Assembly: GCF_004341165.1 (NCBI RefSeq)
Contig: NZ_SLZR01000010.1
Location: 1 to 64,000 of the forward strand
Direction: 5' to 3'
Origin: Reinekea marinisedimentorum
GTDB lineage: Bacteria; Pseudomonadota; Gammaproteobacteria; Pseudomonadales; Natronospirillaceae
DNA: 64,000 nucleotides
In this document: piece by piece, positions 1 through 64,000 of the stretch
Layout: each line of letters begins with the position of its first letter
How positions within the stretch are numbered: position 1 is the first letter of the stretch
Translations under genes and position numbers: made by a program
The notes under the pieces: generated by a model
Databases searched by the model: none
What the model was told of the DNA's origin: nothing
The model's input: only the letters and a program-made list of their open reading frames with translations

Positions 1-263
1 GCAACAGTTAAAACGAATCAAAGGTCATAGAAGTAACGACACCTAACCGGCCATCATAGTTGTCGCGGACCGGACAAAGTAATTGACGTCTAACACCCTA
101 AAAAGTCGAACAGCCGAACGTGACTGCTTAACCAAACCTGCAGGCCTTGGCTGTAGGTTGCCTCGGCATAGGTGTAATTAGATGCACCCATAGCGGCAAC
201 AAAGATCTGGGCGTTGCGGATCTCACCAGTGGTGGGATCAACAATCGGTAGCGTTGGGCCGTT
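1..263 (-). pseudogene. istA: Decayed fragment of IS21-family transposase IstA (integrase catalytic core)
   Basis: Read on the minus strand from about 263 down to 93, one frame gives [20 protein letters not shown] followed by [18 protein letters not shown] and HVRLFDF. This is the DDE/rve core typical of IS21 IstA. An in-frame TAG at 90-92 and a frame change there break it: the shifted frame continues with a PVRDN stretch resembling the 'PDN' motif after the second catalytic region, and then stops. No istB and no complete IS end are visible. The same bases are also read in another frame as the C-terminus of the 142-aa gene at 128-556, so the fragment has probably joined onto and truncated that gene. 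The IstA assignment is by motif recognition only. How far it extends past the window edge is unknown. Confidence 0.75.
5..14. repeat. Left copy of 10-bp direct repeat flanking the recombinase segment
   Basis: CAGTTAAAAC at 5-14 recurs at 6057-6066 in the same orientation. The two copies bracket the recombinase operon. It may be a duplicated attachment core or target site. It lies at the edge of the istA remnant, so coincidence is possible. Confidence 0.35.
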
Positions 264-556
264 ACAGTGTTGTCATACTCATTCGGCTTTGTGGCGCCTT
301 CTTTCGCTGTCTTACTTAGTTCTGGAAGAACCCCTTTATTGCGTAGTTCTGTCTTTAGGTTTGCCTGCTCTTGTTTTAGGGCTAGGTTTTGAGTCAATGC
401 AGATTTACCGCAGCCGATAACTTTGGCTATTTTACCTCTGCCTAGTTGGCCTCTGAAGATGATTTGCTTGATGTCAGAATCAGGCTGAGTTGCAACCCAA
501 GACCTAAAGGCAGCGAGATTCTGCTGTGTTTTCTGCTGCCCGTTGATATTGCTCAC
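128..556 (-). CDS. Small helix-turn-helix protein of the recombinase operon, C-terminus replaced by IS21 sequence
   Basis: This is the last gene of the minus-strand recombinase operon, starting 5 bases after the upstream stop with a GTG codon preceded by AAGGA. I do not recognise a named family. Residues about 38-55 ([19 protein letters not shown]) look like a DNA-binding helix-turn-helix and resemble the 'KIGCSRPTL' segment of the preceding 165-aa protein; a charged helical stretch follows. From about residue 98 the protein is out-of-frame translation of an istA fragment (basic, proline-rich, unrelated to the N-terminus), so the native gene was probably longer and its 3' end is lost. If still made, the product would be a truncated chimera. 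A role as DNA-binding accessory factor to the recombinases is inferred from position only. Confidence 0.5.
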
Positions 557-561
557 AGTTT

Positions 562-1059
562 TTAGTCCTTAACGTTGTCATTTCGGGAAATTGAAAAGAC
601 GGTGCTTCTATTTTTGAAATCAATACCTTCGTCAATACTCTGTGAGCACAAGATGCATTTGCCTGCGGCTATAGAATCGTTTTCTGCGATAGGTCGTATC
701 AGAGCTGACATCTCACTAGAATGCCTATACAGGCGAGTAAAGATGTCTGCGTGGTTCTGCCTTAGTGCATTCAAATCCTCTTCCAGAGCTTTTTTCTCGG
801 CCTCTAGCTTCTCAATTTTCATGTGTAGCTGCTCTAACAGGGGGTGTTCCCGCTTTAAGCGTTTAGCGGCCCCTATCTTCTCGAGTACCGAATCAATAAA
901 TTCCTTCTTACTGTTAAGGGTAGGGCGACTACAGCCGATCTTACGAGCTAATTCTGAGGCATTGTAGACATACTTTTGATCACTATCAGAAAGGTCGATA
1001 AGTGCTTTCTCTATTGCATCAAGTAAGTTTTGCCCTCTGAGTTGTACGACTTTACTCAT
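562..1059 (-). CDS. Small HTH/coiled-coil accessory protein of the multi-recombinase module (TnpC/GmtX-like in position)
   Basis: A 165-aa protein with three visible parts: an N-terminal helix-turn-helix-like segment (about residues 32-50), a strongly charged coiled coil (about 75-101) and a C-terminal CxxC (C135, C138). Its ATG overlaps the stop of the 715-aa recombinase (ATGAGTAA), implying translational coupling. Position and build recall small helical partners of multi-recombinase elements, such as TnpC of Tn554 or the third member of 'gamma-mobile-trio' modules. Sequence family membership cannot be shown here. A role in helping or orienting recombination is inference. Base composition is AT-rich like the rest of the segment. 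Confidence 0.6.
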   Translation of the reverse strand: MSKVVQLRGQNLLDAIEKALIDLSDSDQKYVYNASELARKIGCSRPTLNSKKEFIDSVLEKIGAAKRLKREHPLLEQLHMKIEKLEAEKKALEEDLNALRQNHADIFTRLYRHSSEMSALIRPIAENDSIAAGKCILCSQSIDEGIDFKNRSTVFSISRNDNVKD

Positions 1060-3199
1060 GATTTAAAACCCCTGTAGACTCAATATTCTGTTTAATGCTC
1101 TGGTAGTGGCTGTGCTGTGGGGAAGTTTCTGGAATGTACAGCAGAGCACTTGCAGCCTCTTTATGCAGTTGGACAACTTCTTTCTTCGTTTCGGGATCAT
1201 TAAGGTCAAGGCACAGTGACTTGCAGACTCCTTCAGGACTGTTAAAGCAGGCATTATGGTTTTGGCAGCTTTCCATTCCCCAGTTAAGAGAACAGCCGCC
1301 ATGAGGCATTAAGTTCATTTGTAATGTGCAAGCCTCTAGGTATTCTTCAGCCTGCTTGCGAGAGTAGGTGGCGATATTGCTATAAGTATCAGCTACATGA
1401 CCAATAGCATTACCTTCTTTGATAGAGTTTTTCAGGCTTTTTAGTCTTGTTGTTGATAGAGTTTGATCGTAAACATGGTTTTGAGCCTCAGATCGATTAA
1501 ACAACAGCGCAACTTGTTCGCTAGGCATTCCCCCTTCAAGGTAATAGGTAGTTAACCAATGACGAATGTCGTGGCTGGTAAACTTTGCAATTGCCTCTGT
1601 TTTTGGATCGATAATGTTCAGCCGGCTGAATACACTATCTTCTTCTTTTCCAGTGCCAAGAGAGCGAAGTTCTCCACATAGCCAACGTGATATTCCTCCA
1701 TCACTCACAAAATAATATTCGTTGTGCTTAGTTCGCCGTTTGCTGGTTAGCGAGTACTTAGGGATGACCAAAAGAGCCTCTTCAGGCCAAAGTACTGCAT
1801 TTTCTTCATCATCCTTAATGATCGGCCTTTCTTTTCGTTGAAATTGTTTTTCTAACTTTGAATTAGATTCCGGTAATGGATAGGTTTTTCCTTTGAGTTG
1901 ATAGTTGTCCCTTGCATCTTCAATTAGCTTGATAGCAATCTCATGACATTCCTTGTTCGTGAATTTAGAAATATTTGTATGTTCAAACAGTCTTGCCATA
2001 GAGATAACACGACTATCCGTATCCCAATCAGTTCTTTCGCCCTTACAACGACCTTGTGCCTTTCTGGGCAATAGTCCTTGTCCAGCTCTTAACTGGCAGT
2101 CAAGCAGGTAATCCACCGTATGTCTTGAGACTTTAAGTAGTCTAGAGGCGGCTGATTTTGAGCCTAACTCGCCAATAAGGGAAATAATATCAATGTAACG
2201 TCGTTCTGACTGGAACCATGCTCTTCCTTGAATGAGCAGATGATGATCAAGATTGCTCGTCCATTGATGGCAGAACTCAATGACAAAGTATCGGGTAGCG
2301 TCAGGGTCTTGCATGATCCGAGTCCAATCTAATCCCGGACTCTTACGTTTTTCTGCTGCTAATGTACGCCCAGAGTCAGTAAGTCGGAGAATTCGCTCAT
2401 AGGCATCTTTAACTGTTTCATGCCAGTCATTCGGAATCCAGCGAACATCTAACTTTGGTTTTTTCTCTGGGAAGAACCGAATTCCAAGTCTGTCTCCTTC
2501 TTCAATAAGGGAATCTTCAGGTAGAGTTGCAAGTTCATTAATTCTGAAACCTGTTCCAATCAATAACGTAAACACTGACAAATAAAATTTATCTCTTTCT
2601 ATCAAGTCTTCACGTTGATTGGCGTTAATTAGGTCAACAAGAATATGAGGGTGTATGAGTTTATTCTCTCTATCTTCATCCGTTGCTTTTCTTCCATGAT
2701 AGTAATTGCTATTGAGTTTTTTGGTGTATGTAATACGTAAGCCAAAATTAATAGCCAACCATTTACCAAAAAGCTCTAAATAACCAGCCATACGGTAAGG
2801 AACTGACTTATTATATCTCTGCTGTATCAATTCTTGAGTTTCCTCAAAAACTGCGTTAGTTATTTTATTAAAAGGTCTTGCACCTAGTGCTTCGTCAATT
2901 AGGCAAAGTGGTGGAAGTATTGCAGCTAGCCCATTTCCTTCTTGGTACGATAAAAGCCGTTTTTCGACCAAGTAAGTCTTAATTGCTAGTTTTAACTCTT
3001 GATTCTGTATAAGTGAAAAATCAAGGTTGCGCACTTTTGAATTTCCTGGTCGTTTGAACCAGTCAATAATGTTCCACTGATCATCTGTGAATGAGACTCC
3101 AGGAGGTAAAGCGTCATTTAATCGAGAGGAAATACTGACAAGGGCATTATCAGCTTCATTTTTATGAAGAAAATTAAGTAATACAGCACTAGAACTCAT
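1052..3199 (-). CDS. Large tyrosine recombinase/integrase (715 aa) with Cys-rich tail
   Basis: The catalytic fold is shown by GTGFRINEL (Arg219), SHDIRHW (His543, Arg546, His547) and a late NHVYDQ with the probable nucleophile Tyr577; the usual His/Trp before the Tyr is Asn-Arg here (LLFNRSEAQ). A cysteine-rich tail follows (C636, C645, C651, C659, C663), probably a zinc-binding module. The first 200 residues are a long N-terminal region of unknown fold, probably DNA binding. At 715 aa it is far longer than phage integrases (about 350-400) and closer to TnpB of Tn554-like elements. It starts 3 bases after the stop of the 505-aa recombinase and overlaps the 165-aa gene, so all are probably one operon. 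The target site is unknown. Confidence 0.85.
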   Translation of the reverse strand: MSSSAVLLNFLHKNEADNALVSISSRLNDALPPGVSFTDDQWNIIDWFKRPGNSKVRNLDFSLIQNQELKLAIKTYLVEKRLLSYQEGNGLAAILPPLCLIDEALGARPFNKITNAVFEETQELIQQRYNKSVPYRMAGYLELFGKWLAINFGLRITYTKKLNSNYYHGRKATDEDRENKLIHPHILVDLINANQREDLIERDKFYLSVFTLLIGTGFRINELATLPEDSLIEEGDRLGIRFFPEKKPKLDVRWIPNDWHETVKDAYERILRLTDSGRTLAAEKRKSPGLDWTRIMQDPDATRYFVIEFCHQWTSNLDHHLLIQGRAWFQSERRYIDIISLIGELGSKSAASRLLKVSRHTVDYLLDCQLRAGQGLLPRKAQGRCKGERTDWDTDSRVISMARLFEHTNISKFTNKECHEIAIKLIEDARDNYQLKGKTYPLPESNSKLEKQFQRKERPIIKDDEENAVLWPEEALLVIPKYSLTSKRRTKHNEYYFVSDGGISRWLCGELRSLGTGKEEDSVFSRLNIIDPKTEAIAKFTSHDIRHWLTTYYLEGGMPSEQVALLFNRSEAQNHVYDQTLSTTRLKSLKNSIKEGNAIGHVADTYSNIATYSRKQAEEYLEACTLQMNLMPHGGCSLNWGMESCQNHNACFNSPEGVCKSLCLDLNDPETKKEVVQLHKEAASALLYIPETSPQHSHYQSIKQNIESTGVLNHE

Positions 3200-3202
3200 T
3201 CT

Positions 3203-4720
3203 CTACACCTGCTTTGTATTGGATTCAATATTGGCTATTACAGTCAGGATGTTGTCCTTCACTGCTTCAAATTCCTTGATGGTTGTTGCTGTCTTTTCAT
3301 CAACAGCTGTTTTATTCCAACGGTCTATCTCGGTTTCGATATAGTTTAGGGCTTTTCGATGATCTGCTTCTCTCCATGCTAGGAAACTCGGACAGCCGTT
3401 GTAGCAGCCGATAAATGGATGCTTATGACAATTGCCCTCTTTGACAGTATTGCGCCCACAGGACCCTACAAAGAGCGGAATGGGCTGATCTTTGCTGACA
3501 GTAGGAATCAATACTGGTTGATCACTGAGTTCATCAACAATCTTCCCATTGAAATACACTTGGTTTAGCTCTTTGAAGAAACTTCCCATGTTTCTATCCG
3601 CAGTATTAATCTGTGGGCAGAGTTCAGACCCAATGGCATCGATATATGATTGGCAGGAACAAGGGTCATCATGTTCTAAGATTTCAGCAATAATATCCCT
3701 AGAGACACCGGAGTAGGCCATTCGAGTTGCCCCAGTGTGGCGAATACGTGTGGGAGTTACGTGAATCGGTTGCTTAGTTCTAGGGCTGATAATTTTATTG
3801 CAGTATGTAGTTAGCATACTTTTTGCTATTGCTTGAGGGATAACCCCTGTTTTTTTGAGATCCGAACACTTAATCACCAGAAATCTATCATGCTCTTCTT
3901 GAAGTGCCTTTACGGTAGGTTTTTCTGAGTATTCAACCATTGCCTCATAAAGTTTTTCAGGGATAGGCCAAAGGCGCAGAGGGTCACCAGTTTGCGCTTT
4001 GACTGGTTTAATTTGGACAAAGTGCTGCTTGATGCCATCATTTTCAATACATTTAAGACAGTCCCTTCTTAATTCTCGGATTTGCTTTCCTCGTTTTAAG
4101 GTTGCGAACAGCAACCAACCAAACAAACTAACACCGAAGGTTTTGTTATCTTTACGGGGGGCTTTTTCGAGATGGTTTCTGATAAGGTTCTCTTCTTCAG
4201 GGGTTAGAGCACCTTTTGTTGGATGCCAATTGAGTACATCTTTGAGGGACCGGACATTTTTTCTTGCTTTTGTTTGTTTCAATTTCAGATATATTGAATT
4301 TTTGGCATCCAACATGCCTGCCTTAGCCATTTGGCCATACATTTCACGAAAAAAAATTCTGTTAGATGGAGTTTTAAGTGATTCCCATATATGCAGCACA
4401 CGGTTTGTATCTGAAGCATCAAAAGCTATGTGATCACTTTTTATGTTCGACGCAATATCTTCAAGCATTAACCGGTATTTATCGACGTAATGTGAACTAA
4501 CAGACTTTAATTTTTGCTTTAGTACTGCCTTAGCTGCATCCTTAAGAATTATAGGAAGGTCAATTTCAGCCCAATTAATATATCCGCCAAACTCCCAGTA
4601 ATCACTGGATACATCGATAAAAACTGGAGAACCTGGATCAAATTCACTCTTAATGAACAGATTTCCCCGTTCATTAGTCCAATGATCATATTCAGGGATG
4701 TAAGTTAATGGCTTATTCAT
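3203..4720 (-). CDS. Second tyrosine recombinase (505 aa), with C-terminal Cys motif
   Basis: Tyrosine recombinase signatures near the C-terminal half are TPTRIRHTGATRM (Arg327, His328) and LEHDDPCSCQSYI (His350, Tyr359), equivalent to the 'TPHDLRHT...LGH...Y' boxes. The first His of the usual HxxR box is Thr here. The box I arginine is probably in the RGKQIRELRRD segment (about 210-220). After the catalytic part there is a four-cysteine region (C421, C431, C439, C443), a likely zinc ribbon. The start overlaps the stop of the upstream 424-aa recombinase by 8 bases (ATGAATAA). Substitution of the conserved His may mean altered chemistry or a non-cleaving partner, but family alignment would be needed to say. 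Confidence 0.8.
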   Translation of the reverse strand: MNKPLTYIPEYDHWTNERGNLFIKSEFDPGSPVFIDVSSDYWEFGGYINWAEIDLPIILKDAAKAVLKQKLKSVSSHYVDKYRLMLEDIASNIKSDHIAFDASDTNRVLHIWESLKTPSNRIFFREMYGQMAKAGMLDAKNSIYLKLKQTKARKNVRSLKDVLNWHPTKGALTPEEENLIRNHLEKAPRKDNKTFGVSLFGWLLFATLKRGKQIRELRRDCLKCIENDGIKQHFVQIKPVKAQTGDPLRLWPIPEKLYEAMVEYSEKPTVKALQEEHDRFLVIKCSDLKKTGVIPQAIAKSMLTTYCNKIISPRTKQPIHVTPTRIRHTGATRMAYSGVSRDIIAEILEHDDPCSCQSYIDAIGSELCPQINTADRNMGSFFKELNQVYFNGKIVDELSDQPVLIPTVSKDQPIPLFVGSCGRNTVKEGNCHKHPFIGCYNGCPSFLAWREADHRKALNYIETEIDRWNKTAVDEKTATTIKEFEAVKDNILTVIANIESNTKQV

Positions 4721-5987
4721 GATTTAAAGCACCCCAGTTTTGCCTGCTTCCATAGATAGAAAGTGCTGTTTCTGCTCTATTTCTTCTAGCTCTATTAACG
4801 TAGATCTGAAGGCTGTCTGAACTTTGCCATCCGCCCCAATAGACTAAATCTTCTAATCGGGCATCATGTTGGGTAGGGTCTTTGTCCTTTATCTCAAGCA
4901 GACCAGAATATGCTCTATTGAAAAAAGCATGTCGAGCCAAGTGCCATCGAAAACTAGTTCCAGTATTTACTCTTATATCATCTGCAATATCCTGTGCTGC
5001 TGCTACTGATAATGGATCGCCCCTGTCATGTTGATGACTCAGCAATAGAAAAGCTGGTTTATCCATGATCCATTCAAAGACTTTTCTTCCGTGTTTAAGC
5101 ACCTTTCTTTTTCGGTACTTCGTTGTATATTCATTGATCAAATGAGGAATAGGGGAGTTGCTTAGAACGAACCCCAATTCTCTCGATAGAGTTTTCGGTC
5201 TAGGTGCATACTGCCCTCTAGGATCAATATAATCTGAACCTCGATCTTCTATCCTCACAATTTTTATTGAATTGGATTGCCTAGTAGGAAGGTCTTCTAG
5301 CCTAAGCGCTAGGATTTCTCCTTCTCGTAGGCCAAACTCAATTGCGAAACGCCAAAACAAATAGTCTCTAACTACCTGAGCTTTTGATACCTTTGGGCAG
5401 TTCTTAACTCTCTTGTCTGGTCTCAAGTAATCTTCAATGAGGTATATATCTTCTTCAGAAAGATCGTCTGCTACACGTTTGACCCTTTCTTTTACCTTTT
5501 GATCCGAAAACTGATGGTCTATGTAGTCCAAGTAGCTCTTATGTTTGATGGCTCGCTCAATTCCAGTCTCAACCATTTCGGCGCACTGGGTAGCAAAAAA
5601 CACGAAAAATCCTTTGCAGTAGGTTAAAACTCTGTTGATTACTTGAACAGAAATAGGGCCTTTGTTTCGGGTTCTCTTGCCTCGATTCTTTAACCAAAAA
5701 GAGAAATGGTTTACTTGAGCTGGCTTTAAGAAATCACCTTTTAAGGTAGTTTTATCAATATCTATGTTGAATTTATCTGCCCAGGCATAAAGAAACGTTA
5801 AACAGTACAAATTGTCATACACACTGTTATGGGAATCGGTTTTGTATGAAAGGTGGGCTTCAAGAATGGATAAGGCTAAAGGAATAGATTTATCGCTATC
5901 TCTTTGCACAAGAAATCTAACCTTATCTCCTGATAAAAATCTCTGAATGCGAAAACCTAAAGGTGATGAATCAAGCTGTTCTGCCAT
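4713..5987 (-). CDS. First tyrosine recombinase/integrase (424 aa) of a three-recombinase operon
   Basis: A complete tyrosine recombinase. It has an N-terminal SAM-like arm-binding region (about 35-135), box I Arg221 (FGLREGEIL), box II His349-Arg352 (WHLARH), Trp387 in the GGW position and nucleophile Tyr396 (LQIYVNRA). It is the promoter-proximal gene: transcription runs leftward through the 505-aa, 715-aa, 165-aa and 142-aa genes with overlaps or gaps of a few bases. Its last residues, LNHE, are the same as those of the 715-aa protein because both genes end in the coupled junction AATCATGA(A/G)TAA. It could correspond to TnpA of Tn554-type or GmtY of gamma-mobile-trio-type modules; this is by architecture, not by search. 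Confidence 0.88.
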   Translation of the reverse strand: MAEQLDSSPLGFRIQRFLSGDKVRFLVQRDSDKSIPLALSILEAHLSYKTDSHNSVYDNLYCLTFLYAWADKFNIDIDKTTLKGDFLKPAQVNHFSFWLKNRGKRTRNKGPISVQVINRVLTYCKGFFVFFATQCAEMVETGIERAIKHKSYLDYIDHQFSDQKVKERVKRVADDLSEEDIYLIEDYLRPDKRVKNCPKVSKAQVVRDYLFWRFAIEFGLREGEILALRLEDLPTRQSNSIKIVRIEDRGSDYIDPRGQYAPRPKTLSRELGFVLSNSPIPHLINEYTTKYRKRKVLKHGRKVFEWIMDKPAFLLLSHQHDRGDPLSVAAAQDIADDIRVNTGTSFRWHLARHAFFNRAYSGLLEIKDKDPTQHDARLEDLVYWGGWQSSDSLQIYVNRARRNRAETALSIYGSRQNWGALNHE

Positions 5988-6056
5988 AACTCGCTCTTAT
6001 ATATTTACATAAGTTGTACCACAAAAGATGTATTTGTTCAATAGTTGTTCAGCGAG
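5988..6056 (-). promoter_or_regulatory. Promoter region of recombinase operon with tandem TTGTTCA repeats
   Basis: AT-rich leader of the recombinase operon. Two direct copies of TTGTTCA (6034-6040, 6045-6051) lie exactly 11 bp apart, one helical turn, and overlap a plausible minus-strand -35 (TTGAAC). They could bind an autoregulator or be recombinase arm sites at the end of the element. TATA-rich sequence nearer the ATG could serve as -10. Confidence 0.4.
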
Positions 6057-6066
6057 CAGTTAAAAC
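6057..6066. repeat. Right copy of the CAGTTAAAAC direct repeat
   Basis: Matches 5-14 in sequence and orientation. It abuts the U-tract of the nrdJb terminator (6071-6103), where a site-specific recombinase could insert without harming the host gene. It is a candidate attachment-site half. Confidence 0.35.
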
Positions 6067-6070
6067 AAAA

Positions 6071-6103
6071 AAAAGCCCTAAAACATATAGTTAAAGGGCT
6101 TTT
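6071..6103 (-). terminator. Rho-independent terminator of nrdJab
   Basis: Nine-bp stem AAAAGCCCT (6071-6079) pairing with AGGGCTTTT (6095-6103) around a 15-nt loop. On the minus strand it is followed by a run of eight T residues, so it ends transcription of nrdJa-nrdJb. Confidence 0.85.
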
Positions 6104-6154
6104 GAGTTGCTTGTTGTGAAAAAACTAAGTTTTATCTTTACAGTTTTCTTGCCA

Positions 6155-6844
6155 TTACTGACACTTAGAATCGCCGCAGTTCAAACAAGTTAAACAGCCA
6201 TCCATAACAATGGCCGCCTTGGTATTACATTTCTTGCACAGCTGAGCGTCCGCCGGGAACTCGCTGCTTTCTTCTGAGTTGTCGGCTTTTTTAGCTTCGT
6301 ACTCGGCACGCTTTTCTTCGATCAGTTTCTTCTGGTGTTCATCCAGGCTGTCGTCTTTGATCATTCCGATTGACTTCAGGTGCTTTTCTACCACGTCGCC
6401 AATTTCAGCTACCAGTGACGGCATGAATTTGCCACCGCGTTTGAAGTAGCCACCTTGAGGATCAAACACCGCTCGTAGTTCGTCGACGATAAAGGTGATG
6501 TCGCCGCCTTTGCGGAACACGGCAGAGATCAGCAGCGTTAACGCCACGACCCATTGATAGTGTTCCATGTTTTTCGAGTTGATGAAGATCTCGAACGGTC
6601 GGCGCTGTTCGTGCTCGGTGCCTTCGTTAAGCAGCATGTCATTAATAGTCACATACATGGCGTGCTCAGACATGGGGGTTTTAATTTTATAGGTTGAACC
6701 TATGAGCATGTCCGGGCGCTCCACGGATTCGTGCATCTGTACAATAGAGGCTTTTTCAGCCTCAGCTTTGGCAGCTGCCGCCTTGGCCTTTTTCTCTTCG
6801 GTTAAAACTTCAAAACCGATAATTTTCTTTTCAATTTTTTTCAT
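6155..6844 (-). CDS. nrdJb: Class II (adenosylcobalamin-dependent) ribonucleotide reductase, small C-terminal subunit NrdJb
   Basis: A 229-aa protein corresponding to the C-terminal part of one-piece class II reductases. It matches the separate NrdJb polypeptide known in Pseudomonas, which is needed with NrdJa for activity. Residues about 45-155 form the conserved 'TSCPD-like' region (GSTYKIKTP, INDML, PFEIFINSKN). The C-terminus carries paired cysteines (CKKC, CLTCLNC) that probably serve as the thioredoxin- or glutaredoxin-reducible pair and/or a zinc site. The N-terminal 40 residues are Ala/Lys/Glu-rich. It lies 11 bases downstream of nrdJa in one operon ended by the terminator at 6071-6103. 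Confidence 0.9.
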   Translation of the reverse strand: MKKIEKKIIGFEVLTEEKKAKAAAAKAEAEKASIVQMHESVERPDMLIGSTYKIKTPMSEHAMYVTINDMLLNEGTEHEQRRPFEIFINSKNMEHYQWVVALTLLISAVFRKGGDITFIVDELRAVFDPQGGYFKRGGKFMPSLVAEIGDVVEKHLKSIGMIKDDSLDEHQKKLIEEKRAEYEAKKADNSEESSEFPADAQLCKKCNTKAAIVMDGCLTCLNCGDSKCQ

Positions 6845-6855
6845 CTGAGTATTCC

Positions 6856-9006
6856 TTAAAACTTACCGTAGTAGCCTTCTTTCAGGGCATCGAACAGGTT
6901 GGCGGCGGTGTGGGTTTCGCCATCGTATTCAACTTCTTCGTTACCTTTAACTTCGATGGTGCTGCCATCTTCAAGGTTGAAACGGTAAGTTGTGTTTTCC
7001 AGATCTTTCTCTTTCACCAGTACGCCCTGGAAGGCTTCCGGATTGAAGCGGAAGGTTGTGCAACCCTTCAGGCCTTGCTGGTAAGCGTATAGATAGATGT
7101 CTTTAAAATCTTCAAACGGGTAATCGGTTGGTACGTTCGCCGTTTTCGAGATGGAGGAATCAATCCACTTCTGCGAAGCGGCCTGAATATCTACATGCTG
7201 GGTTGGTGTTACATCATCGGCAGCAATGAAGTATTCCGGCAGTTGTGCTTCCGGGTCTTCGCTGAACGGCATTGCTTTGCTGTTGATCAGTTCGCGATAA
7301 GCCAGTAGTTCAAACGAGAACACATCGACTTTCTCTTTCGATTTTTTACCGGCACGGATAATGTTGCGGCTGTAGTGGTGCGCAAAGCTTGGCTCAATAC
7401 CGTTGCTGGCATTGTTGGCAATAGAAAGGCTGATGGTGCCAGTTGGCGCAATCGACGAGTGGTGTGTAAAGCGTGCACCTGTTTTGGCCAGTTCGTCGAC
7501 CAGTTCCGGCTCAATTTCGGAAAGCTGCTGCATGTAGCGGCTGTACTTGGCGTGCAGAATTTTACCGGCCAGCTTGTCGCCTACCTGGTAACCGTCTTTG
7601 AGCAGTTCCGGACGGGCGCGTACCATTTCATGAGTAATCTCGAACTCCTGATCCATGATCGGAGCGGCGCCTTTCTCTTTGGAAAGATCCAGCGCAGTCT
7701 GCCAGCCGGCCACGGCCATGACCTTGGTCACTTCTTCTGTGAAAGCTACGGAATTGGCATCGCCATAGCGCATCTGCAGCATGGTAATGGTGCTGCCCAG
7801 GCCCAAATAGCCCATGCCGTGGCGGCGCTTGTTCATAATTTCGTTACGCTGGCCTTCCAGAGGTAAGCCGTTAATCTCAACAACGTTGTCGAGCATGCGG
7901 GTGAATATTTTCACCACTTCGCGGTACTTATCCCAGTTGAATTTGGCGTTTTCGGTGAACGGCTCTTCCACAAACTGGGTCAGGTTAATGGAGCCCAGCA
8001 GGCAGCTGCCGTAAGGCGGCAACGGCTGTTCGCCACAAGGGTTGGTGGCGCGAATGGTTTCGCAGAACCAGTTGTTGTTATATTCATTGACCTTGTCGAT
8101 CAGGATAAAGCCTGGTTCGGCAAAATCGTAGGTGGAGGTCATAATGACGTTCCACAGGTTACGAGCCTTGATGACGCGGTAAACGCGGCAGGCCACTTCA
8201 CCTTCATTGTTGGTCATGTAGCCGTTCTTAACGTGCCAGTCTTTCCAGATAACCTGTGTTGGATCACTGGTATCCAGCTTGTCGCGTTTTACTTCCGCTT
8301 CCGAAACCGGGAAGACCAGTGGCCAGTCGGCATCATCCTTCACGGCTTCCATAAATTCTGAGGTGATCAGCAGCGAAAGGTTGAATTGACGCAGGCGGCC
8401 GTCTTCACGCTTGGCGCGGATGAAGTCGATCACATCCGGGTGGCTGATGTCGAAGGTTGCCATCTGAGCGCCACGGCGACCGCCGGCAGAAGAGACGGTA
8501 AAGCACATGCGGTCATAGATATCCATGAACGACAGCGGACCCGAGGTATAAGCACCTGCACCGGAAACAAAGGCGTTACGCGGGCGCAGGGTGGAAAATT
8601 CGTAGCCAATGCCACAACCGGCTTTCAGTGTCAGGCCGGCTTCGTGAACTTTTTCCAGAATACCATCCATAGAATCTTCGATGGTGCCGGAAACAGTACA
8701 GTTGATGGTGGAAGTCGCGGGTTTGTGCTCCAGTGCACCGGCGTTAGATACAATACGCCCGGCCGGAATTGCGCCGTTTTCCAACGCCCAAAGGAATTTT
8801 TTGTTCCACTCGTCCTGCTTTTTCTTGTTCACTTCAACGGAAGACAGTGCGGCAGCAACACGCGCAAAGGTGGCCTGCAAATCGTCGTCTACAGCCGTTC
8901 CGTGACTGTCTTTAAGGCGGTATTTAGCATCCCAGATATCGATCGATGCATCCTGATGAGCAATTTTGACGCAGTTGTCATGTTCCAGTTGAGTGTTTCC
9001 GGTCAT
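6856..9006 (-). CDS. nrdJa: Class II ribonucleoside-diphosphate reductase, catalytic subunit NrdJa
   Basis: Reduces ribonucleotides to deoxyribonucleotides with adenosylcobalamin as radical source, independent of oxygen. Hallmarks are the N-terminal redox Cys103 (STINCTVSG), the glycine-rich GCGIGYEFS region (about 130-137), the active-site NPCGEQPL motif (N322, C324, E326) and the SIAPTGTISL motif around residue 540. At 716 aa it is the usual length of the larger half of the split enzyme; nrdJb follows directly. No cobalamin riboswitch is visible in the 178-bp upstream gap. Instead there are two candidate NrdR boxes. Such a reductase suits life under low oxygen, in line with the nap and hydrogenase genes in this window. 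Confidence 0.93.
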   Translation of the reverse strand: MTGNTQLEHDNCVKIAHQDASIDIWDAKYRLKDSHGTAVDDDLQATFARVAAALSSVEVNKKKQDEWNKKFLWALENGAIPAGRIVSNAGALEHKPATSTINCTVSGTIEDSMDGILEKVHEAGLTLKAGCGIGYEFSTLRPRNAFVSGAGAYTSGPLSFMDIYDRMCFTVSSAGGRRGAQMATFDISHPDVIDFIRAKREDGRLRQFNLSLLITSEFMEAVKDDADWPLVFPVSEAEVKRDKLDTSDPTQVIWKDWHVKNGYMTNNEGEVACRVYRVIKARNLWNVIMTSTYDFAEPGFILIDKVNEYNNNWFCETIRATNPCGEQPLPPYGSCLLGSINLTQFVEEPFTENAKFNWDKYREVVKIFTRMLDNVVEINGLPLEGQRNEIMNKRRHGMGYLGLGSTITMLQMRYGDANSVAFTEEVTKVMAVAGWQTALDLSKEKGAAPIMDQEFEITHEMVRARPELLKDGYQVGDKLAGKILHAKYSRYMQQLSEIEPELVDELAKTGARFTHHSSIAPTGTISLSIANNASNGIEPSFAHHYSRNIIRAGKKSKEKVDVFSFELLAYRELINSKAMPFSEDPEAQLPEYFIAADDVTPTQHVDIQAASQKWIDSSISKTANVPTDYPFEDFKDIYLYAYQQGLKGCTTFRFNPEAFQGVLVKEKDLENTTYRFNLEDGSTIEVKGNEEVEYDGETHTAANLFDALKEGYYGKF

Positions 9007-9038
9007 GGTTCAAAGGCCCTTTCTGAATTGTTGTCCAA

Positions 9039-9086
9039 TTACTAGCTATAGTGTTTGCGCGAATGTTAAAGCACAATTTGTAGTGG
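9039..9086 (-). promoter_or_regulatory. Paired candidate NrdR boxes upstream of nrdJa
   Basis: Two 16-bp imperfect palindromes, TTACTAGCTATAGTGT (9039-9054; read on the minus strand ACACTATAGCTAGTAA) and GCACAATTTGTAGTGG (9071-9086), each match about 12 of 16 positions of the NrdR consensus acaCwAtATaTwGtgt. Their starts are 32 bp apart, the three-helical-turn spacing typical of NrdR tandem sites. They sit 33-80 bp before the nrdJa start, over the expected promoter, and would let the dATP-responsive NrdR repress the operon. Confidence 0.7.
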
Positions 9087-9184
9087 TGAAAGGGTTATTT
9101 CTTACGATAGATGGTTGACTTTTTTCAAGGCCGGTAATCATGCTGGTTTGGCCAAAACAGGTATTTTTTAGGTCGAGACGTCTA

Positions 9185-11044
9185 TCACAGTTTGATCGCC
9201 GGGCGATTGGCACGATAGCTTTCAACCCGGTTACGTCCATTCTGTTTAGCACGGTAAAGGGCCAGATCGGCACAACGGAACAGGTCTTTCAGATTGCTTG
9301 AGCGGCTGCTGTGCAGCTCGGCTATGCCAAAACTTGCTGTCAGGTGAATATCGGGGTGGTCGCCGGTCACCGGCTGGCTGGCCAGGCCTTCACAAAGCGC
9401 CTGAGTGATCTCACGGGCAACCTCCAGACTGGTATCGTTGAGTATGATGACCAGCTCCTCGCCACCGAACCGGGCCAGAATATCGCGTTTGCGCAATTTG
9501 TAGCCGCGCAGGTAAGAGGCGGTGAAGATTAGGCACTCATCGCCCACCATGTGCCCGAAGCGGTCATTAATCTGTTTGAAATTGTCGAGATCCATCATGA
9601 CCAGCGATAGCGGCTGATTATAGGTAAACGCCAGCTGAATCATCAGCTTGGCATGGCTTTCCAGCGTTTGCCGGTTGTACAATCCGGTCAGGTGGTCGGT
9701 TTCGGAAAGCAGCTTGATCTGGCTGTGCTGCTTTTCAAGATCCTGAGTTTTTTCAGTGAGCAGGCTGTTCTGTCGGGAAAGCTCTTCGGTTTTGATGCGC
9801 ACCTCTTCATGCAGGTTTTCGGTAAGGTGTTCGGCGGTATCCAGGGCGCTGACAAAGCGCGAGGCCTGAATCTGTGACTGCAGGAACAGAAAGATGAAGA
9901 TGGCGTAATCAGCACAGTAAAAGCTGTAGTGAGGTGACCGGTTGGCAATAATGTCGTTAGCCACTGCTATCATGATGGGCGTAAAGGCGAGCAGGAAACT
10001 GCGAGCTCCGTCGGCCTTATGAAGCAGGCCTCGGCAGATGAGCGCAATACAGGTCAGACCAATGACGAAAATCGCGGCCTGATACACCGGCAGGTACTGA
10101 GTCATTTGGGTAACCGACATTTGGCTGGTTAGTAGTATGGTCATACCTAACAGCAGGTAGCTTGCGTACAGCATGGGCTTGCTCTGTGCTATGGGAAAGA
10201 CCGTAAGAATCAGCTGCAGCGCCATAATGCCGGGGAAGATGATTAGAATGTATTCCAGCCGTATGGAATAGAAAAAGAAACCGGGCTGATTAATGAAGTA
10301 ATCAACATAACCGGAAGACAGCGCCGAACGGGCGAGGGTAATAAACGCGAAGGCGGCCAGAATAAGCAGCACCGTTTCTTTGCGCCGCTGGGCAAAGAAC
10401 ACCAGGTTCTGGATGATCACAAACAGGCCAACGCCAAAGAACAGAAAGCGGGCGGCCAGGTCGGTGAGAATAGCCCTGAGAGCATCATCTTTTTCAGTAA
10501 CGGTCAACTCGCTGGTAATGCCGGTACTGAACAGGTGATGGCTGGATTGATAGATCACCAGCGTGCCACTGGCACTGTCGCTCGGGAACTCCAGCAGATA
10601 AGGCTGAGTTTGCTGCTGCTGGTCTGCCGGTGTTTTGGATATCTTGCCCGACTCACCGAGAAAGCTGTATTCGCCGGAGTCGTCAATCCACCAGGCTCGC
10701 CAGGCTTCCCGTAACTCGTAGATATTAACCGCCGGGCTGACAAAGGTTTGATTCAGGTTGCTGATTCTTACCAGAAAGGTGTTGTGACCATGGCTCTGTT
10801 CGCCGGTACCGGCATGCAGAAAGCCGGGTATTTCGATGTTTTCGGTGGTGAATGTACCGCGTTGGATGTCTTTCAGGGTTGGCCAGTCATTGCGCACCAG
10901 TGCCCATGTGCCGCTCAGGCTGAGCCGGCCATGAAAGGCGCTGTCTGCCGCATCAATCTGCGGAATCTGGGTGTTGCTGGCATAGGCCTGAAGGCAAAGT
11001 ATGCAGAATAAAAGGGTGGTGAACGGGCGATATAATTGCAGCAA
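9185..11044 (-). CDS. Membrane diguanylate cyclase with 7TMR-DISM sensor and GGDEF domain
   Basis: Makes cyclic di-GMP from two GTP. It starts with a signal peptide (about 1-22) and an extracytoplasmic domain to about residue 185 resembling the 7TMR-DISM extracellular sensor (jelly-roll). About seven transmembrane helices follow (about 195-400), then a coiled coil (about 405-450) and a GGDEF domain. The active site is GGEEL (527-531), an accepted variant, and the inhibitory I-site RKRD (518-521) lies exactly five residues upstream, so product inhibition is expected. No EAL domain is present. It is monocistronic, between nrdJa and gatB. The ligand is unknown; the periplasmic domain in this family is thought to bind small molecules or carbohydrates. 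Confidence 0.88.
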   Translation of the reverse strand: MLQLYRPFTTLLFCILCLQAYASNTQIPQIDAADSAFHGRLSLSGTWALVRNDWPTLKDIQRGTFTTENIEIPGFLHAGTGEQSHGHNTFLVRISNLNQTFVSPAVNIYELREAWRAWWIDDSGEYSFLGESGKISKTPADQQQQTQPYLLEFPSDSASGTLVIYQSSHHLFSTGITSELTVTEKDDALRAILTDLAARFLFFGVGLFVIIQNLVFFAQRRKETVLLILAAFAFITLARSALSSGYVDYFINQPGFFFYSIRLEYILIIFPGIMALQLILTVFPIAQSKPMLYASYLLLGMTILLTSQMSVTQMTQYLPVYQAAIFVIGLTCIALICRGLLHKADGARSFLLAFTPIMIAVANDIIANRSPHYSFYCADYAIFIFLFLQSQIQASRFVSALDTAEHLTENLHEEVRIKTEELSRQNSLLTEKTQDLEKQHSQIKLLSETDHLTGLYNRQTLESHAKLMIQLAFTYNQPLSLVMMDLDNFKQINDRFGHMVGDECLIFTASYLRGYKLRKRDILARFGGEELVIILNDTSLEVAREITQALCEGLASQPVTGDHPDIHLTASFGIAELHSSRSSNLKDLFRCADLALYRAKQNGRNRVESYRANRPAIKL

Positions 11045-11180
11045 AGGTAATACTCAATCCGATCCTTGATTACATACAACAAGCTGACGCTTGGCTGTTC
11101 CAGCGTGGAAGTATAGCCACAGAATGTGAAATATATCTAAAAAAAATGCTGGATCGCTGTTCGAATTGATTAAAAGGAAA

Positions 11181-11198
11181 GGCCGGCATGTGCCGGCC
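11181..11198 (-). terminator. Terminator of gatCAB
   Basis: Hairpin GGCCGGCA/TGCCGGCC. On the minus strand it is followed by TTTCCTTTTAATC, just after the gatB stop. Confidence 0.7.
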
Positions 11199-11210
11199 TA
11201 TTTAGAGTGC

Positions 11211-12644
11211 TTATTCCGAGATCTTCTTCTTCAGAATCTGGTTCACCTGCCCAGGGTTTGCCTGGCCTTTGGAGATTTTCATCACCTGGCCAACAAAGAA
11301 GCCCATCAGCTTGTCTTTACCGCCTTTGAGCTCTTCAAACTGAGCCTGGTTAGCGGCAATGATTTCATCCACCATGGCCTCAATAGCGCCAGTATCGGTC
11401 ACCTGCTTCAGGCCTTTGGCTTCGATGATTTCATCCGCACTGCCTTCACCTTCCGCCATGGCCTGGAATACCTGCTTGGCGATCTTGCCGGAGATGGTGT
11501 CATCTTTGATGCGCGCCAGCAGTTGGCCGAAGTTTTCCGGTGGGATCGGGCAGGCAGAGATATCCAGCTCCTGTTGATTCAGGAATTTGGACAGCTCGCC
11601 CATGCACCAGTTGGCGGCCAGTTTGGCATCGCCACAAACCTTCACCGTCTGCTCGAAGTAGTCTGCCATGGCTGCACTCGCGGCCAGTACACTGGCGTCG
11701 TACTGCGGCAGGCCGTAATCGGCCATGAAACGCTTCTCTTTGGCATCCGGCAGTTCCGGTAGGGTGGCGCGAATGGCTTCGATGTAGTCGTCGTCCAAAA
11801 TGATCGGCAGTAAGTCCGGGCACGGGAAGTAGCGGTAGTCGTTGGCTTCTTCCTTACTGCGCATGGCGCGTGCGGTTTTCTTATCGCCATTGTACAGGCG
11901 GGTTTCCTGTCGTACCTTGCCGCCATCTTCGATCAGGTCGATCTGGCGCTCAACTTCCATTTCGATCGCTTCTTCCATGAACTTGAACGAGTTCAGGTTC
12001 TTGGTTTCGGTACGGGTACCGTATTCTTCCTGGCCTTTCGGGCGCACGGAAATGTTCACATCGAAACGCATGGATCCCTGTGACATGTCACCATCGCCAA
12101 TACCGATGGCCGTCACAATGCTGTGCAGCTTCTTGGCGAAGGCTACAGCCTCTTCGGCGCTGCGCATATCTGGCTCGGTTACCACTTCAATCAGTGGCGT
12201 GCCGGCGCGGTTCAGGTCGATACCGGTCATGCCGTGGAAGTCTTCATGCAGCGATTTACCCGCGTCTTCTTCCAGGTGCGCATGGTGAATGCGAATGCTT
12301 TTGGTTTCGCCGTTATCCAGAGTGATCTCAACGTGGCCGGGGCCAACTACCGGGGCTTCCAGCTGTGTCGTCTGGTAGCCTTTGGGCAAATCCGGGTAGA
12401 AGTAGTTTTTACGCTCAAAGAACGACTTTTTACCAATCTCGGCATCGATGGCCAGGCCAAAAGCAACAGCTTTGGCAACGGCCTGTTCATTCACCACGGG
12501 CAGAATGCCGGGCAGTGCCAGATCAACCTCGTTGGCCTGGGTGTTTGGCTCGGCACCGAATTGGGTGCTGGATCCGGAGAATATTTTCGTTTGGGTTGAA
12601 AGCTGAACATGAATTTCTAACCCGATAACCGTTTCCCATTGCAT
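11211..12644 (-). CDS. gatB: Asp-tRNA(Asn)/Glu-tRNA(Gln) amidotransferase subunit B
   Basis: Binds mischarged Asp-tRNA(Asn) or Glu-tRNA(Gln), activates the acyl group with ATP and amidates it with ammonia supplied by GatA. It begins with the GatB signature ([20 protein letters not shown]) and the [11 protein letters not shown] segment, and ends with the helical YqeY-like tail ([20 protein letters not shown]). At 477 aa it is full length. The ATG overlaps the gatA stop (TAATG). Its Shine-Dalgarno TAGGAGGAAA is embedded in the last codons of gatA, so the Gly-Gly-Asn-Ser end of GatA partly reflects ribosome binding for gatB. Confidence 0.97.
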
Positions 12645-14104
12645 TAGCTGTTTCCTCCTACGGTCGGCTTGCGGGTGTGCCAGTCGGTCGCCTGCTGGAA
12701 CTGATGGCCAATGTTGAGCAGCTTCGCTTCGCTGAAGTAGTCACCAATAATCTGCAGACCAACCGGCAGGCCGTCTTTCATGCCGCAGGGCACAGAAATG
12801 CCCGGCAGACCCGCCAGGTTAACGGACAAGGTGTAAATGTCTTCCAGATACATTGCCACCGGGTCCTGATTCTTGGCACCGATCTTCCAGGCCGGGGAAG
12901 GCGTGGTCGGGCCGGCAATGACGTCGACATCGGCCAGGGCGGCCTGGAAATCCTGCTTGATCATGCGGCGCAGCTGTTGGGCTTTGCGGTAGTAAGCATC
13001 GTAGTAACCGGCAGAAAGCGCGTAGGTGCCCACCAGAATACGGCGTTTAACTTCGGCACCGAAGCCTTCGGAGCGTGAACGGATGTACATGTCGGCCAGG
13101 TCCTGCGGGTCTTCACAGCGGTAGCCGTAGCGTACACCGTCGAAGCGTGACAGGTTGGTGGAGGCCTCTGCCGGAGCAATGATGTAGTACGCCGGAATCG
13201 CCAGTTCAGTACGGGGCAGTGAGATCTCTTTCACGATGGCGCCCTGTGCTTCCAGCTGTTTGACGGCGTCCATCACGGCAGCACGAATGCCATCGTCCAG
13301 AGAGTCGCCGAAAAATTCTTTTGGCAAGCCAATTTTCAAGCCCTTAATCGGCTTGTTCAGATCGGCCAGGTAGTTGTCGACCGGCTTGTCCATCGAGGTG
13401 GAGTCTTTGGCGTCGAAGCCGGCCAGTGCGTTCATGATCATGGCGGCATCTTCGGCGTTTTGTGCCATAGGGCCTGCCTGATCGAGCGATGAACCGTAAG
13501 CCACCATGCCCCAGCGGGAAACACGGCCATAGGTTGGCTTCAGGCCGGTAATGCCACAGAAGGCGGCCGGCTGGCGGATAGAACCACCGGTGTCGGTACC
13601 CAGTGATACCGGCGCCAGGTCAGCGGCCACGGCCACAGCTGAACCACCGGAAGAACCGCCGGGAACCGCATCGGTATCCCACGGGTTGCGGGTAGCGCCG
13701 TAGTAGCTGGATTCGGTTGAGGAGCCCATTGCGAATTCGTCGAGGTTGGTTTTACCCAGCATCACCATACCGGCCTTGTTCAGGTTATCGGTTGCGGTGG
13801 ACTCGTAAGGCGAAACAAAGTTGTCGAGAATTTTAGAGCCACAGCTGGTGCGAACGCCCTGGGTGCAGAACAGGTCTTTGTAGGCGATAGGCAGGCCGGT
13901 TAAGTCACCCGCATTGCCGGCGGCGATCTGCTCGTCAGCCTGTTTTGCAGCGGCCAGCGCCTGTTCTTCCGTCACGGTAATGTAGGCGTTGTAAGTGCCG
14001 TCGTGCTGCTTGATTTTATCGAGGTAGTGGCGTGTCAGCTCGGTGCTGGAGAACTCGCCGGAAGCCAGGCCTGCAGACAGCTGCTTGAGAGTTTTGTTTT
14101 CCAT
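12644..14104 (-). CDS. gatA: Asp-tRNA(Asn)/Glu-tRNA(Gln) amidotransferase subunit A (amidase)
   Basis: The glutamine-hydrolysing subunit. It has the amidase-signature Ser-cisSer-Lys triad: Lys in the PIAYKDLF segment, and serines in the [13 protein letters not shown] and [16 protein letters not shown] motifs. It releases ammonia that is channelled to GatB. At 486 aa it is complete, lies 12 bases after gatC and is fused to gatB by a 1-base overlap. Presence of gatCAB means that Asn-tRNA and/or Gln-tRNA is made at least partly by the indirect route. Confidence 0.97.
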
Positions 14105-14116
14105 AGTGTTGCGACC

Positions 14117-14404
14117 TTATTCAATAACCTTGGGAACCAGAAATAAACCGTCTTCAGTGGCCGGTGCATTGGCCTGAAGCTGCTCGCGCTTATTGGTTTC
14201 GGTAACAACATCGGCACGCAGGCGCTGGGCTGCGTCCAAAGGGTTTGCCAGTGGCTCAATACCGGTGGTATCAACGGCTTGCATTTTATCTACCAGATCG
14301 AGAATGCTGTTCAGGCTATTTAAGTAGTCTGGCATTTCGGCTTCATCAATTTTTAACCGGGCCAACTGGGCGACGGATTCAACCTGAGAGCGGTCTAAGC
14401 TCAT
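14117..14404 (-). CDS. gatC: Asp-tRNA(Asn)/Glu-tRNA(Gln) amidotransferase subunit C
   Basis: A 95-aa protein with the GatC pattern: [20 protein letters not shown] at the N-terminus, a central helix ending [17 protein letters not shown], and the C-terminal LVPKVIE. It wraps around GatA and stabilises the GatA-GatB complex. It is the first gene of gatC-gatA-gatB, divergent from mreB across a 245-bp region that must hold both promoters. Confidence 0.95.
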
Positions 14405-14583
14405 GGTCGCAAATCTCCTTTAGTTTAAATAAACCGGTATGCCCGAGCCTGTGCAGCAAGGTTCCGGTCAGGGTATTGATTGGTTTTGATTGCGAAATTG
14501 GCGCGGCTGCATGTTTTGCGCACATTTCAGTGAAAAACCTTTGAAAGGCGCATACGTTATCACATTTACTCCTTGCCCAAAAA

Positions 14584-14614
14584 CCCCGCCGTTGTTACAT
14601 TGCGGGGCTGTTTT
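14584..14614 (+). promoter_or_regulatory. Terminator-like hairpin in the mreB leader
   Basis: CCCCGC (14584-14589) pairs with GCGGGG (14602-14607) and is followed by CTGTTTTA, giving a rho-independent-like structure that ends 36 bases before the mreB ATG. Lying between the presumed promoter and the gene, it may attenuate mreB. No gene ending here on the plus strand needs a terminator. Confidence 0.5.
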
Positions 14615-14637
14615 ATACCAGTCACCTTCTGTATTAA

Positions 14638-15687
<1,050 letters not shown>

Positions 15688-15728
15688 GCAATCCGTTACA
15701 ATTGCAGCTAATGCATATAGAGTTATTC

Positions 15729-15751
15729 AAGGCCCTGTTTAGCAGGGCCTT
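15729..15751 (+). promoter_or_regulatory. Perfect 9-bp hairpin between mreB and mreC
   Basis: AAGGCCCTG (15729-15737), loop TTTAG, CAGGGCCTT (15743-15751), with no U-run after it. It may adjust expression of mreCD relative to mreB by partial termination or by protecting mRNA ends. Confidence 0.6.
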
Positions 15752-15788
15752 GTTGCAGGTAACGATTGAGAAGTAGGGAGAGCACGTT

Positions 15789-16631
15789 ATTAAGACGCTT
15801 TTCACCGCCGGACCGGTGCACGGCTACCGCTTTGCCAGTGTTCTGGTTCTTTCCATATTGTTTATATTTGTAGACCTTCGCTTTGCGCAGGTGGACCTGG
15901 TGCGGCAGTCGCTTTCTTATGTGGTATCCCCGGTGCGGTCGCTGGTGTCATTGCCGGGTGATGTTGTGCAGTGGTCGTCTGAAACCTTTTCTGAACGCAA
16001 CGAACTGCTTGATTCCAACCGTCGGGCACGCAGCCAGATTCTGGTTCTGCAGCAGAAGGTTCAGCAGCTTTCTGTATTAGAGGCTGAAAACGAGCGCCTG
16101 CGCCGCCTGCTGAATGCCACCTCCCGCCTGGATAATGACTTTATTACCGCAGAACTGATCAGTGTTGATCCGGATCCGTTCAGTATTCAGGTGATTGTGA
16201 ACCGTGGTGCGCAGGAAGGAATTTACGTTGGCCAGTCTGTTGTCGATGCCGATGGCCTGTTTGGTATTGTCGTGCAGGTTGATTCGCTCACCTCGCGCAT
16301 CGCCCTGGTTGCCGATGTGAACTTTGCCGTGCCTGTCTATGTGAATCGCAATGGCATGCGCAGTGTTGTGGTGGGCACCGGTGATCTGGACGTTCTGGAA
16401 ATGGAATATGTCACCGATACAGCGGACATTCAGATCGGCGATATGCTGGTTACCTCCGGCTTGGGAGGCCGATTCCCGGCGGGTTACCCGGTGGCCGAGG
16501 TGATCGCCATTGAGCATGACCCGGGTGAATCCTTCGCACACGTTCGCGCCCGACCGCTGGCGCAGCTGGGTCAGGCCCGCAGCCTACTGATGGTTTTTCA
16601 GCAACAGCAGGAGCCAGAATCTAATGAGTGA
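15789..16631 (+). CDS. mreC: Rod-shape determining protein MreC, apparent ATT start codon
   Basis: Periplasmic scaffold of the elongasome: one transmembrane helix (about 12-32), a coiled coil (about 75-105) and the beta-barrel MreC domain to the C-terminus. The in-frame stop is TAG at 15774-15776. Between it and the first standard start (GTG at 15816) lie only GGA GAG CAC GTT ATT AAG ACG CTT TTC ACC GCC GGA CCG. Starting at ATT 15789 gives the family-like N-terminus (I/M)KTLFTAGPVHGYRF and places GGGAG 8 bases upstream, whereas GTG 15816 has no Shine-Dalgarno and loses the leading residues. I therefore choose the rare ATT. The 3' end overlaps mreD by 8 bases. Confidence 0.85.
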   Translation: MKTLFTAGPVHGYRFASVLVLSILFIFVDLRFAQVDLVRQSLSYVVSPVRSLVSLPGDVVQWSSETFSERNELLDSNRRARSQILVLQQKVQQLSVLEAENERLRRLLNATSRLDNDFITAELISVDPDPFSIQVIVNRGAQEGIYVGQSVVDADGLFGIVVQVDSLTSRIALVADVNFAVPVYVNRNGMRSVVVGTGDLDVLEMEYVTDTADIQIGDMLVTSGLGGRFPAGYPVAEVIAIEHDPGESFAHVRARPLAQLGQARSLLMVFQQQQEPESNE

Positions 16632-17118
16632 CAATAAACGACCAGCCCACGGGCTGTGGTTCATTCCGATTACCTTTTTTATCGCGTTTTATCTGGCCGC
16701 GCTGCCGTTGCCGGGGCGGTTTGAAATTGCCCGCCCGGATTGGGTAAGCCTGATGGTCGTTTTCTGGGTGCTGGTATTGCCGGAGCGTTTTGGCGTTTTG
16801 GTCAGCTTCTGTGTCGGGCTGCTGTACGATTCCCTGGTTGGCACGCCGCTTGGCCTTTATGGCGCGGTTTTTTCCTGTTTGGCATACACCATTTTATTGC
16901 TGCATGCGCGATTAAAGATGTACCCGCTCGGGCAGCAGGCATTGGTCATATTTTTGGTGATCGGCATCAGCCATATTATTGCCGCATGGCTTAAAGGCGC
17001 TGTTATGTCGACTGTTTCCGGCCAACTGCACATGTGGCCGGCATTAACTTCCGCCATTCTTTGGCCATGGGTGTACGGTATTAACCGCACCTTACAAATT
17101 CGATTCAGGGTTCAATAA
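16624..17118 (+). CDS. mreD: Rod-shape determining membrane protein MreD
   Basis: A 164-aa inner membrane protein with five or so hydrophobic helices, part of the MreBCD-RodA-PBP2 elongation complex. The FGVLVSFCVGLLYDSLVGTPLGLYG segment (given here only as a landmark, about residues 60-82) is the conserved MreD motif. It starts inside the mreC stop (ATGAGTGA) and ends TAATG, overlapping maf by one base, so mreC-mreD-maf are translationally coupled. Confidence 0.95.
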   Translation: MSDNKRPAHGLWFIPITFFIAFYLAALPLPGRFEIARPDWVSLMVVFWVLVLPERFGVLVSFCVGLLYDSLVGTPLGLYGAVFSCLAYTILLLHARLKMYPLGQQALVIFLVIGISHIIAAWLKGAVMSTVSGQLHMWPALTSAILWPWVYGINRTLQIRFRVQ

Positions 17119-17720
17119 TGGCTCAGCTTATTCTTGCCTCCCATTCCCCGCGCCGGCGTGAACTGCTCTCGGTACTGGGGGTGAATTTTACCGTTTCCGG
17201 TGCCGATATTGACGAGACTGTTCAACCCGGCGAGTTGGCCGATGCCTACGTCAGCCGTTTAGCGGTGGAAAAGGCCGAAGCTGTTCATGCCCGGCAGGCT
17301 GCCGGCGATCTTTGGGTGCTAGGTTCTGACACTACTGTCGTTGCCGGTGAGGAAATACTCGGTAAGCCTTGCGATGAAGCGGACTTTAGCCGCATGATGA
17401 ATCTGCTCTCCGGTCGCGATCACCGGGTGCTGACCTCGGTTGCCCTGGTTTCCGGAAATCAGGTTTTCGTCGATTGTGTTGAAACCCGGGTACGCTTTAT
17501 TAACCTGTCAAAGCAGCAGATTGCCGCCTACTGGAAAACCGGAGAGCCCAAAGACAAGGCCGGTGGATACGGCATTCAGGGCCTGGGCTCGGTATTTGTA
17601 GAGAAAATTGAAGGCAGCTACACCGCCGTGGTTGGGCTGCCATTGCATGAAACGGCAAAATTGTTGGGCCAGGCTGATGTTCCTGTGTGGAACGGTCAGC
17701 TGAAAATGGCGGATATTTAA
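17118..17720 (+). CDS. maf: Maf/YhdE nucleoside triphosphate pyrophosphatase
   Basis: House-cleaning hydrolase of non-canonical or selected NTPs (YhdE-type acts on dTTP/UTP). It opens with LASHSPRRRELL, the Maf phosphate-binding motif, and continues with VLGSDTTVV, FINLSKQQIAAYW, DKAGGYGIQG and VVGLPLHETAKLL, all conserved in the family. At 200 aa it is the usual length. It follows mreD with a one-base overlap and precedes rng, the mreBCD-maf-rng order common in gammaproteobacteria. Confidence 0.95.
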   Translation: MAQLILASHSPRRRELLSVLGVNFTVSGADIDETVQPGELADAYVSRLAVEKAEAVHARQAAGDLWVLGSDTTVVAGEEILGKPCDEADFSRMMNLLSGRDHRVLTSVALVSGNQVFVDCVETRVRFINLSKQQIAAYWKTGEPKDKAGGYGIQGLGSVFVEKIEGSYTAVVGLPLHETAKLLGQADVPVWNGQLKMADI

Positions 17721-17767
17721 TTCTGTAGCTTGTTGAGTCAGGCCGAATAAAAACAGCAGGAAATAAA

Positions 17768-19228
17768 ATGGCATCTGAAATTCTGGTAAACGTTACGCCG
17801 ATGGAAACCCGTGTGGCCATCGTAGAGAACGGCGCTGTGCAGGAAGTGTACATTGAGCGCAGTCAAACGCGTGGTCTGGTCGGGAATATTTACAAGGGCA
17901 AGGTGCTGCGGGTATTACCGGGCATGCAGGCCGCCTTTGTGAACATCGGGCTGGAACGTGCCGCCTTTATTCATGCCTCCGATATCGACCTGAACCGGCC
18001 GGAAAACGAAAGCCATAAGCCAATTCAGACGCTGGTGCGCGAAGGACAATCACTTATTGTGCAGGTCACCAAAGACCCGATTGGCACCAAAGGCGCGCGC
18101 CTGACCACGGCGCTGTCTATTCCGTCGCGCTATCTGGTTTATATGCCAAGCTCCAGCCACATTGGTGTTTCGCAGCGCATCGACGGCAATGAAGAGCGTG
18201 AACGCCTGCGCGCTGTTGTTGAAAGCGCCAAAGAACACGAAGAGGTAAAGGATGGCGGCTTTATTCTGCGCACTGCCGCTGAGGGGATTGGCGAGCAGGA
18301 AATCCGCTCCGATATGAATTACCTGAAGCGCGTCTTTAACGTGTTGCAGGATCGTATCCAAAAGAACAAACCCGCGACCATCATCTACGAGGATCTGCCG
18401 CTCTATCTGCGGGTTGCCCGCGATATGGTGCGCGCCGATGTCGAGAAGATCCGCATCGACTCCAAGGAAACCTTCACCAAGGTGATCGACTTTGTCACCA
18501 AGTACACACCAGAGGTGGTGGAGTGTTTTGAAAACTATCCGGGTGAGCGGCCGATCTTCGACCTGTACTCGGTAGAAGATGAAATTCAGCGCGCACTGAG
18601 CCGTAAGGTAGACCTGAAATCCGGCGGTTATCTGATCATTGATCAAACCGAGGCGATGACCACCATCGACGTCAACACCGGTGCCTTTGTTGGCCACCGC
18701 AACCTGGAAGAAACCATCTTCAAAACCAACCTGGAAGCCGTTACGGCAATTTGCCGTCAGCTGCGCTTGCGCAATCTGGGTGGCATTATCATTCTCGACT
18801 TCATCGATATGGAAGATGAAGATCATCGCCGCCAGGTACACCGCATGCTGGAAAAGAGCCTGGAAAAAGATCACGCCAAGAGCAAGGTGACCGGTGTTTC
18901 TGAGCTGGGGCTGGTAGAAATGACCCGCAAGCGCACCCGCGAAAGCCTTGAACAGGTGCTGACCGAAAACTGCTCCGTGTGTCAGGGGCGCGGCATGCTG
19001 AAGACTTCACAGACCGTCTGCTATGAGATCTTCCGTGAAATTCTGCGTGAAGAGCGTGCCTACAATAACGATCAATATCTGGTGTTGGCCAGTCAGCAGG
19101 TGGTTGACCGTCTGTTGGATGAAGAGTCCTCCAACGTTGCCGACCTGGAAGAATTCATCGGTAAGCCGATACGTTTCCAGGTGGAGCAGATGTACTCTCA
19201 GGAACAGTTCGACGTTATCCTGCAGTAG
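17768..19228 (+). CDS. rng: Ribonuclease G
   Basis: Endoribonuclease that matures the 5' end of 16S rRNA and degrades some mRNAs. It has an N-terminal S1 RNA-binding domain (about 35-120, starting GNIYKGKVLRVLPGMQAAFV), the 5'-sensor and the DNase I-like catalytic region (TIDVNTGAFVG and ILDFIDMED, carrying the metal-binding aspartates). The CSVCQGRG motif near residue 405 is the zinc-link (CxxC) for dimerisation. At 486 aa without a long C-terminal scaffold it is RNase G, not RNase E. The palindromic hairpin at 19234-19251 follows. Confidence 0.96.
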   Translation: MASEILVNVTPMETRVAIVENGAVQEVYIERSQTRGLVGNIYKGKVLRVLPGMQAAFVNIGLERAAFIHASDIDLNRPENESHKPIQTLVREGQSLIVQVTKDPIGTKGARLTTALSIPSRYLVYMPSSSHIGVSQRIDGNEERERLRAVVESAKEHEEVKDGGFILRTAAEGIGEQEIRSDMNYLKRVFNVLQDRIQKNKPATIIYEDLPLYLRVARDMVRADVEKIRIDSKETFTKVIDFVTKYTPEVVECFENYPGERPIFDLYSVEDEIQRALSRKVDLKSGGYLIIDQTEAMTTIDVNTGAFVGHRNLEETIFKTNLEAVTAICRQLRLRNLGGIIILDFIDMEDEDHRRQVHRMLEKSLEKDHAKSKVTGVSELGLVEMTRKRTRESLEQVLTENCSVCQGRGMLKTSQTVCYEIFREILREERAYNNDQYLVLASQQVVDRLLDEESSNVADLEEFIGKPIRFQVEQMYSQEQFDVILQ

Positions 19229-19233
19229 TATGG

Positions 19234-19257
19234 CCGCCTGTTAACAGGCGGTATTTT
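19234..19257 (+). terminator. Hairpin after rng
   Basis: CCGCCTG-TTAA-CAGGCGG (19234-19251) followed by TATTTT; a likely terminator or partial terminator before yhdP. Confidence 0.6.
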
Positions 19258-19318
19258 CAGTATTCATCGGCTCATCAGCATCAGGTAGAACAGTGACAAC
19301 CCAAACGAGACAAATCGC

Positions 19319-22300
19319 ATGACTAGCTCTGGTTTCTGGCCGGTTGTCCGAAATGCTGTGTTTAAGGTTCTTGCATTCTGGATTCTGCTGTTTGCAGCAT
19401 ACCTGGCGCTTGGCCGCCAATTCTTTCCCTATGTAGAGCGACTGCAGCCGGAGCTGGAGCAATGGCTCTCCAGCCAGCTGAATACCGAGGTTGAGGTTGG
19501 CTCATTGCAGGGGAGCTGGCTGAAGTTCAACCCGGTGCTGACGCTCAGGGATGTTGAGCTGGGCGGTGAATTCTTTGTAGAAGAGCTGACCCTGGCCCCG
19601 GGCTTGTATGAATCCATTTCGCGCGGCGGCCTTTCATTTATTCGCTTTGAGCTGAACGGCTTGAATGCTGCACTGACTCAGTCGGAACTGGGCTGGCAGA
19701 TCAATGGCCTGGCGCGGGCAGAAGCCAGTCGCGGTGGCGGCTTATCGATCAGCTCGGTGCTGCAGCTGTTGCAGCGTCAACAGCATGTTGCTTTTGAAAA
19801 TGTCCGGCTGAAGGTGACGCCGGACAACTTCCCTGAATTCGATATAAATCTTGAGCAAGGCCGTCTCGCTGGCGATCAGCTGGTGAACAGCCTGGTGGCA
19901 AGCGCCACGCTGTCGCAGCAAAAGCTGACGGTGCCGGTTGAGTTGCAGCTGGAAACCACGCTGGAACCCGGGCAGTTGAACCGACTGCACATTAAGCATG
20001 GTGCGGTTGAGCTCAGCCCCTGGTTATCAGCGTTGAGCGAGAACATTACTGGCCTGCGTATGAGTGGCGAGTACTGGCTGAATTTCGACCGCTATCGCTG
20101 GCGCAGTGCATCGGCCAGGGTTAATGCAGAGTCTATCGAGCTGGCCGGTCAGGTTGAGCCGCTGAGCTTCAGGCAGGTCAGTCTTGAGGCCGGTGCCGAC
20201 AACAGCGCCGCAGAAACCACCGGTAGTTTCAGGCTTTATTCTGAACAGAACAGTGAGGCAGTGGTGGATACCACGGCGCTGTTTTCGCTGGAAGGAGATC
20301 AGCTGCAGCTGCAATGGGATGCATTGCCGGCAGAACTGGTCGGTCAATGGATTGCTAAAGACGACAGCACCGGCTTTTGGAAGCGCATTAGCCCGAGAGG
20401 CTTTGTTGAAAACGGCCGCTTGCAGGTGAATATTAAATCCCCGGAATCTCTTGGCTTGAAGGCTGAACTGGCGGCGTTTTCCATGTCGCCATCAAATCAG
20501 GTGCCCGGCCTGGATGGTATAGCCGGCACCCTTTCTATGGACAGTCAGGGTGGCCAAATCGCCTTTTCAGCTGCGCAAAGCGCACTGAAGTTGACCTCCT
20601 TGTACGATCAGATTCACAGCGCTGAAATTCAAAGCGGTGTTCTCAATTGGCAGAGGGTCAGTGAATACGGCACTTTTGTCGACGGTAATGCCGAACTGCT
20701 GCTCGACCCGAAGGTGTTGGATGGCGAAGGCACCGACCCCTTACCGGTGGGCGTGAGCTGGTATTCCCGGGCTCCCAGCCAGGCGAACCGCGAGGCCGGG
20801 CGTGAAAAAACGGTCGAGGTGTCTTTGACGGCCGCGCAGGCCGATGCCTTATGGATTCGGCATCTGGCCAGGAATCACCTGGTCAATGCGGCAATCGCTG
20901 ATGAAATAGACAAGGCGGTGCAAGGCGGTGAGTTCGCCAATGTTAAGCTCGATTTCCTCGCCGCATTCGCTCTGGAATCGAAGTCGGAGAAGCAGTTTTT
21001 TGTCAGTGCCGATGTCGCCGATGCCAGCATTCGTTATCTGGATGGTTGGCCACTGATCGAACACTTTAATGGCTCCGTTCTGCTGGGTCACAACCGTTTA
21101 ACCATCCGCAACGAGCAGCCCGTATCAATGCGGGGCCTGACGTTTGCAGACCTGAGTTTGAATATCGACTTTAAAACCGGAGAGCTCTCGGCCACGGCGG
21201 CTTCGGAGTTGCCTGCCGCCGGGTTTCTCAGTTTCTTAAAGCAGGGCCCGGTTCGTCAGTATCTGGGCGACCGGCTGGATCAGCTTTTCATCGAAGACGA
21301 CGTTCAGTTTGACCTGAACCTCAGTCTGCCCCTGAGCCAGCCCGAAGCGCTTACGCTGACGGCCAATACCGGGTTTGCAGGCAATGAGGCTGAGCTTGCC
21401 GACCTGAGCCTGGTGTTCAGTGATGTAGAAGGCGAGTTGACGTATAGCCTGCAGCAGGGCTTGAGCAGCTCGGGTCTGTCGGCGGTTCATCAGGGTGAGC
21501 GACAGCAGATCAGCCTGCAAACCGCCGGTTCGGGTGATCAGATGAATCTTCAGGTCGATATTGAAGGCGTGACGCCGCTTCGGTTCTGGGGTGTCCGCTA
21601 TGGCGATCCGTTGTTTGCAAGCAGTGAAGCCAGCGTAAGCCATCACACAAGCATTAAGATCGACAGCGATTCAACCGACATCCGCTTGGTTTCCGATCTG
21701 GTCGGGTTTGAACTGGCGCTCCCCGAACCGCTGGCAAAAACCGCTAGCCAGGCCACGCCAATGCAATTGGATATTCAGATTGACGGCAATGGCCGGAAAC
21801 ACTTTTACAGCAGAATAGGCAGCGAGTTGCAGGCGTTTTCCGAGTTCGACGCCAACAATCAGTTGCAGCGTGGCAGCGTTGCCTACCGTCAACCGCTGAA
21901 CGTTAGGGATGAACCGGGTATGTATTTTGATCTGGACATCGATGAGGTGGATATCGACGCCTGGTGGACAGCAATACAGGCTTATGGTGAGCGTATTCAG
22001 GCCCAGCCTGAGGCGGATGCCGAATCTTTTTCACAGCAGATTGCAGAAATTAATCTGACCAGCAATAAGCTGTGGTACCTGGCCAAAGAGTGGCATCAGG
22101 CCACGGTGCAACTGCTGCAGAATGATCAGGGCTGGCTCGCTGGTTTCAGTGCTGAAGAAGGGGAAGGCCAGGTTTCCATACCCAGTGGCCCGGGCGAAAT
22201 GTTTGCTGATTTTCAGTGGCTGAACCTGCGAACGGCTCAAATTACCGACGGCCAGGTTCCTGAAGACCCGCTCGCACAGCACTTGCCGGATGAAATACCG

Positions 22301-23125
22301 GCGATGTCTATTCAGGTGAATAATCTGATCTGGAACGACAAGGACCTCGGCAGTTGGCGGGCGTCACTGAAATCCAGCGCAGGCGAGATGGTTGCTGAAA
22401 ATCTGCAGGGCAGGATGGCTGGTGCTGAATTGCAGGGCGAGCTGACCTGGCGCTATCAGGATGGAAAACACCTCAGCCGTTTCAGCGGTGACGTGGCCAT
22501 TGGTGATGTTCAGGACATCCTGAAAACCTGGTCTCAGCCGCTGCTTCTGGAGACAGATCGGGGCGATGTTGAGTTCGACCTGAGCTGGTCGGGTTCACCG
22601 TCATTCTTCAATTACAGAGAGATGAAGGGCACCGTTGATATCGACTTGCGGGACGGTGCGATTCTCGATGTCGGTGAGCTGGAAGGCGTAAAGCTGGTCG
22701 GGCTGCTGAACCTCTCCCGCATTATTCAGCGCGTGGCTCTGGATTTTTCCGATCTGCTGGCCGATGGCATCAGCTTTGATACCCTGGCGGGCGAGATTCT
22801 GTTTGACCGTGGTTTTGCCCGCGTTGGCCGGGAATTGGTGATCGAGGGCCCTTCGACAGCCTTCCGCTTTACCGGCGACGCCGATCTGCTGACCGAGCAG
22901 CTGGATGTGGATTTGAACCTGACGGTGCCGTTGTCGAAAACCTTTCCGCTGGTTGCGTTGCTGGCCGGTGTTTCTCCTCAGGCGGCGGCAGCTATTTATG
23001 TCACTGAGTTAGCCCTGAACAATGAGCTTTCGCAGTTCAGTTCTGCCAGAATGCACATCATCGGCACTTTCGATTCGCCGGAAGTGTTGTTTTACCGGGT
23101 TTCTTCAGCCCAGCCATCAGAGTAA
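19319..23125 (+). CDS. yhdP: YhdP family AsmA-like envelope protein
   Basis: A giant 1268-aa protein with one N-terminal transmembrane anchor (about 13-35) and a long periplasmic part rich in beta strands (DUF3971 and AsmA-like C-terminal region). YhdP, TamB and YdbH are thought to form bridge-like channels carrying phospholipids to the outer membrane. Conserved C-terminal features are a 'GTVDIDLRDGAILDV' segment, a 'GLLNLSRI' segment and the final hydrophobic VALLAGVSPQAAAAIYVTEL. It follows rng, as in related genomes. It is complete, with base composition like its neighbours. No strong Shine-Dalgarno precedes the ATG, so the start is moderately sure. Confidence 0.9.
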   Translation: MTSSGFWPVVRNAVFKVLAFWILLFAAYLALGRQFFPYVERLQPELEQWLSSQLNTEVEVGSLQGSWLKFNPVLTLRDVELGGEFFVEELTLAPGLYESISRGGLSFIRFELNGLNAALTQSELGWQINGLARAEASRGGGLSISSVLQLLQRQQHVAFENVRLKVTPDNFPEFDINLEQGRLAGDQLVNSLVASATLSQQKLTVPVELQLETTLEPGQLNRLHIKHGAVELSPWLSALSENITGLRMSGEYWLNFDRYRWRSASARVNAESIELAGQVEPLSFRQVSLEAGADNSAAETTGSFRLYSEQNSEAVVDTTALFSLEGDQLQLQWDALPAELVGQWIAKDDSTGFWKRISPRGFVENGRLQVNIKSPESLGLKAELAAFSMSPSNQVPGLDGIAGTLSMDSQGGQIAFSAAQSALKLTSLYDQIHSAEIQSGVLNWQRVSEYGTFVDGNAELLLDPKVLDGEGTDPLPVGVSWYSRAPSQANREAGREKTVEVSLTAAQADALWIRHLARNHLVNAAIADEIDKAVQGGEFANVKLDFLAAFALESKSEKQFFVSADVADASIRYLDGWPLIEHFNGSVLLGHNRLTIRNEQPVSMRGLTFADLSLNIDFKTGELSATAASELPAAGFLSFLKQGPVRQYLGDRLDQLFIEDDVQFDLNLSLPLSQPEALTLTANTGFAGNEAELADLSLVFSDVEGELTYSLQQGLSSSGLSAVHQGERQQISLQTAGSGDQMNLQVDIEGVTPLRFWGVRYGDPLFASSEASVSHHTSIKIDSDSTDIRLVSDLVGFELALPEPLAKTASQATPMQLDIQIDGNGRKHFYSRIGSELQAFSEFDANNQLQRGSVAYRQPLNVRDEPGMYFDLDIDEVDIDAWWTAIQAYGERIQAQPEADAESFSQQIAEINLTSNKLWYLAKEWHQATVQLLQNDQGWLAGFSAEEGEGQVSIPSGPGEMFADFQWLNLRTAQITDGQVPEDPLAQHLPDEIPAMSIQVNNLIWNDKDLGSWRASLKSSAGEMVAENLQGRMAGAELQGELTWRYQDGKHLSRFSGDVAIGDVQDILKTWSQPLLLETDRGDVEFDLSWSGSPSFFNYREMKGTVDIDLRDGAILDVGELEGVKLVGLLNLSRIIQRVALDFSDLLADGISFDTLAGEILFDRGFARVGRELVIEGPSTAFRFTGDADLLTEQLDVDLNLTVPLSKTFPLVALLAGVSPQAAAAIYVTELALNNELSQFSSARMHIIGTFDSPEVLFYRVSSAQPSE

Positions 23126-23145
23126 AGGCGACAGGATTCATAGCC

Positions 23146-23958
23146 ATGAAAAATATTCGAATGTTGTTTATACAGATGACCAGCGGTGCCAACCTGCAGC
23201 AAAACCTCGATAAGGTGGCCAGCGAGCTGGCTCAGCAGGCGCCTGGTTCGGTTGATATGGTCATCGTGCCTGAAATGTTTGCGTTGTTTGGCTCCAAAGA
23301 ACAGCGCGCCCTGGCTGAGCAGGAAACGACCTTTAACGGCCCGGTGGGCTCCGTTATTCGGCAGCTGGCGGTTGAACACGGAGTCTGGATTGTGGCCGGT
23401 TCGGTGCCTGCGATGGCCAGTGCCAGCAATCCGATGGCGCGCTGCCATGTTGTTGATGCCGAGGGTGAACTGGTTGCAAGCTACGATAAAATCCATCTCT
23501 TTGATGCCAATGTGACGGACAAGCAGGGTGCCTACCGGGAGTCGGACGACTACTCTGCTGGCAGCGAGGTGGTCTGCTTCGACAGCCCCTGGGGCCGTCT
23601 GGGTCTGGCCATTTGCTACGACCTGCGCTTCCCGGAGTTGTTCCGGCAGTTGGCAGAACAGGGTGCCGAGCTGGTGATTGTGCCGGCCGCCTTTACCTAT
23701 GTCACCGGTAAGGCGCATTGGGAGGTTCTGTGTCGGGCGCGGGCTATTGAAAATGGCCTGTTTATCGCAGCGGTCAATCAGGCCGGTCAGCACGATGCCA
23801 AGCGCCAAACCTGGGGGCATTCGATGCTGGTCACGCCCTGGGGGGAGTTCGAATCACTGGCAGATTCTGCCGGCTCTAAGGTGTTCACGGCAGATCTCAG
23901 TAAGATTGAGCAGGCACGCACGGCCTTGCCGGTGCATCAGCATCGGAAGTTGCTTTAA
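23146..23958 (+). CDS. Nitrilase-superfamily amidase (Nit1/deaminated glutathione amidase-like)
   Basis: A carbon-nitrogen hydrolase with the Glu-Lys-Cys triad: Glu43 (IVPEMF), Lys115 (YDKIHLFDA) and Cys157 (ICYDLRFPEL). At 270 aa, with KIHLFD and CYDLRFPELFR motifs, it fits the Nit1/YbeM subgroup that hydrolyses deaminated glutathione, a repair reaction. Close relatives include omega-amidases, so the substrate is not certain. It lies 20 bases after yhdP in the yhdP-nitrilase arrangement common in gammaproteobacteria and is probably cotranscribed. Its end faces the convergent NRDE gene. Confidence 0.9.
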   Translation: MKNIRMLFIQMTSGANLQQNLDKVASELAQQAPGSVDMVIVPEMFALFGSKEQRALAEQETTFNGPVGSVIRQLAVEHGVWIVAGSVPAMASASNPMARCHVVDAEGELVASYDKIHLFDANVTDKQGAYRESDDYSAGSEVVCFDSPWGRLGLAICYDLRFPELFRQLAEQGAELVIVPAAFTYVTGKAHWEVLCRARAIENGLFIAAVNQAGQHDAKRQTWGHSMLVTPWGEFESLADSAGSKVFTADLSKIEQARTALPVHQHRKLL

Positions 23959-23963
23959 GGGCC

Positions 23964-24716
23964 TCAGTAAGGCAGTTGAAACTCGCAGCTGGAGCTTACC
24001 TCACCACCGTCTGTCAGCTGCTGTTCGGTAATGTTAAAAAGCCCGTTCTGACTCTGAATGTAGGTGCGGCAGCGGGTGCCGTACTGTTCGTTGGTGATGG
24101 TCTGGGCTGAAATCAGCCGCTCCCATTCCAGAGGAACGCCGGTTTGTGGCAGGCGGCCCTCATCTGCCGGTGCCGATGAGGTCAGAATGTCCGAGTGCAA
24201 CAGTGGCGCACTCTGCGATGCCAGAAAACGCCGCATCTGCTCTTTTGCAAGCTCGGTTTTCGGCCACGGTGTATCCAGGCTGTCGTTCGAAAGCCCATAA
24301 ACTCCAGGCTCCAGCCATTGCCCTTCCGGCATAGTCGAGCTGAACCAGAACAGCCGCTCCATATCGCCGAGCAGCAGATTAAAGCCACCGTACAATTCAA
24401 TATCGAGCATCAGCGATTGATGGAAGTGCTCTATCGGTTGGTTCTCCAGCAGGAATTTACGGATCAGGTTGCCCCGGCTTTTCGCCGCCTGGTGGCCGAC
24501 GAAGCCCGGTCGAATGTTGGTCAGCAGCGCAAACAGGCCCGAGCGGTTAAAGCCCAGCCAGGTGCCGCCCGCCTGCAGGTCTTTACCGGCGAGGATGTCG
24601 GCATCGGCCCACCAGTGCATAGGTGCAGTCGGTCGTTGACGGAATTCGTCGCGGTTGGCAACCACCGTCAGCGGGGCTGATGTATTGGGTTGCCAGGCGA
24701 TTACGGCTAAGCACAT
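23964..24716 (-). CDS. NRDE (TANGO2) family protein
   Basis: Begins MCLAVIAW, with Cys2 available as an N-terminal nucleophile after Met removal, and carries the NRDE signature VVANRDEF (about 18-25) and GGTWLGFNRSGLFALLTN (about 50-67). Family members are related to the Ntn-hydrolase fold; bacterial functions are largely undefined, and the eukaryotic TANGO2 is linked to lipid or heme handling. At 250 aa it is standard length. It is a single gene on the minus strand, convergent with the nitrilase gene and separated by 5 bases. Activity is not predicted beyond the fold. Confidence 0.88.
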   Translation of the reverse strand: MCLAVIAWQPNTSAPLTVVANRDEFRQRPTAPMHWWADADILAGKDLQAGGTWLGFNRSGLFALLTNIRPGFVGHQAAKSRGNLIRKFLLENQPIEHFHQSLMLDIELYGGFNLLLGDMERLFWFSSTMPEGQWLEPGVYGLSNDSLDTPWPKTELAKEQMRRFLASQSAPLLHSDILTSSAPADEGRLPQTGVPLEWERLISAQTITNEQYGTRCRTYIQSQNGLFNITEQQLTDGGEVSSSCEFQLPY

Positions 24717-24794
24717 GGGAGGCTCCGGATAAAATTAAACATACAAGCTAAGACAGTAGACCATGCGAATAGTTTTATGGCTTAGCCATTAGTT

Positions 24795-25610
24795 TTATTG
24801 CTCCGCGTGCGGTTTTGAATTAGTCGATTCGAAAATCTTATCGGCACTGGCGGCGACAAAGCCCTGATACAGGCTGCCATCGGTGGTTTTGTAGCGCCGG
24901 GCAAATTCGTAGTAACAGGTTGGAATTTCGGCCGTGTTGCCGCAGCCAAAGCGATAGTTTTGCGTGGACGCCAGCGTTGATGACTGTTCTAAAAAGACCT
25001 GTGGTGAACCCTTGATCCGGCCGCCACTGGCGTTGATAGAGAAGCCCAGGCTCTCGATAAACTGGTTAACCTGCTCAACCTCGGTCAGAGTTTTCAGCGC
25101 ATTGATAAAGATGGTGAAATGGTTTGCCCGTAAGCCCATCACACTCATCCAGGCGGCATATTCGCTTTCCTGTGCCAGGCGCTGGTAGTCCTCCAGAGAC
25201 GGTGGCTGCCACAGGATACCTCGCCACATCAGGCTGAGTTCAATCTTCATCGTTGCCGGAATCTGGCGGACGAGTGATTCGATAATGTGTTGGCTTTGTG
25301 GGCTCAATTCCTCGGTGCGCAGCTCGCTGAGGAATATTTTCGGCTGGCGGTCATCGGCGGGTACATAGCCCATGGCATCGAGGTGTTTTTGCTCAAAATG
25401 GTAAGGCTGAAACCGTTTGTAACCGAGCGACAGAATGATGGGCTCCAGTCGTTCAATATTGATCGGTGAATGATTAAAGGTGCGAAACGCTACGTGGTCG
25501 TTGATCAGTTGTTCGCCTCTGCTCTGCAGTGCCTGGGCGATGACAGGTGCCTGAGGGGCAATTTCTGTGTAGTCCTGCCAGAGTGCTGAAAAAAACTGTT
25601 CGGTGTTCAT
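24795..25610 (-). CDS. DUF1338 (HglS/YdcJ-like) non-heme iron dioxygenase family protein
   Basis: Starts at ATG 25610 (MNTEQFFSALWQDY) because GGGAGCG lies 6 bases upstream; an ATG 12 codons earlier lacks such a site. DUF1338 proteins have a VOC-like fold; characterised members (HglS) convert 2-oxoadipate to D-2-hydroxyglutarate in lysine breakdown. Candidate metal ligands are the His in INDHVAFRTF, the His in RANHFTIF and the Glu in CYYEFARRY. At 271 aa it is one of the shorter versions, so its substrate may differ from that of HglS. No lysine catabolism genes are adjacent. Confidence 0.82.
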   Translation of the reverse strand: MNTEQFFSALWQDYTEIAPQAPVIAQALQSRGEQLINDHVAFRTFNHSPINIERLEPIILSLGYKRFQPYHFEQKHLDAMGYVPADDRQPKIFLSELRTEELSPQSQHIIESLVRQIPATMKIELSLMWRGILWQPPSLEDYQRLAQESEYAAWMSVMGLRANHFTIFINALKTLTEVEQVNQFIESLGFSINASGGRIKGSPQVFLEQSSTLASTQNYRFGCGNTAEIPTCYYEFARRYKTTDGSLYQGFVAASADKIFESTNSKPHAEQ

Positions 25611-25724
25611 GGGTCGCTCCCGCTGCTTGTTTTTGTTTTGCAGCAATCAGGTTAGAACGAAACCCGCACCGGCAGTATCAGCACTTCGTCTTTGTTTTGC
25701 ATGAAAGAGACATCTGCGAGTTCT

Positions 25725-26630
25725 TCAGCTGGTTTCCGGTTGTGAACGGCTTGCTCGCGTGCTCAGTTTTCGAATGCTGTCCCAGATAAGCAGGGCCAGT
25801 GCACTCCAGATGATGACAAAGGTCATCAACTTTTCGGATGAGATCGGTTCGCCATAAACGAAGATGGCCAGCAGGAACATGCCGCTCGGGCCCAGATACT
25901 GGAAAAAGCCTAACGCAGTGAGCGAGATGCGGTTGGCGGCTGCTGCAAAACAGAGCAGCGGGATCATCGTGACCGGGCCGGCGAGAAACAGCTTGCCGTA
26001 GATATCCGGGCTGGCTTCACCGCCAGCCCAGACGGTTGCCGGGCTGAGAAACAGGTATGCCAGCGCAATGGGCACCATAAGGCCGGTTTCCAGAACCATG
26101 CCGACAAAGCTGTCGACACCAATCTTCTTGCGCACCAGGCCGTAGAGGGCGAAGGTTATTGCCAGTGCCAGCGCAATCCAGGGGAGTTGCCCAAAGTGGT
26201 ATATCTCCAGGCCCACCGCTACCAGACACATGGCTGCCGCCAGCTTTTTGATGCCGTCGAGCCGTTCGGCAAAGAAGATCATGCCCAGCATAATGTTGAT
26301 CAGAGGGTTGATGTAATAGCCTAAGGACGCGCTCAGCATGCGGTCGCTGTTGACCGCCCAGATGAAGATCCCCCAGTTGCAGCCAACCAGTAGCGTCGAT
26401 ATCAGCAGATAGGTGCGGATCTTCCGGTTGCGTATGGCCGCGATCAGCTTTGGCAGGCGACGGGTTGCCAGGATAATCAGCAGGGTTAGAACCAAAGACC
26501 AGAGAATGCGGTGCGCCAGTATCTCAAGGGCAGAAACGCTGCTGACCCATTTGAAATAAACCGGTGCAATGCCCCATAGCCCATAAGCGCATAAGGCCAG
26601 TAGCACGCCATCTTTATCAGTCTTTGTCAT
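25725..26630 (-). CDS. rarD: RarD family EamA-type permease
   Basis: An inner membrane protein of about ten transmembrane helices with two EamA repeats, beginning KDGVLLALCAYGLWGIAPVYFK, the RarD N-terminal signature. It also has the SLGYYINPLINIMLG and FFQYLGPSGMFLLAIFVYGE motifs. I take ATG 26630 as start; a GTG 12 bases earlier is an alternative. RarD was named for chloramphenicol sensitivity in Pseudomonas; transport of a small metabolite is assumed and the substrate is unknown. It is single, divergent from galU. Confidence 0.9.
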   Translation of the reverse strand: MTKTDKDGVLLALCAYGLWGIAPVYFKWVSSVSALEILAHRILWSLVLTLLIILATRRLPKLIAAIRNRKIRTYLLISTLLVGCNWGIFIWAVNSDRMLSASLGYYINPLINIMLGMIFFAERLDGIKKLAAAMCLVAVGLEIYHFGQLPWIALALAITFALYGLVRKKIGVDSFVGMVLETGLMVPIALAYLFLSPATVWAGGEASPDIYGKLFLAGPVTMIPLLCFAAAANRISLTALGFFQYLGPSGMFLLAIFVYGEPISSEKLMTFVIIWSALALLIWDSIRKLSTRASRSQPETS

Positions 26631-26750
26631 AGGTTGTGTCACTCTTGTCCGGAAAATAGCGATGCAGAAATTATCGGGGCAATAACAGGAAAAGTTGGAA
26701 TTTAACGAGATTGTCAAAGCCGACTGCTAGGCTTAGGTGACTTATAACAG

Positions 26751-26827
26751 TGCACCGGAATAGAATGGTGCATTGATATATTGCCAAAATGCCAAGTAAT
26801 TGTGCATAGTTACTGCAGGTTTAATAT
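26751..26827 (+). promoter_or_regulatory. galU promoter region
   Basis: A plausible sigma-70 promoter: TTGTGC (26800-26805), 16 bp, TAATAT (26822-26827). Just upstream is an inverted repeat TGCACC (26751-26756) / GGTGCA (26767-26772) with a 10-bp spacer, a possible operator. Confidence 0.5.
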
Positions 26828-26879
26828 GGTTTAACTCTTGCTTGATAGCAGGGGACATCTTAAAAGAAGGAAGATAGGA

Positions 26880-27713
26880 ATGATACGCAAATGTTTGTTT
26901 CCGGTAGGTGGTTACGGCACACGTTTTTTACCTGCAACTAAAGCTCTGCCTAAAGAGATGCTGCCGGTGGTAAATAAGCCGTTGGTTCAATACGGTGTGG
27001 AAGAGTCCATTAATGCGGGCCTGAATTATGTCGGCTTCGTGACCGGCCGTGGCAAGCGGGCGATCGCAGATCACTTTGATATCTCATACGAGCTGGAACA
27101 CCAGATCAGCGGTTCTTCAAAGGAGAAGTATCTGTCATCTATCCGTCACCTGATGGATGAAGGTGTATTTTCTTACACCCGTCAGAAAGAAATGAAAGGT
27201 TTGGGTCATGCCATTCTGGCCGGCGAAACCCTGGTGGGTAATGAGCCCTTTGGTGTGGTTTTAGCCGATGACCTGTGTGTAACCGAGCCGGGTGAAGACA
27301 ACGTACTGGCGCAGATGGTTAAGGTGCACAAGCAGTTCCGTTGTTCGATTGTAGCGGTAATGGAAGTACCGGAAGACGAGATTCATAAGTACGGCGTAAT
27401 TGCCGGCGAAGAAATGAAAGATGGCGTTTATCGTGTTACTGACATGGTCGAAAAACCTGAGAAGGGCACTGAGCCTAGTAATCTGGCGGTGATTGGCCGT
27501 TATATCCTGACACCGGATATCTTCGATATTATCAAAGACACGCCTCCGGGCAAAAATAATGAAATCCAGCTGACGGATGCCCTGAAGACTCAGGCACAGG
27601 ATGGCGTGGTTATGGCTTATCGCTTCAAAGGTAAGCGTTTTGACTGTGGCTCTGTTGCTGGCTTTGTGGAAGCGACAAATTACGTCTACGAAAACATCTA
27701 CAAAGATGACTGA
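26880..27713 (+). CDS. galU: UTP-glucose-1-phosphate uridylyltransferase
   Basis: Makes UDP-glucose from UTP and glucose-1-phosphate for envelope polysaccharides, trehalose and galactose metabolism. Starts at ATG 26880 with AAGGAAG upstream; an in-frame upstream extension is ignored. Motifs are PVGGYGTRFLPATKALPKEMLP (nucleotide-binding signature, residues 7-28), KPLVQYGVEES, FGVVLADDL and RYIL. At 277 aa it is typical. Its terminator is at 27737-27760. Confidence 0.96.
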   Translation: MIRKCLFPVGGYGTRFLPATKALPKEMLPVVNKPLVQYGVEESINAGLNYVGFVTGRGKRAIADHFDISYELEHQISGSSKEKYLSSIRHLMDEGVFSYTRQKEMKGLGHAILAGETLVGNEPFGVVLADDLCVTEPGEDNVLAQMVKVHKQFRCSIVAVMEVPEDEIHKYGVIAGEEMKDGVYRVTDMVEKPEKGTEPSNLAVIGRYILTPDIFDIIKDTPPGKNNEIQLTDALKTQAQDGVVMAYRFKGKRFDCGSVAGFVEATNYVYENIYKDD

Positions 27714-27736
27714 TTGCTGAGTTTGAACACTGAAAG

Positions 27737-27760
27737 ACCCGGACTTGTTCCGGGTTTTTT
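27737..27760 (+). terminator. galU terminator
   Basis: ACCCGGA (27737-27743) pairs with TCCGGGT (27749-27755), followed by a T run to 27760. Confidence 0.85.
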
Positions 27761-27772
27761 ATGGCCCAACAA

Positions 27773-27796
27773 AAAGCCCGGCGAATGCCGGGCTTT
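27773..27796 (-). terminator. aceEF terminator
   Basis: AAAGCCCGGC (27773-27782), loop GAAT, GCCGGGCTTT (27787-27796). On the minus strand it ends in GCTTTTTGTT, 24 bases after the aceF stop. Confidence 0.85.
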
Positions 27797-27819
27797 GTCG
27801 TTAAGCAGTTTGCCGCTTA

Positions 27820-29712
27820 TTACAGCACCAGACGGCGAATATCAGCCAGTACTGTCGACAGATAAGTTGTGAACTTAGCTGCGTCAGCACCGTTGATGGC
27901 ACGGTGGTCGTAAGAGAGCGACAGTGGCGTAAAGGTACGAGGTTCAAACTCTTTACCGTTCCAGTGCGGTTTAACCGCATTGTTGGAAACACCCAGAATG
28001 GCAACTTCCGGTGCGTTCACAATAGGCGTAAAGGCGGTACCGCCTAAGCCACCCAGGCTGGAAACAGTGAAACAGCCGCCTTGCATTTCAGCAGGCTTAA
28101 CCTTGCCTTCACGGCCACGTTTGGCGAAGTCGATAATGTCTTCTGCAATTTGCCAGACAGACTTCTTATCCGCGTCTTTAATGACAGGCACGATCAGACC
28201 GTTAGGTGTATCAACCGCCAGACCAATGTTCACGTAGTGCTTCTGAACATAGCGTTTGCCATCTTCCATCAGCGAGACGTTGAACTTCGGATACTCAACC
28301 AGAGCAGACGCACAGGCTTTAATAATGAATGCCAGTGGGCTGATCTTGGTGCCGCGTTTTTCCATTTCTGGTTTCAGCGACTGACGGAACTTCTCAGTTT
28401 CAGTTACATCGGCTTCGTCGAACTGGGTAACGTGTGGAATGACCAGCGCGTTACGGACCATATTCGCTGCAGTGATCTGCTGGATACGGTTCATTTCAAC
28501 GATTTCAATGTCACCAAACTTGGAGAAATCCTGATCCGGTACGGTTGGTAAACCAGCGCCAGCAGCCGGTTTTGCAGGCTCCTGCAGGCGGTTTTTAACC
28601 CAGTTGGCGACGTCATCTTTAACGATACGGCCACGTGGTCCGGTACCCGGTACAAGGCCAAGGTCGACACCAAATTCACGCGCCAATCGGCGAACAGCCG
28701 GGCCTGCGTGAACATTTTTGCTGTGAACGATTGGCGCATCGTGCTGAGCCGCAACGGCCGGAGCCGGAGCAGGTGCTGCTTTAGCGGCCGGAGCCGGAGC
28801 AGCAGGTGCCGCAGCGGCAGCCGGTGCCGGAGCAGCGCCTTCCGCTTTAAGGATCAGCAGAACGGTACCCTGAGATACTTCATCGCCTTCACTCACCTTA
28901 ACGGCCAGTACTTCGCCGGCAGTTGGAGAAGGCACATCCATAGAGGCTTTGTCAGATTCCAGCACAACGATGGTGTCTTCTTCTGCCAGAACATCTCCTG
29001 GTTTCACCGAGATTTCGATGATTTTGGCGCTGTCCATACCGATATCCGGTACAGTCACTTCTTTCGTTGCGGAGCCCTGAGCCGGAGCAGTTGCACCCGG
29101 TGCCGCAACCTGAGATGCCGACGGTTCAGCAACCGGAGCGCCGGCAGCAGCACTGCCGCCTTCAGATTTCAGTTCGATCAGGACGGTGCCTTCAGAAACG
29201 CTTTCACCATCAGCCACCTTAATAGATACCACTTCACCGGCTTTCGGTGACGGCACATCCATAGAGGCTTTGTCAGATTCCAGAACAACGATGGTGTCAT
29301 CTTCAGCGATAACATCGCCAACTTTAACTGCAATCTCGATGATGGACGCGCTGTCCATACCGATGTCCGGAACCAGAATCGGTTCAATTGCACTGCTGGC
29401 AGCCGGAGCGGCCGCAGGTGCTGGTGCAGGCGCAGGTGCCGCTTCAGCAGCAGGGGCTTCAGCTGCGGCCGTTGCACCCTCTACTTCAATAATCGCCAGC
29501 TCATCGCCTTCAGAGACGCTGTCGCCTTCGCTGATAGAAACTTTGGTGACCTTACCGGCAATCGGTGAAGGTACATCCATAGAGGCTTTGTCAGACTCTA
29601 GAACAATAATTGTATCGTCTACATCGATGACATCGCCTGGCTTAACACTGACTTCAATACAGCTGGCAGTGTCCATGCCGATATCGGGAACTCGAATAAT
29701 TTCAGTTGCCAT
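27820..29712 (-). CDS. aceF: Pyruvate dehydrogenase E2, dihydrolipoamide acetyltransferase with three lipoyl domains
   Basis: The core of the pyruvate dehydrogenase complex, transferring acetyl from lipoyl-lysine to CoA. It has three near-identical lipoyl domains with ESDKASMDVPSP swinging-arm lysines at K42, K148 and K255, separated by Ala/Pro-rich linkers. A peripheral subunit-binding domain (about 334-375, AGPAVRRLAREFGVDL) and the catalytic acyltransferase domain with SYDHRAINGAD (His603) follow. At 630 aa with three lipoyl domains it is the enterobacterial-type layout. It follows aceE by 21 bases. No lpd is in this window. Confidence 0.97.
   Translation of the reverse strand: MATEIIRVPDIGMDTASCIEVSVKPGDVIDVDDTIIVLESDKASMDVPSPIAGKVTKVSISEGDSVSEGDELAIIEVEGATAAAEAPAAEAAPAPAPAPAAAPAASSAIEPILVPDIGMDSASIIEIAVKVGDVIAEDDTIVVLESDKASMDVPSPKAGEVVSIKVADGESVSEGTVLIELKSEGGSAAAGAPVAEPSASQVAAPGATAPAQGSATKEVTVPDIGMDSAKIIEISVKPGDVLAEEDTIVVLESDKASMDVPSPTAGEVLAVKVSEGDEVSQGTVLLILKAEGAAPAPAAAAAPAAPAPAAKAAPAPAPAVAAQHDAPIVHSKNVHAGPAVRRLAREFGVDLGLVPGTGPRGRIVKDDVANWVKNRLQEPAKPAAGAGLPTVPDQDFSKFGDIEIVEMNRIQQITAANMVRNALVIPHVTQFDEADVTETEKFRQSLKPEMEKRGTKISPLAFIIKACASALVEYPKFNVSLMEDGKRYVQKHYVNIGLAVDTPNGLIVPVIKDADKKSVWQIAEDIIDFAKRGREGKVKPAEMQGGCFTVSSLGGLGGTAFTPIVNAPEVAILGVSNNAVKPHWNGKEFEPRTFTPLSLSYDHRAINGADAAKFTTYLSTVLADIRRLVL
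28934..29595. repeat. Three 23-bp identical blocks within the aceF lipoyl modules
   Basis: The 23-bp block beginning ACATCCATAGAGG and ending TTTGTCAGA occurs at 28934-28956, 29255-29277 and 29573-29595 (steps of 321 and 318 bp), reflecting the triplicated lipoyl domain. Identity at synonymous positions suggests recent duplication or gene conversion among modules. Confidence 0.8.
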
Positions 29713-29733
29713 ATAAGACTCCTAATTGGGCAA

Positions 29734-32394
29734 TCACACTGTCATTGGGTTTGGTTTGTTGATGTCCAGATCAAACTTCTTAATCGCGTCAGTAACCACT
29801 GAGGCTTTGATTGATCCTTCATCGGCCAGCGCTTTCAGAGCAGCGACGGTGACCCACTTACGGTCAACTTCGAAGAAGTGACGCAGCTGAGCACGGGAGT
29901 CACTTCGGCCAAAGCCGTCTGTACCCAGTACTTCATAGTTCTGTGGAACCCACTTGCGGATCTGGTTGGCGTAGTTCTTCATGTAATCGCTTGAAGAAAC
30001 AACCGGACCTTCACGGCCTTTCAGCATTTGTGTGACATAAGCTTCACGTGGCTCGCCTTCAGGGTTGAGCAGGTTTTCGCGATCTGCATCCAAACCTTCA
30101 CGGGTTAGTTCGTTGTAGCTGGTCACTGCCCAGATATCGGCGTTCACGCCATATTCGCTGCGCAGAATCTCTGCTGCTGCACGTACTTCCTGCATGATTG
30201 AGCCGGAACCCAGCAACTGTACAGTTGGCTGCTTCGCTTTCTTCTCATCTTCTTCAAGCAGGTACATACCCTTCTTGATGCCTTCTACCATTTCCGGCTT
30301 CATGCCTGGGTGCGTGTAGTTTTCGTTCAGGGTCGTGATGTAATAGAAAACATCTTCCTGATCTTCAACCATGCGCTTCAGACCATCCTGAATAATGGTG
30401 GCGACTTCGTAACCGTAGGTTGCATCGTAGGTTACACAGTTTGGAATAGTGCCGGCCAGAATGTGGCTGTGACCATCCTGGTGCTGTAAGCCTTCGCCGT
30501 TCAGAGTTGTACGGCCAGAGGTCGCACCAATCAGGAAGCCGCGCGCCTGCAAGTCACCGGAAGCCCAGGCCAGGTCGCCAATACGCTGGAAACCGAACAT
30601 GGAGTAGTAAATGTAGAACGGGATCAGCTGGTGGTTATAAGTAGAGTAAGACGTTGCTGCAGCAATCCATGAGCTCATGGCGCCGGCTTCGTTAATACCT
30701 TCCTGCAGAATCTGACCCTTGATGTCTTCTTTGTACCACATCACCTGGTTCTTATCCTGAGGGATGTAGCTCTGGCCCCATGGTGAATAGATACCGAACT
30801 GACGGAACATGCCTTCCATACCAAAGGTACGGGCTTCATCCGGTACGATTGGAACAACGCGGTTACCAATCTCTTTGTCTTTCATCAGGGTAGAAAGAAC
30901 GCGTACAAAACTCATGGTGGTTGAGATTTCACGGTCGCCCGATTCTTTGGTCAGTGCTTCAAAGCTTTCCAGAGTTGGCACTTTCAATTCGTTATCAGAC
31001 TTCTTACGACGGATCGGCAGGTAGCCGCCCAGGGTATTACGCTTGTTACGGATGTACTGCATTTCCGGGCTGTTTTCGTCCGGACGGAAGAATGGGATTT
31101 CGCCAGCTTCCAGTTGAGCATCGGTAATGGGTACTTCACAAACATCGCGGAATTTCTTCAGGTCATCAACCGTCAGTTTCTTCAGCGAGTGAGTCATGTT
31201 CTTCGCTTCACCGGCTTCAATGCCATAGCCTTTAACGGTATGCGCCAGAATTACGGTTGGCTTGCCACCGTTTTCATTGATCGCACGGTTAAACGCAGCA
31301 AATACTTTATAAGGGTCGTGGCCACCACGGTTCAGACGGAAGATGTCTTCATCAGACATGTCTTTAACCAGTTCAGCCAGTTCCGGGTATTTACCGAAGA
31401 AGTGTTCACGGGTGTAAGCACCGCCGTGAGATTTGTAAGACTGCAGTTCACCATCAACAACTTCGTCCATGCGCTTCTGCAGCAGGCCTTTAGAGTCTTT
31501 GGCGAACAGTTTGTCCCAATGACGTCCCCAGACCACTTTAACTACATTCCAGCCTGCGCCACGGAACATGCCTTCCAGTTCCTGAATGATTTTGCCGTTA
31601 CCACGTACCGGGCCATCCAGACGCTGCAGGTTACAGTTGATCACGAAGTTCAGGTTGTCGAGGTTTTCACGACCGGCCAGGGAGATTGCACCTAGTGATT
31701 CCGGTTCGTCCATTTCACCGTCGCCCAGGAATGCCCAGACACGACCGCCTTTTTCAATTTTTTCATGGTTTTCAAGGTAGCGCATAACGTGCGCCTGATA
31801 GATTGCCTGGATAGGGCCTAAGCCCATAGATACGGTTGGGAACTGCCAGTAATCCGGCATCAGCCAAGGGTGAGGATAAGAGGACAGACCCTTGCCATCG
31901 ACTTCACGACGGAAGTTGTTCAGTTGCTCGTCGGTTAAACGGCCTTCAACATAAGAACGTGCATAAATACCCGGAGCAATGTGACCCTGGAAGTAAACCA
32001 TGTCGCCAGGGTGAGTGGCAGTTGGTGCACGCCAGAAATGGTTGAAACCGATATCGTACAGGGTGGCAGAAGACTGGAAGCTTGAAATGTGGCCACCGAG
32101 GTCATCGCCAGATTTATTGGCTTTAACCACCATAGCAACGGCGTTCCAACGGATCATCGCACGGATTTTGCGCTCCAGATCGTTGTCGCCCGGATACTTG
32201 GGCTCTTCTTCAAGGCGAATGGTATTGCGGAAAGGTGTGTTGATTGCAAATGGTACGCCTTCACCAGAATGTGTCACCTGATCAGATAGCTGCTTAAGCA
32301 GATATTGAGCGCGATCAGTACCTTCTTCACGGACAACTGATGCTAATGCGTCAAGCCATTCCTGTGTTTCGATTGGATCTAAATCGTGTTCCAT
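29734..32394 (-). CDS. aceE: Pyruvate dehydrogenase E1 component (homodimeric type)
   Basis: Thiamine diphosphate-dependent decarboxylation of pyruvate and transfer to lipoyl-E2. At 886 aa it is the standard homodimeric AceE. It starts DLDPIETQEWLDALASVV and has the ThDP-binding GDGEMDEPESLGAI with NLQRLDGPVRGNGKI downstream, plus the histidine-rich DGHSHILA loop. It is first in aceE-aceF. The 257-bp upstream gap must hold the promoter. No pdhR is adjacent, unlike E. coli. Confidence 0.97.
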   Translation of the reverse strand: MEHDLDPIETQEWLDALASVVREEGTDRAQYLLKQLSDQVTHSGEGVPFAINTPFRNTIRLEEEPKYPGDNDLERKIRAMIRWNAVAMVVKANKSGDDLGGHISSFQSSATLYDIGFNHFWRAPTATHPGDMVYFQGHIAPGIYARSYVEGRLTDEQLNNFRREVDGKGLSSYPHPWLMPDYWQFPTVSMGLGPIQAIYQAHVMRYLENHEKIEKGGRVWAFLGDGEMDEPESLGAISLAGRENLDNLNFVINCNLQRLDGPVRGNGKIIQELEGMFRGAGWNVVKVVWGRHWDKLFAKDSKGLLQKRMDEVVDGELQSYKSHGGAYTREHFFGKYPELAELVKDMSDEDIFRLNRGGHDPYKVFAAFNRAINENGGKPTVILAHTVKGYGIEAGEAKNMTHSLKKLTVDDLKKFRDVCEVPITDAQLEAGEIPFFRPDENSPEMQYIRNKRNTLGGYLPIRRKKSDNELKVPTLESFEALTKESGDREISTTMSFVRVLSTLMKDKEIGNRVVPIVPDEARTFGMEGMFRQFGIYSPWGQSYIPQDKNQVMWYKEDIKGQILQEGINEAGAMSSWIAAATSYSTYNHQLIPFYIYYSMFGFQRIGDLAWASGDLQARGFLIGATSGRTTLNGEGLQHQDGHSHILAGTIPNCVTYDATYGYEVATIIQDGLKRMVEDQEDVFYYITTLNENYTHPGMKPEMVEGIKKGMYLLEEDEKKAKQPTVQLLGSGSIMQEVRAAAEILRSEYGVNADIWAVTSYNELTREGLDADRENLLNPEGEPREAYVTQMLKGREGPVVSSSDYMKNYANQIRKWVPQNYEVLGTDGFGRSDSRAQLRHFFEVDRKWVTVAALKALADEGSIKASVVTDAIKKFDLDINKPNPMTV

Positions 32395-32599
32395 AGAGTA
32401 AAAACCTCATCCCCGACGGTAAACGGATTTTTCCGTTTTGTTGTTAACGCAACTTGCAGGTCTGCAGCGAGTGCAGAGCGAATGGTTGCACTTTGTGATT
32501 TGACAAATCGGCTCAAGCCTAGAGTGTTTAGCGATATTCGTCACTCAGCGATAGTTCACCGACTGGCGAAATTTCGCTTTTCTTACACCCTTAAACGGC
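32395..32599 (-). promoter_or_regulatory. aceEF upstream region with two inverted repeats
   Basis: TTGTGATTTGACAA (32494-32507) is an inverted repeat of TTGT/ACAA around 6 bp. Closer to the gene, AAACGGA (32421-32427) and TCCGTTT (32432-32438) form a leader hairpin. Neither matches the PdhR consensus (ATTGGTnnnACCAAT), so the regulator is unknown. Confidence 0.35.
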
Positions 32600-32623
32600 A
32601 AACGGCAGCCGAAGCTGCCGTTT
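32600..32623 (-). terminator. pyk terminator-like hairpin (TTCG tetraloop)
   Basis: AAACGGCAGC-CGAA-GCTGCCGTTT. Read on the minus strand the loop is the stable TTCG tetraloop. It follows the pyk stop by about 30 bases. The following U-tract is weak (GCCGTTTAAG). Confidence 0.65.
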
Positions 32624-32651
32624 GATACTGATTTGTCATTTGTATTACTTT

Positions 32652-34100
32652 TTACAGGATATTGCCGACACTTACAATCTTTAATGTATTGGTGCCGCCG
32701 TGTACGCCGAGGTGATCGCCATACGCCATGATCAATAAATCACCGTCTTCAACCAGCTTTCTGCGTTGCAATTCTTCTATCGCAAGGCGGTTTACTTCGG
32801 TGGCCGGTAACGAGGTTGCATCGAACATGATTGAGTGTACACCCCGGTACAAAGCCACGCGGCGCTGGGTGCTCGGGTGTCGGGTCAGGGCAAAGATGGG
32901 CAGTCCGGAACTGATGCGCGACATCCATAACGGCGTTGAACCGGATTCGGTCATGCAGACAATGGCCTTCACGCCGCGGGTCTGATTGGCGGCGTACATG
33001 GCGGCCATTGCGGTGGCCTCATCAATTCGTTTGAACTGGTTGCCAACACGGTGGCGCGAGCTGGTGGTGAGCTTGTGCTTTTCGGCACCGATGCAGATAT
33101 CGCTCATGGCTTTAACGGTTTCAACCGGGTAGCTGCCCGCTGCAGTTTCTGCTGAACACATGATCGCATCGGTACCGTCGAGTACCGCGTTGGCCACATC
33201 GAACACTTCGGCGCGGGTCGGGAAGGGGTTGTCGATCATCGATTCCATCATCTGGGTGGCGGTGATGACAATGCGGTCGAGAGTACGGGCGCGCTTAATA
33301 ATGTGCTTCTGAACACCGATGAGTTCCGGGTCGCCGATTTCTACCCCCAGGTCTCCGCGGGCCACCATAACGACATCGGAGGCGAGGATAATCTTGTCGA
33401 GGTTTTCGTGATCCAGTGTGGCTTCGGCACGCTCCAGTTTGGCCACCAGCTCTGCGCCGGACCCGGCTGCATTTAATAGCTGGCGCGCCTCGATCATATC
33501 TTCAGGTCCGCGCGGGAAAGAGACAGCAACGTAATCAACACCAATTTCAGAGGCGGTGATGATGTCCTTCTTGTCCTTCTCGGTTAGGGCGGCTGCGGAT
33601 AAACCGCCGCCCAGCTTGTTAATGCCCTTGTTGTTAGACAACGGGCCGCCCTGAATAACAATCGTATGCACGGCGTTGCCGTCGACCTTTTCAACCTGCA
33701 CCTTCACCCGGCCATCATCCAGCAGATAGATGTCCCCTGGTTTGGAATCTTTAGCTAAAGCCGGGTAGTCGATGCCGACGCGGGTTTCATCGCCTGCGGA
33801 CTTATCAAAGTCGACATCCAGAATAAATTTTTGGCCGTCTTTCAGCTGTACCTTCTTGTCGTCTTTGAAGCGGGCGATTCGAATCTTCGGGCCCTGCAGG
33901 TCGGCGAGAATGGCGCACGGCGGTAAGCCGAGCTTTTCGGTGATCGCACGAACTTCATTTGCGCGCCGTTGGTGGTCTGCGGCGTTGCCGTGAGAAAAAT
34001 TCAGTCGAACGGTATTGGCGCCAGCTGCGATTAAGGCTTCGAGAACCCCTTCCCGATCGGTCGCCGGGCCCAGGGTGGTAACGATTTTTGTACGTCTCAT
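32652..34100 (-). CDS. pyk: Pyruvate kinase
   Basis: Converts phosphoenolpyruvate and ADP to pyruvate and ATP. It opens [15 protein letters not shown], then has RLNFSHG, the magnesium/substrate motif ([33 protein letters not shown] lies about residues 220-252) and [26 protein letters not shown]. At 482 aa it is nearer to E. coli PykA in length. The gene is immediately downstream of hexR and in the same orientation, a common HexR-regulated target, though I found no clear HexR box in the 115-bp gap between them. Readthrough from hexR is possible. Confidence 0.96.
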
Positions 34101-34215
34101 GCGTTGTTATTACCTTTGGTTAGGTTAATCGTTAGTATCCGATGAAAAGGGCCCTCGACCTTTAATAACCAAACAACACGCAGTCGCGCCGCTCAACAGC
34201 AGATGAAACAGAAGG

Positions 34216-35076
34216 TTAGTCGGTATCCTCGTTTTTGTAACGGGTATCTGCCAGTGCCGCTTTTATTCTGCGCAGGTGGCTCTGGAATTCCGGCCCAAGC
34301 CTCAGGGTGACGCCCATTGAAAGCACATCTAGTACGGTCAGGTGCACAATGCGTGAACTCATAGGCGTGTACATGTCGGTGTTCTCAGAACTTTCGACCC
34401 CCAGAATAATGTTGCTGGCCTTAGCCAGTGGCGAGTGTGGCGAGGTCAGCGAAATCACGGTGGCGCCGGAGTCACGAGCGATTTCCGCCGTTTCGACCAG
34501 TGAAATGGTGCGGCCGGTATTGGAAATGATCACGATGACATCGCCGGGTTTCGCCGCGGCGGCGGACATGCGCTGCTGCAAAACATCGATATAGGCCACG
34601 CAGGGTGTATTCAGGCGGAAAAACTTGTGTTGCGCATCCTGACAGACACTGCCGGATGCGCCCAGGCCATAGAACTCGACCCGCCGAGCCTGAGAAAGTG
34701 CATCCACTGCGCGGGTCAGGGCATTCGGGTCGATGGAGCGTTTGGCGTCGGTAATGGCGCTGATGGTCGCTTCAAATATTTTACCGCTGTAGTCTTCTAC
34801 GCGGTCGTTGGCTTCCACATTGCGGTTCACAAAGGGGGTGCCTGTCGCCAGACATTGGGCAAGCTTCAGTTTGAAATCCGGGAAGCCGGTGCAATCCAGG
34901 CTGCGACAGAACCTGTTGACCGTCGGTTCTGACACATTGGCGGCCTTGGCCAGGCTGGCAATGCTGGAACGGATGGCTTTGTTTGGATCTTGCAGAATCA
35001 CCTGGGCTACCTTTCTTTCACTTTTACTCAGGCAGCTGGGGTTCGATTTCAGGCGTTCCAGTAGGTTTGTCGACAT
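34216..35076 (-). CDS. hexR: HexR, RpiR-family regulator of central carbon metabolism
   Basis: An RpiR-type repressor/activator: N-terminal HTH (about 33-62; SSIASLAKAANVSEPTVNRFCRSL) and C-terminal SIS sugar-phosphate domain (about 125-255, with GLGASGSVCQDAQHKFFRL and IISNTGRTISLVE). HexR senses the Entner-Doudoroff intermediate KDPG and controls zwf, edd, gap, pyk and glk in proteobacteria. At 286 aa it is typical. A near-perfect HexR operator lies in the gap to the divergent glk, which supports the assignment and suggests autoregulation. zwf, pgl, edd and eda are not in this window. Confidence 0.93.
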   Translation of the reverse strand: MSTNLLERLKSNPSCLSKSERKVAQVILQDPNKAIRSSIASLAKAANVSEPTVNRFCRSLDCTGFPDFKLKLAQCLATGTPFVNRNVEANDRVEDYSGKIFEATISAITDAKRSIDPNALTRAVDALSQARRVEFYGLGASGSVCQDAQHKFFRLNTPCVAYIDVLQQRMSAAAAKPGDVIVIISNTGRTISLVETAEIARDSGATVISLTSPHSPLAKASNIILGVESSENTDMYTPMSSRIVHLTVLDVLSMGVTLRLGPEFQSHLRRIKAALADTRYKNEDTD

Positions 35077-35253
35077 GTGTTGTTTTCCGATAAGGTCGAG
35101 TGCAAAGGATTGTAGGAAATTAACAACTTCACCGTAAAGTGATCTAGCTTAAGGTTTTCTTCTATTTCTTAAAGTCTTTCTGAATTGTTCTGCCATTGCC
35201 CGTATTTATTGGCCTGTGGTGGATTTGCATAAATAAAAAGATTGTTTTTAATC

Positions 35254-35268
35254 TGTAATAAAATTACG
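35254..35268. promoter_or_regulatory. HexR operator between hexR and glk
   Basis: TGTAATAAAATTACG matches the known HexR palindrome TGTARTWAAATTACA in all but the last base. It sits 178 bp from the hexR start and 267 bp from the glk start, in a 458-bp AT-rich divergent region that otherwise has no gene. A second palindrome lies at 35406-35420. Confidence 0.8.
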
Positions 35269-35405
35269 AAAAGGCATCGCCGAAGCTCATTGCCGGGCTG
35301 TCTGGCTGGTGTTGGCGCAGGCTAATGGGTGGTCGAATATTGTCTGGTTGTCGTGTTTCCTCCCCCGTTTCTATTCTGAGCAGGCATTCGTTCTGCTAAA
35401 GTAAT

Positions 35406-35420
35406 TTGTCAGTGTGACAA
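35406..35420. promoter_or_regulatory. Perfect palindrome upstream of glk
   Basis: TTGTCA-GTG-TGACAA, a perfect 6-3-6 inverted repeat 115 bp before the glk ATG and separate from the HexR box. It is a likely operator for an unidentified regulator. Confidence 0.45.
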
Positions 35421-35534
35421 GGCATGAGTGCCCAGCGTTGCACGGCAAAACTATAAAAGGCAGGCGGATAAAAAGTCGCTGAGCCAATAAACCAAAAATG
35501 AGTTTTAAATTCACAGAAAGCGAAAGGAATAACT

Positions 35535-36533
35535 ATGGAACAACTGGGTTTGATTGCCGATATTGGCGGCACCAACGCACGGTTTGCGCTGACCCCTATT
35601 CGGGCGGTTAATGCCGATGGCTCACTGACACTGAAAGAAGCCGATCTGATCGCGCCGCAGGCACTCGACGGGGCCAGCTATGCCACCATTGCGGATGCCG
35701 CAGAAGCCTATCTGGCTGAAATTGCAGAGGACTACGGGCGCCCCGAGCATGCAGTTATGGCGATTGCGTGCCCGACAGATCAGGATCAGATCACCATGAC
35801 CAACCATTTCTGGTCGTTCAGTGTGAAAGAACTGAAGGCGCAGTTGAAGCTGAAAAGCCTGTCCTTTATTAATGACTACAACGCCATGGCCAACTGTATT
35901 CCACAGCTTGATGACGATGGCCTGATCAAGATTGGCCGTGGCGAGGCGCAGCCCGGTAAGCCAATCGCGGTCACGGGGCCGGGGACTGGCCTGGGGCTGG
36001 CGGCACTGGCATTTTCAGACTATGGCCCGGTAACTCTGGAGACCGAAGGTGGCCATACCCACTTCGCGCCAACCAATCTGGATGAGCTGGAGGTGCTGAC
36101 GTTTCTGCTGACCAAGTTTGAGCGGGTGTCTCAGGAGCGCTTGCTCTCCGGCCAGGGTCTGGAAAACATCTACCAGGCGCTGGCACATGGCGAAGGTAAG
36201 GATCTGACCATGGCCGCTAAGGATATTTCTGCCGCCGCGCTGGCCGGTTCCGATGCGCTCTGCCTGAAGGCGCTGTCTATGTTTTGTGCTGTGCTCGGGG
36301 GCTACGCCGGGGATGTAGCGCTGGCCATTGGTGCCAAAGGCGGCGTCTATATTACCGGTGGCATTATTCCGCGCTTTATCGATTTCTTTAAAAGCAGTGA
36401 ATTCCGCGCCCGCTTTGAAAGCAAAGGTCGCCTATCCGGGTTTGTGGAAACCATACCGACCTATGTGGTGGTGTCTAAGCAGCCTGGTCTGTTGGGTGCG
36501 GCTGCTGTATTGAACCGGAAGATATCGAACTGA
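35535..36533 (+). CDS. glk: Glucokinase (bacterial Glk family)
   Basis: ATP-dependent phosphorylation of glucose to glucose-6-phosphate. It begins LIADIGGTNARFAL (phosphate 1 loop) and has LSFINDYNAMANCIP (catalytic Asp), AVTGPGTGLGLAAL and the ETEGGHTHFAP zinc-free Glk-type signature. At 332 aa it is close to E. coli Glk. It is divergent from hexR, with the HexR box between them, and followed by a strong terminator, so it is monocistronic. The maltodextrin enzyme malQ further downstream releases glucose that Glk would use. Confidence 0.95.
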   Translation: MEQLGLIADIGGTNARFALTPIRAVNADGSLTLKEADLIAPQALDGASYATIADAAEAYLAEIAEDYGRPEHAVMAIACPTDQDQITMTNHFWSFSVKELKAQLKLKSLSFINDYNAMANCIPQLDDDGLIKIGRGEAQPGKPIAVTGPGTGLGLAALAFSDYGPVTLETEGGHTHFAPTNLDELEVLTFLLTKFERVSQERLLSGQGLENIYQALAHGEGKDLTMAAKDISAAALAGSDALCLKALSMFCAVLGGYAGDVALAIGAKGGVYITGGIIPRFIDFFKSSEFRARFESKGRLSGFVETIPTYVVVSKQPGLLGAAAVLNRKISN

Positions 36534-36572
36534 TCTGAGCCGCCAAAAGTCAGCTTTACAGCTGATTGACTA

Positions 36573-36605
36573 AACCCCGCCGATTTTTTTGTCGCGGGGT
36601 TTTTT
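36573..36605 (+). terminator. glk terminator
   Basis: AACCCCGC (36573-36580) pairs with GCGGGGTT (36594-36601), followed by a T-rich run. Confidence 0.85.
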
Positions 36606-36825
36606 ATTTGTCCTATTCTGAATAGTCATTGCGGAGGTGTGCTGTTCGGTTCCAAAAGATGGACACAACCGGTGGGTGCAAAAATTCCCACCCGATGAAA
36701 AATCCTACCCGACATCCCGTTTTTCAACATGGGTTTTAACCTGAACTAACTTAGACTAGGGTCGAATTCGACGTCTGCTGAGCTCTCTGAGAATTGGTCG
36801 TAAATTAATTAAGAGGTTGTTAAGT
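36606..36825 (+). promoter_or_regulatory. malQ upstream region
   Basis: A 220-bp leader with one clear hairpin, GGTGGG (36671-36676) / CCCACC (36687-36692). No MalT-like box was recognised. AAGAGG at 36811-36816 sets the start at ATG 36826 instead of the in-frame TTG 36817. Confidence 0.4.
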
Positions 36826-39018
36826 ATGGTAAACCATGAGCTGGTTGCAAAAATTGCTCATTTGCGCGGCATATCCCGGAATTACATCGATTTTCGGGGA
36901 TATTCTTCAGAGGTTCCTATCGAAAATGTCAGTGCCATTGTGCGGGCGATGGGATATGACCTGGAGAATGAGGCCAAGCTCAGTGACCAGGCATGGCAGC
37001 TTGACACCCATCAGTGGAAAAAACTGCTCGAGCCGATAACAGTACTCTCTCCGCTGCGCGGCACTTGGGGTGTCAGTATTTATTATCCGGATTGTGGTCC
37101 TGGTGTTCCGGGGCAGTGGACAGTTGAGCTGGAGACGGGTGCAACGGAATCTGCCGGGTTTGATGTGGCGGCACAGCCGGAAACCGGTGAGTACTGGATG
37201 GACGGCATACGCTATGTTCGGCGTTTGCTGCCGTTGCCGCAGAGCTTGCCGCTGGGTTACCACCGGTTAACGGTGAAAATTGCAGACCAGGAAATGGCGG
37301 CAAAACTGGTTGTGACGCCGAAAACCTGTTTTCACTCAGAGGCAATGACCCGCGGCGATAAAATCTGGGGCACGGCGATTCAGCTGTATACCCTGCGCTC
37401 AGACAATAACTGGGGCATGGGTGATTTCGGTGACCTGGATGTTCTCATTCGTGAAATGGCCGAGCAGGGGGCCGATGTGATCGGTCTGAATCCGATTCAC
37501 GCACTCTACCCAAACAGCCCGGATCACTGCAGTCCCTACAGCCCGTCAGACCGCAGTTTTTTGAACGTGCTGTATGTTGATATTCCCCGCGTGGTTGAGT
37601 TCGAAAACTCGCCGGCGCTGAAGCGAAAGTATGGCACCAAGAAGTTTGCAGCGCGGGTTGCCAAACTGCGTGAAACAGACAGCGTCAACTATGCTGGTGT
37701 CAGTGAACTGAAGTTCGAGTTCTTTGCCGAGCTGTATAAGATGTTCAAGAAGAATCACCTGAACAAGGGTACTGATCGCGATCAGGCGTTTCAGCGCTAT
37801 CTGGAAAAGCAGGGTAGTGCATTGCAACAGCATGCGGTTTTCAGTGCGCTGCTGGCGCATTTCAGCTCTGAAGACGAATCCTGTTGGGGCTGGCCGACCT
37901 GGCCGGAAGCCTATCAGGGGCACAAATCTGAAGAGGTTAAACAGTTTGCTGAGGAAAATTCCGACGCTGTTACCTACTGGTGCTATCTGCAGTTTATTGC
38001 TGATGAGCAATTGAAAGAATTAAGTGCTCTGGCTGAATCGCTCGGCATGAAGATTGGCTTGTATCGCGATTTAGCCGTGGGGGCAGACAGAGGCGGCGCA
38101 GAGGTTTGGAGTAACCGTGAAGATTTCTGCCTGGATGCATCTATTGGTGCTCCGCCGGATGCCTTGGGGCCTAGCGGGCAAAACTGGGGCTTGCCGCCAC
38201 TTGACCCGGTTAAGTTAAAGGCCGATGGCTACAGCACGTTTATTACCCTGCTACGCAACAATATGAGTGCCTGTGGTGCGCTGCGCATTGATCACGCGCT
38301 GGCACTGCTGCGGCTGTGGTGGTGCCCGCCAGGGGCGGATGCCTCTTACGGCGCTTACGTCTATTACGACCTGTTCGACATGCTTGGCCTGCTGAACCTG
38401 GAGTCTGTTCGTAACCGCTGCATGGTTATTGCTGAAGATTTGGGGACGGTGCCTGAAGAGGTTATGCGCTATTTCCCGCAGGCAGAGCTTTATTCCAACA
38501 AGGTCTTTTACTTTGAAATGAATCAGGGTGGCTGCACCGAGCCGCAGCACTATGCACAAAAGGCACTGGCCATTGTCTGTAATCATGACATGCCCACGGT
38601 AAACGCCTATTGGGATAAGTCGGATCTGGAGCTGCGTAAGCAGCTGGGCATGTTCGCAACGGAAGAGGATTTCGTAAATGAAGCCAATGCCCGCGAGCAC
38701 GCGAAGTTCCTGATTCTGGAGTTGCTGCAGCGCCATGGCAATCTGCCGCAGGGAATGGTCGTTGATCCGGCAATCAGCAAAGAAATGACGAAATCGCTGA
38801 ATGAGGCCATTCATTATCAGTTGGCCGGAACAGCCTCGCAGATTATTGCTGTTCAGCTGGAGGATATGATGGATATCAAAACGCCGGTGAACGTGCCGGG
38901 TACCAGTGATGAGTACCCGAACTGGCGGCGTAAACTGACAATGAGTTCCACCGAACTGTTTGCGCAGCAGGGTATTCAGGCGTTCTGTAAAAAGCTGGGT
39001 GAAATCCGTAAAAACTGA
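36826..39018 (+). CDS. malQ: 4-alpha-glucanotransferase (amylomaltase)
   Basis: A GH77 enzyme that transfers glucan segments among maltodextrins, releasing glucose. It is the 730-aa type with a long N-terminal region (about 1-165, as in E. coli MalQ) before the catalytic barrel (GTAIQLYTLRSDNNWGMGDF). Catalytic regions are ALRIDHAL (nucleophile Asp), VIAEDLGTVP (acid/base Glu), CNHDMPT (third Asp) and the late VNVPGTSDEYPNWRRKL. It probably acts with the ABC ATPase downstream and glk upstream in maltodextrin use, although no malP or malEFG is in view. Confidence 0.95.
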   Translation: MVNHELVAKIAHLRGISRNYIDFRGYSSEVPIENVSAIVRAMGYDLENEAKLSDQAWQLDTHQWKKLLEPITVLSPLRGTWGVSIYYPDCGPGVPGQWTVELETGATESAGFDVAAQPETGEYWMDGIRYVRRLLPLPQSLPLGYHRLTVKIADQEMAAKLVVTPKTCFHSEAMTRGDKIWGTAIQLYTLRSDNNWGMGDFGDLDVLIREMAEQGADVIGLNPIHALYPNSPDHCSPYSPSDRSFLNVLYVDIPRVVEFENSPALKRKYGTKKFAARVAKLRETDSVNYAGVSELKFEFFAELYKMFKKNHLNKGTDRDQAFQRYLEKQGSALQQHAVFSALLAHFSSEDESCWGWPTWPEAYQGHKSEEVKQFAEENSDAVTYWCYLQFIADEQLKELSALAESLGMKIGLYRDLAVGADRGGAEVWSNREDFCLDASIGAPPDALGPSGQNWGLPPLDPVKLKADGYSTFITLLRNNMSACGALRIDHALALLRLWWCPPGADASYGAYVYYDLFDMLGLLNLESVRNRCMVIAEDLGTVPEEVMRYFPQAELYSNKVFYFEMNQGGCTEPQHYAQKALAIVCNHDMPTVNAYWDKSDLELRKQLGMFATEEDFVNEANAREHAKFLILELLQRHGNLPQGMVVDPAISKEMTKSLNEAIHYQLAGTASQIIAVQLEDMMDIKTPVNVPGTSDEYPNWRRKLTMSSTELFAQQGIQAFCKKLGEIRKN

Positions 39019-39038
39019 CGGTTGACGCCGTCATCGAA

Positions 39039-39091
39039 GCAAGCATGAATTATTTTAATCTAATACATTATTTAAATTCATTCATGCTTGC
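39039..39091. repeat. Long inverted repeat between malQ and the sugar-ABC ATPase
   Basis: GCAAGCATGAAT (39039-39050) and ATTCATGCTTGC (39080-39091) are perfect 12-bp inverted arms around a 29-bp AT-only-like loop. A smaller hairpin, GACGG/CCGTC, lies at 39017-39032 at the malQ stop. The large repeat lacks a U-tract, so it may be an operator or mRNA-stability element instead of a simple terminator. Confidence 0.6.
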
Positions 39092-39250
39092 CCACCTTCA
39101 ATAGGGGTGGTATAAATACCCTCAGAAATTCCAGAAAGTGCCCGTTAGGGGCGCGATTGGTATAAACGCTCGAACATACGGGCGGTGCCGCATCTTCTTG
39201 AGCCGTCGGGCTTTTGAATAAAAAATAACTAACAAACGAGTGTGACAACA

Positions 39251-40345
39251 ATGGCTAGCATAAAATTTGAAAACGTTATCAAGAGCTATGGCGATGTAAA
39301 CATCATCAAAGGGCTGGATCTCGATATTCAGGACCAGGAATTCATGGTGCTTGTGGGTCCTTCCGGTTGTGGTAAATCAACAACACTGCGTATGATCGCC
39401 GGCCTGGAAGATATCACCGAAGGTAACCTTTATATCGGTGACCGCGTTGTAAACAACGTTCACCCGAAAGACCGTGATGTTGCCATGGTATTCCAGAGCT
39501 ACGCGTTGTACCCGCACATGACCGTTTACGAAAACATCGCCTTTGGTCTGCGCCTGCGCAAGATGGCCAAAGAAGAGATTGATCAGCTGGTTACTGAAGC
39601 CGCTGAAACTCTGGGCCTTGCGCACCTCCTGGAACGTAAGCCGAAAGCACTTTCCGGTGGTCAGCGTCAGCGTGTTGCCCTGGGCCGTGCAATCGTTCGT
39701 AAGCCTTCAGTATTCCTGTTCGATGAGCCGCTATCCAATCTGGATGCCGAGCTGCGTGTGCAGATGCGGGCTGAAATTGCCAACCTGCAGAAACGCTTGG
39801 GTATTACGTCCGTATATGTAACGCACGACCAGACTGAAGCCATGACCATGGGCGATCGCATTGCGGTTCTGCACGATGGTAACCTGCGTCAGGTTGGCTC
39901 TCCGCTGGATCTGTACGACACACCTGCCAACGTGTTTGTTGCCCAGTTTATTGGTACGCCAAACATGAACATCGTGAAGATGAAGGTTTCTGAAGATGGC
40001 GGCAAGCTGACCCATGCAGCGGTAGAGATTGATACGCCGGCAGGCTGGAAAGATGGCGTTGCCGCCTGCAAGGGTAAAGACGTTTATGTTGGCTTCCGTC
40101 CTGAGCATGTGCGTGAAGAAACGGAAAGTGAATGGACCCATACCGCGACCATCAATGGCAAGGTCACCATTATTGAGACTCTGGGTCACGAAGTGGTGGT
40201 TCACTTCCTGGTAGAGGGTGAAACCAAGCCGATGATCGCTAAGATGGATGTTCACCGTACGCCTCGCGTAGGCGATACCGTTACTCTGCACATCAATACC
40301 AATAAGTTGCATATCTTTAATGGTGAAACCCAGGAGCGCCTGTAA
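39251..40345 (+). CDS. Sugar ABC transporter ATPase, MalK/UgpC/MsmX type, without adjacent permease genes
   Basis: The energising subunit of a carbohydrate importer. It has Walker A GPSGCGKST (about 38-46), the Q-loop FQSYALYPHMTVYENIAFGL, signature LSGGQRQRVALGRAIVRKP and Walker B FLFDEPLSNLDAELR, then a TOBE/MalK-like regulatory C-terminus from about residue 235. Start at ATG 39251, since a GTG three codons earlier lacks a ribosome site. No binding protein or permease is adjacent, so it probably serves transporters encoded elsewhere, like the multitask MsmX. The link to malQ suggests maltodextrin or trehalose-type substrates. Confidence 0.9.
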   Translation: MASIKFENVIKSYGDVNIIKGLDLDIQDQEFMVLVGPSGCGKSTTLRMIAGLEDITEGNLYIGDRVVNNVHPKDRDVAMVFQSYALYPHMTVYENIAFGLRLRKMAKEEIDQLVTEAAETLGLAHLLERKPKALSGGQRQRVALGRAIVRKPSVFLFDEPLSNLDAELRVQMRAEIANLQKRLGITSVYVTHDQTEAMTMGDRIAVLHDGNLRQVGSPLDLYDTPANVFVAQFIGTPNMNIVKMKVSEDGGKLTHAAVEIDTPAGWKDGVAACKGKDVYVGFRPEHVREETESEWTHTATINGKVTIIETLGHEVVVHFLVEGETKPMIAKMDVHRTPRVGDTVTLHINTNKLHIFNGETQERL

Positions 40346-40366
40346 GCTCCGGATCGCCAATTGTTA

Positions 40367-40394
40367 AAAAAAGCCGGCATCTGTCGGCTTTTTT
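40367..40394 (+). terminator. Terminator after the sugar-ABC ATPase
   Basis: AAAAAAGCCG (40367-40376), loop GCATCTGT, CGGCTTTTTT (40385-40394). Strong, with a T run. Confidence 0.9.
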
Positions 40395-40460
40395 GCTTTT
40401 ATCTGGCTTAAAATATGGTTTTCAGCTGCCAACTGTTGTGGCTTTGAATCTGAGGTTTGA

Positions 40461-41684
40461 ATGAAATTTAAAATAGCGACACCCAGCCATTACTTCACCG
40501 ATCTGCACCTGCCCTGGGATCGTCACCTGAACGAGTGGCCAGAAGAGAAGTTTGTTGAGGTAGCGCGCGGTATACATCGCAATGTCGTTAAGTTTATTTC
40601 CAATCAGGGCAAGGTATATGCGCTCAAAGAGCTGTCGACGCCGATTGCTGAAAAAGAGTACGGCCTGCTGCGCGAGCTGCAGGAGCTGGAGCTGCCGGTT
40701 GTAGAGGCGGTTGGGCTTGTCACACACCGTGATGCTAACCTGACCGATGAAGAAAAGGCCGCCAGAAAGAGCCTTGACGGGCGTGGTCTGCTAATCACTA
40801 ACTACATGGTGGGCGCTTTGCCTTACCGCGTTATCATCGAGAACGGTATTTCCAAAGAACAGCTGTTTCAAATGCTGGATGCGCTGGCTGAGCTGCTGGT
40901 GCGTTTGCACCTGTCAGGTTTTTACTGGGGCGACTGCTCATTTTCCAATGCCCTGTTCCGGCGCGATGCCGGCCTGATGGCGGCCTACCTTGTGGATGCG
41001 GAAACGGGCGATCTGCTCGATGAGGTGCCGGACATGCGCCGTGAATTTGATCTGGATCTGGCGCGCACCAATATCGCCGGGGACCTCATGGATATGGAAG
41101 CCGCGGCCTGTTTGCCGGGAGGGCTTGACCCTATCGATCTTGCCGATTCACTGGTTGATCAGTACAACCGGCTCTGGTCCGAGTTGACGCATTTTGAAGT
41201 ATTTGATCCTGAAGACCAGTTCCTGATTGAAAAGCGTATCAGCCGCATTAACGATCTGGGCTTTGATGTGGAAGAGATGGAAATTTCCATTGTCGACGGC
41301 GGTAAAAAGGTGCGAATGGTGCCGCGCGTGGTTGAGCACTGGCACCACAAGCGTAAGTTGGCCTCGTTGACGGGTATGCATGTTCAGGAAAACCAGGCGC
41401 GCCGTTTGCTGAACAGCCTGAACCGCTACCGGGTCATCTTATCGGAGCGCGAAGCAAAAGAAATTCCTCTGCCGGTGGCAGCCTACCGCTGGATGTCCGA
41501 GATTTTTAACCCCAGCTTGCAGGCGGTCCCCGCCGAGCTGAAGGGCGATTTGGAGGATGCGGAACTGTTCCATGAAATACTCGAACACCGTTGGTACTTA
41601 AGCGAATCTAGCCATGCCGATGTTGGCATGCCGGCTGCCGCGGTCTCTTACGTGGAAAATGTTTTGAAGAAGCGTAAGTCATAA
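40461..41684 (+). CDS. DUF4032 protein with kinase-like (InaA/RIO-type) core
   Basis: A 407-aa protein of the DUF4032 family. Kinase-like elements are visible: KVYALKEL (possible ATP-anchoring Lys, about 50-57), an acidic helix with EYGLLRELQELELPV, a catalytic-loop-like FYWGDCSFSNALF (about 153-165, Asp and Asn in the places of HxD...N) and a DxE-like LVDAETGDL (about 176-184). A DUF4032 C-terminal half with a WHHKRKLASLTG motif follows. Targets are unknown; a small-molecule or lipid kinase activity is inference. It has its own transcript after the terminator at 40367-40394 and precedes the yadGH-like exporter. Confidence 0.8.
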   Translation: MKFKIATPSHYFTDLHLPWDRHLNEWPEEKFVEVARGIHRNVVKFISNQGKVYALKELSTPIAEKEYGLLRELQELELPVVEAVGLVTHRDANLTDEEKAARKSLDGRGLLITNYMVGALPYRVIIENGISKEQLFQMLDALAELLVRLHLSGFYWGDCSFSNALFRRDAGLMAAYLVDAETGDLLDEVPDMRREFDLDLARTNIAGDLMDMEAAACLPGGLDPIDLADSLVDQYNRLWSELTHFEVFDPEDQFLIEKRISRINDLGFDVEEMEISIVDGGKKVRMVPRVVEHWHHKRKLASLTGMHVQENQARRLLNSLNRYRVILSEREAKEIPLPVAAYRWMSEIFNPSLQAVPAELKGDLEDAELFHEILEHRWYLSESSHADVGMPAAAVSYVENVLKKRKS

Positions 41685-41798
41685 AAGCTATCCGCTGAAG
41701 CTCTGGCTGCGATTGTTTGCCAATTGGATGTTGAATTTCCCGGATGGGCGCCCATTAAGGGGCTACCTGAATCAAGTATTCTTTTAAGCGAATCAAAT

Positions 41799-42743
41799 AT
41801 GGCTTATGCATTAGAAATTTCCGGGCTGACCAAGATTTACGACAATGGCTTCCAGGCATTGAATGGTATAGACCTGAACGTGGCCAGCGGTGACTTTTTT
41901 GCCTTGCTCGGTCCCAACGGCGCAGGTAAATCGACCACCCTCGGTATTGTGTCGTCACTGGTGAATAAAACCGAAGGCTCTGTGAAGGTGAATGGTTTCG
42001 ACCTGGATACCCAGCGCGAGCAGGTTAAACGCAGTTTGGGGGTGGTGCCACAGGAGTTTAACTTCAATACCTTTGAGAAGGTTATTGATATTGTTGTCCA
42101 GCAGGCCGGATATTACGGTCTGCCGCGCAAGGTTGCGCTGGAGCGGGCGGAAAAGTACCTGAAGCAGCTGGACCTGTGGGAAAAGCGTGATGTTCAGTCG
42201 CGCATGCTTTCAGGCGGCATGAAGCGCCGGCTGATGATCGCCCGGGCCTTGATGCATGAGCCAAAAATTCTCATTCTGGATGAACCCACTGCCGGCGTGG
42301 ATATTGAAATCCGCCGCACCATGTGGACGTTTCTAACCCGGCTTAATCAGCAGGGGACAACTATTATTCTCACGACTCACTATCTGGAAGAGGCCGAATC
42401 TCTGTGCCGCAACCTGGCCATCATTGGCAGGGGTGACATCATTGCGCGCGGGGCGACCAAAGAACTGTTAAAAGAAAAGGCCAATTCAACCTTTGTTGTA
42501 GATTTGCACGATGCGGTGACTGAAATCCCGGAGGCGCTGCAGGCGTTTGGTGCCAGAGTGATCGATGACTACAGTCTGGAGTTCAGTATTCAAAAGGGTG
42601 CGAGCCTGAACCGTGTATTCGACCTACTGAACTTTGCGGGCATCAACGCGATCAGTATTCGTCCTAAAACTAACCGGCTTGAAGAGCTGTTTGTGGATTT
42701 AACCGGAAACAATGCGGAACAGGAGGCTGACAATGAACAGTAA
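41799..42743 (+). CDS. yadG: ABC exporter ATPase, YadG/NodI/CcmA type
   Basis: ATP-binding subunit of an ABC-2 type exporter. It has Walker A GPNGAGKST, signature MLSGGMKRRLMIARALMHEP, Walker B ILILDEPTAGVDIEIR and the H-loop TTHYLEEAE. I start at ATG 41799 (MAYALEISGLTKIYDNG); an in-frame TTG 25 codons upstream encodes an unlikely leader. The permease gene begins 11 bases before its stop with its own AGGAGG. The E. coli homologue pair yadGH has no firm substrate. Confidence 0.9.
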   Translation: MAYALEISGLTKIYDNGFQALNGIDLNVASGDFFALLGPNGAGKSTTLGIVSSLVNKTEGSVKVNGFDLDTQREQVKRSLGVVPQEFNFNTFEKVIDIVVQQAGYYGLPRKVALERAEKYLKQLDLWEKRDVQSRMLSGGMKRRLMIARALMHEPKILILDEPTAGVDIEIRRTMWTFLTRLNQQGTTIILTTHYLEEAESLCRNLAIIGRGDIIARGATKELLKEKANSTFVVDLHDAVTEIPEALQAFGARVIDDYSLEFSIQKGASLNRVFDLLNFAGINAISIRPKTNRLEELFVDLTGNNAEQEADNEQ

Positions 42744-43503
42744 TTATTGGGTGGCCTTCGCGACGATTGTTTCAAAAGAGGTACGGCGCTTTCTGCGTAT
42801 ATGGCCGCAAACGCTGCTGCCGCCTGCTATTACGATGGTGCTTTACTTTGTTATCTTCGGCAATCTGATTGGCAGCCGGATCGGCCAGATGGGTGGCTTT
42901 GACTATATGCAGTTCATTGTGCCCGGCCTGATTATGATGTCGGTCATTACCAACAGCTATGGCAATGTCAGCTCCAGCTTCTTCTCTAATAAATTTCAGA
43001 AATCGCTCGAAGAGTTACTGGTTGCACCGGTGCCCAATTGGATTGTGCTGTTCGGCTTTGTGGCTGGTGGCGTTGCCCGCGGCCTGGCCTGTGGGGTAAT
43101 TGTGTTGCTGCTTAGCCTGTGGTTTTCGAAGCTGACGATTGCTTATCCGCTGGTGACGGTATCGGTTATTCTGTTGACTGCAGTCGTGTTTTCTCTCGCG
43201 GGCTTCATCAATGCGGTATTCGCGACCAAGTTTGATGATGTCACCATCGTGCCGACCTTTATTCTGACGCCGCTGACTTATCTGGGTGGCGTGTTCTACT
43301 CCGTTTCTCTGCTGCCGGAGGTTTGGCAGTGGGTCAGCAAGTTGAACCCGATTTTATATATGGTTAACACCTTCCGCTTTGGCATTATAGGTGTGTCTGA
43401 TATCCCGGTGCTGACGGCCTATATCGTGCTGGGTATTTTTGTGGTGGTGCTGACCGGCTGGGCGATGTATTTGCTGAAAACCGGTCACGGGCTGCGCTCT
43501 TAA
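42733..43503 (+). CDS. yadH: ABC-2 type permease, YadH family
   Basis: A 256-aa membrane protein with six predicted helices and the ABC-2 family pattern (FVIFGNLIGSRIGQMGGFDYMQFIVPGLIMM is at about residues 38-68). Motifs near the end are FILTPLTYLGGVFYSVSLLP and LNPILYMVNTFRFGIIG. Start at ATG 42733 behind AGGAGG (42721-42726), overlapping the ATPase gene. Together they form a complete half-size exporter. The substrate is unknown. Confidence 0.9.
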   Translation: MNSNYWVAFATIVSKEVRRFLRIWPQTLLPPAITMVLYFVIFGNLIGSRIGQMGGFDYMQFIVPGLIMMSVITNSYGNVSSSFFSNKFQKSLEELLVAPVPNWIVLFGFVAGGVARGLACGVIVLLLSLWFSKLTIAYPLVTVSVILLTAVVFSLAGFINAVFATKFDDVTIVPTFILTPLTYLGGVFYSVSLLPEVWQWVSKLNPILYMVNTFRFGIIGVSDIPVLTAYIVLGIFVVVLTGWAMYLLKTGHGLRS

Positions 43504-43522
43504 ACATTAATCAGGATTGAAA

Positions 43523-44350
43523 ATGAATTCACCGGAATCTTCTCCGCTGGGTAAAGCCAGCAGTTATAAAGACACCTACGATGCCTCCTTGCTGTTTCCT
43601 ATTGCGCGTCAGGAAAAGCGCACAGAGATTGGTGTCGACAGCGCAGAATTGCCCTTTGCCGGAGTGGATGTCTGGAATGGCTATGAGCTTTCCTGGCTGA
43701 ACCCAAAAGGTAAACCGGTGGTGGCTATTGCTGTATTCCGCATCCCGGCGGAGTCGCCAAAGCTGATTGAGTCGAAATCGTTCAAGCTGTATCTGAATTC
43801 CTTCAATCAGAGCCATTTCGACAGTATTGATGAGGTGCAGGCAAGGCTGGCGGCAGATTTAACAGCGGCAGCCGAAGCTGCGGTTGGTGTCGACGTCTTT
43901 AAGCTTGATCAGGCCGCTGAACACGAGCAGGTATCTGCTATGGCTGCTGAATGCATTGATGATCTGGATGTGCAGATTACCGGCTACCAGACGGATGCCT
44001 CGTTGCTTGAATGCTCCGATGAGATTGTCAGCGAAAAGCTGTGTTCACACCTGTTGAAATCCAATTGCCTGGTAACCGGGCAGCCGGATTGGGGTTCGGT
44101 CTTTATTGAATACACCGGGCCGAAGATTAACCGTGAATCGCTGCTCAAGTATCTGATTTCGTTCCGTCAGCATAATGAGTTTCATGAGCAGTGTGTGGAG
44201 CGGATCTTTGTTGATCTGAAGGCGCAGTGCCGGTGCCAGACCCTAACCGTCTATGCGCGCTATGTGCGACGTGGAGGCCTGGATATCAATCCGTTCCGCT
44301 CCGATGACGCGCAGGCTGAGGTGAACAATATCCGCTTGGTGCGCCAGTAA
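43523..44350 (+). CDS. queF: NADPH-dependent 7-cyano-7-deazaguanine reductase (long QueF)
   Basis: Reduces preQ0 to preQ1 in queuosine biosynthesis. It is the bimodular type: 275 aa with the conserved N-terminal GVDVWNGYELSWLNPKGKP and ESKSFKLYLNSFNQ substrate-binding segment. The catalytic Cys182 and Asp189 lie in the C-terminal module (SNCLVTGQPDWGSV), matching C190/D197 of E. coli. ATG 43523 is chosen with AGGA 8 bases upstream. It is 19 bases after yadH and probably cotranscribed. Confidence 0.95.
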   Translation: MNSPESSPLGKASSYKDTYDASLLFPIARQEKRTEIGVDSAELPFAGVDVWNGYELSWLNPKGKPVVAIAVFRIPAESPKLIESKSFKLYLNSFNQSHFDSIDEVQARLAADLTAAAEAAVGVDVFKLDQAAEHEQVSAMAAECIDDLDVQITGYQTDASLLECSDEIVSEKLCSHLLKSNCLVTGQPDWGSVFIEYTGPKINRESLLKYLISFRQHNEFHEQCVERIFVDLKAQCRCQTLTVYARYVRRGGLDINPFRSDDAQAEVNNIRLVRQ

Positions 44351-44365
44351 GGCTGGCGCTTGCCT

Positions 44366-45826
44366 TCAGCCGGTGATGTTTTTCTGAATCAGAGAGGTTT
44401 TGACCTTTTCCAGCGTATCGAGAATGCGGTCTTTTTCGTAATCCTTCACCTTTTCCATATCCAGCGACATGGAGAAGCCTTCCAGATCCAGTTCGGTGAA
44501 GCTTCTTCTGGCGCCTAAGTCTTTACGGAAGTCGACGACCTGATAAACCGGAATCGGCCGGCTGAAGCCCTTGGCTTTAATCTGGCCCTTCTCGCGGCAC
44601 AGTATGCGGTCCTGAACCAGGGAGTAGGTTTCGTAGGAGATCAGGATTTCGCCGGAATCTGCGGAGGATTCCAGCCGTGAAGCCAGGTTGACTTCTTTGC
44701 CCAGCAGGGTGTAATCCATGCGTGTTTCAGCGCCAAAGTTACCGACCGTGCAGTAGCCGGTGTTGATGCCCATACGAATTTCCAGCGGGTGCTGAATGCC
44801 CTGAGCCTTCCAGCGCTGGCGCAGTACCTTCATATGCTTGCGCATTTCAATGGCCATGGCGACGCAGGCTTCAGCGTCTTTCTTCACACCCTTGGTCTCC
44901 GGGTCGCCGAAGAACACCATAATGGCATCACCAATAAACTTATCGATGGTGCCACCGTGCTTCATTACGATTTTGCTCATCTCAGTTAGATAGGTGTTGA
45001 TCAAGGCGGTCAGCGCTTCTGCTTCCATCTGTTCCGAAAGCTGGCTGAAGCCTTTGATGTCTGAAAAGAAGATAACCAGCCGCTTACGCTTGGTTTCCAG
45101 CTTTACATCCTGCTTGCCGCGGAAGATGTTTTCCCATACCTGGGGCGACAGATACTTGGAGAGCTTGCGGGACAGTGTGCGGTACTTTTCGTTTTGCTTG
45201 TACATTTCCAGCCGGGCTGCCTTTAAGCGGCGCGCAGACTGGTTGGTGTAGTAGGCGGTAATGGCAACGTACATGCCGGTTCCGAAGCCGGCAATCAGAA
45301 TGGTTATCAGCGATGCTTCGACCCGTTCGAAGGTCGGGTGCAGGTGATAGACGATTGCAGCTCCGGCAGCGAAGAATATCAGGCAAAGCAGGTAGGCCGT
45401 GGTTTGGCCGATAACAATAAAGCTGGCATTGGCCATGATGAGAATCAGAATTGAGGGCTCAATAGGTGCGCCCATGGCGCTGATCATAGCACCGGTGAAA
45501 AAGGCATCGAAAATGACCAGCCCATAGCCTACATGCTTGGGGTAGCGGTGTCGTAGCGGCAGGCTGAAATAGCGCGCTGCCAATGGGTAGATCAGGCAGA
45601 AAACCACCAGAACCATAAAGAACGGCGGTAACGAGCCAAAGGATATGGTGCTGACCAGTGTGCCGGCGAGTGTTAAATAGATGATCGCCCGGGAATTAAA
45701 CTCGGCCGCGATCGGCAATACGGTAAAGCGGTCAAAGAGTTCCAGTTCCTGGGTGGTTTGTTGCTTGGCACGACTGTTGGCTGGCTTATTTGCTGGCCGT
45801 TTGGATTTCGATTGTCTTTTGGTCAT
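44366..45826 (-). CDS. Membrane-bound class III adenylate/guanylate cyclase
   Basis: N-terminal basic tail (1-25), about five to six transmembrane helices (about 45-192), a linker with CYTH-less coiled segment (about 195-235) and a class III cyclase domain (about 248-430). Metal ligands are Asp256 (FFSDIKGFS) and Asp300 (IGDAIMVFF). The purine-specifying position has Lys296, with Asp371-Tyr-Thr373 following, which favours ATP. Transition-state Asn380 and Arg384 (EVNLASRLE) are present, so it should be active. It is single, opposite to queF, with convergent ends 15 bases apart. The ligand sensed by the membrane part is unknown. Confidence 0.88.
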   Translation of the reverse strand: MTKRQSKSKRPANKPANSRAKQQTTQELELFDRFTVLPIAAEFNSRAIIYLTLAGTLVSTISFGSLPPFFMVLVVFCLIYPLAARYFSLPLRHRYPKHVGYGLVIFDAFFTGAMISAMGAPIEPSILILIMANASFIVIGQTTAYLLCLIFFAAGAAIVYHLHPTFERVEASLITILIAGFGTGMYVAITAYYTNQSARRLKAARLEMYKQNEKYRTLSRKLSKYLSPQVWENIFRGKQDVKLETKRKRLVIFFSDIKGFSQLSEQMEAEALTALINTYLTEMSKIVMKHGGTIDKFIGDAIMVFFGDPETKGVKKDAEACVAMAIEMRKHMKVLRQRWKAQGIQHPLEIRMGINTGYCTVGNFGAETRMDYTLLGKEVNLASRLESSADSGEILISYETYSLVQDRILCREKGQIKAKGFSRPIPVYQVVDFRKDLGARRSFTELDLEGFSMSLDMEKVKDYEKDRILDTLEKVKTSLIQKNITG

Positions 45827-46016
45827 GCCCTGTTACACCCGAATTTGTATGATTTTTGCTGATAGGATGACTGTACTTTAAAACACCCGTAAAAGATTGG
45901 GCAAGGTCATAGTTTAAAGATGTCAGTTTTTTGCCGTGGTTTTCAGGTTTGGAGCGGTTTTATGGACCTTTGAGTCAGATTAACCCAAGCTAAGCCATTG
46001 TTTTTTATGAAATACC

Positions 46017-46052
46017 TTGCCAGCGGCTCTGTAATTCGATAAAGTGCGCCCC
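46017..46052 (+). promoter_or_regulatory. tRNA operon promoter with GC-rich discriminator
   Basis: TTGCCA (46017-46022), 17-bp spacer, TAAAGT (46040-46045), then GCGCCCCC, the GC-rich discriminator typical of stringently controlled stable RNA promoters. It lies about 75 bases upstream of tRNA-Ser. The rest of the 299-bp gap from 45827 shows no gene. Confidence 0.6.
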
Positions 46053-46125
46053 CGCTGAAGACGTGACCTTCAAGGCATGGTTTTTAGCCGGTTTGAATGT
46101 GAGCTCTATGCAGCATTCAGATTTT

Positions 46126-46215
46126 GGTGAGTTGTCCGAGTGGCTGAAGGAGCACGCCTGGAAAGCGTGTATACGAGAAATCGTATCGAGAGTTCGAATC
46201 TCTCACTCACCGCCA
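46126..46215 (+). tRNA. tRNA-Ser (anticodon GGA)
   Basis: A 90-nt class II tRNA with a long variable arm. Acceptor stem GGTGAGT pairs with ACTCACC (46205-46211), discriminator G, encoded CCA. The anticodon loop CTGGAAA gives GGA, reading UCC/UCU serine codons. TTCGAAT T-loop is present. Confidence 0.95.
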
Positions 46216-46221
46216 TTTAGT

Positions 46222-46298
<77 letters not shown>

Positions 46299-46418
46299 AT
46301 TCTTTCTTTCCCCTTCTTTTAGTTTCAGATCTGGCAACTTCCCGTTAATGTTGTGCCGAAAGGGTATGGCGGTTGGTCTGGTCCCGTTTTAATTTCTTTT
46401 AGTGCTGCAATCTGCTGG

Positions 46419-46739
46419 CTACAGGCCGCTGACGACGATTGCTTCGCGGTTCTTATTGACGGTCGCTGAACCGATTCCAGGCACGTTGGCCAGTTCATCC
46501 GCGCTCAGGAATGGGCCATTGGCATCGCGGTAGTCCACAATTGCCTGTGCTTTTTTCGGCCCAACACCGTTCAACAGGTCAGACATCTTCTCGGCGCTGT
46601 CTTTATTGATATCGACCACCAGTATGATGTTTTCAGTTGCGGTTGTATCGCCAGAGCTGGCTGTGGTTGAGTCGGCAATTGCCGGTAGGGTTGCTGTCAG
46701 GCCAATGAGCAGGCACAGCATGGTCATTAATCGTTTCAT
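46419..46739 (-). CDS. comEA: ComEA-like helix-hairpin-helix DNA-binding protein, secreted
   Basis: A 106-aa protein with a signal peptide (about 1-22, ending ATLPAIA) and a C-terminal ComEA-type double helix-hairpin-helix (about 46-105), with VDINKDSAEKMSDLLNGVG, KAQAIVDYRDANGPF, ELANVPGIGSATVNKNREAI. ComEA binds incoming DNA in the periplasm during natural transformation, although short proteins of this type also occur in non-competent bacteria. It is single; the 303-bp region from 46740 to 47042 upstream shows no gene and no recognised site other than its necessary promoter. Confidence 0.85.
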   Translation of the reverse strand: MKRLMTMLCLLIGLTATLPAIADSTTASSGDTTATENIILVVDINKDSAEKMSDLLNGVGPKKAQAIVDYRDANGPFLSADELANVPGIGSATVNKNREAIVVSGL

Positions 46740-47042
46740 GATTATTCATCCTTAAATTTGTCGCTATATGGAATAGCACTGGTTGTGGTGCCGCCAGATC
46801 CGTAGCAAGGCACTGCGTCAGGTTAGGGAAGTTGGCGCAAGGCTGACATCACTGCCACAATAGTCTAAAAATAATACGCTTTGGGTGCTGCATGATGCTT
46901 CCTTTGCCCGTTCTCGGCCAGCTGGCTCGGCCTGGATTGTGAGCTTAATTCACGAAAGCTCTGAATCTAAAGAACTTGCGCTCATGAGGGAAATCTATAT
47001 CGTTCAATGCCTGCAAATGATTGAATTTAGGTGGTTATTTTC

Positions 47043-47654
47043 ATGTTAAATGCTCAAGAAGCTCTGCAGCGACTGAAAGAAGGAAATGAACGTTTCGTTA
47101 CCCAAATGACTCAGCAGGAACTGGCCTCAGAAAAGCGCCGGTTAAACCTTCTTGAGGGGCAATCTCCGTTCGCGATCATTCTTGGTTGTTCCGATTCACG
47201 GGTACCTGCTGAAATAATTTTTGATCAGGGCCTGGGTGATCTGTTTGTTATCCGCGTAGCCGGTAATATTGTGGCACCTTCTCAGGTTGGCAGTATCGAA
47301 TTTGCCGTTGAGACCTTTGGCACACCGTTGGTTGTTGTTTTGGGTCACAACAGTTGTGGCGCAATTAAAGCAACGCTGAATGCGATTAAGAACCCTGAAC
47401 AGGAGCCTTCGCACAACCTGATGTCGATCGTTTCCCGAATCCGTCCGTCGCTGGAAACCTTGGTAGAGACGGATCTGCAACACAATGAAAAAGATCTGAT
47501 GAAATTTGCGGTGCGCGCCAATATTCGCACGTCGGTCAGTCAGATTCGTTATTCCTCACCTTATCTGGAAACTCAGATTCAAAGTGGAAAGCTGATGGTT
47601 GTGGGTGCTCAGTACTCGCTGGAAGAAGGCAAAATTCACTTTTTTGAAGGTTGA
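47043..47654 (+). CDS. Beta-class carbonic anhydrase
   Basis: Interconverts CO2 and bicarbonate with a zinc at Cys49, His102 and Cys105, and the Asp51-Arg53 dyad (GCSDSRVPAEIIF; GHNSCGAIKA). At 203 aa it is near the family's usual length. I start at ATG 47043, which has AGGTGG about 10 bases upstream; the GTG at 47031 falls within that site. It is a single gene, 65 bases before an ABC exporter gene. The MLNAQEALQRLKEGNERF start is typical of this clade. Confidence 0.94.
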   Translation: MLNAQEALQRLKEGNERFVTQMTQQELASEKRRLNLLEGQSPFAIILGCSDSRVPAEIIFDQGLGDLFVIRVAGNIVAPSQVGSIEFAVETFGTPLVVVLGHNSCGAIKATLNAIKNPEQEPSHNLMSIVSRIRPSLETLVETDLQHNEKDLMKFAVRANIRTSVSQIRYSSPYLETQIQSGKLMVVGAQYSLEEGKIHFFEG

Positions 47655-47719
47655 GCTAAAGCGTTTTAAAGCTCGAAAAATCTGCTAGGCTGGCGTTCTT
47701 TTTTTGCAAAGGACCCGCC

Positions 47720-49546
47720 ATGTTTGCCTATTTTGAACGGATTATTCCTCCCTTTCCCGAACAGGAACCAGTACAGCCGCCCGGCTCACTGGTTCAATTC
47801 TGCCTGCATTACACCCGGGGTATGTGGCGTCCGATTCTGTTTTTGTCACTGTTTTCAGCCACTGTCGCGATTGCCGAAGCTTCCATGTTTGGGCTCATGG
47901 GCTGGTTGGTTGACTGGCTTGGCACGGTCGATCCGCAAACCGTTTTTAAAGAGAATATTTCCGTTCTTATTGGACTGAGCATTTTTATTCTGCTGATCGT
48001 TCCGGCGCTGATTTTAATCACCTCGATGTTGCTGAATCAGGCGATTCTGGCCAATTACCCAATGTCGGTGCGCTGGCTGGCACACCGCTATCTGCTTAAA
48101 CAGAGCTTGTCATTCTATCAGAACGATTATGCCGGGCGGGTGGCTACCAAGGTGATGCAAACCTCCCTGGCGGTGCGTGATTCTGTGGTTAAGCTGCTGG
48201 ATGTGATGGTGTACATCTTCATTTATGTGGTGACCATGATCATCCTCATTGGCAAGGCAGATCATCGGCTGGTGCTGCCGGTATTGATCTGGCTGGTGGT
48301 TTACATCGGCATTCAGATTTATTTCATTCCGCGATTGCGTAATGTTTCCAGTGAGGTGGCGGATGCCCGTTCCACCATGACCGGTCGTGTGGTCGACAGT
48401 TACACCAATATCCAAACCGTCAAGCTGTTTGCCGATACCCAGAGTGAGGCCGATTATGCCCGCGAAGGCATGCAGGAATTTATGGACGCTGCGCACAAAC
48501 AGCGCCGGCTGGTCACCCTGTTTGAGGTTGTGCTTTCCTGGTTTAACTATTTACTGCTGTTCTCAATAGCCGGAGCCGCAATTTATCTGTGGTCGATTGG
48601 CGAAGTCAGCGTGGGCTCTATTGCCTTGGCGATTGCGCTGTCTTTGCGTATGAATGGCATGAGCCATTGGATTATGCGTGAAGTCGGTGCGCTGTTTGAA
48701 AACATCGGTACCGTCATCGATGGTATGAGAACGCTGAGCAAGCCGCAAAGCGTTACCGATGCCCAAGACGCAAAGAAGCTCACGGTAGCGCGCGGCGGCA
48801 TCCGCTTTAACGACATCAGCTTTCACTATGGAAAATCATCCGGGGTCATTGAAGGGCTGACACTGGATATTAAACCGGGCGAGCGTATTGGACTGGTGGG
48901 CCGCTCTGGTGCCGGTAAGTCTACGCTGGTGAATCTGCTGTTGCGTTTTTATGATCTGGAAAAGGGCTGTATTGAAATCGACGGCCAGGATATCGCAAAG
49001 GTAGAGCAGGATTCATTGCGCGCGAATATTGGGATGGTCAGTCAGGACACCATGCTGTTGCACCGCTCAATTCGGGAAAACATTCTCTATGGACGGCCCG
49101 ACGCCACAGAAGCCGAATTAATCTCTGCCTGCAGGAAAGCGGAGGCGTTCGATTTTATTCAGGAGTTGTGTGACCCGTACGGTAATACCGGCTTCGACGC
49201 TCAGGTCGGTGAGCGCGGAGTGAAGCTTTCCGGCGGCCAACGTCAGCGCATTGCCATTGCCCGGGTGTTGCTGAAGGATGCCCCCTTGTTGATTCTTGAT
49301 GAGGCGACCTCTGCGCTTGATTCCGAAGCCGAAGCGGCCATTCAGGAAAACCTTGATCAGCTGATGGAAGGCAAGACGGTTATCGCCATTGCGCACCGGC
49401 TATCCACCATTGCTGCATTGGACCGGCTGGTTATTATGGATGACGGTAAGATCGTTGAGCAGGGCGCGCACCGGGATTTGGTGGCCAGTGGCGGCATTTA
49501 TGCGCAGCTATGGAATCGTCAGACCGGCGGCTTTTTATCTGACTGA
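47720..49546 (+). CDS. ABC exporter with fused membrane and ATPase domains (MsbA/MdlB-like)
   Basis: A 608-aa half-transporter. The transmembrane domain has about six helices (about 35-325) and the nucleotide-binding domain occupies about 355-600. Walker A is GRSGAGKST (about 396-404), signature VKLSGGQRQRIAIARVLLKDAP, Walker B LLILDEATSALDSEAEA and H-loop IAHRLSTIAAL. AAGGA precedes the ATG by 6 bases. The gene stands alone. The family includes lipid, peptide and drug exporters; the substrate cannot be told from sequence. Confidence 0.9.
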   Translation: MFAYFERIIPPFPEQEPVQPPGSLVQFCLHYTRGMWRPILFLSLFSATVAIAEASMFGLMGWLVDWLGTVDPQTVFKENISVLIGLSIFILLIVPALILITSMLLNQAILANYPMSVRWLAHRYLLKQSLSFYQNDYAGRVATKVMQTSLAVRDSVVKLLDVMVYIFIYVVTMIILIGKADHRLVLPVLIWLVVYIGIQIYFIPRLRNVSSEVADARSTMTGRVVDSYTNIQTVKLFADTQSEADYAREGMQEFMDAAHKQRRLVTLFEVVLSWFNYLLLFSIAGAAIYLWSIGEVSVGSIALAIALSLRMNGMSHWIMREVGALFENIGTVIDGMRTLSKPQSVTDAQDAKKLTVARGGIRFNDISFHYGKSSGVIEGLTLDIKPGERIGLVGRSGAGKSTLVNLLLRFYDLEKGCIEIDGQDIAKVEQDSLRANIGMVSQDTMLLHRSIRENILYGRPDATEAELISACRKAEAFDFIQELCDPYGNTGFDAQVGERGVKLSGGQRQRIAIARVLLKDAPLLILDEATSALDSEAEAAIQENLDQLMEGKTVIAIAHRLSTIAALDRLVIMDDGKIVEQGAHRDLVASGGIYAQLWNRQTGGFLSD

Positions 49547-49672
49547 ATAAACGGTGGTTCACTGCCTTCTGACGGCGAACCCCTGCTGTAAATTAGATAT
49601 CACAATGCCAGGCCAGCGCTTATTGCGCCGGTCAGGCTCACTGCAAAAAAGAAACACCGGCCGCGGCTGATT

Positions 49673-49918
49673 TTATGCGTTGCCGGTTGTTTTCTGTTTG
49701 TTTAATGCACTCCAGGCGCGCCAGGTTTTTTCTGCTTCTTCGGCATCCTTTTGGGGAATGACCTCAATGGCAAAACCCAGATGGATAAGCAGGTAATCAC
49801 CCACATTGAGCTCGTCATCGATCAATTGCAGGGCCACTTCACGCTGCACGCCATCGCGTTCACAGATCGCCGTCTGATCTTTAACTGAAAGTATTTTCAT
49901 AGGTACACCTAAGCACAT
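49673..49918 (-). CDS. hypC: Hydrogenase maturation chaperone HypC
   Basis: An 81-aa HypC/HupF protein beginning MCLGVPMKIL: Cys2 is the essential residue that, with HypD, carries the Fe(CN)2CO group to the hydrogenase large subunit. The VGDYLLIHLGFAIEVIPQKDAEE segment (about 40-62) is the family's conserved C-terminal half. It is divergent from the hydrogenase operon across a 249-bp gap. No hypA, B, D, E or F is in this window, so they must be elsewhere if the enzyme is made. Confidence 0.93.
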   Translation of the reverse strand: MCLGVPMKILSVKDQTAICERDGVQREVALQLIDDELNVGDYLLIHLGFAIEVIPQKDAEEAEKTWRAWSALNKQKTTGNA

Positions 49919-49929
49919 ATGCAGATCCG

Positions 49930-50096
49930 TTCTATCAATTAATAGTTTTCACTTCCGTTATTTCTAAAAAATAGCGTCGTATTGTTAAAAATTTTAGTGA
50001 TTCTAAAAATAGTTGAAGAAACTGAGCTGGGACAACCTTTAGCGCTGTTTGAAATGCCGTCGTTTTAGTGCGAGTGCCTATAGTCTTAAGAGACTA
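49930..50096 (+). promoter_or_regulatory. hypC-hydrogenase divergent control region with TTCTA...ATAG repeats
   Basis: Three related AT-rich elements: TTCTATCAATTAATAG (49930-49945), TTCTAAAAAATAG (49962-49974) and TTCTAAAAATAG (50001-50012). A TAGTCT/AGACTA stem (50081-50096) follows near a TATAGT. They may be activator sites for the hydrogenase operon. No FNR consensus was found. Confidence 0.35.
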
Positions 50097-50167
50097 CAGT
50101 CGTTCGCTGCCTGAAAGGTTTAAAGGTTTTATGAATTTTTTGCGGCGATCTATACAGGGCGCTGTCT

Positions 50168-51265
50168 ATGAGTCGATCCGGTTTTTTGCAGTATGAAAAG
50201 TTCAATCAGTTGTTCAGTCAGTTGCAGTCGGCAGGGTACGGCTGTGTAGGCCCCAGTGTGATTGATGGTGCCGTTCAGTTCGGCAAGATCAGTTCCGTTG
50301 CTCAGCTGCCACAAGGCATTGAGTTGACCGTGAAGCCAGGCAGTGTTCGGGTGGCTAAGGGCGATCATCAGCGTTACTTCGCCTGGCCCAATGGTGCCCA
50401 GGGGATCAAACCCTGGCTTTACCGTAGCCGGGAATTACTGTGGCGCGCAGAGCAGACTGAACAGGGTTTTGTGTTCAACCGGCCGGAAGTCAATGCCGAG
50501 CCGATTGCATTCATTGGAGCCCGTGCCTGTGATCTTGCCGCGCTGCAATTGCAAGACTTACATTTCATGTATGGGGATTACCCCGACCCCTTCTATTCTG
50601 CCCATCGCAATGCGCTGTTTATTGTGGGTGTTAATTGCAGCCATACCGGCAACACCTGTTTTTGCGCGTCGACCGGTGACGGGCCGGAGATTCAATCCGG
50701 CTTTGATTTGTTACTGGATGAACTGGACGATGGCTTCATTGTTCGCTTCGGCAGTGAAAAGGGCCTGAAAATTTTTGAACAGCTGGAGTTAACGCCGGTC
50801 TCTGCTGAAGGTCATGTTGACGCAAAGGCGCAAATTGCAGAAGTCATTGCGGCACAGGAGCGAGCGCTGCTGCATGAAAACATGCACGCCAATATCTTTT
50901 CCAACCTTGACGATAGAGAGTGGGACAGTGTCGCCGAAAAATGCCTGGCCTGCGGCAACTGTACGATGGTTTGCCCGACCTGTTTCTGTCACCGCGAGGT
51001 GGAGGTTCAGGCACTGGATGGCAAGTCGAGCCAACATATCCGTGAATGGGATTCCTGTTTTAATCAGGATCACAGTTACATCCACGGTATAACCATTCGT
51101 GACGAAACCCGATTGCGCTACCGGCAGTGGATGTCTCATAAGCTGGGCAGCTGGCGTGACCAATATGACCGCACCGGCTGTACCGGTTGCGGCCGTTGCA
51201 TTTCCTGGTGTCCGGCGGCGATCGATTTTGTTGCCGAAGCCAATCTGATTGCAGGAGATAGCTGA
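50168..51265 (+). CDS. hydB: Group 3b [NiFe] hydrogenase beta subunit (iron-sulfur)
   Basis: The 365-aa electron-transfer subunit of an NAD(P)-linked hydrogenase. It carries two ferredoxin-like [4Fe-4S] motifs, C259-C262-C265-C269 (CLACGNCTMVCP) and C338-C341-C344-C348 (CTGCGRCISWCP), after a long N-terminal domain with GARACDLAALQLQD, as in HydB of Pyrococcus sulfhydrogenase and AsrA-like proteins. Order hydB-hydG-hydD-hydA defines the four-subunit group 3b enzyme. The stop overlaps the next start (TGATG). No start-proximal strong Shine-Dalgarno is seen. Confidence 0.93.
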   Translation: MSRSGFLQYEKFNQLFSQLQSAGYGCVGPSVIDGAVQFGKISSVAQLPQGIELTVKPGSVRVAKGDHQRYFAWPNGAQGIKPWLYRSRELLWRAEQTEQGFVFNRPEVNAEPIAFIGARACDLAALQLQDLHFMYGDYPDPFYSAHRNALFIVGVNCSHTGNTCFCASTGDGPEIQSGFDLLLDELDDGFIVRFGSEKGLKIFEQLELTPVSAEGHVDAKAQIAEVIAAQERALLHENMHANIFSNLDDREWDSVAEKCLACGNCTMVCPTCFCHREVEVQALDGKSSQHIREWDSCFNQDHSYIHGITIRDETRLRYRQWMSHKLGSWRDQYDRTGCTGCGRCISWCPAAIDFVAEANLIAGDS

Positions 51266-52110
51266 TGTCGGCGCAACCTATTGCCAATCCTTACCTGCCT
51301 TATGAGGCTGAAATAGTAGAGCGTATTCAGGAAACGCCGGATGTATTCACCTGGCGCCTACGCTTTGTTGACGAACAGCTGCATCAACAGTATGAGTTTC
51401 AGCATGGTCAGTTCAACATGCTGTACCAGTTTGGCGTGGGTGAAATTCCGGTTTCGGTTAAAAACCGAGAGCAAAACCTGCTAACGCATACCATTCGTGT
51501 TGTCGGTCGGGTGACTAAGGCCATGGCCGAGCTTAAGGCCGGGCACAGAATCGGTATTCGGGGGCCATACGGCCGCGGCTGGCCGATTCAGGACTGCACC
51601 GGCAAAGACGTGGTTTTCATTACCGCCGGTCTGGGTTGTGCGCCGGCCATCTCTGCTATTCAGCATGTGGCGGAATGCCGCACCTGCTTTGGCCGGCTGG
51701 TCATCATGCAGTCGGTTAAGCACCGCTCCGATATGCTCTGGCAGAAGCAATACGATGAGTGGCGGCAGTTGCCCAATACGCAGGTATTGCTGGCGGCCAG
51801 CCGCGAGAAAACCAATTGGCCGAACTGGGAGCGGGGCCGGGTGTCGGTGCTGTTTGAAGATGCCATCTATGACAAGCAAAACTGCACCGTCATGCTGTGC
51901 GGCCCGGACGGTATGATGAGTGGGTCTGCGCGTATGCTGGCGGAACTTGGGGTGCCGGAAGAGCACATCTATCTGTCGCTGGAGCGCAACATGCAGTGCG
52001 CCATTGGTCACTGTGGTCACTGCCAGTTTGGTTCTGCATTTGTGTGTAAGGATGGCCCGGTATTCTCCTATCCGGAAGTTAAAGAAGTGCTCGGCCACAG
52101 GGGGTTCTGA
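51265..52110 (+). CDS. hydG: Group 3b [NiFe] hydrogenase gamma subunit (FAD/NAD(P)H diaphorase)
   Basis: A 281-aa flavoprotein like the gamma subunit of sulfhydrogenase and DHOD electron-transfer subunits. It has an FAD-binding region (IRGPYGRGWP, about 98-107), an NAD(P)-binding half (FITAGLGCAPAISAIQH, about 118-134; LCGPDGMM) and a C-terminal [2Fe-2S] site (C245, C250, C253, C261). It passes electrons between NAD(P)H and the iron-sulfur subunits. The ATG overlaps the hydB stop and hydD begins one base after its own stop. Confidence 0.93.
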   Translation: MSAQPIANPYLPYEAEIVERIQETPDVFTWRLRFVDEQLHQQYEFQHGQFNMLYQFGVGEIPVSVKNREQNLLTHTIRVVGRVTKAMAELKAGHRIGIRGPYGRGWPIQDCTGKDVVFITAGLGCAPAISAIQHVAECRTCFGRLVIMQSVKHRSDMLWQKQYDEWRQLPNTQVLLAASREKTNWPNWERGRVSVLFEDAIYDKQNCTVMLCGPDGMMSGSARMLAELGVPEEHIYLSLERNMQCAIGHCGHCQFGSAFVCKDGPVFSYPEVKEVLGHRGF

Positions 52111-52111
52111 T

Positions 52112-52909
52112 ATGAAACCACGGGTTGCTGTTCATAAGTTTGCCTCCTGCTCCGGTTGTCAGCTGGCGTTCATTAATATGGGCGAAGACCTGATCACCCT
52201 GACCGAGCTGGTGGATATTGTTCATTTTCCTGAGGCTGGTCCGCTCGGCCCGGAGGATGCCGTCGATATTGCCTTTATTGAAGGCAGCGTCACCACGCCG
52301 GAGGATGTTGACCGTTTAAAGGGGATTCGCGAGCACTGCGGCTACCTGGTTACGATGGGCGCTTGCGCTACATCGGGCGGTATTCAGGCGTTGAAAAATA
52401 ACGCGGACAGCGATGCCTGGCTGAAGTCTGTCTATGCCAAGCCCGAATACGTTGAAAGTCTGTCGACCTCTGCGGCCATTTCCCGTCATGTTGCGGTTGA
52501 TTTTGAGCTCTGGGGCTGCCCGGTTAACGTGCGTCAGATCAGTTGGGTGGTGCGGCAGCTGTTAACCGGCGTTGAACCGGTGGACGCCAATGAAAAGGTG
52601 TGCGCAGAGTGTAAGCGCAAAAATACCGTTTGTGTGCTTGTCAGTAAGGGTGAGCCCTGTATGGGGCCGGTGACCCGCACCGGTTGTGGCGCACTTTGCC
52701 CGAGTTTCGGAACAGCCTGTTATGCCTGCTATGGTCCGGCAGAAGGCATCAATACCGAAGCGTTGGGGCAGCGCTTCATTGGTCTTGGCCTGCAACCGGC
52801 CGCAATTGCCCAGAAGTTCCATATGATCAATAACGCCGCTGATGAGTTCGATTCAGCCGGCAAATCCTGGGCTGCCAAACAGGAGGTGAGCAATGAACAC
52901 TCATCCTGA
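52112..52909 (+). CDS. hydD: Group 3b [NiFe] hydrogenase delta (small) subunit
   Basis: The 265-aa small subunit holding the iron-sulfur clusters next to the active site. The proximal cluster motif is C13-x-x-C16 (ASCSGCQLAF) with further cysteines in MGACATSGG and WGCPVN. Distal motifs are CAECKRKN, PCMGPVTRTGCGALCPS and ACYACYGP. Start at ATG 52112, one base after the hydG stop; an upstream frame extension is not used. It lacks a Tat signal, so the enzyme is cytoplasmic. The end overlaps hydA by 17 bases. Confidence 0.93.
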   Translation: MKPRVAVHKFASCSGCQLAFINMGEDLITLTELVDIVHFPEAGPLGPEDAVDIAFIEGSVTTPEDVDRLKGIREHCGYLVTMGACATSGGIQALKNNADSDAWLKSVYAKPEYVESLSTSAAISRHVAVDFELWGCPVNVRQISWVVRQLLTGVEPVDANEKVCAECKRKNTVCVLVSKGEPCMGPVTRTGCGALCPSFGTACYACYGPAEGINTEALGQRFIGLGLQPAAIAQKFHMINNAADEFDSAGKSWAAKQEVSNEHSS

Positions 52910-54197
52910 ACGCGAAATAAATATCGAGGTGCCGGTGATGGTGCGCCTGGAAGGTGAGGGCGCGCTGAGCTTTCAGGCCAGTAACGGCAAAGTCGAGCAG
53001 CTGCACCTGCGCATTTATGAACCGCCCAGGCTGTTTGAAGAGTTTCTGGTGGGGCGAAACTATACCGATGTGCCGACCATAACGGCGCGAATTTGCGGTA
53101 TTTGCCCGATCGCCTATCAGATGACCTCTATTCTGGCGCTGGAAAAACTGTTTGATGTCGAGCCCGGGCCCTGGGTCTATGACATGCGACGCCTGCTGTA
53201 TTGCGGTGAATGGCTGCAGAGCCACGCGCTGCATATCCATTTGCTGGCAGCACCGGATTTTCTCGGCTTCGACAACGCCATTGACATGGCGGAAGACCAC
53301 CCGGAAACCGTGACGCGGGGGATGCGCCTGCAGGCGTTGGGTAACGAAATTCTAAGGCTCTTGGGCGGGCGCAGCGTCCACCCCATCGGCCTGAAGGTTG
53401 GCGGCTTTCATAAGGCACCGTCTGTCGATGCTGCTCAATCCCTGCTGAAGAAATGTGAGGCCGCCCTGGATGATGTGCGCCAGCTGGTCGCCTGGTGTGC
53501 TCAGTTAAATTTGCCGGAAGATCAGCAGCAGTTCACCTCGGTTGCCATTCACAATGAAAATGAATACGCGATTATGCCCGGGCGGCTGCGTTCAGACGCC
53601 GGCCTGAATATTGGCTTCAATCAGTATGCCGATAACTTCGCCGAAGAACAGGTGCCGCACTCAACGGCCTTTTATTCCCGGCTGAATGGTCACTCTTATT
53701 TTCTCGGGCCTTTGGCGAGAGTGAATCTTAACTTCTCTCAGTTGCCGGGCTCCGTTAAAGCCTGGGCAGAAGCACAGGGCTTGAAGTTCCCCAGTGCCGA
53801 TATGTTTCATAACGTTGTGGCCAGGGCGATTGAATGTCATTACGCCCTGGAGGAAAGCATTCGAATTCTTAAGGCTTACCAGCTGCCGGAAAGCCCTTTT
53901 GTCGAGGTGGTTCCCAAGGCAGGGGTTGGTGAATTCTGTACCGAGGCACCCAGGGGTATGATCTATCACCGGTATCAGGTAGATGCTAGCGGTAGTATTC
54001 GGGCTGCGACCATCATTCCACCCACCAGTCAGAACCAGCTGAGGATTGAAGAAAACCTGAAAAGCTCGGTTGAGCGCTTTGGTTTGAATCATACGGATGA
54101 TGAACTGCGTCTGTTTTGCGAAAAAATTATTCGCAATTACGACCCCTGCATTTCCTGTTCAGTGCATTTTCTGAAGCTGGATGTTGACCGATGCTGA
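52893..54197 (+). CDS. hydA: Group 3b [NiFe] hydrogenase alpha (large, catalytic) subunit
   Basis: The NiFe-bearing subunit, 434 aa. The four Ni-ligand cysteines are in RICGIC (C68, C71) near the N-terminus and DPCISCSVH (C419, C422) near the C-terminus. The nine residues after His425 should be removed by the endopeptidase encoded next. SCS between them and the overall RxCGxC...DPCxxCxxH pattern match the group 3 family. Enzymes of this type evolve or oxidise H2 with NADP(H) and can reduce sulfur or polysulfide; direction in vivo cannot be told from sequence. Confidence 0.95.
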   Translation: MNTHPEREINIEVPVMVRLEGEGALSFQASNGKVEQLHLRIYEPPRLFEEFLVGRNYTDVPTITARICGICPIAYQMTSILALEKLFDVEPGPWVYDMRRLLYCGEWLQSHALHIHLLAAPDFLGFDNAIDMAEDHPETVTRGMRLQALGNEILRLLGGRSVHPIGLKVGGFHKAPSVDAAQSLLKKCEAALDDVRQLVAWCAQLNLPEDQQQFTSVAIHNENEYAIMPGRLRSDAGLNIGFNQYADNFAEEQVPHSTAFYSRLNGHSYFLGPLARVNLNFSQLPGSVKAWAEAQGLKFPSADMFHNVVARAIECHYALEESIRILKAYQLPESPFVEVVPKAGVGEFCTEAPRGMIYHRYQVDASGSIRAATIIPPTSQNQLRIEENLKSSVERFGLNHTDDELRLFCEKIIRNYDPCISCSVHFLKLDVDRC

Positions 54198-54625
54198 CCC
54201 TGCTGGCTGTAGGCTCTTGGTTTGGCGCGGATCACGTCAGCTGGCAGATAGCTGAAGAATTAAAGCCCGGCGCGGCTTTTCAGGTGCATCTCTGTCGTCA
54301 CCCTGTCGATTTGCTGAGCTATATCAACGCCGGTGATGAATACGTTATTCTGGATGCGGTCTGTACCGGCCAGGCGAGAGGCCGCTTACTCAAGATCGAT
54401 ATTAATTCCGGTTGGCAGACATCTGGCGGTAACAGTCACGGTTTAAGCTTGATCGATGTATTAAAACTGGCGGCATTGGTGACGGAGCCGGCAGAAAAAA
54501 GAGTTCAGCTTTATGGCGTAGAAGCCGGTGAAAATACTGATCAGCCCTTCACTGAAGGAGAAGTTCGTTGCCTGGCGGAGCAATTAACGGCGATAATGGC
54601 CGCCGGTTCGGCTGCGACACAATAA
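54191..54625 (+). CDS. Hydrogenase maturation endopeptidase (HycI/HyaD-like), divergent
   Basis: A 144-aa protein whose ATG overlaps the hydA stop by 7 bases. The family cleaves the C-terminal peptide of the large subunit after Ni insertion. The probable metal ligands are kept: Asp14 in GADHVSW (family GDDGxG), an Asp in VILDAVCTG and a His in NSHGLSLIDVL. The first motif is degenerate (GADHVS in place of GDDGVG) and the usual Gly-Asn-Pro loop before it is shortened. Position and the kept ligands support the role. The last 15 residues are low-complexity. Confidence 0.82.
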   Translation: MLTLLAVGSWFGADHVSWQIAEELKPGAAFQVHLCRHPVDLLSYINAGDEYVILDAVCTGQARGRLLKIDINSGWQTSGGNSHGLSLIDVLKLAALVTEPAEKRVQLYGVEAGENTDQPFTEGEVRCLAEQLTAIMAAGSAATQ

Positions 54626-54707
54626 TTTTTGCAGTTTAAGAGCCCCGGAATCAGCCACTTTTTGCGCTTTTACATTGTTCGGATAAATAAAGTGGTTCTC
54701 GAAATCT

Positions 54708-55893
<1,186 letters not shown>

Positions 55894-55912
55894 GCTCAGA
55901 ATTCGTTCTTTG

Positions 55913-55937
55913 AAAACCGCGCTCCGGCGCGGTTTTT
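55913..55937 (+). terminator. gapA terminator
   Basis: AAAACCGCGC (55913-55922), loop TCCG, GCGCGGTTTT (55927-55936), then T residues. GC-rich stem with a U-tract. Confidence 0.92.
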
Positions 55938-56119
55938 TTATTTCTACCGCAAAGCCGGTTCAGGGCATTTTGTAGGAAAATTTCAGTTTTACTCTTAGCT
56001 CCGAGAATGCTCAGGTCTTGATCTCGAGAGCAGTGGAATATGAATTTAATAAGACAAAGCCAGCCTGGCTTGTCTATAATCTTCCCCACTCAGTCAACTT
56101 TTAATTAGGTTTCTCTAAA

Positions 56120-56680
56120 ATGACAGAAAAAGTTTTTATCACCTCCGGTGATCTACTCAGAGACTCGTTTCGTCTTGCCGCGCAGGTGTTAGAAGACGGT
56201 TTTCGCCCTAACTTTATCGTTGGTATCTGGCGGGGAGGCGCGCCAATCGGTATTTCAGTTCAGGAATACTTTGATTTCAAAGGCATCGAAACCGACCATA
56301 TTGCGGTTCGTACCTCCTCTTATTACGGTATTGGTAAGCAGTCGAAAGAGATTCGGGTTCACGGCCTGCATTATCTGATTGAAAATGCCAACGCCGAAGA
56401 TTCACTGCTCATCGTTGATGATGTGTTTGATTCCGGGCGCAGTGTTGATGCCCTGATCTCACAGATTAAGAGCCTGTCGCGTAAAAACACACCGCACGAT
56501 ATTCGAGTCGCTTGCCCGTGGTATAAGCCAAAAAATACTCAGGTGGATATGAAGCCGGATTACTACGTGCGCTCCAGTGATGAATGGCTGGTATTCCCGC
56601 ATGAGTTGACGGGTCTGACACCGGATGAGTTGATTGAAGGTAAGCAGGAACTGAAAGAGATTAAAGACCTTCTGCTTTAA
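56120..56680 (+). CDS. Hypoxanthine/purine-type phosphoribosyltransferase
   Basis: A 186-aa type I phosphoribosyltransferase with the PRPP-binding motif LLIVDDVFDSGRS (about 96-108) and the early FIVGIWRGGAPIG loop (about 32-44) that binds pyrophosphate. The RTSSYYG region is the flexible loop. It resembles the hypoxanthine/xanthine group, and the exact base cannot be assigned. It is a single gene between gapA and the convergent moeA; a bidirectional hairpin follows. Confidence 0.85.
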   Translation: MTEKVFITSGDLLRDSFRLAAQVLEDGFRPNFIVGIWRGGAPIGISVQEYFDFKGIETDHIAVRTSSYYGIGKQSKEIRVHGLHYLIENANAEDSLLIVDDVFDSGRSVDALISQIKSLSRKNTPHDIRVACPWYKPKNTQVDMKPDYYVRSSDEWLVFPHELTGLTPDELIEGKQELKEIKDLLL

Positions 56681-56720
56681 TCCCCTTTTTAATGCCTTAA
56701 TAAAGGCCATCGCCTGTCAG

Positions 56721-56748
56721 AAAGCCGCTCATTTCAGCGGCTTTTTTT
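56721..56748 (+). terminator. Terminator between phosphoribosyltransferase gene and moeA
   Basis: AAAGCCGCT (56721-56729), loop CATTTC, AGCGGCTTT (56736-56744), then T residues. It serves the plus-strand gene and may also act on moeA, whose stop is at 56747. Confidence 0.8.
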
Positions 56749-57976
56749 ATAGCACCTCATCGAACAACCAGATATCCACCTGCTCACCTGGTTCCACACT
56801 GCCACGTTCGTTTTCCAGCGCGATATAGCAATTAGCCTCTGCCAGGCCGGTCAGTATGTGCGAACCCTGAAACGCGCCCGCCGGAGATACCGTTAAGCCC
56901 TGTTCTGAAGTGGACCAGACGCCACGCTGAAAATCCTGCCGACCGGGTGATTTTTTCAGTCTGCTGTCAATTATAGCTTTCAGCACCTTCATGGGTTTGT
57001 AGCCAATGCGCTGGTGCTGGCGAATCGCCTGACTGGCGAGAATATGGAATGTCACCATCGCTGAAACCGGGTTGCCGGGTAAGCCGATAAAGAAGCTGTT
57101 GGGCAGCTTACCGAACGCAAAGGGTTTGCCCGGCTTGATAGCCAGCTTCCAGAAGTCGATCTCGCCCAGCTCCGCCAGAATATCTTTGGTGAAATCCGCT
57201 TCGCCAACACTGACACCGCCGGAGGTGATCACAAAATCGCACTCACTGTCCGCCTTCAGGAATGCCTCGCGGAACAGTTCAGGCTGGTCTGGCAGTGAGC
57301 CGTAATCGACAATTTCAACGTTCAGGTATACCAGCATTTGCCGAATCGCCGGGCGGTTGGAATCATACAGTTCGCCATAGTTCAGCGCTTCGCCCGGTTG
57401 CTTGAGTTCATCGCCGGTAGATATCAACGCCACCCGGGTGCGCTTATACACCTCTACCGTTTTGCAGCCGGCACTGGCGAGCAGGGCGATATGGGCGGCG
57501 TTCAGCAGGGTGTTGGCAGCGACCAGTCGGTCGCCGGCGTTAAAGTCGTCCCCGGTTTTACGGACATTGCTGCCAGCCTTGACCAGCTCATTGAAGCGGA
57601 CGCAGTTTTCATTGTAGTGCGCCATTTCCTGCATGATGACGGTATCGGCACCCTGTGGCAGCGCGGCGCCGGTCATGATTCGAATAGCATTACCGGCGGT
57701 CAATGGCTGCAGGTAGGGCTTGCCGGCAAAGGCAGTCCCCTGAATTGTCAGCTCGGTTTCTAAGGGAGTGTCACTCAATTTAACGGCAAAACCATCCATT
57801 GCCGAATTGTCGAAGCTGGGTGAAGGGCTTTGCGCCAGTATCGGGCTGGCTAAAACCCGGCCGGCAGCGTCGCTAAGCTCTACACTTTCGGTTGCTGTTG
57901 CGCCGTTGACCAGCGCCAGTATTTTTTCGATTCCGTCATTTAAAGGCATCAGCCCCGGTTGATCACAACATCCCAT
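56747..57976 (-). CDS. moeA: Molybdopterin molybdenumtransferase MoeA
   Basis: Inserts molybdate into adenylylated molybdopterin to complete the cofactor needed by NapA. It is 409 aa. It has N-terminal SPSPSFDNSAMDGFAV, GAALPQGADTVIMQE, STGDEL and the MoCF domain motif VITSGGVSVGEADF, then GLPGNPVSAMVTFHI and a C-terminal beta-barrel region. The early CCDQPGLMPLNDGIEKIL matches MoeA starts in marine gammaproteobacteria. It lies 10 bases after narL in the same orientation, so narX-narL-moeA probably form an operon. Confidence 0.95.
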   Translation of the reverse strand: MGCCDQPGLMPLNDGIEKILALVNGATATESVELSDAAGRVLASPILAQSPSPSFDNSAMDGFAVKLSDTPLETELTIQGTAFAGKPYLQPLTAGNAIRIMTGAALPQGADTVIMQEMAHYNENCVRFNELVKAGSNVRKTGDDFNAGDRLVAANTLLNAAHIALLASAGCKTVEVYKRTRVALISTGDELKQPGEALNYGELYDSNRPAIRQMLVYLNVEIVDYGSLPDQPELFREAFLKADSECDFVITSGGVSVGEADFTKDILAELGEIDFWKLAIKPGKPFAFGKLPNSFFIGLPGNPVSAMVTFHILASQAIRQHQRIGYKPMKVLKAIIDSRLKKSPGRQDFQRGVWSTSEQGLTVSPAGAFQGSHILTGLAEANCYIALENERGSVEPGEQVDIWLFDEVL

Positions 57977-57986
57977 TTTTAATTAC

Positions 57987-58625
57987 CTATAGCTCGTTGA
58001 TGTGGTCGTGTGCATAGATGGCTGCTTCTACGCGTGACCGCAAATTCAGTTTGGAAAGTACCCGCTTTACGTGCACTTTTACAGTCCCTTCTGCAATAGA
58101 CAGGTTTGCACCAATGACCTTGTTGCTTTGCCCTTCGGCGATCAGCTTCAGAACATCACGCTCGCGTTCGGTCAGGCTCTCTAACTCGGTATTGGTGCCG
58201 GCCACTCGCTGGCGCATGGCGCGGCGGGCAATCTCTTTAATGTTCGGGCTCAGTACCTGGGTGCCGCTGATGCAGTCTTTGATGGCCAATACCAGCTCTT
58301 CCGGGTCCAGGTCTTTCAGCAGATAGCCGTCGGCACCGTTCTGAATGGCGCGTTGAATATCGGCCTGATCATCGGATACGGTAAATACAATGATACGGCA
58401 GGTAATGCCATTGTTACGCAGTTGCAATAGGGTTGTTAGGCCGTCCTGCTCCGGCATGTTTAAGTCCAGCAGAATTAAATCCGGATCGAGCTTCAGGGCT
58501 GCCGGCAAGGCATCTTTGGAATTGCCCAGTTCCGCCACTAAATGGAACTCCGGTTCCAGCTCGAACAGTTGCGCCAGTCCTTTGCGCAACATCGGGTGGT
58601 CGTCGACGATGATGATGTCAGCCAT
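57987..58625 (-). CDS. narL: NarL-type nitrate/nitrite response regulator
   Basis: A 212-aa response regulator: receiver domain with phospho-acceptor Asp54 (ILLDLNMP), acidic pair in IIVDDHPM and conserved Lys in LLKDLDPEEL, followed by a LuxR/GerE helix-turn-helix (about 148-205: LTERERDVLKLIAEGQSNK, EGTVKVHVKRVLSKLN). It is encoded directly after the sensor with an 8-base overlap. A 7-2-7 site for it is present in front of the divergent nap operon. Confidence 0.94.
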   Translation of the reverse strand: MADIIIVDDHPMLRKGLAQLFELEPEFHLVAELGNSKDALPAALKLDPDLILLDLNMPEQDGLTTLLQLRNNGITCRIIVFTVSDDQADIQRAIQNGADGYLLKDLDPEELVLAIKDCISGTQVLSPNIKEIARRAMRQRVAGTNTELESLTERERDVLKLIAEGQSNKVIGANLSIAEGTVKVHVKRVLSKLNLRSRVEAAIYAHDHINEL

Positions 58626-60315
58626 GAGTAGCTCCGGTTGATTTCTTTTTATTGAATTCCAGTTTAACGCAGGCGCCGCCGAGTTCCTCGCATTTACCGT
58701 AGGTCATGCTGCCGCCGATTCGCTGCGCGCGCTCAGCCATGATGGTGAGCCCATAATGTTCGGGTTTATTGGGTTCCGGCATAAAACCGATACCGTTGTC
58801 GCAGATGAGAATTTTCAGCTGTTCAGCATTGCACTTCAGGCGTACCTGAATTCGGGTCGCCGAGGCATGCTTAAATACGTTGGTCAGGGCTTCACGGATG
58901 ATGTGCAGGCAGTGCACTTCTTCGTGGGCGTCCAGGTCTCCCGGCCAGCATTCGTCCATGTGCAGGCTGATGCTCAGGTTGCCGGACTGGCGGTTGAAGT
59001 CATCAAGAATATTCTGCAGGCCCTGTTCAAAGCTGAGTTCTTCGTGCTGGGTACGAAAGGTGACCAGCAGTTCACGCAGTTTGCGGTAGCTGGAGTTGAG
59101 GCCCTCTCTGAGCTCCTGCAGGGTGGCGTTGAGCGTGTCGCTGTCGGCACCCATTTCTTTTTGCTTGGCAAAGCGGACAACCTGAATTTTCAGATAACTC
59201 AGGTTTTGTGCCAGCGAGTCGTGCAGCTCCCGGGCAATGGCATTTCTCTCTTCGTGCAGAGCAATCCGTTTTTCGTTGCCCAGGGTTTCACTTCGCCGGT
59301 AGGCGTTTTCAAACAGGTCGCCGATGGTTTCGAAAATCTGCTTTTTCCACGGCTCTATCACCACGGCAGAGTCGCACACCAGGTAGCTGTGGTCGGATGC
59401 TATATGAACCCAGTAGAACGTCGCTGATCGTGGCTTCGGCTCGTTGGTTTGCCAGTACAAGGTTTTTTCGTGACAGATTTCGCTTAACGCATCGGTGGTG
59501 TGCTGCTTTATGCCGGTAATGTCCGGGGAAAAGGCGCTCAGGCGCTTGCTCAGATTAAACAGGAATTCCAGTATCTGATTATTGCGTGACAGTTCCTTGG
59601 TTTGGGCGATGATTTTGTTTTCCAGCTGAGTCTGATACTGGGAAATTTCTTCGGCCATTCGGTTCAGTGTGGTCGCCAGCTGACCCAGTTCATCTTTATA
59701 GGCGGGTGGCACCCGGGCGCTGGTATCGCCTTTGCCCAACTTAATCACGGTATTGGTCAGCTTTTGCAACGGCACAACCAGCCGGCAATAAATCAAAGCC
59801 GTAAATATCAGTGCGATGAACAGCGTAAAAACACTGGCACCGATCTGCTGGCGGTGCAGCGCACTGACCTTGGCTTCCGCCCAATGCTCATAGGATTCAA
59901 CAAAGGCATCGACCTGACTGACAAAGCCATCGACATTGCGGTGATAGGTTTCCGGGTTGCTGTAAGCCAGTTGCTTCATGTTCTCGAAACTTAACTGAAT
60001 GCCCTCCAGCTCTTCAATTAATTGTTGATTCTGCTTCACGTGCTTGCTGGTAATGGTGATCAGGGTATCGAGCTTCTGATCAAACTCAACGATGAGTGCT
60101 GCAATGCTGGTTGGGTTGGCACTGCGTTTCAGCTCATAGGCGATGCGGTAAGACTGCATGCGCAGCGAGCCGGCAATGTTAATGGCTCCGGCGTCACCGG
60201 ACAGCACCGAGGTCATAAACAGGCTGTGCAGGATGGCTGAAAGCGACAGGGTGGCCAGCAGTACAAAGCCGAATACCAGTGAATACGCAATGGGGTGTCG
60301 GGTCATTTTGAGCAT
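58618..60315 (-). CDS. narX: NarX-type nitrate/nitrite sensor histidine kinase
   Basis: A 565-aa sensor: two transmembrane helices (about 9-34 and 155-178) enclosing a periplasmic helical domain with the P-box (residues 40-60, GDAGAINIAGSLRMQSYR, Arg52 expected to bind nitrate). A HAMP domain (about 180-232), a cytoplasmic central region with cysteines (C281, C314) as in NarX, and a HisKA_3 domain with His365 (ARELHDSLAQNL) follow, then the ATPase (LKILICDNGIGF). Divergent from napE. Confidence 0.93.
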   Translation of the reverse strand: MLKMTRHPIAYSLVFGFVLLATLSLSAILHSLFMTSVLSGDAGAINIAGSLRMQSYRIAYELKRSANPTSIAALIVEFDQKLDTLITITSKHVKQNQQLIEELEGIQLSFENMKQLAYSNPETYHRNVDGFVSQVDAFVESYEHWAEAKVSALHRQQIGASVFTLFIALIFTALIYCRLVVPLQKLTNTVIKLGKGDTSARVPPAYKDELGQLATTLNRMAEEISQYQTQLENKIIAQTKELSRNNQILEFLFNLSKRLSAFSPDITGIKQHTTDALSEICHEKTLYWQTNEPKPRSATFYWVHIASDHSYLVCDSAVVIEPWKKQIFETIGDLFENAYRRSETLGNEKRIALHEERNAIARELHDSLAQNLSYLKIQVVRFAKQKEMGADSDTLNATLQELREGLNSSYRKLRELLVTFRTQHEELSFEQGLQNILDDFNRQSGNLSISLHMDECWPGDLDAHEEVHCLHIIREALTNVFKHASATRIQVRLKCNAEQLKILICDNGIGFMPEPNKPEHYGLTIMAERAQRIGGSMTYGKCEELGGACVKLEFNKKKSTGATHG

Positions 60316-60362
60316 ATAACATCTTGCCGTTTAACGGTTTTGTTGGCCTGAATACGATTCGT

Positions 60363-60426
60363 TTGATTCTACGCAACGACTATACCCCCATGTAGGTACT
60401 CCGTCCTGTTTTCCACAAATTAGTAT
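60363..60426 (+). promoter_or_regulatory. napEFDA promoter with FNR-like and NarL/NarP sites
   Basis: FNR-like TTGATTCTACGCAA (60363-60376; left half perfect, right half two mismatches) is followed by TACCCCCATGTAGGTA (60383-60398), a 7-2-7 NarL/NarP palindrome with 6 of 7 in each half. Centres are 21 bp apart. TAGTAT (60421-60426) is a candidate -10, placing the NarL site near -43 and the FNR site near -64, much as known for E. coli napF. AAGGAGGA at 60458-60465 is the napE ribosome site. Confidence 0.75.
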
Positions 60427-60471
60427 GCTCGAAGTAAATTCTAACAACTGAATTCGTAAGGAGGAGCCGCT

Positions 60472-60624
60472 GTGTCGGAGAAACCCATCACCAAAGCCAG
60501 CGAGCTGAAAGCGTTTCTGTTTATTTCGGTGGTGCTGTTTCCACTGTTGTCGGTAGCGGTTGTTGGCGGCTTTGGATTCATCATCTGGATGTCACAGTTG
60601 CTGTTAGGGCCGGGGAGTTACTAA
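60472..60624 (+). CDS. napE: NapE, small membrane protein of the nap operon
   Basis: A 50-aa protein starting with GTG at 60472 behind a strong AAGGAGGA, ending TAA at 60622-60624. Residues 1-14 (SEKPITKASELKAF) are cytoplasmic; about 15-42 are a single transmembrane helix ending GFIIWMSQLLLG. NapE is common in nap operons and its role is undefined. It lies 6 bases before napF. Its shortness makes it easy to miss. Confidence 0.88.
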   Translation: MSEKPITKASELKAFLFISVVLFPLLSVAVVGGFGFIIWMSQLLLGPGSY

Positions 60625-60630
60625 ACCTTT

Positions 60631-61146
60631 ATGACCGTAAACAGGCGCACGCTCTTTCGTAAACTGCTGTCCCCCGACAACGCTCAGGCGATTGCCGATG
60701 TGCCGGTGCGACCTCCGGGTGCTGTCAGTGAACGTGCGTTTATTGAAGCCTGCACGCGCTGCGGTGATTGTATTAATGCCTGTCCGGAGCAGGTGATTGT
60801 CGCCGGTGACGGAGGCTATGTTGAAATGAACTTTCGGCAGACCGGTTGCACAAGTTGTGGCCGTTGTATCGAAGCCTGCTCTGCCGGGGTTTTACGCCCG
60901 TTAAACAGCCAGCGCATTGCCGGAAGCGCACATATTTCCGGCAGCTGCCTGCCGAAACACCAGGTCAGCTGTCAGTCGTGCCGCGATATCTGCGATCAAT
61001 CGGCCATTCGCTTTGATTTTTCAACCGCAACACCAGCCCCGGAAGCCGACATTGAAGCCTGCAATGGCTGCGGGTTTTGTGTCGCGGTATGCCCGGTCGG
61101 CAGCATTCATATTCAATCCCAACCCGAACTGAGAGGAACACTGTGA
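60631..61146 (+). CDS. napF: NapF, ferredoxin-type maturation protein
   Basis: A 171-aa cytoplasmic protein with three to four [4Fe-4S]-type motifs: CTRCGDCINACPEQV, CTSCGRCIEACSAGV, CQSCRDICDQ and CNGCGFCVAVCPVGS. NapF helps assemble the NapA iron-sulfur cluster before export. The N-terminal NRRTLFRKLL is typical. Its TGA overlaps the napD ATG (TGATG). Four cysteines in the third motif are less regular than in the others. Confidence 0.93.
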   Translation: MTVNRRTLFRKLLSPDNAQAIADVPVRPPGAVSERAFIEACTRCGDCINACPEQVIVAGDGGYVEMNFRQTGCTSCGRCIEACSAGVLRPLNSQRIAGSAHISGSCLPKHQVSCQSCRDICDQSAIRFDFSTATPAPEADIEACNGCGFCVAVCPVGSIHIQSQPELRGTL

Positions 61147-61442
61147 TGCGAAATGCAGCATCGGTAAATGTTGACCCGCGTGAAGAGCACATCGTCAGTG
61201 TTGTGGTGCACCTGAACAACGAGCTGGCCGGGAGTGCCTGTCGCGCCATAGCGCAACTGGAGCGGGTTGAGATGGTTGTGCAGCAGGCGTGCAAATGCGT
61301 GCTGTTGCTGAACGAGCGCTCTGCCCGGGAAGTGATGGCAAAAATTGAAACCGTACAGGATATAACCGGTGTGCTGAACGTCGCCATGATTGCGCACCAC
61401 ACTGAATTGCCAGCTGCGTTAGATGAAGCACTGGATGATTAA
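61146..61442 (+). CDS. napD: NapD, Tat-signal chaperone for NapA
   Basis: A 98-aa protein binding the NapA twin-arginine signal to delay export until the cofactor is in place. Conserved [15 protein letters not shown] and [12 protein letters not shown] segments are present. ATG 61146 is chosen, coupled to the napF stop (GTG 61143 would give one extra residue). It is 53 bases before napA, in the order E-F-D-A usual in gammaproteobacteria. Confidence 0.93.
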
Positions 61443-61495
61443 CCGGACTACTGAACTTAAAACAAATTACAAAATTATCCATTCAGGAGATATCA

Positions 61496-63991
61496 ATGAA
61501 ACTGACTCGACGCGATGTGATTAAGGCGCAGGCTGCCGCGGCTGCGGTCTCCGTTGCCGGGTTGTCGTTGCCGGCACAGGCCACCAACCTGATCGCTACC
61601 AGTGAGAAAAATAAAATCCAATGGGATAAAGCACCCTGTCGTTTCTGCGGCACCGGCTGCTCTGTATCGGTGGGCTCTAAAGACGGCAAGATTGTCGCGA
61701 CCCATGGCGATCAGCTGGCACCGGTGAATCGTGGCCTTAACTGTGTGAAAGGGTATTTTCTTGCGAAAATAATGTACGGCAAAGATCGCCTGACCCAGCC
61801 GCTGCTGCGCAAAAAGAACGGTGTTTACGCCAAAGAGGGTGACTTCACTCCGGTCTCCTGGGATGAAGCGTTCGACATCATGGCTGAGAAATGGAAGAAA
61901 ACCCTGAAAGAAAAAGGCCCGACTGCGGTGGGCTTTTTCGGCTCAGGGCAGTGGACGGTGTGGGAAGGCTACGCCGCCTCTAAACTGATGAAGGCAGGCT
62001 TCCGCAGTAACAATATTGAACCGAATGCGCGTCACTGCATGGCGTCGGCGGTGGCCGGGTTCATCCGCACCTTTGGCATGGATGAACCGATGGGCTGTTA
62101 CGATGATATTGAGCATGCCGATGCCTTCGTGCTGTGGGGGTCTAACATGGCCGAAATGCACCCCATTCTGTGGACGCGCCTGACCGACCGGCGTTTGTCC
62201 TTTCCGCATGTCCAGGTGGCGGTACTCTCAACCTATGAACACCGCAGCTTTGACCTGGCTGATATCCCGATGGTGTTTAAGCCGCAGACCGACCTGTACA
62301 TCGTCAACGCGATTGCCAATTACATTATTCAGAACAAAAGGGTAAATCTCGATTTTGTCGCCAAACACGTTAACTTCCGCAAGGGCGCCGAAGACATCGG
62401 TTATGGCCTGCGCCCGGAACACCCACTCGAGCAAAAGGCGAAAAACGCCGATAAAGCCGGTGCTTCAGAGGCGATTGATTTTGACGCCTGCGCCGAGTAT
62501 CTGAAGCCCTATACGCTGGAAAAGGCGGCACAGGAATCCGGCGTGTCGGTCGCCTCACTGACCCGCCTGGCCGAGCTCTACGCTGACCCGAATAAAAAGG
62601 TAATGTCGCTGTGGACCATGGGCGTGAATCAACACACCCGCGGTGTTTGGATGAATAACCTGATCTATAACCTGCACCTGCTGACCGGCAAGATTGCCGA
62701 GCCGGGCAACAGCCCGTTTTCGCTCACCGGCCAGCCATCGGCCTGCGGTACTGCGCGTGAAGTGGGTACCTTTGCTCATCGCCTGCCTGCTGACCTGGTG
62801 GTTGCCAACCCGGAGCACCGCAAGTACGCGGAAAAAATCTGGCACTTGCCCGAGGGCATCATTCCTGGCCAGGTTGGCTTCCATGCGGCACTGCAAAACC
62901 GCAAGCTGAAGGATGGCGATCTCAACTGCTATTGGGTTCAGGTGAACAATAATATGCAGGCCGCGGCCAACATGAATGAAGAAACCTACCCAGGCTACCG
63001 CAATCCGGACAACTTCATTGTTGTATCCGATGCCTACCCAACCGTCACCTGCGAGGCGGCAGACCTGATTTTACCAACCGCCATGTGGGTGGAAAAAGAA
63101 GGTGCCTACGGTAACGCGGAACGACGTACCCAGTTCTGGCATCAGCTGACCGAAGCACCGGGCGAGGCCATGTCGGATTTGTGGCAGGTGATGGAGTTCT
63201 CTAAGCGCTTTACCACCGAAGACGTCTGGCCGGCTGACATTCTGGATGCCAATCCGGGCTACAAGGGAAAATCCCTGTTCGAGGTTCTATTCGCCAATGG
63301 GGTGGTGAATAAATTTGGTTTGGACGAGATTGAAGCCGGCTACGGCAATCACGAATCAGAAGATTTTGGTTTCTATGTGCAGAAAGGGTTGTTCGAAGAA
63401 TATGCCTCCTTTGGTCGTGGCCATGCGCACGATCTGGCACCTTTTGATACCTACCATGAAACCCGTGGACTGCGCTGGCCGGTGGTCAACGGTGTGGAAA
63501 CCCAATGGCGCTATCGCGAAGGCTACGACCCTTATGTTGAGGCCGGCAAGGGTGTGCAGTTCTATGGCAAGCCGGATGGACGCGCGATTATTTTTGCGTT
63601 GCCATACGAACCACCGGCGGAAAGCCCGGATGAAGAGTACAACCTGTGGTTGTCAACCGGCCGTGTGCTTGAACACTGGCATTCCGGTTCAATGACCCAG
63701 CGCGTGCCTGAGCTGTATAAGGCGGTGCCCGATGCCCTTTGCTACATGCATCCGGACGATGCCCGTGAGCGCGGTATGCGCCGAGGCGATGAAGTGAAGG
63801 TGGTGTCCCGTCGCGGTGAAATCCGCATCCGGGTGGAAACCCGAGGCCGTAATAAGCCGCCAAAAGGGCTGGTGTTTGTGCCCTGGTTTGATGCCAGCCA
63901 GTTGATCAATAAGTGTACGCTGGATGCCATCGATCCGATTTCGAAGCAAACGGATTACAAAAAATGCGCTGTTAAAGTCGTTAAGGTGTGA
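61496..63991 (+). CDS. napA: Periplasmic nitrate reductase catalytic subunit NapA
   Basis: Reduces nitrate to nitrite with bis-MGD molybdenum. It is 831 aa and complete. The Tat signal TRRDVIKAQ...LPAQA spans about residues 4-29. The [4Fe-4S] motif is [10 protein letters not shown]...NCVKGYF and the Mo-ligand Cys lies in [13 protein letters not shown] (about residue 180). The C-terminal molybdopterin-binding region is PEEEYN-like ([20 protein letters not shown]). napB and napC should follow beyond the window; the 9 bases after the stop contain AGGAG, consistent with a next gene immediately downstream. Confidence 0.97.
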
Positions 63992-64000
63992 GGAGTAGAT

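Follow-up and report, generated by a model that had tools for sequence, protein, structure and literature searches.

A ginABCD-type recombination module, very probably the 5' end of a GInt/Tn6571-family island, at the 3' end of nrdJ in Reinekea marinisedimentorum

In genomic islands of the GInt group, a single operon for three recombinases and a small HLH-type protein lies at one end, and the island as a whole is inserted where a host gene terminates (its 3' end); ssb is a published target, GInts of P. aeruginosa are reported at the end of a ribonucleotide reductase alpha gene, and GinD is reported to resemble TnpC of Tn554 (PMC5385486). The group has been named the Tn6571 family, and to belong to it an element must encode one or more integrases with homology to those of GInts at E < 1e-5 (PMC10121019). 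Further traits of GInts are imperfect direct repeats (attL/attR) on both flanks, variable cargo, a short AT-rich 3' end and a need for all four genes in excision and integration. Strand-biased circularizing integrative elements (SEs; intA-tfp-intB-srap) are common in Alteromonadales, Vibrionales and Pseudomonadales and have a Tfp described as lacking RHRY, and RIT elements are described with recombinases of 315-410 aa that all possess the catalytic Tyr, a fourth gene not being listed (PMC10214605).

The window analyzed here is the whole stretch of 64,000 nucleotides from Reinekea marinisedimentorum (GCF_004341165.1, NZ_SLZR01000010.1, positions 1-64,000), the first base of which is the first base of the contig. 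An earlier note had reported three different tyrosine recombinases and a small protein (424, 505, 715 and 165 aa) in a coupled operon, and we found the four open reading frames, all on the minus strand, with these lengths and coordinates:

4713..5987, minus strand: ginA-like tyrosine recombinase, 424 aa, with R, HxxR, W and Y all present
3203..4720, minus strand: ginB-like tyrosine recombinase, 505 aa, with the His of HxxR replaced by Thr, Arg, His and Tyr kept, and a C-terminal cysteine cluster
1052..3199, minus strand: ginC-like protein of the tyrosine recombinase fold, 715 aa, with R219, H543, R546, R569 and Y577 and a four-cysteine cluster
562..1059, minus strand: ginD-like small protein, 165 aa, HTH-like with a coiled coil and CILC
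257..556, minus strand: 5' part (about 100 of 143 codons) of a VPA1267-family gene (NF040697), the fifth in the operon

The coupling is tight, with an 8-base overlap between the 424-aa and 505-aa frames, a 3-base gap between the 505-aa and 715-aa frames and an 8-base overlap between the 715-aa and 165-aa frames. The fifth coupled gene, overlooked in the earlier note, starts at 556, 5 bases past the stop of the fourth. The Phage_integrase profile matches all three large proteins, although only the 505-aa protein (30.0 bits) scores above the gathering score of 27.1, whereas the 424-aa and 715-aa proteins stay below it (24.8 and 21.2 bits). The cysteine clusters that had been noticed in two of the recombinases hold up in alignments: C636, C645, C651 and C659 of the 715-aa protein are invariant in 10 sequences, and C421, C431, C439 and C443 of the 505-aa protein in 3. 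In the 165-aa protein, Pfam and NCBIfam gave sub-threshold coiled-coil matches only, and the HTH-like N-terminal half, the coiled coil and the CILC motif were read from the sequence, in agreement with the earlier description. The structure of the third gene product, predicted from two sequences, reached a pLDDT of 39.7, too low to be of use. The second gene produced no phage match at E 1e-5 and the fourth no plasmid match at E 0.01. The block is, as had been noted, richer in AT than its host: the GC content of 257-6150 is 0.404 compared to 0.525 in the window outside this block, and 260 overlapping segments of equal length taken elsewhere all exceed it (minimum 0.501).

The operon lies behind the two genes of a class II ribonucleotide reductase, the second of which is the target:

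6856..9006, minus strand: host gene nrdJa (class II ribonucleotide reductase), lying upstream of nrdJb
6155..6844, minus strand: nrdJb (TSCPD), C-terminal part of the class II ribonucleotide reductase, ending in KCQ* instead of KCG*
6132..6164, minus strand: left end of the element (attL side), overlapping the last nrdJb codons, GTGTCARTAR-N11/12-TGTAAAGWTAA
6060..6106, minus strand: terminator-like hairpin carried by the element after nrdJb, -15.4 kcal/mol, z -4.4

The attL overlaps nrdJb with the gene product kept, and the hairpin exceeds the loop limit of a simple terminator scan, which therefore missed it. Among 20 copies of nrdJb, 3 end in KCQ*, namely the copy in the window and those of two congeners, both with ginA remnants; the other 17 have other ends. 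Decayed gin remnants lie behind nrdJ in these two congeners, and at first sight this common position might suggest a fixed chromosomal cluster, immobile and with a housekeeping role. However, four congeners have no gin gene behind nrdJ, their nrdJb ending in KCG* or KCN*, the block has the low GC content given above, and modules of this class are seated not only behind nrdJ but also behind ssb and in a plasmid yebG-like gene, so that a fixed cluster appears extremely improbable. The possibility that the same genes occupy a syntenic place in relatives, raised in the earlier note as an argument against mobility, thus holds for the remnants in two congeners and fails for the other four, a distribution that points to site specificity rather than to a housekeeping cluster.

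BLAST comparisons tie the module to ssb-seated gin sets, against which, in place of Bardaji's own sequences and the published reference proteins, homology to GInt was judged: matches at E 2.4e-7 or better were obtained for genes 1-3 with L019 and L021 and for genes 2-3 with L020, within the E < 1e-5 limit for integrases. GinD produced BLAST matches to two loci only, L030 and L018. The gene order, three genes of the tyrosine recombinase fold followed by one small gene in a single operon, is that of ginA-B-C-D, and is shared by L018, L019, L020, L021 and L030. Fourteen loci were picked among the better matches to the profile of the 505-aa protein, and their genes were assigned by protein models; 11 of them have all four in order, some broken (L138, L139, L141), two more have an unmatched small ORF at the place of ginD, and one is truncated where its contig ends. 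In nine of the 14, the set immediately follows ssb, the GInt target known from publication (PMC5385486). The closest relative found, with 39-45% identity in all four genes, is L030, in a genome whose phylum rests on its label as a Geobacter MAG; it is seated behind nrdJ, with the left-end motif of the window and a hairpin of its own. L031, one of two loci from a scan of genome contigs, was set aside, as it offers a 25-residue match only and a single ordinary integrase frame.

More distant, with 29-32% identity to the window proteins across all four genes, is L018 of a Pseudomonas plasmid, and this relative is visibly mobile. Its island is an insertion of 39,714 bp flanked by imperfect 9-bp repeats (CCATGACTT/CCATGAATT). 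The left flank is present in seven plasmids at 99.5-100%, the rest of the 23-kb query being unmatched there, and comparison with one of these seven gave the junctions and attB, so that attL, attR and attB are available for this relative. Flanking imperfect direct repeats are thus seen in L018, and in the R. marinisedimentorum genome attL alone. A search of that genome with the attL core (up to 2 mismatches) returned 48 matches, compared to 30 for the reversed control, among which no attR was recognized; of the three that were inspected, the exact match is attL itself, and the two with one mismatch, in contigs C13 and C36, did not look like element ends. Nor was an element end recognized in the downstream syntenic block (MCP-YqgE-MFS) at the end of contig C8.

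Collectively, these observations make it very probable that the window carries the ginABCD module, at the 5' end, of a GInt/Tn6571-family island that is site-specific at the 3' end of nrdJ. The earlier proposal that the genes serve recombination in a mobile island is supported by the lack of gin genes behind nrdJ in four congeners, seen in the comparison with related genomes that had been suggested, and by the mobile relative. A reading of the set as unlike known ones is not supported; three large recombinases with a small protein are exactly ginABCD (PMC5385486), and genes 1-3 match the ssb-seated sets. The odd-looking operon is best read as a GInt, and the end of nrdJ joins the GInt targets in two hosts far apart from each other (one of them by its MAG label), with the change from KCG* to KCQ* as an easy diagnostic.

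The recombinases would be catalytic, and an element of this kind would be capable of excision. GinA, GinB and GinC, together with the small DNA-binding GinD, would recombine a short core of the element with the last nrdJ codons; the last codon, in which Gln stands for Gly, would come from the element together with the stop and the terminator-like hairpin, so that nrdJ would be preserved and transcription of the operon would run away from it, towards the cargo, with accessory genes coming after ginD. In each of 20 sets, alignment places Arg, HxxR and Tyr in GinC, and if this protein is indeed catalytic, models with two active recombinases need revising.

What follows the operon at the contig end is foreign:

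97..261, minus strand (judged from the reverse complement): partial istA gene of the IS21 family, cutting the VPA1267 gene
1..95, no strand assigned: end of a repeat with which contigs C3 and C28 also begin, in exact identity (three contigs in all), breaking the assembly

Because the contig ends in this repeat behind the IS21 fragment, the right end and the cargo, which the earlier note placed left of the window or took for lost, lay out of reach. The fifth gene matches NF040697 with 100.5 bits (cut-off 90) over residues 5-100 only, its open frame continuing to 128 through foreign DNA. Since just the start of this gene remains, cut by IS21 debris, the copy is probably stranded and would be immobile.

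The fifth gene also brings gamma-mobile-trio (GMT) islands, gmtY-gmtZ-gmtX followed by VPA1267, into consideration, because it is nearest to GMT-linked VPA1267 copies (58 and 60% identity to L022 and L023, 51-52% to L173 and L025), and GmtY, as a general recombinase, weakly resembles the GinA model (33-38 bits) and the first gene of L018 (E 1e-4). Yet the four proteins have no match to NF040693, NF047926 and NF040692, which true GMT proteins match strongly, and profile comparison gave a probability of 2% for GinC/GmtZ and of 0.5% for GinD/GmtX; GmtY, GmtZ and GmtX are not the families of this operon, and a GMT island is scarcely credible here. An NCBIfam search at E 1 likewise matched the four proteins to no GmtX, GmtY, GmtZ or Tn554 model. 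In 369 genomes of the class sample, VPA1267 was found in 4 at E 1e-3, too few for counting, and the one match above the cut-off is the window's own.

VPA1267 together with a RecD2-like helicase recurs behind GInt, GMT and other recombinase sets, and the two are perhaps a shared accessory pair. It is conceivable, if rather doubtful, that the pair is exchanged among otherwise unrelated GInt, GMT and SE-like islands, that VPA1267 (HTH, distantly GinD-like) brings the helicase to a single-strand-exchanged att junction where unwinding leads to copy-out, and that what remains in the window is a stump of one such pair, derived from a GMT-type source. No RecD2-like helicase was found near the element in its own genome; the best match in that genome, a 601-aa frame on contig C7 (28% identity, E 9.8e-18), is taken to be an ordinary RecD; a further, weak match lies on C26. 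The words 'helicase' and 'RecD' are absent from the main text of the GInt (PMC5385486) and SE (PMC10214605) papers, and the pair was not found in print by literature searches, which miss most subscription journals. If real, a shared accessory of this kind links three kinds of mobile islands and offers a handle on how such elements leave a copy behind.

Among known systems, Tn554 and RIT elements share the tandem tyrosine recombinases; Tn554 is set apart by gene content (TnpA, TnpB and TnpC only, with two recombinases versus three here), and RIT by its definition of three recombinases of 315-410 aa versus 424, 505 and 715 aa and a fourth gene. SEs are alike in their comparable four-gene layout, small coiled-coil auxiliary protein and site specificity. 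However, no window protein matches the quartet of the pAQU1 SE (BLAST, E 0.5; the one SE compared), the second gene retains Arg, His and Tyr where Tfp is described without RHRY, and at 505 aa it is shorter than the 550 aa below which Tfp homologs were filtered out as truncated; an SE is therefore very unlikely. With GMT islands the locus shares VPA1267 (elsewhere also the RecD2-like helicase) behind recombinase genes. The likeness to GInt extends to the three recombinases and small protein, the single operon and the seat at the 3' end of a host gene; it differs from GInts as described in its nrdJb target with the last codon changed to Gln, in the VPA1267 gene coupled behind ginD and in a GinC that, contrary to published descriptions, aligns with Arg I and Tyr.

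The four ORFs lie where the earlier note placed them in the minus-strand operon (562-5987) and are translationally coupled; they correspond to ginA, ginB, ginC and ginD (424, 505, 715 and 165 aa), the gene set of the islands known as GInts. All three large proteins match Phage_integrase, but only the second does so above the Pfam gathering score. The claimed AT-richness of the segment was borne out, its GC content (257-6150) being 0.404 against 0.525 in the rest of the window, where the lowest of 260 overlapping windows of the same length reached 0.501. The ginABCD order is also present on Pseudomonas and Citrobacter plasmids (L018-L021) and in a Geobacter-labelled MAG (L030). In blastp comparisons with the reference sets (E 0.5), all four window proteins matched L030 (39-45%) and L018 (29-32%), whereas L019 and L021 were matched by genes 1-3 and L020 by genes 2-3, at E 2.4e-7 or better. 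The same searches returned nothing for the quartet of the pAQU1 SE (an intA-tfp-intB-srap element) and, among the proteins of gamma-mobile-trio (GMT) islands (PMC12715929), a sole match to GmtX over 17 residues (E 0.29). The reference sets are weakly alike among themselves (GmtY and L018 gene 1 at best, E 1e-4; SE IntA and L018 gene 1, 0.008).

Run against 390 genomes of the order and 398 of the phylum, a gene 2 profile produced matches in 26 and 67, respectively (E 1e-3); the 48 phylum matches weaker than E 1e-6 were left out of the locus comparison, for which 14 loci were chosen from the better matches. All four genes were recovered in order by model in 11 of these chosen loci (broken in L138, L139 and L141); the remaining three comprise two with an unmatched small ORF at the ginD position and one cut by a contig end. 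An ssb gene lies immediately upstream of ginA in 9 of the 14.

GInts of Pseudomonas aeruginosa are described as sitting where a ribonucleotide reductase alpha gene ends (PMC5385486), and those of Escherichia coli as defence-carrying elements (PMC10121019). The target in the window is likewise a class II ribonucleotide reductase, encoded by nrdJa and nrdJb in this genus (6155-9006) and by one 741-aa gene in L030 (5325-7550); split or unsplit, nrdJ bears the island at its C-terminal end in both. Among the 20 nrdJb copies found in 38 genomes searched (the window's genome counted), three, those of the window and of the congeners G372 and G374, end in KCQ*, and the other 17 in KCG* (14), KCS* (2) or KCN* (1). 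Decayed ginA pieces remain at nrdJb in G374 (39.5% identity over 200 residues) and G372 (30 residues), and because the two genomes are near-identical here, their occupied sites probably represent one event. The comparison with related genomes called for in the earlier note also yielded unoccupied sites, with no gin gene in the 10-11 kb round nrdJb of the congeners G369, G370, G371 and G373. The possibility raised there, that relatives carry the same genes at a syntenic place, thus holds for the decayed ginA of G372 and G374 but not for these four.

The nrdJ gene preceding the module in L030 ends in ...ECQ*, and the left-end motif GTGTCARTAR-N11/12-TGTAAAGWTAA is common to the window and L030; it is absent in the relatives L018 and L137, which are seated at other sites. 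Next comes a predicted hairpin with a T-rich tail, in all three elements folded: the window (-15.4 kcal/mol, z -4.4), L055 (-16.9, z -2.3) and L030 (-21.8, z -5.7). Read together, the KCQ*/ECQ* ends and the hairpins suggest that the element completes nrdJ and supplies its own predicted terminator; strand exchange would fall within the last nrdJ codons, with GinD perhaps as a TnpC-like helper. Recombination is reported to require all four gin genes (PMC5385486), and SEs and some GInts to leave no empty site after it (PMC10214605).

The L018 gin set begins a 39,714-bp insertion in a yebG-like gene of the Pseudomonas plasmid pTmex-577K. The left flank recurs in seven other plasmids at 99.5-100%, the match ending no more than 3 bases from the junction, and nothing in them matches the remainder of the 23-kb query past that flank. 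Comparison with one of these plasmids, pZXPA-20-602k, gave attL CCATGACTT, attR CCATGAATT and attB CCATGACTT. The annotated cargo includes dioxygenase, formaldehyde-metabolism, transhydrogenase and RND efflux genes. A second insertion of 5,656 bp, 295 bases beyond the island (L190, 19923 to the record end; record 571922-577576), holds only a quartet of a 322-aa integrase, a 566-aa protein without a Pfam match, a 474-aa protein with a sub-threshold integrase match and a small protein, and is a minimal SE-like element without cargo.

On its left side, the window island runs into the following features:
1-95: repeat end, 95 bases, identical to the starts of contigs C3 and C28
97-261: istA fragment past the VPA1267 gene
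257-556, minus strand: VPA1267-family gene, cut
Base 1 of the window is also base 1 of a contig. Insertion sequences thus disrupt the left side, and the assembly goes no further; the window copy may well be immobile. By reading, the same repeat end breaks a phage-type integrase frame at the start of C28 (L006, 8-478), and the third copy, at the start of C3 (L008), ends near an aldolase-like gene. Elsewhere in the genome, a 255-base stretch of contig C23 is 94% identical to window 329-583, spanning the last ginD codons and the VPA1267 start, which points to a second element of the same type, or a copied piece of one, having once existed here. About 800 bases from this orphan VPA1267 fragment, the contig holds several copies of the short repeat AGTCGCAGCTTATG and its complement (L002, 540-730). 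The end of contig C8 (L060, 7770-8387) carries repeats like CCACAAAAAGCGACAGCTGTCG and no long ORF, and adjoins a block found downstream of nrdJ in congeners.

The VPA1267-family gene starts 5 bases past the end of the fourth gene and scores 100.5 bits (cut-off 90), the match being limited to residues 5-100. A search of 361 genomes of the order with the family model NF040697 gave matches in 15 at E 1e-3 (8 of them over the cut-off), at 19 places, and 14 control genomes gave none; two weak matches in frames of >1000 codons (G685, G519) were dropped. The 17 places examined lie in or behind gin sets (8: the window, L143, L176, L179 twice, L181, L182, L183), behind gmtYZX (3: L173, L178, L180), behind other large-protein sets (5: L174, L175, L177, L184, L185) or alone (C23). 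The set of L179 (6462-10304) is decayed and arranged differently: pieces of VPA1267 and of a helicase are found inside it, flanked by ginC and a ginD-like gene, instead of past ginD. L174 and L184 show the SE layout (integrase, protein without a Pfam match, third large protein) with no sequence match to the pAQU1 SE. Of the other three, L175 contains a single clear integrase and L177 three integrase matches, one of which falls below the cut-off; L185, whose VPA1267 match is very weak, has only a sub-threshold one. Further genes separate the small protein from VPA1267 in L174 and L177, including in L177 (6208-7059) what reads as a thymidylate synthase-like gene, an unusual place for cargo.

A RecD2-like SF1B helicase, for which a helper role is conceivable, directly follows VPA1267 in 12 of 16 loci (reduced to a fragment in L179 and L181, split into two pieces in L173), a count that leans on the GInt- and GMT-linked copies from which the helicase model was made; three such helicases score 358-427 bits with TIGR01448, below the cut-off of 500. 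No such helicase stands behind VPA1267 in L178, L180, the window or C23, all of which have a truncated VPA1267. These copies (257-556 in the window) end at differing points, about 60-100 codons in, and the cargo border seems to wander within the gene. The pair also stands behind a gin set in L149 from the phylum sample (VPA1267 60.6 bits, under the cut-off), and an ATPase gene is given in three of four GMT plasmid loci, the fourth running out at the start of its record, where no other gene is listed. VPA1267 is not directly behind ginD in the closest gin relatives, L018, L030 and L137, and L018 evidently moved without it, which argues against a core role.

The window VPA1267 shares 51-60% identity with four GMT-linked copies and L174, 33% with L175 and 22-33% with six other GInt-linked copies. 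The tree joins it to C23 (100/98) within a GMT/SE-like clade (98/94), outside which the six GInt-linked copies fall, several branches being long. Identities and placement alike suggest that the window gene derives from a GMT-type island. No mention of VPA1267 came up among the papers listed for it and its neighbours. The GinD and VPA1267 profiles have a 50-column HTH-like stretch in common (hhalign 92%, E 6e-7), which was not seen between GinD and GmtX (0.5%).

Catalytic positions were compared in 20 aligned sets. R, HxxR, W/H and Y are all present in the ginA-type gene of 18 (exceptions L140 and L142), and the ginB-type gene lacks the HxxR His in 19 (L143 keeps it), with HxxR Arg and Tyr present in all 20. 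The ginC-type gene has R, HxxR and Tyr, and Arg at the third His/Trp position, in every set; these positions and four cysteines are invariant in 10 aligned ginC-type proteins. According to published descriptions, GinC has no first Arg (PMC5385486), or is without both the RHRY motif and the catalytic Tyr (PMC10214605), whereas the ginC-type proteins aligned here appear, on the alignment, to keep R, HxxR and Tyr.
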